Part shown: piece after piece, positions 1 through 30,331 of the stretch
How positions within the stretch are numbered: position 1 is the stretch's first letter
How the letters are laid out: every line of letters begins with the position of its first letter
NCBI GenBank assembly: GCA_903909415.1
Contig: CAIVVS010000033.1
Coordinates: 1-30,331 of the forward strand
Length of the DNA stretch: 30,331 bases
DNA from: an uncultured Pseudomonadota bacterium
GTDB lineage: Bacteria > Pseudomonadota > Gammaproteobacteria > Burkholderiales > SG8-39
Direction: 5' to 3'
Position numbers and translations under genes: made by a program
The notes under the pieces: generated by a model
Databases searched by the model: none
Told to the model about the DNA's origin: nothing
Seen by the model: the letters and a program-made list of their open reading frames with translations, nothing else

Positions 1-549
1 CATCGCGTCGCGCGCGGTGGACTCGCAACAGACGTTGGTCTTGGTTCCGGCGATGAGCAGCGTGTCCACGCCCATCTGGCGCAGCACGCGCTCCAGCGGC
101 GAGGCGCCGTGCGCCAGCGCGCTGTAGCGGTTCTTCACCAGTACGTGGTCGGCCGGCTTGGTGTCGAGTTCCTTCCACACCGACTGCCGGCCGGGCGCGA
201 GGCTGTCTATGGTGCGCTCGCGCACGTCCGCCGCCACCACGTTGCTGAAGAACCCTTCCCAGTCCGACATGCCGTCGCGGTGGCTGTTCGCATGCAGCAC
301 CCAGATCACCGGCACGCCGCGCGCGCGCAACCCCGCCGTCAGGCGGTTGATCGCCGGCACGATGCTGCGTGACACGGGCACCTCCGCGGGGGCGCCCGGC
401 TCGCAGAAGGTGGACTGCATGTCGATCACCGCCAGCGCGGTGCGCTTCGGGTCCAGCCGGTCGAACCAGTGCAGCCGGCCGCGGCGCGCCATCACGCGGT
501 CGGCGATGTGCTCACGGATCAGGACTTCGACGTCGGGGGCGGCGTTCAT
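1..549 (-). CDS. Cysteine hydrolase, isochorismatase-like family (3' end beyond window)
   Basis: The reading frame starts at ATG 549 and is open for 183 codons to the left edge, so the C-terminus is missing. It matches the isochorismatase-like (cysteine hydrolase) fold: the first beta strand ends in AVIDMQ with the catalytic Asp at residue 43, LVKNRYSA supplies the catalytic Lys at 139, and TNVCCESTARDAM supplies the nucleophilic Cys at 174. The triad is complete in the visible part. The family hydrolyses amides, carbamates or vinyl ethers (ureidoacrylate, N-carbamoylsarcosine, isochorismate); the CESTARD segment resembles the amidohydrolase branch, but the substrate is unknown. It is the last visible gene of the minus-strand group with hemerythrin and a dioxygenase, 108 bp downstream of hemerythrin. 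Inference: it cleaves an amide in a catabolic route. Confidence 0.88.
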   Translation of the reverse strand, partial: MNAAPDVEVLIREHIADRVMARRGRLHWFDRLDPKRTALAVIDMQSTFCEPGAPAEVPVSRSIVPAINRLTAGLRARGVPVIWVLHANSHRDGMSDWEGFFSNVVAADVRERTIDSLAPGRQSVWKELDTKPADHVLVKNRYSALAHGASPLERVLRQMGVDTLLIAGTKTNVCCESTARDAM

Positions 550-586
550 GGCGGGGGAGGGCGGTTGCGCAAGCCGCATCCTAGAA

Positions 587-601
587 CGCGGCAAGGCCGC
601 G
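587..601 (-). terminator. GC-rich hairpin downstream of hemerythrin
   Basis: A perfect 6-bp inverted repeat (CGCGGC / GCCGCG) with a 3-nt loop lies between the hemerythrin stop and the cysteine hydrolase start. No T-run follows, so termination is uncertain. It could equally be an intercistronic stabiliser. Confidence 0.25.
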
Positions 602-657
602 GTCCACGGCGCGCCGGTTGGAATCGACCCGCCGGCAGGAACCGGAGGCGGCCGGGT

Positions 658-1146
658 TCAGGCCTTCTGCGGCGCGGGCCGCGAGGCCTTGATCTGAAGC
701 GGACCATCTTCCTGCGGGACGTTGCGGCGCAGGACCACGGGCTTCCCACCCCAGGATTTCTTTGCCATCCAGTGCGACAGCGCCGAGTCCATGTAGTCGG
801 CGTGGCCGGGGAACCAGTCCTTCAGCGCGCCGGCCAGGCGGCGGCCTTCTTCCACGTCGCCCTTGGCGACCACTTCCTGCACCTGGCGCACCGAGGCGAG
901 CACGGCGGTGTGCTCGTCGATGTGGCATTCGCGCGCCGGGAACTCGGTGGACTCCATCCACTGCTTCTCCTCGGCGAAATGCCGCTCGGCGTGCGTGGCG
1001 AAGGATTCCATGTGCGCGGCGAACTCGGCGTCCGGGCAGGCCAGCATCGCGTCCACGATCTGCACGAACTCGCGGTGCGTCTCGTCCATCGGCGTGTAGC
1101 CGAGGAGGTAGGTGTCGGTCCAGGGAAAGGGGCGGGTGTCGGCCAT
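658..1146 (-). CDS. Bacteriohemerythrin
   Basis: This 162-residue single-domain protein has all seven di-iron ligands of the hemerythrin family in the expected order: H24 (in MDETHREF), H56 and E60 (HFAEE), H75 and H79 (CHIDEH), and H115 and D120 (HADYMD). Family members reversibly bind O2 at a non-haem di-iron centre in the cytoplasm and serve in O2 delivery, storage or sensing. There is no signal peptide and no fused signalling domain, so this is the stand-alone form. The C-terminal 30 residues after the fourth helix are extended and basic. It sits downstream of an aromatic-ring dioxygenase pair but has a perfect -10 box of its own (1184-1189), so it may be expressed independently. A role in supplying O2 to the neighbouring oxygenase is inference. 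Confidence 0.93.
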   Translation of the reverse strand: MADTRPFPWTDTYLLGYTPMDETHREFVQIVDAMLACPDAEFAAHMESFATHAERHFAEEKQWMESTEFPARECHIDEHTAVLASVRQVQEVVAKGDVEEGRRLAGALKDWFPGHADYMDSALSHWMAKKSWGGKPVVLRRNVPQEDGPLQIKASRPAPQKA

Positions 1147-1183
1147 GGCGGGTGTTCCGTGTGCCGGGAGCGGCGCAACCGCG

Positions 1184-1189
1184 ATTATA
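1184..1189 (-). promoter_or_regulatory. Perfect -10 box (TATAAT) upstream of hemerythrin
   Basis: On the minus strand the hexamer is exactly TATAAT, 37 bp from the hemerythrin ATG, which predicts a leader of about 30 nt. The 17-bp-spaced -35 position is GC-rich and unlike TTGACA. A strong hairpin (1190-1213) touches the -10 on its upstream side. A weak -35 next to a perfect -10 suggests activator dependence (inference). Confidence 0.5.
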
Positions 1190-1213
1190 GCGGGGCCCGG
1201 TCAGGGGCCCCGC
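1190..1213 (-). terminator. Strong inverted repeat between dioxygenase beta subunit and hemerythrin
   Basis: Nine-bp perfect arms (GCGGGGCCC / GGGCCCCGC) with a 6-nt loop lie 39 bp after the beta-subunit stop. On the minus strand the hairpin is followed directly by TATAATCG, so it could act as a terminator with a poor U-tract. Alternatively it is an operator lying against the hemerythrin -10. Confidence 0.45.
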
Positions 1214-1251
1214 CATGGATCAGGCCTGCTGCAGGCTCGAACCGGCGCGGC

Positions 1252-1851
1252 TCAGACCCAGATCTGCAGCACGTACTCGAACGGCGCCTGCGCGTTGAAC
1301 AGGTCCGCGCGCTGCAGCAGGATGCGGAAGCCATCCTTGGTGCGCTTGAGCTGGTGCCGGTAGGTGCCGCCGAAGTGGCGCAGGTCGTCGCGGCGCAGCT
1401 CCATCATGTGGAAGCGCGAGCGCACGTGCACCTCGGTCGCGGTGACCTTCTCGATCACCACGTTGGACACCACGTGCGTGGTGCACCACTCGGCCTGCTG
1501 CGACCAGGCGTTGGGGTGCTGGATGCGCTTCATGCGCACCGTCATCAGGTCCACGTCCTCGACGAAGATCGAGGGCACGCCGTCCCAGTGGGTGTGCTCG
1601 GGCAGCAGCGGTGCCCAGTACACGCCCTTGGCGTCGAACAGGTTGATGTAGTCCTGCCACTGCTTGCCGTCCAGCAGCTCCGACTGCCGGTACAGGAACT
1701 GCTCGACGGCGCGGTGCAGGTCGGCGGCGGCCGCCTGCTTCACCGGCTTGGCGGCGGACTTCTTCACTGCGGCCCTCTTCGCGGGTGACTTCTTTGCCGC
1801 CACGGGCTTGCGGGCGGGCTTCTTTGCGGTCTTCTTGGTTGCCATGGTCAT
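1252..1851 (-). CDS. Aromatic-ring-hydroxylating dioxygenase beta subunit with H1-like basic N-terminal tail
   Basis: The protein has 199 residues. From about residue 44 it is a typical SnoaL/NTF2-like small subunit: an LHRAVEQFLYRQSELLD helix, then YINLFDAKGVYWAPL, a central TTHVVSNVVIE strand and a C-terminal LLQRADLFNAQAPF segment. Residues 1-38 are a low-complexity tail with twelve Lys and two Arg among Ala, Pro, Val, Ser and Thr (KKTAKKPARKP, AAKKSPAKRAAVKKSAAK), like the tails of bacterial histone-H1-like proteins such as AlgP and PhaF. The first ATG (1851) has AAGGA 4 bp upstream; a second ATG at 1845 is possible. Beta subunits give structure to the alpha3beta3 hexamer and hold no metal. 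It lies 57 bp after the alpha gene. The second beta subunit in this window (6435-6968) lacks such a tail. Confidence 0.92.
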   Translation of the reverse strand: MTMATKKTAKKPARKPVAAKKSPAKRAAVKKSAAKPVKQAAAADLHRAVEQFLYRQSELLDGKQWQDYINLFDAKGVYWAPLLPEHTHWDGVPSIFVEDVDLMTVRMKRIQHPNAWSQQAEWCTTHVVSNVVIEKVTATEVHVRSRFHMMELRRDDLRHFGGTYRHQLKRTKDGFRILLQRADLFNAQAPFEYVLQIWV

Positions 1852-1908
1852 TCAATCCTTGGTCTGGTGTGCGGCTCGGGTCTGCGTGGCTGGCGTCTCA
1901 GCCCGCGA

Positions 1909-3237
1909 TCACGACTTTGCCGTCATGAACTTGACCCACGCGCGGAACTGCGAGCGCATCGGCGCCTCGGAGCAGCCGTTGGTGGACTCGATCACCTTGC
2001 CATCGTCCTTGTCACGGCCATAGTCGCGGTGGAAGCTGACCCAGTCCCCGCCCTGGGAACTCAGGCCCTTCTGGCCGCGCTGCCAGTTTTCCAGGTCGTC
2101 GGCGTTGATCAGGGTGGCAGGCGAATTGACCAGGTTGAAGTACCAGAGCGCGCGGCGGTAGATCGCCTCGGGCGCGCCCACCAGCCGGAAGTGCCAGATC
2201 TCGGACAGCGTGCGGTCCGGGGCGATCGGGCGCAGCACGCGCAGCTGCTGCAGCGGCGACTGGATCGACACCGCCGGGTAGAGCAGCACGTGGTGGATGT
2301 TGCGCGACAGGTATTCGTCCATCTTGTCCTTGCCGTAGGCCTTGGTCAGCACCGCCTCGTGCGCCTTGGTGTCCGGGTCGGTGGGGCGCAGGCCCATGTA
2401 ACCGCTGAACACGATGTGGCCGTAGGGATAGCCGGTGTTGACCAGCGTGTCCCACTTCTCGAACGGCGTCGTGAACGCCGAGAGCATGTGGTAATGCAGC
2501 GGCTTCTCGCCCTTCTCGCGCAGGAGCTTGCGCTCCACCTCGGCGGCGGCATAGCCGGTGGACATGTGGGTGACCGAGGGGTGCACCGCGTCGATCTGGT
2601 TCTCCATGAAGAACTTCCAGTTGGAGCGCTGCACCACGCGGTTGGACGGGAACACCACCTCGACCTTGCCCACCGGCGAGCGGTCGCACATGTCGTCGAT
2701 GGCGATCTTGGCCGGTCCCATCCACTCCATCAGCGACGGGCCCTCGGCCAGGCGCGCGAACACGAAGCCGCGGTAGCTGTCGGTCGCGGCGGCCGGCTTC
2801 ATCTGGAACTGCGGGTCGTTCTTGTCGAACTTCGTGTCGCGGTAGCCGCGCTCCAGCGGCACCGACTCGAGCGAGCCGTCGTGGTGGAAGCGCCAGGCGT
2901 GGTACGGGCAGGTCATGGTCGGGCCGGCATTGCCGGCGCGCGAGCCGCACACCTGCACGCCGCGGTGCGGGCAGCGGTTGTACAGCACGCTGATCGGGCC
3001 TTCCGGGTCCGCCTTGGTCGGCTCGCCGCGCACCATCACCATCGGCTGGCGCCCGATCTGGAAGGTGGTGTAGTCGCCGGGCTTGGGGATCTGGGACTCG
3101 TGCCCGCAGTACTGCCAGGTCTTCTCGAAGATGTTCTTGATCTCGAGCTCGAAAATATCGGGGTCCGAGTAGCAGAGGCGGCTGACCCGGTCTTCCTCGA
3201 CCAGCTTGGCGAGGTTGGGGATGCGTTCATGCAGCAT
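1909..3237 (-). CDS. Aromatic-ring-hydroxylating dioxygenase alpha subunit (Rieske type)
   Basis: This 442-residue catalytic subunit has the Rieske [2Fe-2S] motif C89-x-H91 and C110-x2-H113. The mononuclear iron motif is D216-x2-H219-x4-H224, and the third iron ligand is an Asp in NADDLENW (380-381). The length is normal for two-component and three-component ring dioxygenases. The start at ATG 3237 is chosen because CAGGAGA lies 6-7 bp upstream and the protein then begins just before the first helix; the same frame stays open further upstream without homology. It is preceded by a marR gene and followed by its beta subunit, all on one strand, so it is probably MarR-controlled. The reaction would be O2- and electron-dependent cis-dihydroxylation of an aromatic acid or hydrocarbon; the substrate is not readable. 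No ferredoxin or reductase is adjacent. Confidence 0.95.
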   Translation of the reverse strand: MLHERIPNLAKLVEEDRVSRLCYSDPDIFELEIKNIFEKTWQYCGHESQIPKPGDYTTFQIGRQPMVMVRGEPTKADPEGPISVLYNRCPHRGVQVCGSRAGNAGPTMTCPYHAWRFHHDGSLESVPLERGYRDTKFDKNDPQFQMKPAAATDSYRGFVFARLAEGPSLMEWMGPAKIAIDDMCDRSPVGKVEVVFPSNRVVQRSNWKFFMENQIDAVHPSVTHMSTGYAAAEVERKLLREKGEKPLHYHMLSAFTTPFEKWDTLVNTGYPYGHIVFSGYMGLRPTDPDTKAHEAVLTKAYGKDKMDEYLSRNIHHVLLYPAVSIQSPLQQLRVLRPIAPDRTLSEIWHFRLVGAPEAIYRRALWYFNLVNSPATLINADDLENWQRGQKGLSSQGGDWVSFHRDYGRDKDDGKVIESTNGCSEAPMRSQFRAWVKFMTAKS

Positions 3238-3311
3238 GGCGGTCTCCTGGCGGGAGGGTTCGGTTGGAGGTGGAAAGGGCGTGTGGAAAGCGGGGTACGT
3301 TGCAGGACCGG

Positions 3312-3818
3312 TCAGGCCGCGTCGCCGGCAAGCTGCGCGGTGACCTGTCCCGCCGCGTCGAGGTTGGCCTTCATGCGCGCCAGCGTCCAGCGCAGCATGT
3401 CCGTGGCGCCGTCGGGCAAGCCTGCCTGCGCGGCGGCGTTGAGCCGGTCCACCGCGGGCCAGATGCGGCCGAACAGCTGCTCGCCCCTGGTGGTGAGCGA
3501 CAGGCGCGTCACGCGGGCGTCCTCGGCGTCGGACAGGCGCACCAGCAGGCCGGCGCGCTGCATGCGGTCCACGGTGCGCGACAGCGTGGTGCGGTCGATC
3601 GACGACAGGTCGGACAGCTCGCTCATGGAGCAGCGCTTGCGCCCGTAGATCGACGCCAGCGCGCGCCATTCCGGCGCGCGCATCCGGTAGGGCTTGAGCA
3701 CGGCGGCGAGCTGCGCGTCGCGCGCCGAGATCACCTGCGTCATCCAGAAGAACGGATGGCGGTCGAGGTCGAAGTCGGGTGCGTCTGCGGGCTGGCTGGC
3801 GTGGGCGGGGCGCGGCAT
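3312..3818 (-). CDS. MarR family transcriptional regulator
   Basis: The protein has 168 residues with the MarR winged helix-turn-helix. Helices at about 60-90 include SMSELSDLSSIDRTTLSRTVDRMQ, with the recognition helix near 72-88, and the wing DARVTRLSLTTRGEQL follows at about 100-115. Flanking helices would form the dimer interface. MarR proteins are usually repressors released by phenolic or aromatic ligands. The gene lies immediately upstream (74 bp) of the dioxygenase alpha gene in the same direction, the usual position for a local repressor that also regulates itself. A 16-bp perfect-arm palindrome (3863-3878), 45 bp upstream of the ATG, is a plausible operator. Ligand identity is unknown. 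Confidence 0.92.
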   Translation of the reverse strand: MPRPAHASQPADAPDFDLDRHPFFWMTQVISARDAQLAAVLKPYRMRAPEWRALASIYGRKRCSMSELSDLSSIDRTTLSRTVDRMQRAGLLVRLSDAEDARVTRLSLTTRGEQLFGRIWPAVDRLNAAAQAGLPDGATDMLRWTLARMKANLDAAGQVTAQLAGDAA

Positions 3819-3862
3819 GGTCGTTCCGGATGTCCGGTTGTGACGCTACGCCGGTTTAGGTG

Positions 3863-3878
3863 CGATTGCAACCAATCG
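3863..3878. promoter_or_regulatory. Candidate MarR operator palindrome
   Basis: CGATTG - CAAC - CAATCG is a perfect 6-bp-arm inverted repeat upstream of marR. About 28 bp to the right, near 3891-3901, TGCAATACGCA is an imperfect inverted copy of TGCGATTGCA (3861-3870), which may be a second half of a composite site. The size fits MarR dimers; binding is inference. Confidence 0.4.
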
Positions 3879-4066
3879 GCGAACCGTGGGTGCAATACGC
3901 ACTGCTGCACTGCGGGAGAACAGGGTGCGATCACAAGTATTCGCGTACCGATCGTCCCGCCCGGACGGGCCGTTGACGCAGGTCAACCGGCGGTCGTGCG
4001 CCCGGCGCACAATGCGATGGAGACCCGGCGCGGCCCCGTGCCGGCGGAGCAACAGGGAGGCGGACA

Positions 4067-4369
4067 ATGGACAAGGATGTCGCGGGCGGCAAGCGCCCCG
4101 TGGACCTGGACGAGGTGGCGAAACTGCTGGCGGCGCTGGAAGCCGACCTCGCCAAGGTGGGCACGGATTCGCATGCGGTGGAAGCGCTGCGCGCCGAGGC
4201 GCGGGCCCTGAGCGCGGCGCTGGGCGCGCAGGATCCGGACGAGCAGGGCATCGCCCGCCAGTTGCACCGGCTGCACGGCCTGTTCGACGAGGCGGTGGAC
4301 GCCGTGGCCGCCGAGGCGGTGGAGGTGGCCGACTACGCGCGCCGCATCGGCGCCATGCTCGGGCTGTAG
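4067..4369 (+). CDS. Small helical protein of unknown function
   Basis: This 100-residue open frame is preceded by GGGAGG 7 bp before ATG 4067, a good ribosome binding site. It is rich in Ala, Glu and Leu and predicted by eye to be almost wholly helical: LDEVAKLLAALEADLAKV, then AVEALRAEARALSAALG, then IARQLHRLHGLFDEAVDAVAAEAVEVADYARRIG. The amphipathic pattern suggests a two- or three-helix coiled-coil bundle. There is no signal peptide, membrane segment or catalytic motif. It stands alone between marR (divergent) and a Bug receptor gene (convergent). It resembles the short DUF4404-type proteins in size and helicity, but I cannot assign it firmly and propose no function. Confidence 0.7.
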   Translation: MDKDVAGGKRPVDLDEVAKLLAALEADLAKVGTDSHAVEALRAEARALSAALGAQDPDEQGIARQLHRLHGLFDEAVDAVAAEAVEVADYARRIGAMLGL

Positions 4370-4394
4370 CGCGGCCCGGCCGCCTGCGCGCTAC
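4366..4394. terminator. Bidirectional hairpin containing both convergent stop codons
   Basis: Perfect 8-bp arms (GTAGCGCG / CGCGCTAC) flank a 13-nt GC-rich loop. The left arm contains the TAG of the small plus-strand gene and the right arm contains the CTA (TAG) of the minus-strand Bug gene. It is well placed as a shared terminator, but neither side has a T-run. Confidence 0.45.
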
Positions 4395-5413
4395 TCCGCC
4401 TTGATGCCCGCGGCCTTCACCACCACCCTAAGCCGCTCGATGTCCTTCACGATCAGCGCCGCCATCTCCTGCGGTGAGCTGTTGCGCGGGATGATGCCCT
4501 CGTCGGTCATGCGCTTGATGATGTCGGGGGAGCGCCCGACGCGCACGAACTCCTCGTTCAGCTTCGCGACCACCGCATCGGGCGTGCCGGCGGGCGCGGC
4601 CAGGCCGATCCAGGTCTCGTACTCCACGCCCGGGTAGCCGGCCTCGGCCATGGTGGGAATCTGCGCGAACTGGGCCATGCGCGCGTTCGACGCCACGGCC
4701 AGCACCCGCATCTTGCCCTCCGCCACGTACTGCGCGACCGACGAGTACGACAGGAACAGCAGGTCCACGCGGCCGGCCGCGAGGTCCACCATCGCCGGCG
4801 CCGCGCCCTTGTAGGGCACGTGGACCAGCGGCGTGCCGATGCGCGCACCCAGCATCTCGCCCAGGAAATGCCCGCCGGTGGCCACGCCCGGGGTGGCGTA
4901 GCTGATGCCGCCGGGTTTCGTCTTGGCCAGCGCCGCGAGTTCGGCCACCGTCCTGGCCGGGCTGCTGCCGGGCACGATGAGGAAGTTCGGGTAGCTCCAC
5001 AGCAGCGTGATGGCGCGGAAGTCCTTCACCGGGTCGTAGGGCAGCTTGCTCATCAGCGCCACGTTGGCCGCGTGCGAGCTGATGGTCGCCTGCAACAGCG
5101 TATAGCCGTCGGGAAGCGCCTGCTTGACCGCCATGGTGCCGATCACGCCGCCGCCGCCGGGACGGTTGTCGATGCGTATGTTCTGGCCGAGGGCGTCCCC
5201 GACCCGGGCTGCCATCAGCCGCATCATGGTGTCGGCACTGGCACCGGGTGCGTAGAACACCACGATGTTGATGCCCTTCTGCGGCCAGGCCTGGCCGGCC
5301 GGCTGGGATTGGGCGCGGACGGCCGGGGAGGCGGCGGCGGCCAGCAGCGCCGCCGTGAACAGCGAGGCGGCGGCACGGCTGGCCGCGCGCCAGGAGCTAC
5401 GTCGGGAGGTCAT
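4391..5413 (-). CDS. Bug/TctC family periplasmic substrate-binding protein
   Basis: This 340-residue protein has an N-terminal Sec signal (basic SRRSSWRAASR, then an Ala/Leu core ending near AVRAQ). Typical Bug features follow in order: a first strand IVVFYAPGASADTM, DNRPGGGGVIG, a PDGYTLL turn and the HVPYKGAAPA motif, with a C-terminal lobe containing AAPAGTPDAVVAKLNEE. Bug proteins capture carboxylates or aromatic acids in the periplasm. ATG 5413 is preferred because AAGGAG lies 5 bp upstream; an in-frame ATG five codons earlier would bury that site. The gene is divergent from a GntR/FCD regulator with only 29 bp between the starts, so control by that regulator is likely (inference). No TctA/TctB membrane subunits are nearby. 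Confidence 0.93.
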   Translation of the reverse strand: MTSRRSSWRAASRAAASLFTAALLAAAASPAVRAQSQPAGQAWPQKGINIVVFYAPGASADTMMRLMAARVGDALGQNIRIDNRPGGGGVIGTMAVKQALPDGYTLLQATISSHAANVALMSKLPYDPVKDFRAITLLWSYPNFLIVPGSSPARTVAELAALAKTKPGGISYATPGVATGGHFLGEMLGARIGTPLVHVPYKGAAPAMVDLAAGRVDLLFLSYSSVAQYVAEGKMRVLAVASNARMAQFAQIPTMAEAGYPGVEYETWIGLAAPAGTPDAVVAKLNEEFVRVGRSPDIIKRMTDEGIIPRNSSPQEMAALIVKDIERLRVVVKAAGIKAE

Positions 5414-5442
5414 GCGCTCTCCTTGCATTGGATTGATCTAAG

Positions 5443-6417
5443 ATGCCCGAAAACCGAAGGGTGCAAGCACACGTGAACCGGATACCCGCCCGAGGGCGCG
5501 CACGCAAGGCCGCAACGCGGACCGCCGGGGTGGCCGCTTCCGCCCCGCCCGAGGCGCGCGCGGCCGGTCCGCGCCAGGGCGATTCGCGCTCGGCGCTGGC
5601 CGAGGAGCAGGCCGGCGGGTCCGGTGGCGACCTGCACGACGTCTATTTCCGCCTGCGCCAGGCGATCCTGAACGGATCGATCCCGCCCGGCGAGGTGGTC
5701 AACCAGGTCCACGTGGCGCGCCAGTTCAAGGTCAGCCGCACGCCGGTGCGCGAGGCGCTGCGCATGCTGCAGGCCGAAGGCCTGGTCGACGCGCAGTTCC
5801 AGCACCGCATGCGCGTCACCGCGGTGAGCGCCGACGAGGTCGACACGGTGTATGCGATGTGGATCATGCTGTCGGCGCTGGCCGTCTCGCTGACCGTGCC
5901 GCGCATCAGCCGCGACGAGCTGGCGCAACTGCGCCGCGCGCTGGCCGCGATGAATGCCCGCTCGCCGCGGCGCACCGGCTCGCAGGCCGAATGGGAGCCG
6001 CTGCACCACGAGTTCCACCGGCTGCTGGTATCCCGCGCCGGCCCGGTGCTGGGGGCGGCGATCGACACCTGCTGGGCGCGTTCCGAGCGCGCGCGCCGCG
6101 CCTACATGCGCTCCTCGCCGCAGTCCTGGCAGGAGTCCGAGACCGAGCACCGCGACATGGTGGAGGCCTACGCGGAAGGCTCGGTGCCGCGCGCCATCTA
6201 CGTGATCAGCCGCCAGCTCACGCGCATCGCGCTCACCGTGATCGGCAGCATCGACCCCGCGCACGAGCCGCGCGCCATCCGCGAGGCGCTGGCCCTGGCC
6301 GTCCGGCCGGACGGCCTGGTGCTGGCCAGCGCGCTGGGCGGCGTGCTGACGGCCGGCGGCACGCCCCCCGGCATGTCGGCCGCCCCCGTGGCGAGGCCGG
6401 CCCGTTCCCGGCGCTAG
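5443..6417 (+). CDS. GntR family (FadR/FCD subfamily) transcriptional regulator
   Basis: The protein has 324 residues. A disordered basic Ala/Pro/Arg tail (about 1-60) precedes a GntR winged helix at 64-128 (DLHDVYFRLRQAILNG, PPGEVVNQVHVARQFKVSRTPVREALRML). An all-helical FCD effector domain follows at about 132-270. FCD domains normally bind metal through Asp and three His. Here H192 (EFHRLL) and H236 (TEHRDM) are present, but the Asp position reads His188 and the last His position appears to be Gln258, so the metal site looks altered. The start is uncertain: no strong ribosome binding site precedes ATG 5443, and GTG codons at 5461 and 5473 are alternatives. It is divergent from a Bug gene and convergent with the second dioxygenase operon. 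Confidence 0.9.
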   Translation: MPENRRVQAHVNRIPARGRARKAATRTAGVAASAPPEARAAGPRQGDSRSALAEEQAGGSGGDLHDVYFRLRQAILNGSIPPGEVVNQVHVARQFKVSRTPVREALRMLQAEGLVDAQFQHRMRVTAVSADEVDTVYAMWIMLSALAVSLTVPRISRDELAQLRRALAAMNARSPRRTGSQAEWEPLHHEFHRLLVSRAGPVLGAAIDTCWARSERARRAYMRSSPQSWQESETEHRDMVEAYAEGSVPRAIYVISRQLTRIALTVIGSIDPAHEPRAIREALALAVRPDGLVLASALGGVLTAGGTPPGMSAAPVARPARSRR

Positions 6418-6434
6418 CGCGCCGCCGCGCCGCC

Positions 6435-6968
6435 TCACAGCAGGAACGTGAGGTTGCCCAACCAGGAGTCGCGGTTGAGCAGCAGGATCTTCTTGCGCGC
6501 GATGCGCATCTGCCCGTCCACCGGACGGAGCTGGTGCTCCACGTCCGCGACGATCGCCTGCGGCACGCCCAGGCCCACCTGCTTGTGGTCGCCGGTGCGC
6601 ATCTCGTAGATGACCTGGCTGGAGCGCACCACCGCCACGCCGCCCTCGATGGTGACGCCCACGTTGGACACGAAGTGCAGGGTGCGCGAGCGCGGTGACT
6701 GGGCGGGAAAGGCGTTGTGCAGCAGGTGGTGCACCCGCTCCTCGCGGCGCAGCGGCGTGTCGTTCATGATGGACGCGCTGGTGGCGATCGGCTCGCGGTC
6801 GTCCAGCGGGATCCAGTAGTGGCCGTCGGCGGTGAACAGCGCGTTCCACTCCTCCAGCTTCAGGTCGTCCAGCAGGCGCGCCTCGTGGATCAGGAAATCC
6901 TCGGCCTGGGCGCGGGTGAATGCCAGCGCGTTGCGGTCCCCATTGCGGTCCCGGGTGGCGGTGCTCAT
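6435..6968 (-). CDS. Aromatic-ring-hydroxylating dioxygenase beta subunit
   Basis: This 177-residue small subunit of the SnoaL/NTF2-like fold has recognisable segments: AEDFLIHEARLLDDLKLEEW, LFTADGHYWIPLDD, HFVSNVGVTIEGG and a C-terminal RIARKKILLLNRDSW that is highly typical of the family. ATG 6968 is chosen because its A, T and G overlap the alpha-subunit stop (ATGA) and GGGAGAG lies about 6 bp upstream; the frame is open further upstream but only into the alpha gene. The overlap implies translational coupling and 1:1 production with the alpha subunit. It is the last gene of the minus-strand operon and is convergent with the GntR gene (17 bp). Confidence 0.93.
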   Translation of the reverse strand: MSTATRDRNGDRNALAFTRAQAEDFLIHEARLLDDLKLEEWNALFTADGHYWIPLDDREPIATSASIMNDTPLRREERVHHLLHNAFPAQSPRSRTLHFVSNVGVTIEGGVAVVRSSQVIYEMRTGDHKQVGLGVPQAIVADVEHQLRPVDGQMRIARKKILLLNRDSWLGNLTFLL

Positions 6969-8302
6969 GCGCGCTCTCCCTTTCCCGCCATCAGGCGCAG
7001 CCATTCGCGCCACACGGCGCGCTGCGGCGCCTCACTGCCGGCCTGTCCCTTGTAGTCGCCGTTGGGCTGCAGCTGGTCGGTGTCCAGGCCGCGCTCCAGG
7101 ATCATCCACTCGACCGCCGTGCCGGCCAGGCCCTGCTGGTTGCGCGCGAAGATGTCCACGTCGTCGGCCATGCCGTGGCCGGCCGGGCCGTAGAAGCGCT
7201 CCTGGCTGCGCAGCATGCCCTCGTTGAACGCATCGGGCGCGCCCACCAGTTCATAGGGATAGATCTCGATTTCCGTGAGGTCGGGCGCAATCGGGCGCCA
7301 GGTGCGGATCTGCTGGTGGATCATCCCCATGTTCGGGAAGATGGTGCCGCTGGTCTTGCCCGCGATCCATTCCATTGCCTCGGCGCCGTGCTGCGCCTGC
7401 AGGCCGCCGAAGTAGTCGGCGAACTCGCCCTTGAGGTCTTCCTCCAGGTGCAGCGCCGGGCGCTCGATCTGGGCATGGCCGCCGGGCAGGTCCCAGGTGG
7501 CGCCGCGGAAGCGCACCGCGCGCATCGCCTTGTCGGTGCCGCCCTGGTGCAGGCCGAAGTCGCCGGTCGTGTCACCGTACTTGGCCTGCAGCGCGACGAA
7601 GCCCTTGTGGGTGTGCATGAAGTGGTAGGCGTCGTTGATGTTCTCGATCTGGAACTTCCAGTTGCCCTGGTAGCGCGCCACATAGGGCTTGGAGCGCAGC
7701 CGGATCTGGCCGGTCGGGGACATCGCCAGGCGCCGGTCGATCAGCGTCTTCGCATGGCCCAGGTGCTGCTCCAGCGGCGCGACGTCCGGGTTCAGGCTGG
7801 CGAAGATGAAGCTGCGGTAGGACTCCACGCGCGGCAGGCGGTGCAGGCCCTCGGGCGCGTCGAAGTGCTCGGAGTAGCCGCCGGTGTCGCGCCGCTCGGA
7901 GATCGCCACCAGCCTGCCGTCACGGGCATACACCCAGCCGTGGTAGGGGCAGTTGAACTCGCGCACGTTGCCTCGCGCCTCGCGCGTGACCACCGCGCCG
8001 CGGTGCACGCAGCGGTTGACCATCACGTTGATCTTGCCGTCCTCGCCGCGGCAGGCGATCACCGGCTGCAGGCCGATGCTCACGGTCTTGAAGTCGCCCG
8101 GTTCGGGCAGCTCGCTCTCCAGCCCGATGAAGGACCAGGTGCTGTTGAAGATCCGCTCCATCTCCGTCTCGAACACCGCGGGATCGGTGTAGGCGCGCGT
8201 GTGCACGCGGAAGCGGTGCGGCCGCGTGTCCACCAGCGCGTCGAAGCCGCCGGCCTCGGGACGCGCGTGTCGGGATAGGGGTTCTCTGTCGCTGTGTGAC
8301 AT
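6965..8302 (-). CDS. Aromatic-ring-hydroxylating dioxygenase alpha subunit (Rieske type)
   Basis: The 445-residue catalytic subunit has Rieske ligands C98-x-H100 and C118-x2-H121, and iron site D224-x2-H227-x4-H232 within NINDAYHFMHTH. The carboxylate ligand lies in GMADDVDIFARN near the C-terminus. The start at ATG 8302 has AAGGAGAG 6 bp upstream. Its sequence differs clearly from the alpha subunit at 1909-3237, so this is a separate system rather than a recent duplicate. It follows the atypical SDR gene (71-bp gap with a hairpin) and overlaps its beta subunit by 4 bp. The operon context (aldolase, PrpD-like enzyme, Bug receptor, SDR) suggests cis-dihydroxylation of an imported aromatic acid followed by further breakdown (inference). 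Confidence 0.95.
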   Translation of the reverse strand: MSHSDREPLSRHARPEAGGFDALVDTRPHRFRVHTRAYTDPAVFETEMERIFNSTWSFIGLESELPEPGDFKTVSIGLQPVIACRGEDGKINVMVNRCVHRGAVVTREARGNVREFNCPYHGWVYARDGRLVAISERRDTGGYSEHFDAPEGLHRLPRVESYRSFIFASLNPDVAPLEQHLGHAKTLIDRRLAMSPTGQIRLRSKPYVARYQGNWKFQIENINDAYHFMHTHKGFVALQAKYGDTTGDFGLHQGGTDKAMRAVRFRGATWDLPGGHAQIERPALHLEEDLKGEFADYFGGLQAQHGAEAMEWIAGKTSGTIFPNMGMIHQQIRTWRPIAPDLTEIEIYPYELVGAPDAFNEGMLRSQERFYGPAGHGMADDVDIFARNQQGLAGTAVEWMILERGLDTDQLQPNGDYKGQAGSEAPQRAVWREWLRLMAGKGERA

Positions 8303-8320
8303 GCTGCTCTCCTTGTTGAC

Positions 8321-8344
8321 CGCGCGGTGCGACGCCACCGCGCG
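8321..8344 (-). promoter_or_regulatory. Intercistronic hairpin just upstream of the alpha-subunit ribosome binding site
   Basis: Perfect 9-bp arms (CGCGCGGTG / CACCGCGCG) and a 6-nt loop lie between the SDR stop and the alpha-subunit start, ending 6 nt from the AAGGAG site (8309-8314). It is all G/C-type pairing and has no U-run. It could protect or cleave the mRNA so that the alpha/beta part is expressed at a different level from the upstream genes. Confidence 0.4.
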
Positions 8345-8373
8345 CGCCGCCGCCCGCCCTGGCGCGGCCGTGC

Positions 8374-9129
8374 TCAATCCATGAAACGTCCGCCGGACAG
8401 GTTCATCGTCTCGCCGGTGACATAGCCCGCGTTGCGCGATGCCAGGAACAGCACCGCGTGCGCGGCTTCCTCGGAGCGTCCGACGCGGCCCACCGGGATG
8501 CCCTTGAGCACCTCGGCCATGTGCTCGCTGCCGGCCGCGACCTGCACGTCGAACAGCGCGGTGGCGATCACGTTCACGGTCACGCCGGTGTGCGCGAGGT
8601 CCGAGGCGAAGGCACGCGAGAACGCGATCACGCCACCCTTGGCCGCGGCGTACGGCGCCACGTTCCTGTGCATGCCGGTCTTGCCCGACATGGAGGTGAA
8701 CGAAATGATGCGACCGCCCCCCCGCGCGGCCAGCCGCCGGCCGGCCTCGACGATGGCCAGCAGCGGGCCGGTGAGCTCCTGCTCGACCACCGCGCGCCAG
8801 TCGGCCTCCGGGATGTCGAGCGCGGCGCGCACCTTCACCGGCGGGGGCACCATCACCACGATGGACAGGCCGCCGTTCGCCTTCTCGCAGGCGTCGAAGA
8901 ACGACGCAATCGTTGCGGCGCCGGACAGGTCCAGCGGCAGCACCTGCACGCCGGGCAGCGCGCAGGCCTGGCGCTGCGCCTCGCTGGGCGGCTGGTGGGC
9001 CAGCTCGCCCACCACGACCTTCGCGCCCTGCGCGGCGAACGCGCGCACCACCGCCGGACCCACTCCGAGGTGGCCGCCCGCGACCACCACCGGGACGCCG
9101 GCGAACTCGTTCTGCTGCGCGTCGGCCAT
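8374..9129 (-). CDS. SDR-family oxidoreductase with altered NNAG motif
   Basis: The 251-residue protein has a short-chain dehydrogenase fold. The cofactor loop AGGHLGVG (17-24) is a G-x3-G-x-G variant, and the active residues S146 (FTSMSG), Y160 and K164 (YAAAKGG) are intact. The C-terminal FLASRNAGYVTGETMNLSGG is typical. The NNAG motif after strand beta4 is replaced by VVMVPPP (91-97), and the Asn of the Asn-Ser-Tyr-Lys tetrad appears to be Glu or Leu (QELTG, 117-121). Such changes could alter cofactor binding or proton relay, so activity is less certain than for the SDR at 13722-14447. It starts 5 bp after the Bug gene stop and precedes the dioxygenase; a diol dehydrogenase role is the natural guess but is not proven. 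Confidence 0.88.
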   Translation of the reverse strand: MADAQQNEFAGVPVVVAGGHLGVGPAVVRAFAAQGAKVVVGELAHQPPSEAQRQACALPGVQVLPLDLSGAATIASFFDACEKANGGLSIVVMVPPPVKVRAALDIPEADWRAVVEQELTGPLLAIVEAGRRLAARGGGRIISFTSMSGKTGMHRNVAPYAAAKGGVIAFSRAFASDLAHTGVTVNVIATALFDVQVAAGSEHMAEVLKGIPVGRVGRSEEAAHAVLFLASRNAGYVTGETMNLSGGRFMD

Positions 9130-9134
9130 GTCGT

Positions 9135-10115
9135 TCAGGGCTTGATGTTGTTCTTGCGGATGATGTCACCGTACTCGGTGAACTCGCGCTGCATCACCGC
9201 GCGCATCTCCTCCGGCGTCGAGGGGCGGATGTCCAGGCCGGTCTTCTCCAGCACGCCCCGCACGTCGGCCAGGTTGAGGATGGTGCGGATCTCGCCCGAC
9301 AGCTTGTCCTGCACGGGCTGCGGCGTTCCCCTCGGGGCGAGGAAGCCGTACCAGGCGTCGGTGGTGAAGTTCTTGATGCCCATCTCGCCGAAGGACGCGA
9401 GCTGCGGCGCGGCCTTGTGGCGGCTCTGGCTGCCCACGGCGATCGCCTTGAGCTTGCCGCTGGTCACGTAGGGCATCACGGTGTGGGTGGCGACGAACAT
9501 CGCGTCCACGTGTCCCGCGATCAGGTCGGTGATGCCGGGCGCGGTGCCCTTGTAGGGCACGTGCAGGAACTGCACGCCGGCCTGCTGCTGGAACAGCTCC
9601 AGCGCGATGTGCTGCGGCGAGCCCATGCCCGGCGAGGCGAAGGTCACCTTGCCCGGCGCGGATTTCGCCAGCGCGAGGAACTCGGGCAGGGAACTGGCCT
9701 TGGAGGACGGGTTCACCACCAGCGTCGCGTTGCCCCAGGCCGCGATGGCCAGCGGCACCAGGTCGTTCATCGGCTGGAAGCCGCCGGGCGTGGCGTACAG
9801 GTTGGCGGTGATGGTGATGTTGCTGGCCGTCACCAGCAGCGTGTAGCCGTCGGCGGGGGCGCGCGCCACCATCTCGGCGCCCAGGTTGCCCGCGGTGCCC
9901 AGGCGGTTCTCCACCACCACCGCCTGGCCCATGCGGGCGTGCATCTTCTCCCCCACCTGCCGGGCGATGTTGTCCATGCCGGTGCCGGCGGTGAATGGCA
10001 CGATCAGCTTGATCGTGCGGTTGGGGAAGTCCTGCGCCATCGCGCCGCCGGCGAACAGCGCCGCCGCGGCGACGAGGGTCGCCCTGCCAAAGCATCGTGC
10101 CATCACGTGTTTCAT
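9135..10115 (-). CDS. Bug/TctC family periplasmic substrate-binding protein
   Basis: This 326-residue protein has a clear Sec signal (ATLVAAAALFAGGAMAQ) followed by DFPNRTIKLIVPFTAGTGMDN. Further Bug features are VENRLGTAGNLG, the PADGYTLLV turn, LHVPYKGTAPG and LAPRGTPQPVQDKL. The start at ATG 10115 has AGGAGA 8 bp upstream; a longer frame upstream lacks a signal-like sequence. It sits between the PrpD-like gene and the SDR, with 5 bp to the SDR, so it is part of the minus-strand catabolic operon and probably captures that pathway's substrate. No TctAB partner is encoded in the window. Confidence 0.93.
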   Translation of the reverse strand: MKHVMARCFGRATLVAAAALFAGGAMAQDFPNRTIKLIVPFTAGTGMDNIARQVGEKMHARMGQAVVVENRLGTAGNLGAEMVARAPADGYTLLVTASNITITANLYATPGGFQPMNDLVPLAIAAWGNATLVVNPSSKASSLPEFLALAKSAPGKVTFASPGMGSPQHIALELFQQQAGVQFLHVPYKGTAPGITDLIAGHVDAMFVATHTVMPYVTSGKLKAIAVGSQSRHKAAPQLASFGEMGIKNFTTDAWYGFLAPRGTPQPVQDKLSGEIRTILNLADVRGVLEKTGLDIRPSTPEEMRAVMQREFTEYGDIIRKNNIKP

Positions 10116-10203
10116 TCCGGTTCTCCTGGAGGTTTGGTCCGCATTGCCGTTGCGCATTGTTATTGTGTGGTCCCTGGGGTATTGCTTCGCCGCGCGGCCG
10201 CGT

Positions 10204-11661
10204 TCAGGCCGCCGCGGCGTCGATCTTGCGCGCGTCGGCCACCGCCAGCAGCGCGCACAGCGCGTCCGGGCTGGCAGCCTGCGGCAGCGCGCGCACGGCG
10301 GCGAGTATCTCGCCGGCACGGGCGGCGCCGTACAGCGGTTCGACGTTCTCGCGCAGCTTCTGCTCGAACTCGGCTCCGGTGAAGGGCTGCAGCCGGTGTC
10401 CGGGCGGGGCCTTGGCCTGTCCTGCGTGCACGCGCCCGGCGTCGTCGGTGATCTCCACGCCGGACAGGAAGCCGCCTGCCGCGCCCTTGCTGATCTCGGC
10501 GCTCACTTCCACCTTCACCCGGTCGTTGAGGAAGGCCTGGCGGCCCGGGTCGAGCACGCGCGAGGGCTCGAACGCATCGGTGCCTACGCGCCCGTCCAGC
10601 ACCGCCGCGCAGACGATGTAGGGCAGCGAGTGGTCGGCGGTCTCGCGCGAAATCGGGTGGAACGGGTCGGCGCGCCGGCGCAGCAGGTGGTCGTAGACCT
10701 GCTCGTCGGCGAGCACGCGCACCGAGCGCGCGGCGCGCGGGTCCGCGCCCTGCGCGACCATCGAGGCGCGCGCCTGCAACGCGGCCTGGATGGCGCTTTG
10801 CGCGCGCGAGCCCACCGGCCAGCGCTTGAAGGTCACCTCGCCGACGCGCTTGAGCGCCCTGGTGCCGCGAAGGAGGTCGAACAGGCGGGTCGTGTTCGCA
10901 TTGCCCTCGCCCAGCTTGGACAGCATGCCGGTGCGGCCCTCGAACGGGCGGATCGCGCCCTCTATGCCCACTTCCGCCATCACGCAGGCCGACAGCGCGG
11001 TGCGCGCCGCGTTGCTGCCGTTGAAGCGCTTCCACATGGTCAGGTCGCCGCGCGCGTTCAACTCGCCGGATTCGACCTCGTCGCTCACCATGTGGGTCAC
11101 CGCGACGATGGCCAGCGCCTCGCGCGCCTGCGCCTGCGTGAGCCCGAGCATGCGCGCGTAGCCGCAGGCCGCGCCCAGCGCCGTGACCACCGGGTAGTCC
11201 CAGCCGCCCGCGTCAAGCTCCAGCGTGTCGAACAGCGCGAGCTGCGCCTCGTAGGCGAGCGCGATGCCGCCGAGCAGCGCCTCGCCGGACAGCCCGCGCC
11301 ATTGCGCCAGCGCGATCGCGCCCGGCACGACGTCGCTCGGGTGGCCGCCGCTGCGCCCGATGTACAGGTCGTTGTAGTCGTAGCCGCGCAGCGGCACGCC
11401 GTTGGCAAGCGTCGCGGCTTCCGCGGTCACGACCTCGCCCGATCCCCACAGCGTGGCGCCGCGCGCCACGGCCGAATGGCGCGCGTAGCGCCGCCCCGCG
11501 ATCGCCGCGGGATGGCGCAGCGCGCCCAGCGCGACCGCGAGGGTGTCGATGACCGCGGCCTGCGCCGCCTGCAGCGCGGCGCCGTCCAGCGCCAGCGGCA
11601 CGCGGGTGGTGAAGTCCGCCAGTTCGTGGAGCAGCGCGTCGTGGTGCGAGGGAGAGCCCAT
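10204..11661 (-). CDS. MmgE/PrpD family protein (2-methylcitrate dehydratase-like)
   Basis: The protein has 485 residues, the normal length for the family. The N-terminal helical domain contains AVIDTLAVALGALRHPAA, the conserved DYNDLY...GGHPSDVVPGAIALA segment (about 93-116) and LGGIALAYEAQLAL. The middle includes GNANTTRLFD and KRWPVGSRAQSAIQAAL, and the C-terminal domain contains PYIVCAAVLDG. MmgE/PrpD proteins include 2-methylcitrate dehydratase, cis-aconitate decarboxylase and iminodisuccinate epimerase, so the reaction may be dehydration, decarboxylation or epimerisation of a polycarboxylate. It lies 78 bp after the aldolase gene and 88 bp before a Bug receptor. Such proteins often occur beside Bug receptors in Burkholderiales. 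The ribosome binding site before ATG 11661 is weak. Confidence 0.93.
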   Translation of the reverse strand: MGSPSHHDALLHELADFTTRVPLALDGAALQAAQAAVIDTLAVALGALRHPAAIAGRRYARHSAVARGATLWGSGEVVTAEAATLANGVPLRGYDYNDLYIGRSGGHPSDVVPGAIALAQWRGLSGEALLGGIALAYEAQLALFDTLELDAGGWDYPVVTALGAACGYARMLGLTQAQAREALAIVAVTHMVSDEVESGELNARGDLTMWKRFNGSNAARTALSACVMAEVGIEGAIRPFEGRTGMLSKLGEGNANTTRLFDLLRGTRALKRVGEVTFKRWPVGSRAQSAIQAALQARASMVAQGADPRAARSVRVLADEQVYDHLLRRRADPFHPISRETADHSLPYIVCAAVLDGRVGTDAFEPSRVLDPGRQAFLNDRVKVEVSAEISKGAAGGFLSGVEITDDAGRVHAGQAKAPPGHRLQPFTGAEFEQKLRENVEPLYGAARAGEILAAVRALPQAASPDALCALLAVADARKIDAAAA

Positions 11662-11739
11662 CAGTGCTTTACGCCTTGTACGTTGTCGCCGGGCGGGCGC
11701 CGCGCCGGCCGGAGGTCAGCCGAATCGGGTGTGGCTGGA

Positions 11740-12534
11740 TCAGGTATAGCCGATCTTCGCGATCTCATCCCCGCCGCCGTTGGCGACCTGGATTTCCTTG
11801 CGGGTGCCGGCCTGCAGCACCGCGCTGTCCTTGGCGATGGTCACCAGGCCGAAGCCCTTCTCGGCGTAGGCACGTCCGAACTTGCCGCTCGCGCACTGGA
11901 TGCCCGCGACGATGCCGTGGCGCTTGCAGGCGGCGAGGATCCTGTCCACCGCGGCCACGTGCTCGGGCTCGGTCTTGTCCAGGTCCGGGGGCAGTCCCAG
12001 GCCCAGCGCCAGGTCCGCCGGGCCGACGTAGATGCCGTCCAGCCCGGGCGTGGAGGCGATGTCCTCGATGTTGTCCAGCGCCTCGCGCGTCTCGACCATC
12101 ACGAAGCACAGCATCGAGTCGCCCAGCGTCGCCATGTCGCGCGCGGCGCTGATCACCGACGAGCGTATCGGGCCGTAGGAGCGTATGCCCTTGGGCGGGT
12201 AGCGGCACGCCGCGACCGCGGCGGCGGCTTCGGCGCGCGTGTTCACCAGCGGCACGATCACGCCCTGCGCGCCGGCATCCAGCGACTTGGAGATCATCCA
12301 GGTCTCGTTGGCGGGCACGCGCGTGAACGGCACCAGGCCGCGGCCCTCGGCGGCGCGGAACATGTCCACCGCCACGGCGTAGTCGATCACGCCGTGCTGC
12401 TGGTCCACGCACACGTAGCCCACGCCGGGGTAGGCCATCAGTTCGATGGAGAAGGGCGTGGGCAGCGCGGCCCACAGGCCGAATACCGGCTTGCCTTCCT
12501 TCCAGATCTTGCGAAGCGACAGGGCAGTGCTCAC
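11740..12534 (-). CDS. HpcH/HpaI family aldolase (class II, 2-oxo-acid aldolase)
   Basis: This 264-residue (beta/alpha)8 enzyme shows the family's active site: CVDQQHG with D44 and the catalytic base H47, the pyruvate-binding R72 (FTRVP), and metal ligands E148 (MVETREAL) and D174 (YVGPADLALGLG), plus GIRSYGP. The usual D-x-E-H-G reads D-Q-Q-H-G, a variant of the loop. The family cleaves 4-hydroxy-2-oxo acids such as 4-hydroxy-2-oxoheptanedioate to pyruvate or oxaloacetate plus an aldehyde, using a divalent metal. The start is GTG 12534 with AGGAAGGA about 7 bp upstream. It is the first gene of the minus-strand operon, about 70 nt downstream of the candidate promoter at 12612-12642. It probably handles a late ring-cleavage product (inference). 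Confidence 0.93.
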   Translation of the reverse strand: MSTALSLRKIWKEGKPVFGLWAALPTPFSIELMAYPGVGYVCVDQQHGVIDYAVAVDMFRAAEGRGLVPFTRVPANETWMISKSLDAGAQGVIVPLVNTRAEAAAAVAACRYPPKGIRSYGPIRSSVISAARDMATLGDSMLCFVMVETREALDNIEDIASTPGLDGIYVGPADLALGLGLPPDLDKTEPEHVAAVDRILAACKRHGIVAGIQCASGKFGRAYAEKGFGLVTIAKDSAVLQAGTRKEIQVANGGGDEIAKIGYT

Positions 12535-12611
12535 GCGGGTCCTTCCTGGCTGGGTGTCATGGTGCGGGTTGGGGCGGATCCGCCGGACCCGTCGGCCGGG
12601 GACGGGCAGGC

Positions 12612-12642
12612 ATTTTCACAGAAATGAATACATTTAGGCAAA
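12612..12642 (-). promoter_or_regulatory. Candidate promoter with palindromic operator in the spacer (copy 1)
   Basis: On the minus strand TTGCCT (12636-12641) is followed after 18 bp by GAAAAT (12612-12617), giving a leader of about 70 nt to the aldolase GTG. The spacer contains a perfect palindrome, AAATG - 4 bp - CATTT (12622-12635). The block 12622-12642 matches 14541-14561 at 17 of 21 positions with identical geometry. This indicates a shared regulator acting on both promoters. Confidence 0.55.
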
Positions 12643-12686
12643 CCGGGATGCCGGGCAGGCCAGCGGCAGGCGGCCCGCCCCGCGCC

Positions 12687-13673
12687 TCAGTCCGGCTTGA
12701 TGTTGGCCTCTTTCACCACCCGGGCCCAGAGCGCGAGCTCGGCGCGGATCTGGCGCGAGGCTTCCTCGGGGGACGAGAAGGTGGCGAACACACCCTGTCC
12801 CAGAAGCTGCTCCTTGAGGTCGGCCGAGCCCATCACGCCGCGCAGCACCTCGTTCAGCTTCGCGATGACCGGCGCGGGCGTGCCGGCGGGGGCGAGGATG
12901 CCCAGCGTGGCGCTGACCTCGAAGCCCTTCATGCCGGATTCGGCCGAGGTCGGCACCGCGGGGATGGTCGCCATGCGCTGCGGCGCCAGCACCGCCAGAC
13001 CGCGCAGTTTGCCGGCCTGGATGTTGGGGCCGGTGGCGGCCACGTCGGTGATGATCATGTCCACCTGCCCGCCGACCAGGTCGGCCATGGCCGGGCCCAC
13101 GCCCTTGTAGGGCACGTGCAGCAGCTTGACGCCGGCGATGCGCTGGAACATCTCGCCCGCGAGGTGGGTGAGCGCGCCGTTGCCGCTGCTGGCCATGGTG
13201 ATGGCGCCGGGCTTGGACTTGGCCAGCGCCACCAGTTCGGCGAGGTTGTTCGCCTTGACGTTCGGGTTGACCGCGATCACCGAGGGGATGGACGCCACCA
13301 TGGCCACCGGCGCGAAGCCGCGGTCCAGGTCGAAGGCCGGCGCCTGTCCTGCGTTCTGCGCCTGCAGCGCGAGGAAGCTCGCGTGCACCGTGATCGCGCC
13401 CATCAGCAGCGTGTAGCCGTCGGGCGCGGCCTTGGAGGCGGCGACCGCGCCGATGGTGGCGGCCGCGCCGGCGCGGTTCTCCACCACCACCTGCTGGCCC
13501 AGCGGCCCGGACATGCGCGTGGCCATCACCCGGCCCATCAGGTCGGTGCCGCCGCCGGGCGGGAAGGGCACGATCAGGCGCACCGGCTTGCTCGGGTAGT
13601 CCTGCGCCTGCGCGGCACCGCAGAGCAGCGTGGTGCCGGCAATGAACGCGGCGACGATGGACAGCTTCCTCAT
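12687..13673 (-). CDS. Bug/TctC family periplasmic substrate-binding protein
   Basis: This 328-residue protein starts with the signal peptide MRKLSIVAAFIAGTTLLCGA, cleaved near AQAQ. Bug features are LIVPFPPGGGTDLMGR, VENRAGAAATIG, APDGYTLLMG, LHVPYKGVGPAMADL and ILAPAGTPAPVIAKLNE. GGGAG lies about 9 bp before ATG 13673. It follows the SDR gene by 48 bp and ends 45 bp before the second-copy operator/promoter element of the aldolase operon, so with the SDR it probably forms a two-gene unit driven from about 14530. The ligand is presumably a carboxylate or aromatic acid. Confidence 0.93.
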   Translation of the reverse strand: MRKLSIVAAFIAGTTLLCGAAQAQDYPSKPVRLIVPFPPGGGTDLMGRVMATRMSGPLGQQVVVENRAGAAATIGAVAASKAAPDGYTLLMGAITVHASFLALQAQNAGQAPAFDLDRGFAPVAMVASIPSVIAVNPNVKANNLAELVALAKSKPGAITMASSGNGALTHLAGEMFQRIAGVKLLHVPYKGVGPAMADLVGGQVDMIITDVAATGPNIQAGKLRGLAVLAPQRMATIPAVPTSAESGMKGFEVSATLGILAPAGTPAPVIAKLNEVLRGVMGSADLKEQLLGQGVFATFSSPEEASRQIRAELALWARVVKEANIKPD

Positions 13674-13721
13674 GCGGGAACTCCCTGGGTTGAGATTGGT
13701 TCGGGGTATTCGGTGTCGGGT

Positions 13722-14447
13722 TCAGCCGCCGCGCACGTCCAGCTGCGCGCCGTTCACGTAGGAGGCGGCGTCGGAGGCCAGCCACAGGATGGCTTCGGCG
13801 ACTTCCTCTGCCGTGCCGAAGCGTCCCAGCGGCACGCCGCGGCTCATGCGCTCGACCTGCTCGGGCGGTCGGTCGGCCTGGATGTCCGTGGCGATCAGTC
13901 CCGGGCGCACGCCGTTCACGCGGATGCCGTCGGGGCCGGCTTCCTTGGACAGGCCGGCGGTGAGCGAGTCCATCGCGCCCTTGGTGGTGGCGTAATGGAT
14001 GAAGGTGTTGGGCGCGCCGGTGACGGCCGCGCCCGAGGACACGTTGATGATCACGCCGCCCCTGCCGCCACGGCGCGTGGACATGCGCCGCACCGCCTCG
14101 CGCGCGGCGACCACCGCGCCGAACAGGTTCACGCGCACCACCTCGGCGTACATCGCCGCGTCCAGGTCCTCGAGCCGGGTGCGCGCGCCGATGATGCCGG
14201 CGTTGTTCACCAGCACGGCCAGGCGCCCGAAGGCATCCACCTTGGCGAAGGCACCGACCAGGTCGGCTTCGTCGCCCACGTCGGCCTTCAGCGCCAGCGC
14301 CCGTCCGCCGGCGGACTCGATCGCGGCCACGACACGGCCGGCCGCGTCGGCGCGCTCGCGGTAGAGCAGCGCCACGTCGTAGCCGCGCGCCGCCGCCATC
14401 AGCGCGGTCGCCGCGCCGATGCCGCGGCTGCCGCCGGTGATCAGCAT
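13722..14447 (-). CDS. SDR-family oxidoreductase
   Basis: This 241-residue classical short-chain dehydrogenase has the cofactor motif TGGSRGIG (4-11), the stabilising VNNAG (80-84), and the catalytic residues N107, S138, Y152 and K156 (HYATTKGA). The ending is SYVNGAQLDVRGG. It is an NAD(P)-dependent alcohol, diol or 3-oxoacyl dehydrogenase. The start is unclear: ATG 14447 lies immediately before the first strand, and its ribosome binding site is poor. The frame continues upstream with no ATG, GTG or TTG in the next 30 codons or so, but an ATT codon near 14487 is preceded by GAGGA at a suitable spacing. A non-canonical start is possible. It is divergent from the plus-strand Bug gene and precedes another Bug gene. 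Confidence 0.9.
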   Translation of the reverse strand: MLITGGSRGIGAATALMAAARGYDVALLYRERADAAGRVVAAIESAGGRALALKADVGDEADLVGAFAKVDAFGRLAVLVNNAGIIGARTRLEDLDAAMYAEVVRVNLFGAVVAAREAVRRMSTRRGGRGGVIINVSSGAAVTGAPNTFIHYATTKGAMDSLTAGLSKEAGPDGIRVNGVRPGLIATDIQADRPPEQVERMSRGVPLGRFGTAEEVAEAILWLASDAASYVNGAQLDVRGG

Positions 14448-14530
14448 GACGCCGCGCGCCTGGCTCGCGTCCGCGTGGTTTGCGTCAGGAATGGCTGTGT
14501 CCTCGGGTGGGTGTGCGCTTGCGACGAGCC

Positions 14531-14561
14531 ATTCTCCATGGAATGGATACATTTGTGCAAA
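14531..14561 (-). promoter_or_regulatory. Candidate promoter with palindromic operator in the spacer (copy 2)
   Basis: On the minus strand TTGCAC (14555-14560), an 18-bp spacer and GAGAAT (14531-14536) predict a leader of about 75 nt to the SDR. The spacer holds AATG - GATA - CATT (14542-14553), matching copy 1 at 12622-12642. On the plus strand ATTTG-TG-CAAAT (14551-14562) is a second small palindrome. The site lies 85-110 bp upstream of the divergent Bug gene (14647), so it may control both directions. Confidence 0.55.
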
Positions 14562-14646
14562 TGCCAGGCAGGAATGTGGTTGGCGTGCGCGGCGCTGGCG
14601 GGGGAGTTCGGTACCATCGTCGCTTCCCGACCGCGCAGGAACCGCC

Positions 14647-15609
14647 ATGACCGTCCCCGTCCGCCGCCATGCCATCGCCGCCCTGTGCGCCTTGCTTCCC
14701 GCGCTCGTCCATGCCCAGTCGGCCTCGTGGCCGTCGCGGCCGGTGCGGCTGGTGATCCCGTTTGCCGCCGGCGCGGGCACCGACGTGGTCGCGCGAACGG
14801 TCAGCAACAAGGCCGCCGAGCTGCTGGGCCAGCCCGTGGTGGCCGAGAACCGCGCCGGCGCCAATGGCAACCTAGGAGCGGAAGCTGCGGCGAAGTCCGC
14901 CGCCGATGGCTACACCATCGCCATCCTGTCGACCATCCATGCCGCCAACCAGAGCTTTTTCCGCAAGCTCGGCTACGGCATGGCGGCGGATTTCGTCCCG
15001 GTGGTGGAACTGGGCGTCTCGCCCACGGTGTGGGTGGTGCGCGCCGATTTGCCGGTGGACGGCATCGACGCGCTGGCGAAGTACGCGAAGGCCAATCCCG
15101 GCAAGCTGACCTATGGCTCGGGCGGGGCCCAGCACCCTGCCGAGCTGTTCAAGGCGCTCACCGGCGCCGACATCACCGTCGTGCCCTACAAGGGCGTGTC
15201 GGCGGCATTGCAGGACCTGCTGGCGGGACGCGTGGACATGACGGTGGCGGGACTGCTGGACACCAGCGCGCACATCAGGGCCGGCAAGCTGCGCGCGCTG
15301 GCCACCACCAACACCGCGCGCCTGCCGCAGTTTCCCGATGCACCCGCGATGGCCGAGGGCCTGCCGGGCTACGACTTCACGCTCTGGTACGGTCTGTTCG
15401 CGCCCACCGGCACGCCGGCGGAGCCGCAGGCCAGGTTGCGCGCCGCGGTGCTGGCGTCGCTGCAGTCCCCGGACGTGCTCGCGCGCTTCGAGGCGCTGAG
15501 CCTGCGCCCGGCAAAGTCCTCACAGGGGGAGTTCGGCGCCCGGGTGCGCGCCGAGATCGCGCGCTGGGCGGATACGGTGAAGAAGGCGAAGATCGAGTTG
15601 CAGGACTGA
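14647..15609 (+). CDS. Bug/TctC family periplasmic substrate-binding protein
   Basis: This 320-residue protein has the signal peptide VRRHAIAALCALLPALVHAQ. Bug motifs follow: LVIPFAAGAGTDVVAR, AENRAGANGNLG, AADGYTIAI, VVPYKGVSAALQDL and FAPTGTPAEPQARL. AGGAA lies 6 bp before ATG 14647. It is the only Bug gene in the window on the plus strand, divergent from the SDR at 13722-14447 and probably sharing the regulatory region at 14531-14561. It ends in a convergent arrangement with a cysteine hydrolase gene, separated by a strong hairpin. As for the other receptors here, membrane partners are absent and the ligand is unknown. Confidence 0.93.
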   Translation: MTVPVRRHAIAALCALLPALVHAQSASWPSRPVRLVIPFAAGAGTDVVARTVSNKAAELLGQPVVAENRAGANGNLGAEAAAKSAADGYTIAILSTIHAANQSFFRKLGYGMAADFVPVVELGVSPTVWVVRADLPVDGIDALAKYAKANPGKLTYGSGGAQHPAELFKALTGADITVVPYKGVSAALQDLLAGRVDMTVAGLLDTSAHIRAGKLRALATTNTARLPQFPDAPAMAEGLPGYDFTLWYGLFAPTGTPAEPQARLRAAVLASLQSPDVLARFEALSLRPAKSSQGEFGARVRAEIARWADTVKKAKIELQD

Positions 15610-15617
15610 GCGCCGTA

Positions 15618-15640
15618 CCGGGCGCAGGGCCTGCGCCCGG
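15618..15640. terminator. Strong hairpin between convergent genes
   Basis: Eleven-bp perfect arms (CCGGGCGCAGG / CCTGCGCCCGG) meet around one central base, so the real loop would open to about 3-5 nt. Outer bases GTAC continue the pairing with a one-base bulge. It lies 9 bp after the Bug stop and 27 bp before the stop of the opposing hydrolase gene, fitting a bidirectional terminator, although no T-run is present. Confidence 0.6.
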
Positions 15641-15666
15641 GTACCAGCCGTCAGGCGGGCCAGTCG

Positions 15667-16305
15667 TCAGCCGGACGGGTCGCCCAGGTAGCCAAGCAGG
15701 TCGTCCACGGGAACGACGTCGGCGTAGCGCGAGTCCATGTCCTTCATGTGCAGCGCATGCAGGTCGGGCAGGAAGTCGCCCACGGCCTCGGCCGCGACCA
15801 GCGGACGGTAGCCGTGCTGCATCGCATCGACGACGCTCGCCCGGACGCAGACGCTGGTGGTGCACCCGGCGATCACCAGGGTGTCGACCGAGGCTGCCTG
15901 CAGGCGCGCATGCAGGTCGGTGCCGAAGAAGGCCGACGGGTACTTCTTGACGATCAGGGGTTCGTCCTCGGTCCTGCCCAGGCGCGCGTCGATGCCGACG
16001 ACGGGATCGCCCAGCGGGCAATGGCGCAGCCAGGGCGCCTTGATGCCCCACAGCCCGGCGTCGCGCAGGTCCGGTTCGTAGGCCAGCGTGGTGTACAGGA
16101 CCGGAACACGGCCGCGCGCCGCGTCCAGCAGCCGGCGCGTCTGGGCAATCTCCGCGCCGAACTCGCCGCCCGGGAACGCGGACGGCCCTTCGGTGAAGGC
16201 GCGGCTGAAGTCGATCACCAGGACGGCCGGCCGCGTCCCGCGGCCGATGCGAAAGCCGTAGCCGCGCCGGTCGTAGAACGCGATGAGGTCGTCGACCTGT
16301 CCCAT
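15667..16305 (-). CDS. Cysteine hydrolase (isochorismatase-like; N-carbamoylsarcosine amidase/maleamate amidase branch)
   Basis: This 212-residue enzyme has the complete triad: D32 (VLVIDFSRAF), K120 (LIVKKYPSAFFGT) and C153 (GCTTSVCVRAS). The extended N-terminus (IAFYDRRGYGFRIGRGTRPA) and the KKYPSAFFGTDL segment resemble N-carbamoylsarcosine amidohydrolase and bacterial maleamate amidohydrolase, so it probably cleaves an amide or carbamoyl C-N bond in the cytoplasm. It lies 20 bp downstream of the NMT1-type binding-protein gene on the same strand, and divergent from that system's ATPase and permease. This suggests it acts on the compound that the ABC system imports. It is distinct from the hydrolase at the left edge. 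The exact substrate is not established. Confidence 0.92.
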   Translation of the reverse strand: MGQVDDLIAFYDRRGYGFRIGRGTRPAVLVIDFSRAFTEGPSAFPGGEFGAEIAQTRRLLDAARGRVPVLYTTLAYEPDLRDAGLWGIKAPWLRHCPLGDPVVGIDARLGRTEDEPLIVKKYPSAFFGTDLHARLQAASVDTLVIAGCTTSVCVRASVVDAMQHGYRPLVAAEAVGDFLPDLHALHMKDMDSRYADVVPVDDLLGYLGDPSG

Positions 16306-16325
16306 GGCTTCCGCGCCCCGGCGGG

Positions 16326-17327
16326 TTACAGGCGCGAGGTGATCGCGTCGGTGTAGAACTGCCCCGGCGTGCCGGACTTGATCAGGCCCGCCTTGAGCAT
16401 GGCGTCCACCATCGACTTCCAGGCCGCCGGGTCGTTCTTGAGCAGTTTGCTGGTGTCGTCATGCCACCAGAGCGCTTCCTCGTCGCGCATCGCCTTCACC
16501 GTGAAATCGACCTGCTTGGCGCCCTCGATCTCCCAGGACTTCGCCATGCGTTCGACCAGCATGCGTCCGTCGCCCCGCTTGAGTTCGAGGATGGAGGCCT
16601 TCTCGGCGCGCAGGATCCTCAGCAGCAGGTCGGGCTCCTTCTGCACCGTCTCGCGCAGCGCGAAGTAGGCCTGCCCCGGCATCGCGACCGCGTCGCTGGT
16701 GCTCCACATCAGGATCTTCTCGCCCGACTCGGTCAGCGTCGTCGTCGTGCCGATGCTGACGATGTGCGCGTCCACGCGGCCCTGCTGGATCAGGCCCCAG
16801 CCGCCGGGACTGTTGCCGATGGCCTCGCGGCGCACGCTGTCCAGCGGCAGGCCGTTGATCGCCAGCATCATGTCGATGATGTTGTCCGAGGCACTGCCCT
16901 TGGCGGCGATGCCGATCACCTTGCCGACCATGTCCCTGGCGTTGCGGATGGGCTTCTGCGGCGAGCTGTAGACGACGATGGGGGAGCGGTGCTCGATGGT
17001 GGCGAAGGCGACGATGGGTGCGCCCTCGACGATGGCCTTGGCCATGGCCAGCGGGTCGCCGCGGCCGTACAGCGCACGGCCGGCGATCACCTGCTGCACC
17101 GCCACCGCCGAGCCCTTGCCCGGCAGCACGTTGAGTTGCAGCCCCTCCTTGGCGAGGTGTCCGCCGGCCTGCGCATTCAACGTGGGCGCATAGCCCACCA
17201 GGTAGCCGAACGGCGTGATGAAGGTGACTTCCCGCCGCTGCTGGGCCAGGGCGCGGCCCCCGACCAGCGAACCGGCTGCGAGCGTCGCCGCGGCGCCCAG
17301 GAAGTGTCGACGTGCATGGCTGGTCAT
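16326..17327 (-). CDS. NMT1/SsuA-type ABC transporter substrate-binding protein, Tat-exported
   Basis: This 333-residue protein has a twin-arginine signal (HARRHFLGAAATLAAGSLVGG, R6-R7) ending near ALAQQ. The mature part is an NMT1/THI5-like or SsuA-like binding protein: FITPFGYLVGYAPTLNAQ, GHLAKEGLQLNVLPGKGS, AIVEGAPIVAFA and a long helical C-terminal lobe. Such proteins bind nitrate, alkanesulfonates, thiamine precursors or aromatic acids such as phthalate. ATG 17327 is chosen because GAGGGG lies 7 bp upstream and the Tat motif then falls at the N-terminus. It is divergent from the matching ATPase and permease genes, with a perfect palindrome (17355-17373) between them. Tat export implies the protein folds before secretion. 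Confidence 0.93.
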   Translation of the reverse strand: MTSHARRHFLGAAATLAAGSLVGGRALAQQRREVTFITPFGYLVGYAPTLNAQAGGHLAKEGLQLNVLPGKGSAVAVQQVIAGRALYGRGDPLAMAKAIVEGAPIVAFATIEHRSPIVVYSSPQKPIRNARDMVGKVIGIAAKGSASDNIIDMMLAINGLPLDSVRREAIGNSPGGWGLIQQGRVDAHIVSIGTTTTLTESGEKILMWSTSDAVAMPGQAYFALRETVQKEPDLLLRILRAEKASILELKRGDGRMLVERMAKSWEIEGAKQVDFTVKAMRDEEALWWHDDTSKLLKNDPAAWKSMVDAMLKAGLIKSGTPGQFYTDAITSRL

Positions 17328-17354
17328 GGCAGTACCCCTCGGTTGATTGCGCAT

Positions 17355-17373
17355 CGCAACGGTATTCGTTGCG
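17355..17373. promoter_or_regulatory. Operator-like palindrome in divergent ABC-transporter region
   Basis: Perfect 7-bp arms (CGCAACG / CGTTGCG) are separated by GTATT, 28 bp upstream of the binding-protein ATG and about 95 bp upstream of the ATPase GTG. The 19-bp size and central position between divergent genes fit a dimeric regulator site. No regulator gene is adjacent. Confidence 0.5.
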
Positions 17374-17466
17374 TTTAGACTAGCATCCGCTGCATTGAGC
17401 GTCCAACCTGCGGCGTCCAACCTCCGGCCTCCAGCGGCCGACAACCAACCGGAACCGGGCCTGCAC

Positions 17467-18282
17467 GTGTCATCCGAAGCGACCATCAGGCGGCACCTCG
17501 CCGTCCCGGACATCAGCCTGGCGGGCGTCGCGAAGCGCTACGAAAGCCGCGGCGAGTCCGTGCTCGCCGTGGACCGCACCGACCTGCGCATCCCCGGGGG
17601 CGAGTTCCTGGTGCTGCTGGGCCCGTCGGGCTGCGGCAAGACCACCATGCTGCGCATGATCGCGGGCCTGATCCGCCCGAGCGCCGGCGGCATCCACATC
17701 GGCGAGCGCGACCTGTGGCGCGGCGACCGGCGCGACGACGCGGCGGTCAACGAGCTGGGCGTGGTGTTCCAGGAGGCCAACCTGTTTCCCTGGTTCTCCA
17801 TCGAGAAGAACGTCGCCCTGCCGCTGCGGCTGCGCGGCGTCCCGCGGGACGAGCGCCTGGCCAAGGCGCGCGAGTTGTGCCGGCTGGTGGGCATCGCCGG
17901 GTTCGAGCGGTCCTGGCCGCGCCAGTTGTCCGGCGGCATGCGCCAGCGCGCCGCGATCGCGCGCGCGCTGTCGCGCGACCCCAACATCCTGCTGATGGAT
18001 GAGCCGTTCGGCGCGCTGGACGCGATCACGCGCGACCAGCTGAACCTGGAACTGCAGCGCCTCTGGATGGCGCAGGCGTGCACCGTGGTGTTCGTCACCC
18101 ATTCGATCGCCGAGGCGGTATTCCTCGCCGACCGCATCCTGCTGCTCTCGCCGCGCCCAGGGCGCATCGACACCGAACTGCGCGTGCCCTTCCCCAGGCC
18201 CAGGCCGACGTCGATCCAGAGCGAGCCGGCGTTCCAGGAGATCGTTCGCGAACTGCGCGAGCGCCTGGAGAGGATCACGTGA
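17467..18282 (+). CDS. ABC transporter ATP-binding protein (SsuB/TauB type)
   Basis: With start GTG 17467 the protein has 271 residues, a usual length for SsuB/TauB/NrtD-type ATPases. Walker A is GPSGCGKT (52-59), the Q-loop Gln is at 102, the signature LSGGM is at 154-158, Walker B is LLMDEP (175-180), and the switch His is at 212 (VTHSI). The frame is open about 40 codons further upstream to a TTG, but that would run through the palindrome at 17355-17373 and adds no homology. The ribosome binding site is weak. The ATPase energises import with the downstream permease (GTGA overlap) and the divergently encoded Tat-exported binding protein. Confidence 0.92.
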   Translation: MSSEATIRRHLAVPDISLAGVAKRYESRGESVLAVDRTDLRIPGGEFLVLLGPSGCGKTTMLRMIAGLIRPSAGGIHIGERDLWRGDRRDDAAVNELGVVFQEANLFPWFSIEKNVALPLRLRGVPRDERLAKARELCRLVGIAGFERSWPRQLSGGMRQRAAIARALSRDPNILLMDEPFGALDAITRDQLNLELQRLWMAQACTVVFVTHSIAEAVFLADRILLLSPRPGRIDTELRVPFPRPRPTSIQSEPAFQEIVRELRERLERIT

Positions 18283-19070
18283 AGCGCCGCCTCGACCTGA
18301 CCTGGTTCACCACGCCGGCGCTGCTGGTGGCCTTCGTGCTGGCCTGGCACTTCTACGTGAAGTGGTCGGGCGTGTCCAAGTTCATCATTCCGCCGCCCGC
18401 CTCGGTGTGGGAGAGCCTGCTCGACCTGCTGTCCACGCCCAGCACCTGGCGCCACACCTGGATCACGCTCTACGAGACGCTTGCCGGGTTCGCCATCGCC
18501 TGCGTGGTCGGCGTGGGCCTGGGCGCCGTGCTCGGAAAGACGCCGTGGCTGGAGCGCGCGATCAACCCCTTCATCGTCGCCACGCAGGTGGTGCCCAAGG
18601 TCGCGCTGGTGCCGCTGTTCATCCTCTGGTTCGGCTTCGGCCCGGAATCCAAGATCATCGTCGCGGCGGTGCTGGCGTTCTTCCCCATCCTGACCAACAC
18701 GGTGCTGGGCGTGAAGTCCGTGGACCTGGGCCACAAGGACGTGATGACGGTGCTGAACGCCGGGCGCTGGGACTCCTTCCTCACCCTGGAGCTGCCCAGT
18801 TCGCTGCCCGCGATCCTCGCCGGCATGGAGGTGGGCATCGTGCTGGCCATCATCGGCGCGGTGGTCGGCGAGTACCTCGGCGGCAGCACCGGGCTGGGCC
18901 ACCTCGCGGTGGCGTCGCTCAACGACTACAAGGTCGGCATGCTGTTCGCGGTGATCATCCTGCTGACGGTGATCGGCTTCCTGCTCTACCTGCTGATCGG
19001 GTTGCTGCGTCGCTTCGTCATTCCCTGGCACGAATCGGTGATGTCGGAGCGCCAGACGCCGGGCGGATGA
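18279..19070 (+). CDS. ABC transporter permease (SsuC/TauC type)
   Basis: This 263-residue inner-membrane protein begins at GTG 18279, which overlaps the ATPase stop (GTGA), with GGAGAGGA 6 bp upstream. About six hydrophobic segments are visible: ALLVAFVLAWHFYV, GFAIACVVGVGLGAVLG, KVALVPLFILWFGFG, KIIVAAVLAFFPIL, GIVLAIIGAVVGEYLG and LFAVIILLTVIGFLLYLLIGLL. The coupling EAA-like loop reads GRWDSFLTLELPSSLPAI. IIPPPASVWESL near the start is characteristic of SsuC/NrtB-type permeases. It would work as a homodimer with the ATPase. It ends 18 bp before the convergent stop of a DegT-like gene. Confidence 0.93.
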   Translation: MKRRLDLTWFTTPALLVAFVLAWHFYVKWSGVSKFIIPPPASVWESLLDLLSTPSTWRHTWITLYETLAGFAIACVVGVGLGAVLGKTPWLERAINPFIVATQVVPKVALVPLFILWFGFGPESKIIVAAVLAFFPILTNTVLGVKSVDLGHKDVMTVLNAGRWDSFLTLELPSSLPAILAGMEVGIVLAIIGAVVGEYLGGSTGLGHLAVASLNDYKVGMLFAVIILLTVIGFLLYLLIGLLRRFVIPWHESVMSERQTPGG

Positions 19071-19088
19071 GGATCGGTAAATAATCAA

Positions 19089-20366
19089 TTAAAACAGCGG
19101 GTTAGTGTATTTTTGGCGGATTTCCGCGTCCGCCCCGACAGCGTCGCGTCCTTGATCAGTGAGGGCCGCGCCGATGCGCGTCGCATCGAGGCAGGAAGCG
19201 GCCTGCGACTGGGCGGCCCACCCCGGCAGGTAGAGCAGGCTTGCCCAGGCGGCGGCTGCACGGGACGCGGAACGGTGTCCCGCTGGAGCTTCCACCACGC
19301 GCAGGCTGGATGCGCCCCGCGTCGCATCCACGCCCAGCGACTGCAAGCGCCGCGCGAGCGCATCGGGTTCGGCGTCCAGCACCGGCAACACCCAGTGCGT
19401 GTGCGACGCGCAGGCCGCGCCGGGCAGCGTCGCGGCGATGTCCGGCGGCAGCGCGGCATGCACGCGCCGGGCATGCGCCAGGCGGTCCGCCAGCGCGTCG
19501 GCCTGTTCACGCCGGCCGCGCGGGCCCGCCAGCCGCGCGGCCATCAGGCCCAGCAACGCAGCGCAGGGACGGCGGCGTATGCGCGCGAAGAAGCCCGGAC
19601 CCGCGAAGCCGCGCACGCTGCCGCTGACGATGCGGTCGTGGTCGGCGCCCGCCAGCCGGCACGCCAGCACGAACAGCGAATACACCGGGCGCGCCGCCAG
19701 CACCTGCAGGAGCGCGTACTTGAGCAAGCGCGCGGCGTACGAAGCGCGTGGCTGCAGCGGCCAGGCTTGCTGGACCGCGGCGACGCGCGCGGCCAGCGCC
19801 GGGTCGCGGAAGCGCGCCATCGCGCCGGCCAGCGTGGTCGCGGTCTTGATCGGCCCGAAGGAGAACAGCGCCACGTCGCTCGCGGGATGGCCCAGCCAGC
19901 CGTCGCCCGCCCAGGCCTGCGCCGCGTCCTCGACCAGCAGCAGGCCCCGCTCGCGCGCGAAGGCGGCGATGGCGTCCATGGGCATGCGCGCGCCGAACAG
20001 GTGGGCGACCACCAGCAGGCGCGCGCGCGGCCCGGCGGCGCGCCGGAGCGAGTCCATGTCCACCGACAGCGAGGCGATGTCCATGTCCACCGGTACCGGT
20101 ACCAGTCCGTGCTCGTGCGCGATGCGCGGCATGTCGGCTATGGTGAGCGCCGACATCAGCACCTCGCTGCCCTCGGGCAGCGCCAGCGCGGTGAGCAGGG
20201 CGTCGAAGGCGCTGCGCACCGACAGCGCGGGGATGGCGGTGCCGCCGGGAAGGCTGAAGGTGTCACGCAGCCGGCGTTCCGAATCGGCATTTCCCGGGAG
20301 CAGGCAGCCTGCCAGGCCGCAGGCGATGCCACGCCAGCCGATGTCGAGGCGCTTGCGCGGGATCAT
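19089..20366 (-). CDS. DegT/DnrJ/EryC1/StrS-like PLP-dependent aminotransferase
   Basis: The 425-residue protein has the DegT-family fold-type I signatures: SVRSAFDALLTAL near the N-terminus, LLVVAHLFG (117-125), VEDAAQAW with the PLP-contacting D147 and Q150, and SFGPIKTATTLAGAM with the PLP lysine K174. Family members transaminate keto-sugars or dehydrate sugar amines, acting in polysaccharide or antibiotic-sugar synthesis. No sugar genes are nearby; it trails the liv operon by 25 bp, an odd position. After about residue 410 the coding sequence becomes AT-rich (QKYTNPLF-stop) and runs into an AT-rich patch (about 19071-19115), so the C-terminus may be an acquired or rearranged end. The ribosome binding site before ATG 20366 is poor. 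Confidence 0.85.
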   Translation of the reverse strand: MIPRKRLDIGWRGIACGLAGCLLPGNADSERRLRDTFSLPGGTAIPALSVRSAFDALLTALALPEGSEVLMSALTIADMPRIAHEHGLVPVPVDMDIASLSVDMDSLRRAAGPRARLLVVAHLFGARMPMDAIAAFARERGLLLVEDAAQAWAGDGWLGHPASDVALFSFGPIKTATTLAGAMARFRDPALAARVAAVQQAWPLQPRASYAARLLKYALLQVLAARPVYSLFVLACRLAGADHDRIVSGSVRGFAGPGFFARIRRRPCAALLGLMAARLAGPRGRREQADALADRLAHARRVHAALPPDIAATLPGAACASHTHWVLPVLDAEPDALARRLQSLGVDATRGASSLRVVEAPAGHRSASRAAAAWASLLYLPGWAAQSQAASCLDATRIGAALTDQGRDAVGADAEIRQKYTNPLF

Positions 20367-20391
20367 CGTCCGGCCCGCCGCGCGCGAACGG

Positions 20392-21104
<713 letters not shown>

Positions 21105-21108
<4 letters not shown>

Positions 21109-21869
21109 GCGTTCACCTCGGCCTGCACCTCGTCGCCCAGGTAGGCCTTCTTCACTTCCGGGTTGGACTTGATCTCGTCCGGACTGCCGGTGGCGATCAC
21201 GCGGCCCTGCACCAGGACGCTCAGCCGGTCGGCCAGGCGGAACACCGCGTCCATGTCGTGCTCCACCAGCAGCACAGTGACCGCGCCGCGGATCTTCCCT
21301 ATGAGTTCGATCATGCGCTCGGACTCCTCCGGGCCCATGCCGGCCATGGGTTCGTCCAGCAGCAGCAGCTTCGGTTTCGTGGCCAGCGCCAGGCCGACTT
21401 CCAGCTGGCGCTGCTCGCCGTGCGCGAGGTTGCCGGCGAGTTCGTCGGCGCGCGCGGCCAGGCCCACCTGTTCCAGCATGGCGCGCGCCTCGTCGAACAG
21501 CGCGGCCTCGGCCGACAGCGGCCGCCAGAACGACAGGCTGGAGCCGCTGCGCGCCTGCACCGACAGCGCCACGTTGTCCAGCACCGTGAAGCGCCGGAAG
21601 ATGCTGGTGATCTGGTAGGAGCGCGCCAGCCCCTGGCGCACGCGCTGGCTGGAGGAGGTGCGCGTCACGTCCGCGCCGTTGAACAGGATCTGGCCGGTGT
21701 CCGGGCGCAGCGCGCCGGAGAGCTGCGCGATCAGCGTGGTCTTGCCCGCGCCGTTGGGGCCGATCAGCGCATGCACCTCGCCGGGCTCGACCTCGAGGGT
21801 CACGTCGTCGGTGGCGACCACCCCGCCGAAGCGCTTCTGCAGCCTGCGCACGTCGAGCAGCGCGGCCAT
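21105..21869 (-). CDS. livG: Branched-chain amino acid/aromatic acid ABC transporter ATP-binding protein LivG
   Basis: This 254-residue LivG-type ATPase has Walker A GPNGAGKT (37-44), SYQITSIFRRFTVLDNVAL, a signature region LAHGEQR (148-154, replacing the canonical LSGGQ as is usual for LivG), Walker B LLLLDEP and the switch His204 (LVEHDMD). The C-terminal NPEVKKAYLG is diagnostic of the LivG subfamily. It starts 1 bp after the LivM stop and overlaps livF by 4 bp, so the order livH-livM-livG-livF is tightly coupled. Confidence 0.95.
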
Positions 21870-21870
21870 G

Positions 21871-22842
21871 TCAGTGCGCCTTCATCTGGTCGCGCTTGGC
21901 CGCGGCACCGCCGGCCTTGCGCGAGACCGCGCCGCAGATGCCGTTGGGCGCGTACAGCACGATGGCCAGCAGGATGATGCCCACCGGCAGCTGCCAGTAG
22001 ATGGTGTAGCCCGAGAGCACTTCCTCCAGCACCAGCAGCACCAGCGCGCCGAGCAGGCCGCCGTAGTGGTAGCCCACGCCGCCCAGGATCACCATCACCA
22101 TCAGCTGGCCGGAGAGCGTCCATTCCATCAGCTTGGGGCTGACGAAGGAGTTCTGGTTGGCGATCAGCGCGCCGGCCAGGCCGCACAGGGCGCCGGCGAC
22201 CACGAAGCACACCAGCTTGTAGCGGAAGGTGGAAAAGCCGATGGTCTCCATGCGCGCCTCGTTCTCGCGTATCGCCTGCACCACGCGGCCGAAGCGCGAG
22301 GCGATCAGGCGGTGCAGCAGGTAGAGCGAGCCGACCATCAGCGCCATGACCAGGTAGTACCAGGTGAGGTCGTTCTTGAGGTTCAGGCCGAAGCCCACCT
22401 GCGAGCGCGTGGCCATGTTCAGGCCGTCCTCGCCGCCGTAGGACTTCAGCGAGATGAAGATGTAGTACATCATCTGCGCGAAGGCCAGCGTGATCATGAT
22501 GAAGTACACGCCGCGCGTGCGCAGCGAAATCGCGCCGATCAGCAGCGCCACCAGCGCGGACACCGCGATCGCCGCGGGCCAGGCGATCCAGGCGCTCGCC
22601 ACGCCCTCGTCCATCAGGATGCCCACCACGTAGGCGCCCGCGCCGAAGAAGGCCGCGTGGCCGAAGCTCACCATGCCGCCGTAGCCCAGGATCAGGTTCA
22701 GGCTGGAGGCCGCGATCGCGTAGATCATGATGCGGCTGGCGAACGAGATGTAGAAACCCTGGTCCAGGGCGTTCATCACCAGGGGAAACAGCACCAGGGC
22801 GACGATGCCGGCGAGGGCGAGCGGGCGGTGGAGTTTTTCCAT
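21871..22842 (-). CDS. livM: Branched-chain amino acid/aromatic acid ABC transporter permease LivM
   Basis: This 323-residue polytopic membrane protein has the LivM-type signature NLILGYGGMVSFGHAAFFGAGAY after the second hydrophobic segment. Others are AIAVSALVALLIGAISLRTRGVYFIMITLAFAQMMY and the C-terminal VILGGVGYHYGGLLGALVLLVLEEVLSGY that contacts the ATPases. Length and about eight or more membrane segments fit the family. It starts 4 bp after the livH stop and ends 1 bp before livG. The C-terminus is a short basic tail (RKAGGAAAKRDQMK). Confidence 0.95.
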   Translation of the reverse strand: MEKLHRPLALAGIVALVLFPLVMNALDQGFYISFASRIMIYAIAASSLNLILGYGGMVSFGHAAFFGAGAYVVGILMDEGVASAWIAWPAAIAVSALVALLIGAISLRTRGVYFIMITLAFAQMMYYIFISLKSYGGEDGLNMATRSQVGFGLNLKNDLTWYYLVMALMVGSLYLLHRLIASRFGRVVQAIRENEARMETIGFSTFRYKLVCFVVAGALCGLAGALIANQNSFVSPKLMEWTLSGQLMVMVILGGVGYHYGGLLGALVLLVLEEVLSGYTIYWQLPVGIILLAIVLYAPNGICGAVSRKAGGAAAKRDQMKAH

Positions 22843-22846
22843 GGAT

Positions 22847-23767
22847 TCAGCCGCGCGCCGGGAACAGGCCCTGCGGCTTCCAGAACAGCACCGCGGCCAT
22901 GAGCACGTAGATCAGGATGGAGGCCACCGCCGGCCCGAGGTTGGACGCGTAGGCGGGCGGCAGGAACTCGCGGAACAGGTGCGGCAGGAAGGCGCGCCCG
23001 ATGGTGTCGACGATGCCCACCAGCATGGAGCCGACCAGCGCCCCGCGGATCGAGCCGATGCCGCCGATGACGATCACCACGAAGGCGATGATCAGGATGT
23101 TCTCGCCCATCCCCACCTGCACCGCGAGGATGGGCCCGAGCATGGTGCCGGCGATCGCGCACAGCGCCGCGCCGAAGCCGAACACGAAGGTGAACAGCCG
23201 CTTGATGTTCACGCCCATGGCCGTGGCCCTCTCGCGGTTGGAGGCGCCGGCGCGCACCAGCATGCCGGTGCGGGTGCGGGTCACCAGGATGTAGAGCAGC
23301 AGCGCGACCGCCAGGCCCACGCCGATGATCATCAGGCGGTAGGAGGAATAGATCAGCCCGGGAAGGATCTCGACAGGGCCGGAGAGGGACGGCGGCGTGG
23401 ACAGCATGATGGGCTGCGCGCCCCAGATCAGGCGCACCACCTCGTTGGCGATCAGCAGCAGCGCGAAGGTCGCCAGCACCTGGGTCATGTGGTCGCGCTG
23501 GTAGAGCTGGCGCAGGATGCTGACTTCCAGCAGCATGCCGACGATGGCGGTGCCCAGGATCGCCAGCGGCACCGACAGCCAGAACGAGCCGGTGGCCTGC
23601 ACGATGGAGGCCATCAGGTAGGCGCCGACCATGTAGAGCGAGCCGTGCGCCAGGTTGATCATGTCCATGATGCCGAACACCAGCGTCAGGCCGGCGGCCA
23701 GCAGGAAGAGCATCAGGCCGAATTGCAGGCCGTTCAGCGTCTGTTCGGTGATCAGGACCCAGGACAA
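22847..23767 (-). CDS. livH: Branched-chain amino acid/aromatic acid ABC transporter permease LivH (TTG start)
   Basis: This 306-residue polytopic permease has LivH hallmarks: TLNGLQFGLMLFLLAAGLTLVFGIMDMINLAHGS near the N-terminus, IVIGGIGSIRGALVGSMLVGIVDT near residue 240, and a final KPQGLFP. The start codon is TTG 23767: an in-frame TAG lies six codons upstream and there is no ATG or GTG in between, so a TTG (or a downstream start that would cut the first helix) must be used. The ribosome binding site is weak (GGCGGA). It is the first liv permease gene and lies 239 bp downstream of a Bug gene, with a repeat-rich leader in between. Confidence 0.93.
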   Translation of the reverse strand: MSWVLITEQTLNGLQFGLMLFLLAAGLTLVFGIMDMINLAHGSLYMVGAYLMASIVQATGSFWLSVPLAILGTAIVGMLLEVSILRQLYQRDHMTQVLATFALLLIANEVVRLIWGAQPIMLSTPPSLSGPVEILPGLIYSSYRLMIIGVGLAVALLLYILVTRTRTGMLVRAGASNRERATAMGVNIKRLFTFVFGFGAALCAIAGTMLGPILAVQVGMGENILIIAFVVIVIGGIGSIRGALVGSMLVGIVDTIGRAFLPHLFREFLPPAYASNLGPAVASILIYVLMAAVLFWKPQGLFPARG

Positions 23768-23799
23768 GGTGTATCCGCCAGGCTAGAGGGGCGCGCCGG

Positions 23800-23826
23800 C
23801 AGGCCGGGTGGGCCGGGTGGGCCGTG
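23800..23826. repeat. Short tandem repeat, 9-bp unit
   Basis: GCCGGGTGG occurs twice head to tail and is followed by GCCGTG, in the leader region upstream of livH. It is G-rich on the plus strand. No function is evident. Confidence 0.5.
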
Positions 23827-23901
23827 CGATGCCGCGCGCTTACAGGCGGATTTTGCCATGGAAACAAGCCGGTTCCGCGGCGCCCGGCGCGTGTTCCCAT
23901 G

Positions 23902-23935
23902 CGGAAATGCAAACGGCCGGACCGGTGCATTTCCG
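23902..23935. repeat. Perfect 10-bp inverted repeat in livH leader
   Basis: CGGAAATGCA (23902-23911) and TGCATTTCCG (23926-23935) are perfect reverse complements around a 14-nt GC-rich loop. In minus-strand RNA this makes a stable stem-loop about 135 nt upstream of livH. Its right arm overlaps the first copy of the direct repeat. Confidence 0.6.
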
Positions 23936-23995
23936 GTACGGCCGTTCGTGGTCCGTGTTGCCGGACCGGTGTGCTTCCGGTTCGGCCGTTCGTGG
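23917..23995. repeat. Two imperfect 35-bp direct repeats with 44-bp period
   Basis: Positions 23917-23951 and 23961-23995 are identical at 31 of 35 bases; both begin CCGGACCGGTG and end CGGCCGTTCGTGG. They lie between a Bug gene stop (24007) and livH. Two copies spaced by about four helical turns could be regulator sites, or a small intergenic repeat family. Confidence 0.7.
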
Positions 23996-24006
23996 CGCGA
24001 TGCCCT

Positions 24007-24984
24007 TCAGTCGAGCGAGATCTTGCCCTCGCGCACCACCTTCGCCCACTTGGCCTGCTCGGCGCGGATGAAGGCGGTGAACTCCTCGGGGGTGGAGGTG
24101 ATCGGCTCGAAGCCGACGTCGTCCATCTTCTGGCGGATCTGCGGGTCGGCCACGGACCTGGCGTACTCCGACCCGATCCGCGCCACGGCGTCGCGCGAGG
24201 TGCCCGCCGGGAAGGCGAAGCCCTGCCACGCGTAGTAGTTGTAGCCGGCCAGCCCGGTCTCGGCCACGGTCGGCACGTCGGACATGGTGCCCAGGCGCGC
24301 GGCGTTGCCCACCGCCAGCGCGCGCACCTTGCCGCCGCGCACCTGCGGGCCGCCGGTGCCCAGGTCGAGGAACATGGACTCGATGCGCCCGCCCAGCAGG
24401 TCCTGCACCGCCGGCGCCGCGCCTTTATAGGGCACGTGCGTCGCCTTCAGGCCGTGGCCCTGCAGGAAGGCCTCCATCGCCAGGTGGTGCGGCGAACCGG
24501 CACCGGGCGAGCCGTAGTTGAACTGGCCGGGCCGCGACTTGGCCGCCGCGACGAACTCGGCCACCGTCCTGATGCTCGACTGCGACGGCACGGTGAGCAT
24601 CAGCGCGGCGAGGATGGTGCGCGTGACCGGCTGGAAGTCGCGGATCGGGTCGTAGGGAATCTTGGAAAACAGGAACGGGTTCACCGCGAAGGTGGCGTTG
24701 TCGCCCACCAGCAGGGTGTAGCCATCGGGTGCCGACTTGGCGACCAGTTCGGCGCCGACGATGGTCGAGGCGCCCGGGCGGTTGTCCACCACCACCTGCT
24801 GGCCGAGGCCCTCGCCCATCTTGCCGGCCACCAGCCGCGCGAAGAAGTCGGTACCGCCGCCCGCCGGGTAGGGCACCACGAGCCGGATGGACTTGGCCGG
24901 ATAGGCCTGGGCCGATGCGGTCAGCGGAACGGACAACACGCCCGCGGCCACGCCCGCCAAAAGGATTGCCATTGCCTTGCGCAT
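24007..24984 (-). CDS. Bug/TctC family periplasmic substrate-binding protein inside the liv cluster
   Basis: This 325-residue protein has the signal peptide MRKAMAILLAGVAAGVLS, cleaved near ASAQA. Bug features are RLVVPYPAGGGTDFFAR, VDNRPGASTIVG, APDGYTLLVG, THVPYKGAAPAVQDLL and FAFPAGTSRDAVARI. GGAGGAGG lies 5 bp before ATG 24984, the strongest ribosome binding site in the region. It is inserted between the LivK-type receptor genes and livHMGF on the same strand. Bug proteins serve TctAB or act as sensors, and are not known partners of Liv permeases, so either the gene has moved into the cluster or the two uptake routes share a regulon. Confidence 0.93.
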   Translation of the reverse strand: MRKAMAILLAGVAAGVLSVPLTASAQAYPAKSIRLVVPYPAGGGTDFFARLVAGKMGEGLGQQVVVDNRPGASTIVGAELVAKSAPDGYTLLVGDNATFAVNPFLFSKIPYDPIRDFQPVTRTILAALMLTVPSQSSIRTVAEFVAAAKSRPGQFNYGSPGAGSPHHLAMEAFLQGHGLKATHVPYKGAAPAVQDLLGGRIESMFLDLGTGGPQVRGGKVRALAVGNAARLGTMSDVPTVAETGLAGYNYYAWQGFAFPAGTSRDAVARIGSEYARSVADPQIRQKMDDVGFEPITSTPEEFTAFIRAEQAKWAKVVREGKISLD

Positions 24985-25023
24985 TGCTGCCTCCTCCTAG
25001 TGTGCGGCGCCCTCCAGCGCCGG

Positions 25024-25049
25024 CGTCACCCCGCGGGTGCGGGGTGACG
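25024..25049 (-). terminator. Strong hairpin between livK-like gene and Bug gene
   Basis: Perfect 11-bp arms (CGTCACCCCGC / GCGGGGTGACG) with a GGGT tetraloop (ACCC on the minus strand) lie 27 bp after the LivK-type stop and 40 bp before the Bug start. No U-run follows on the minus strand. It may partly terminate or protect the abundant binding-protein mRNA. Confidence 0.5.
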
Positions 25050-25075
25050 GCTTCCCGGGACTCCGGGCCCCGCGC

Positions 25076-26281
25076 TTACTTCAGCGGGCATTCCTTGGCA
25101 TACGGGTCCAGGTGCGCGGTGAAGATCGTGCCCATGGACTTGTTGGTGATGCGGCCCTGGGCGTCCTTGCCGATCACGCGCAGGTAGTAGTTCTGCACCG
25201 GGTAGCCGTTGTTGGCGATGCGGTACTCGCCGCGCGTGGACTTGAGCTTCACCGCCTTGAGCGCCTTCATGAAGGCCTCGCGGTCCTCGACCTTGCCCTT
25301 GACGGCCTTGGCCGCCGCGTCGATGTGCAGCGCGGTGTCGTAGCCCTGCGAGGCGTACAGCGACGGCTGGCGCTTGAACTCCTTCTCGAAGTCGGCGACG
25401 AAGCGCTTGTTCTCCGGGTTGTCCATGTCGGGCGACCACTGGCTGGTGTTGAAGATGCCCATCATCGACTCGCCGACGGCGGGGATCGTGTCCTGGTCGG
25501 CGGAGAAGCCCGGCAGGATCAGCGTGGTGCTGGTGGACAGGCCCGAGGCCACGAACTGCTTCACGAAGTTGATGCCCATGCCCCCGGGCATGAACACGTA
25601 CACGGCTTCGGGCTTGGCCGCGCGCATCTGCGCGAGCTCGGCGGCGAAGTCGAGCTGGCCGAGCTTGACGTACACCTCGTCGATCACCTTGCCCTTGTAG
25701 AAGCGCTTGAAGCCGGTGAGCGCATCCTTGCCCGCCGGGTAGTTGGGCGCCATGATGTAGGTGTTCTTGTAGCCCTTGGTCGTGGCGTGCTGGCCGGCGG
25801 CCTCGTGGTTGGCGTCGTTCTGCCATGCCGCCGACACGAACCACGGGCTGCAGCCCTTGCCCGCGAGCTGCGAGGGGCCGGCGTTGGCCGAGATGAAGGG
25901 CGTCTTGGACTCGAACGCGACCGGCGCGGCGGCCAGCAGGATGTTCGAGTAGATGATGCCGGTGACGATGTCGACGCGGTCGCGCTTCACGAAGCGGTCG
26001 GCGATCTGCTTGCCGGTGTCCGGGTTGAACTGGTCGTCCTGCGCCAGCACCTCGGCCGGCAGGCCGCCGAGCTTGCCGCCCAGGTGCTTGACCGCGAGGT
26101 TGAAGCCGTCGCGCACGTCGATGCCGGGGGCGCCCGCGGGGCCCGAGAGCGTGGTCACCAGGCCGACCTTGATCTTGTCGGCGGCCTGGGCGGACACGGC
26201 GGCGAGCGCCGCGGCCGTGGCCAGCGCGAGTAGCGATGCCGCACGGCCAGATGCGCGGCGGATGTTTCGGTTTGCAGCCAT
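25076..26281 (-). CDS. LivK-type ABC transporter substrate-binding protein (second of tandem pair)
   Basis: This 401-residue periplasmic type I binding protein has a signal peptide (RNIRRASGRAASLLALATAAALAAV, cleaved near AQA) and the Peripla_BP_6 fold: IKVGLVTTLSGPAG, VRDGFNLAVKHLGGKLGG, DDQFNPDTGKQIADRFV, ISANAGPSQLAG and APNYPAGKDAL. GGAGGA lies about 8 bp before ATG 26281. It is closely related to the upstream gene at 26355-27548 across its whole length, which points to tandem duplication. The pair would deliver ligands to LivHMGF. The ligand is uncertain; this branch often binds aromatic acids or amides rather than leucine. Confidence 0.94.
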   Translation of the reverse strand: MAANRNIRRASGRAASLLALATAAALAAVSAQAADKIKVGLVTTLSGPAGAPGIDVRDGFNLAVKHLGGKLGGLPAEVLAQDDQFNPDTGKQIADRFVKRDRVDIVTGIIYSNILLAAAPVAFESKTPFISANAGPSQLAGKGCSPWFVSAAWQNDANHEAAGQHATTKGYKNTYIMAPNYPAGKDALTGFKRFYKGKVIDEVYVKLGQLDFAAELAQMRAAKPEAVYVFMPGGMGINFVKQFVASGLSTSTTLILPGFSADQDTIPAVGESMMGIFNTSQWSPDMDNPENKRFVADFEKEFKRQPSLYASQGYDTALHIDAAAKAVKGKVEDREAFMKALKAVKLKSTRGEYRIANNGYPVQNYYLRVIGKDAQGRITNKSMGTIFTAHLDPYAKECPLK

Positions 26282-26354
26282 GGTTTTTCCTCCGGATGGG
26301 TGGGTGTTCTTCAATGCTCGTCCCGCTCGCGCGTAGCTTACCCGTGCGCGGCGC

Positions 26355-27548
26355 TTACCACTTGAGCGGGCATTTCGCGGCGTGCGTGTCGCCAAGGTCC
26401 CTGGCCACAACGCCGACCGTCTTGTTGGTGATGCGTCCCTTCGTGTCGCGGCCGATCACCCTGAGGTACCAGTCCTGCGACGGGAAGTTGTTGTTCTGCC
26501 ACTTGAACTCGCCGCGCACCGACTTGAAGCGCTTGGCGCGCAGGGCCTTGATCACGGCCTCGCGGTCCTCGACCTTGCCTTTCACGTCGCGCACCGCGGC
26601 GTCGATCAGCATGGCCGTGTCCCAGCCCTGCGAGGCGTACACCGTCGGCAGGCGGTTGAACTCCTTCTCGAACGCGGCCACGAAGCGCCGGTTCTCCGGG
26701 TTGTCGAAGTCGTGCGCGTAGTGCGCCACGTTGAACACGCCCAGCATCGGCTCGCCCACCGCCTTGATGATGTCCTCGTCGGCGCCCACGCCGGCGGTCA
26801 GCAGCAGCGTGTCCTTGGACAGGCCGGCGGCGACGAACTGCTTGATGAAGTTGATGCCCATGCCGCCCGGCAGGAAGTAGAACACCGCCTCGGGCTTGGC
26901 CGCGCGGATCTGCGCTAGCTCCGCCGCGTAGTCGAGCTGTCCGAGCTTGATGAAGATCTCGTCGGACAGCTTGCCCTTGTAGAAATTCTTGAAGCCGGCG
27001 ATGGCGTCGCGCCCGGCCGGGTAGTTCGGGGCGATGGCCACGATGTTCTTGTAGCCGCGCTGGGTGGCGAGGATCCCCGGACCGCCGTTGTTGGTGTCGT
27101 TCTGCCAGGAGGCCGAGAAGAAGTAGCGGTTGCACTGCTCGCCCGCGAGCTGCGAGGGGCCGGCGTTGGCGCTGATCATCAGGGTCTTGGACTCGAACGC
27201 CACGGGCGCGGCCGCCAGCAGCACGTTGGAGAACACGATGCCTGTGAGGAAGTCGACCTTGTTCTGGCGCACCAGGCGGTCGGCCAGCTGCTTGCCGGTG
27301 TCCGGGTTGAGCTGGTCGTCCAGCACCGTGACTTCCGCCGGCAGGCCGCCGAGCTTGCCGCCGTTCATCTTGACCGCGAGGTTGAAGGCGTCGCGGATGT
27401 CGATGCCCAGCGCGGCGTTCGGGCCGGACAGCGTGGAGATGAAGCCGACCTTGACGCGGTCGGCGGCGAGCACCGAGTGGGAGGCGAGGGTGCCGGCCAG
27501 CGCCAGCGTGGCGGCAGTGGCGAGTGCGGTGAGGCGAAGGCTTTTCAT
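26355..27548 (-). CDS. LivK-type ABC transporter substrate-binding protein (first of tandem pair)
   Basis: This 397-residue periplasmic binding protein has a signal peptide (SLRLTALATAATLALAGTLA, cleaved near VLA) and the same order of motifs as its neighbour: VKVGFISTLSGPNA, DDQLNPDTGKQLADRLV, ISANAGPSQLAG, APNYPAGRDAI and FLPGGMGINFIKQFV. ATG 27548 is preferred: it gives a proper signal peptide and lies 27 bp below a TATAAA box. An ATG 11 codons upstream would overlap that box. The ribosome binding site is weak. It heads the minus-strand transport cluster and is divergent from the VanA-like oxygenase gene. Confidence 0.94.
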   Translation of the reverse strand: MKSLRLTALATAATLALAGTLASHSVLAADRVKVGFISTLSGPNAALGIDIRDAFNLAVKMNGGKLGGLPAEVTVLDDQLNPDTGKQLADRLVRQNKVDFLTGIVFSNVLLAAAPVAFESKTLMISANAGPSQLAGEQCNRYFFSASWQNDTNNGGPGILATQRGYKNIVAIAPNYPAGRDAIAGFKNFYKGKLSDEIFIKLGQLDYAAELAQIRAAKPEAVFYFLPGGMGINFIKQFVAAGLSKDTLLLTAGVGADEDIIKAVGEPMLGVFNVAHYAHDFDNPENRRFVAAFEKEFNRLPTVYASQGWDTAMLIDAAVRDVKGKVEDREAVIKALRAKRFKSVRGEFKWQNNNFPSQDWYLRVIGRDTKGRITNKTVGVVARDLGDTHAAKCPLKW

Positions 27549-27581
27549 GGGCGGAACGCTCGAAACAGGGTGGATGGCCAT

Positions 27582-27610
27582 TTTATATCGCGCCCACGCC
27601 GCGCTGCCCG
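27582..27610 (-). promoter_or_regulatory. Candidate promoter of the livK cluster
   Basis: On the minus strand TATAAA (27582-27587) is preceded after 17 bp by CGGGCA (27605-27610), matching TTGACA at 3 of 6 positions. The predicted leader to ATG 27548 is about 27 nt. It stands out as an AT-rich patch in GC-rich DNA, but the -35 is weak. Confidence 0.4.
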
Positions 27611-27826
27611 CATTTCGTCCCCCTGGTTTCGTCCATGCGTCGCATTGTTTCCGGCGATGGCATGCAGGGGAAAAATGCCCTATCGTGCGCGCATGCGTTG
27701 CGCCCGGAGGACTCCGGCCGACGCCGGCCCACGCCGGCCGAAGCCCGCAGAGGCCCGCGGCCATCCGGGAGGCCACCAAGGTTGGCGGCCCCGGACTTTT
27801 TCCGGAACCACGAGGAGGAACATCCC
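27588..27826. other. Divergent intergenic region upstream of the VanA-like gene
   Basis: This non-coding stretch lies between the livK promoter box and the oxygenase ATG. It holds GGCAT...ATGCC (27659-27679), an 8-bp palindrome CGCATGCG (27690-27697), and short GC-rich direct repeats of the type CGCCGGCC near 27725-27745. No convincing plus-strand promoter was found. A small regulator gene is not present. Confidence 0.5.
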
Positions 27827-28900
27827 ATGTTCATGCGCAATTGCTGGTACGTCGGCGCCTGGGACCACGAGGTCACGTCCGACCGCCCCTTCGGCCGCAT
27901 CCTGCTGGACGAGCCGGTGGTGTTCTACCGCCGGCGCGATGGCGCGGTGGTCGCGCTGGAGGACCGCTGCTGCCACCGCCGCTACCCGCTGTCGCGCGGC
28001 TGCGTGGTCGAGGACAAGCTGGAGTGCGCCTACCACGGCCTGCAGTTCGAGGGCAGCGGCAAGTGCGTGCGCGTGCCCGGCCAGGCCATCATTCCCGAGT
28101 CGGCCAAGGTGCGCAGCTACCCGGTGGTGGAGCGCAACCACTGGGTGTGGATCTGGATGGGCGACCCGGCGCTGGCCGACCCGTCGCTGGTCACCGACTT
28201 CCACTGGATGGACGACCCGGCCTGGCGCGCCAAGGGCACGGTGTTCCACGTCAAGAGCAGCTACGAGCTGGTGATCGAGAACCTGATGGACCTCACGCAC
28301 CTGTCCTTCGTGCACAAGTCCACCATCGGCAACTACGCCACCGCCGAGGCGGCGGAGACCAGGACCCTGCGCACCGAGGACGACGTGACCGTGGTGCGCT
28401 GGATGGTGGACACCCCGCCGCCGCCCACCTACGTGCGCGCCGGCGGCTTCAAGGGCAACGTGGATCGCTGGCAGCTGATCAACTTCACCCTGCCGTGCTT
28501 CGTGCGCCTGGACGTGGGCGCGATGGACACCGGCAAGGGGGCGCCGCAGATCAAGACCGCCGCCTTCGCCGGCGAGGGCAGGATGGCCGGCGGCATCGAG
28601 ATGCGCAACCTGAACGCGATCACGCCCGAGTCGGAAAAGACCTGCCATTACTTCTGGGCGCAGGCGCACAACTTCCTGCTCGACAAGCCGGAAGTCACCA
28701 ACCTGCTCTACGAGCAGGTGAAGGAAGCCTTCCTGCAGGACTGGGAGATCTTCGAGAACCAGCAGAAGTGGATCGACCTCGACCCGGATGCGCCGCGCGT
28801 GGACCTGAACGGCGACAACGGCCAGATCCAGGCGATCCGCCTGCTGCGCCGGCGCATCGCCGAGGAACAAGCCGGCTCGCCCGCGCTGCGCGTGGCCTGA
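27827..28900 (+). CDS. VanA-like Rieske oxygenase, alpha subunit
   Basis: This 357-residue protein has Rieske ligands C48-x-H50 (DRCCHRRYPL) and C67-x2-H70 (CAYHGLQF), and catalytic iron site D155-x2-H158-x4-H163 within NLMDLTHLSFVH. The rest resembles the VanA C-terminal domain. The size and N-terminus (FMRNCWYVGAWDHEV) match vanillate O-demethylase and related homomeric oxygenases (dicamba, phthalate or toluenesulfonate types), which need no beta subunit but do need a VanB-like reductase. No such reductase is in the window. ATG 27827 has GAGGAGG 8 bp upstream. An alpha/beta hydrolase gene follows after 109 bp. It is likely to be O-demethylation or monooxygenation of an aromatic acid; the exact substrate is unknown. 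Confidence 0.95.
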   Translation: MFMRNCWYVGAWDHEVTSDRPFGRILLDEPVVFYRRRDGAVVALEDRCCHRRYPLSRGCVVEDKLECAYHGLQFEGSGKCVRVPGQAIIPESAKVRSYPVVERNHWVWIWMGDPALADPSLVTDFHWMDDPAWRAKGTVFHVKSSYELVIENLMDLTHLSFVHKSTIGNYATAEAAETRTLRTEDDVTVVRWMVDTPPPPTYVRAGGFKGNVDRWQLINFTLPCFVRLDVGAMDTGKGAPQIKTAAFAGEGRMAGGIEMRNLNAITPESEKTCHYFWAQAHNFLLDKPEVTNLLYEQVKEAFLQDWEIFENQQKWIDLDPDAPRVDLNGDNGQIQAIRLLRRRIAEEQAGSPALRVA

Positions 28901-28914
28901 GGCGTTCCCGATCA

Positions 28915-28944
28915 TGGGCTCGATCGTGGGCTCGATCGTGGGGT
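28915..28944. repeat. 12-bp tandem repeat
   Basis: TGGGCTCGATCG occurs twice in tandem (28915-28938), with a partial copy on each side. Each unit contains the palindrome CGATCG. It lies in the 109-bp gap between the oxygenase and hydrolase genes. It may be slippage-prone. Confidence 0.6.
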
Positions 28945-29009
28945 GATTGTCAGCTTGTCTGCCAGGCCATCGCCGCAACGGGGCGCGGCGATGGAGTAAA
29001 TTCCGGTAG

Positions 29010-30331
29010 ATGAATCAGGCATCCAGCAAGCGCCGCGCGGCGGCGAAGCAGTCCCGAGTACGTGCACCCGGGCGTGCCACCGCCCGCAGGCAGCCGCCAG
29101 CCGGCCCAAGCCTGTCCAGCGAACGCGACGACGAGACCGGCCCGGTGATGCGGCGCTGGACCGAACAGCGCTGGCAGCTGGACAACACCATCCGCTCGGT
29201 CGGCCTGGAATGGGACCAGCCGCGCATCGGCAACTACGGCACCGCCTGCGGGCCGCAGGCGCTGGGCGACCTGAACGCGATCCGGGCGCGGGTGCAGAAG
29301 TACGCCGACATCGCGCCCGCCTTCGAGGCGGCGGCGCGGCGGCGCGAAGCCGCCGGCAGCGCGGCGCTGGACGCGGGGCGCCGCGTGACGGCGCGCGAGC
29401 ATTTCTACACGGCAGCGGTGTTCTGGGCGGCCTCGCAATGGCCGTTCCATGACAACCACGCGCACAACCTCGAGAACAACGCCCGCAAGCGCGCCTGCTA
29501 CGAGACCTACGCGACGCTCGCCGACCATGTGGTCGAGGCTGTGTGGATCAGCCTGCCCGATGGGCGCCAGTTTCCCGCCTGGTTCCACCTGCCGCATGGA
29601 TGTCCTTCGGGCGCGAAGCAGAAGCTCCCGGCCATCGTCTCCATCCCCGGCATGGACGGCTTCAAGGAATCGAACGTCGCGCTGAACGGCGACCGCTGGC
29701 TGGCGCGCGGCGTCGCGGTGCTGGTGCTGGACGGCCCCGGCCAGTACGAAGCAGCGATCCATGGCGTGCACATGAGCGTGCCGGCCTGGCAGGCGGCCGG
29801 CCGCGCGGCCTTCGACTGGCTATCGCGGCGGCCCGAGGTCGATGCAAAGTGCATCGGGCTGGTGGGCAACAGCTTCGGCACCCTCTTCGCGACCATCGCC
29901 GCGAGCGCCGAGCCGCGCTTTGCCGCGGTGGCGCTCTCGTCCATCTGCCTCGAACCCGGGGCCCGCGCGATCTTCGACGAGGCCTCGCCGACCTTCAAGC
30001 GCCGCTTCATGTACATGGCGGGCATCAGCGACGAGGCGCGCTTCGAGCGATTCAGGAAAACGCTCACGTGGGAAGGCCATGCGCAGCGCATCCGCGCGCC
30101 GCTGCTGTGCATCGCCGGCGAACGCGACGAACTCTGTCCGCTGGTCTGGGCCGAGCGCATGATGCGCACCCTGCGCGGCCCCAGGCAACTGGTGGTCTAC
30201 CAGGACTCGCGCCACACCGTGGGCGGCGTGCCGTCCGCAGTGCTCGGACCGGCGCCCAACGTGCTCGCGGCCGACTGGATGAGTGAGCGGCTGTCGGGCA
30301 TGCCGGCCGAATCCGCGCGCTGGTTCGTCGA
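29010..30331 (+). CDS. Alpha/beta hydrolase (C-terminus beyond window)
   Basis: The frame is open from ATG 29010 to the right edge (440 complete codons), so the C-terminus is missing. A basic tail (1-36, many Arg/Lys/Ala) precedes a helical N-terminal cap domain (GNYGTACGPQALGDL, YADIAPAFEAAARRREAAG) and the hydrolase core. There the nucleophile is S288 (GNSFGT), the acid D373 (AGERDEL) and the base H402 (DSRHTVGG). This cap-plus-core layout resembles 2,6-dihydroxypseudooxynicotine hydrolase and FrsA/DUF1100-type enzymes, which cleave C-C or ester bonds. The ribosome binding site is weak and the tail is low in complexity, so a later start is possible. It follows the VanA-like gene and may hydrolyse its product or a side chain (inference). 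Confidence 0.9.
   Translation, partial: MNQASSKRRAAAKQSRVRAPGRATARRQPPAGPSLSSERDDETGPVMRRWTEQRWQLDNTIRSVGLEWDQPRIGNYGTACGPQALGDLNAIRARVQKYADIAPAFEAAARRREAAGSAALDAGRRVTAREHFYTAAVFWAASQWPFHDNHAHNLENNARKRACYETYATLADHVVEAVWISLPDGRQFPAWFHLPHGCPSGAKQKLPAIVSIPGMDGFKESNVALNGDRWLARGVAVLVLDGPGQYEAAIHGVHMSVPAWQAAGRAAFDWLSRRPEVDAKCIGLVGNSFGTLFATIAASAEPRFAAVALSSICLEPGARAIFDEASPTFKRRFMYMAGISDEARFERFRKTLTWEGHAQRIRAPLLCIAGERDELCPLVWAERMMRTLRGPRQLVVYQDSRHTVGGVPSAVLGPAPNVLAADWMSERLSGMPAESARWFV

Follow-up and report, generated by a model that had tools for sequence, protein, structure and literature searches.

A lysine- and alanine-rich N-terminal arm on the beta subunits of a clade of ring-hydroxylating oxygenases

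Is a histone H1-like tail at the N-terminus of a ring-hydroxylating oxygenase beta subunit real, and what could it do there? Oxygenase beta subunits are usually regarded as structural. An earlier note on the DNA studied here, a 30,331-nucleotide stretch from an uncultured Pseudomonadota bacterium (hereafter, the window), described such a tail and knew of no dioxygenase small subunit reported to have one. In this study, we analyzed the gene, its neighbors, and its relatives (Table 1). The lysine-rich tail on the window beta subunit is real, and it is probably useful, since many of its closest relatives carry such a tail. Targeted searches of open-licence literature, which leaves out most subscription journals, listed no description of a Rieske oxygenase beta subunit with a Lys-rich tail or of a dioxygenase resembling H1. 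Both the protein family and this type of tail are known, and what appears to be new is their combination throughout a clade.

The open frame matched PF00866 over residues 56–187 (E 1.2e-23, 84.2 bits against a curated cut-off of 27), and the profile search also returned SnoaL_4. Its model has an NTF2/SnoaL-like fold, with beta chains of ring-hydroxylating oxygenases as the top Foldseek matches, and an alpha subunit gene with Rieske and catalytic domains lies beside it, as befits a member of this beta family. The nearest fold is the short chain of IadD/E (8h2t); IadD/E (8h2t, 7yls) is the best structural match, with TM 0.67/0.84 and 29% identity, and the nearest solved relative of the beta subunit. 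It is also one of the two nearest for the alpha subunit, whose closest solved relatives are 9o71 and IadD (7yls/8h2t). The IadE chain in the PDB has 162 residues and no arm, and the match to the window beta subunit begins at IadE residue 12. Binding proteins of ABC transporters are reported to be encoded in the iad operon as well (PMC10374108). The enzyme containing the window beta subunit probably breaks down aromatic compounds.

Relatives of the MarR regulator upstream of the alpha gene were found by tblastn at 12 of 77 clade loci. The window also encodes a third Rieske oxygenase of the vanillate demethylase type (VanA_C, Rieske; 27635–28900, + strand) and three TctC-family periplasmic receptors (4391–5428, 12687–13673, and 24007–24984, all on the − strand). 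One of these receptors sits among Liv-type ABC genes at approximately 20.4–27.8 kb, which we take to be LivF/G/M/H, as does a Peripla_BP_6 protein (25076–26410). In a parallel to the iad operon, relatives of the Liv-type transporter genes are present at 40 of the 77 clade loci; contig ends truncate many of these 77.

Table 1 Features of the beta subunit locus in the window.
Feature	Positions	Strand	Basis
Ring-hydroxylating oxygenase beta subunit, 199 aa, with N-terminal K/A arm	1252..1851	-	Open frame, PF00866, SnoaL_4, fold
N-terminal K/A arm spanning residues 1-44, its basic part within 1-38; no structure predicted	1720..1851	-	Composition, AlphaFold
Second ATG, likelier start	1843..1845	-	P0002-P0004 begin MATKK; MATK/MAAK starts in relatives
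First in-frame ATG, 4 nt after AAGGA	1849..1851	-	Sequence
AAGGA, ribosome-binding-site-like	1856..1860	-	Sequence
Alpha subunit paired with this beta (Rieske plus catalytic domain), 442 aa counted from the alpha ATG	1909..3237	-	PF00355 and PF00848 (frame scanned 1909-3246)
MarR-family regulator, upstream of alpha	3312..3818	-	PF12802/PF01047
Paralogous beta subunit without tail (comparison)	6435..6968	-	PF00866; N-terminus MSTATRDRNGDRNALAF

Residues 1–44 of the beta subunit (MTMATKKTAKKPARKPVAAKKSPAKRAAVKKSAAKPVKQAAAAD) contain 12 Lys, 2 Arg, and 14 Ala, with a single acidic residue. The earlier note had counted 12 Lys and 2 Arg within residues 1–38 of an open frame and had described the paralogue as tailless; the count is exact, and the N-terminus of the paralogue indeed lacks the tail. 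It had further judged the tail genuine from the continuous frame and the good ribosome-binding site of the tail's ATG, which holds with one amendment. The AAGGA (1860–1856) stands 4 nt from the ATG at 1851 and 10 nt from that at 1845, and a TGA immediately precedes the ATG at 1851. The tail is very probably translated. The ATG at 1845 is, however, the likelier start, because the near-identical proteins P0002–P0004 begin with MATKK and relatives often start with MATK or MAAK (25 and 16 of the 125 proteins with a Lys/Ala-rich (K/A) arm, 41 together).

A wrong start codon, with translation beginning further downstream, is unlikely, because in 24 of 25 tailed loci the picked start sits close to the alpha stop. 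The picker searched only downstream of this stop and favored ATG, a Shine–Dalgarno-like sequence, and, to a small degree, upstream starts, so that the distances describe geometry and are not proof: −8 to +16 nt in these 24 loci, with L009 (75 nt) as the exception, and −8 to +22 nt in 18 short relatives. Were translation to begin at the core, 59 to 367 nt would separate the alpha and beta genes. Three further K/A loci (L050, L054, and L061) stand outside the 25; the picker took an internal start in them, although each has an ATG further upstream, at −1 nt relative to the alpha stop. In the window, the alpha stop ends at 1909, upstream of beta, and the gap of 57 nt exceeds that of most relatives.

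The composition of the tail was compared with 500 nucleotide shuffles of the same DNA. The Lys fraction of the window tail is 0.28, whereas the shuffles average 0.045 and never exceed 0.19. In 28 of 29 K/A tails (a classifier-dependent count that includes L011, elsewhere classed as K/A plus module), the Lys fraction lies above the 99th percentile of shuffles of the tail's own DNA; net charge per residue does so in only six. Chance composition is thus rejected for lysine and not for net charge, which is less special because shuffled GC-rich DNA yields Arg. The special feature of the arm is lysine, not charge alone. At the three codon positions of the window beta gene, the tail has a GC content of 0.55/0.57/0.89 and the core one of 0.65/0.35/0.98.

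A search for relatives showed that the tail is common in this beta clade. When the best 120 of 2644 proteins matched by the full-length query were classified together with the window protein, 113 of 121 carried a K/A arm. Tail words could bias such a search, and a core-only query was therefore used as a control: among its best 120 of 2880 matched proteins, 85 have a K/A arm, 33 are short, one has another N-terminus, and one has the letters of the module described below. K/A arms, alone or before the module, are found in 218 of the 280 proteins collected, window included, two of the three search queries containing the arm. P0025 (MATKKTTRTAARPAADGAE) was classed as short. The earlier note had named as a refutation that close homologues might all start after the tail; some close homologues are short, but many are not. 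The survey of such extensions that it proposed indicates an arm conserved in kind. Among 75 tree rows (73 genome loci, the window, and the paralogue), 28 are K/A, 24 have the module, 19 are short, and four have both K/A and module; the loci had been found with six peptide patterns, one of them taken from the tail, and L070, L072, L076, and L077 were omitted because upstream sequence was absent, Ns were present, or the frame was broken. Judged by their record titles, betaproteobacteria and alphaproteobacteria (Reyranella, Rhodospirillales) are among the K/A rows.

Arm presence changes 24 times on a FastTree phylogeny of 292 rows, 12 of which are outgroup rows chosen among short ones and tailless by that choice, suggesting that gains or losses of the arm are frequent. 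P0006 has a core 85% identical to that of the window protein and is a tailless protein of 160 residues, through either real loss or a mis-called start. Since L002 (core 80% identical) and 33 of the 120 core-only relatives, P0006 among them, have short N-termini, the arm appears dispensable in places. We found no K/A arm on 71 distinct further beta subunits in 20 genomes of clade members, where 90 of 99 PF00866 matches were examined, and no K/A-like stretch upstream in frame of these 71; one of them, L126, is the clade member L024 again, with the module. A strict Lys/Ala detector found an N-terminal case in one of 560 neighboring ORFs, which are open frames and partly spurious, vs 18 of 75 clade N-termini. 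Looser settings gave 2–6 of 560 vs 22–26 of 75, and very strict settings 0 of 522 neighbors and 7 of 66 beta ORFs. A control based on K+R was swamped by Arg-rich spurious frames (53–195 of 561, depending on the setting) and was replaced by the Lys-based one.

Two further arrangements were observed. In L001 and L003, a single contig holds two clade beta genes in tandem, and the K/A arms of the two copies differ. In a third N-terminal variant (P0014, P0024, P0047, L004, and L005), a K/A start is followed by a similar S-x-x-E-x-x-M-K-K segment (SVIELVMKK or STFERAMKK).

The 125 K/A arms have a median length of 43 residues (18–90), carry a net charge between 4 and 28, and consist of 28.5% Ala, 22.4% Lys, 8.4% Pro, and 7.1% Arg. 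Aromatic residues and cysteine are scarce (14 F/W/Y/C in 5727 residues), and D/E are rare, with 94 of the 137 acidic residues in the last five positions before the core. The autocorrelation of K/R peaks at lags 5, 10, and 15 (z = 15.8, 12.0, and 6.5, from shuffles that take no account of relatedness between arms). Five residues is the average period: lag 5 is the best of lags 3–7 in 61 of the 125 arms, and its value in the window arm is 0.36. Among the 93 arms that precede the module, lag 6 is best in 33 and lag 5 in 31 (lag-5 z = 6.7). Recent slippage of 15-nt repeats does not explain the period, because the same codon recurs at lag 5 in 55 of 131 cases vs 515 of 1367 at other lags (p = 0.35); TRF found only 1.9 copies of a 12-mer. 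The tails change amino acids faster than the cores in the nine close pairs compared. In the most extreme pair, L014/L017, non-synonymous differences affect 11 of 30 aligned tail codons and one of 153 core codons. The sequence of the arm turns over fast while its composition stays.

In the AlphaFold model, residues 1–36 of the window beta subunit have no secondary structure, and the mean pLDDT per ten residues is 54–61, low but not below 50. The first helix spans residues 37–61, and the arm joins it directly. The net charges of the window alpha and of the beta core are +1 and 0, and each arm adds +13. No charge compensation between tail and alpha was seen in 25 K/A loci (rho = −0.21, p = 0.31), and neither the net charge of alpha nor that of the beta core differs between the K/A and short groups (p = 0.30 and 0.84).

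The earlier note likened the tail to those of H1-type proteins. The likeness stands in composition and in the K/R spacing of about five residues, and fails at the level of Pfam HC2 (PF07382), which the window arm matched with E 2.6 and 8.5 bits against a cut-off of 40. None of the ten proteins tested, window included, reached 40; the best was a longer-armed relative (E 3.6e-9, 37.5 bits), and no match at all was obtained for three proteins that have both arm and module. Precomputed domains place PF07382 on 13 of the best 120 of 2644 relatives from the full-length search. The window tail reaches no Pfam cut-off, and annotation by sequence profiles passes over it.

Among the closest counterparts are the AKKA/PAKKA tails of HupB, HbhA, and PhaM. 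Like these, the window arm is rich in Lys, Ala, and Pro, poor in acidic residues, and unstructured in its model, and paired lysines at about five-residue spacing, which the PAKKA pentad would produce, recur across the 125 arms. The known tails are C-terminal and belong to proteins of the nucleoid or of granules, for which binding to DNA or to the nucleoid has been reported, whereas the window arm is N-terminal and sits, as a putative binding element, on a putative catabolic enzyme. The AKKA repeats of HbhA are reported to be needed for DNA binding, HbhA and HupB having AKKA/PAKKA tails (PMC10665949), and the PAKKA lysines of PhaM to attach granules to the nucleoid (PMC9049629). The KPAA-repeat domains of AlgP and PhaF are likewise Lys/Ala/Pro-rich disordered polycations likened to histone H1, and that of AlgP is described as binding DNA and spacing polyphosphate granules (PMC9239181). 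They have a regular four-residue repeat, in contrast to the looser, roughly five-residue pattern of the clade, and the repeat region of AlgP is reported as 154 residues long, against the median of 43 for the clade arms.

We tentatively propose that the arm is a genuine, selected, disordered cationic arm that tethers the oxygenase to a polyanion, either the nucleoid or polyphosphate, a reading that we hold as plausible though short of probable. The N-terminal arm of the beta subunit would be cationic and intrinsically disordered in the cell. If the complex is alpha3beta3 like its relatives, three arms would shift it from near neutrality (a computed +3) to a formal charge of about +42. They may then tether the enzyme through non-specific electrostatics to a cellular polyanion, for which the nucleoid would be the simplest candidate and polyphosphate an alternative, and tethering would concentrate or position the enzyme. 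The K/R spacing of about five residues, as in the DNA-binding AKKA/PAKKA tails, supports this reading. So do the many arms among the core-only relatives, their absence from the 71 further beta subunits, the scarcity of D/E, and the published tails of HbhA, PhaM, and AlgP. The computed support consists of an operon geometry that favors translation of the tail, a composition kept despite fast turnover, the absence of predicted structure, the periodicity, and the charge. Counted against it are the short close relatives, a period that is only a mean, the unexceptional net charge, pLDDT values not below 50, an arm shorter than the AlgP region, and the presence of a different module in the sister clade.

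Relative to the K/A arm, the sister clade adds or substitutes a conserved, near-neutral TGAQ-x-I-x-PDHSPR module. It sits between the start and the core (consensus xIPxAGPDFEHLLxQDVVIEAx...TGAQAIEPDHSPRA), and its VVI..TGAQ-x-I-x-PDHSPRA stretch is found at L041:5800-6012, L010:5770-6042, and other sister loci. A query with the L010 beta subunit, which itself has arm and module, gave 120 relatives among the matches listed: 118 contain GAQ, 105 HSPR, and all 120 one or the other, and 93 have a K/A arm preceding the module. G-A-Q, P, and HSPR are invariant in 16 chosen alignment rows; among exceptions, L029 reads HLPR and L021 lacks the second half. In 14 genomes, 11 module matches fell in the clade beta gene (ten below 1e-8 and one partial at 8.3e-4), and the next best outside it, among candidates limited to 150 in several genomes, was 0.015. 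The P0164 model, in which the pLDDT of the module is about 50, gave no sign that the module folds or docks on the beta monomer. The module is possibly more specific in function than the K/A arm.

The main rival explanation, which we consider unlikely, is that the arm is an electrostatic lure for an acidic electron donor, a ferredoxin or a reductase, docking at the alpha/beta boundary of the stem. In cumene dioxygenase, the Rieske ferredoxin is reported to engage alpha K117 and beta R65 when docking at that boundary, and the docking face of Rieske ferredoxins to be acidic (PMC9361823). The R65 loop is missing from the window beta subunit in our alignment, in which the residue number was counted by hand, and a substitute basic element is therefore conceivable on an alpha3beta3 core that is near neutral. 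However, the same study found no conservation of the docking residues in enzymes with donors other than a Rieske ferredoxin, and IadD/E, the nearest structural relative, whose IadE chain is armless, uses the FMN reductase IadC as its donor (PMC10374108). K/R recurring periodically over up to 90 residues also seems more than a docking patch needs. It is unlikely, too, that the arm belongs to a partner-specific docking platform, an N-terminus holding exchangeable short elements such as the K/A arm, the TGAQ module, and the SVIEL-type segments. The constancy of the module letters in the listed relatives of the L010 beta subunit, with an arm before them in most, the invariant positions in the chosen rows, the fall of its good matches in the clade beta gene in the 14 genomes, and its lack of a confident place on the modeled beta monomer all fit such a platform. 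A specific docking motif would be conserved in sequence, which the K/A arm is not, and the exceptions in L029 and L021 indicate that even the module is not untouchable.

The fast divergence of the tails and the frequent gain or loss of the arm would suit a tolerated low-complexity extension without function, kept by mutation bias and repeat slippage. This is quite unlikely, given lysine far above shuffled DNA in nearly all tails, few acidic and scarce aromatic residues, absence of the arm from the 71 further beta subunits, and codons without a signature of recent 15-nt repeats. It is very improbable that the arm just helps alpha3beta3 to assemble, stay soluble, or fold, with no other binding partner. 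The direct junction of the arm with the first helix is compatible with such a role, but tail-less relatives and other beta subunits manage without an arm, and alpha shows no sign of compensating its charge.

Returning to the polyanion-binding arm, a bolder form of the proposal, possible but rather doubtful, is that three H1-like arms per complex hold the oxygenases of this clade on the nucleoid or polyphosphate and that the N-terminus is a swappable address label, because the sister clade uses the TGAQ-x-I-x-PDHSPR module either in place of the K/A arm or alongside it. If this is true, the N-termini of beta subunits, with a fast-evolving arm and a second linear module, would direct the enzyme to a site within the cell or bring in partners, and the placing of aromatic catabolism in bacteria would become directly testable by deletion of the tail.
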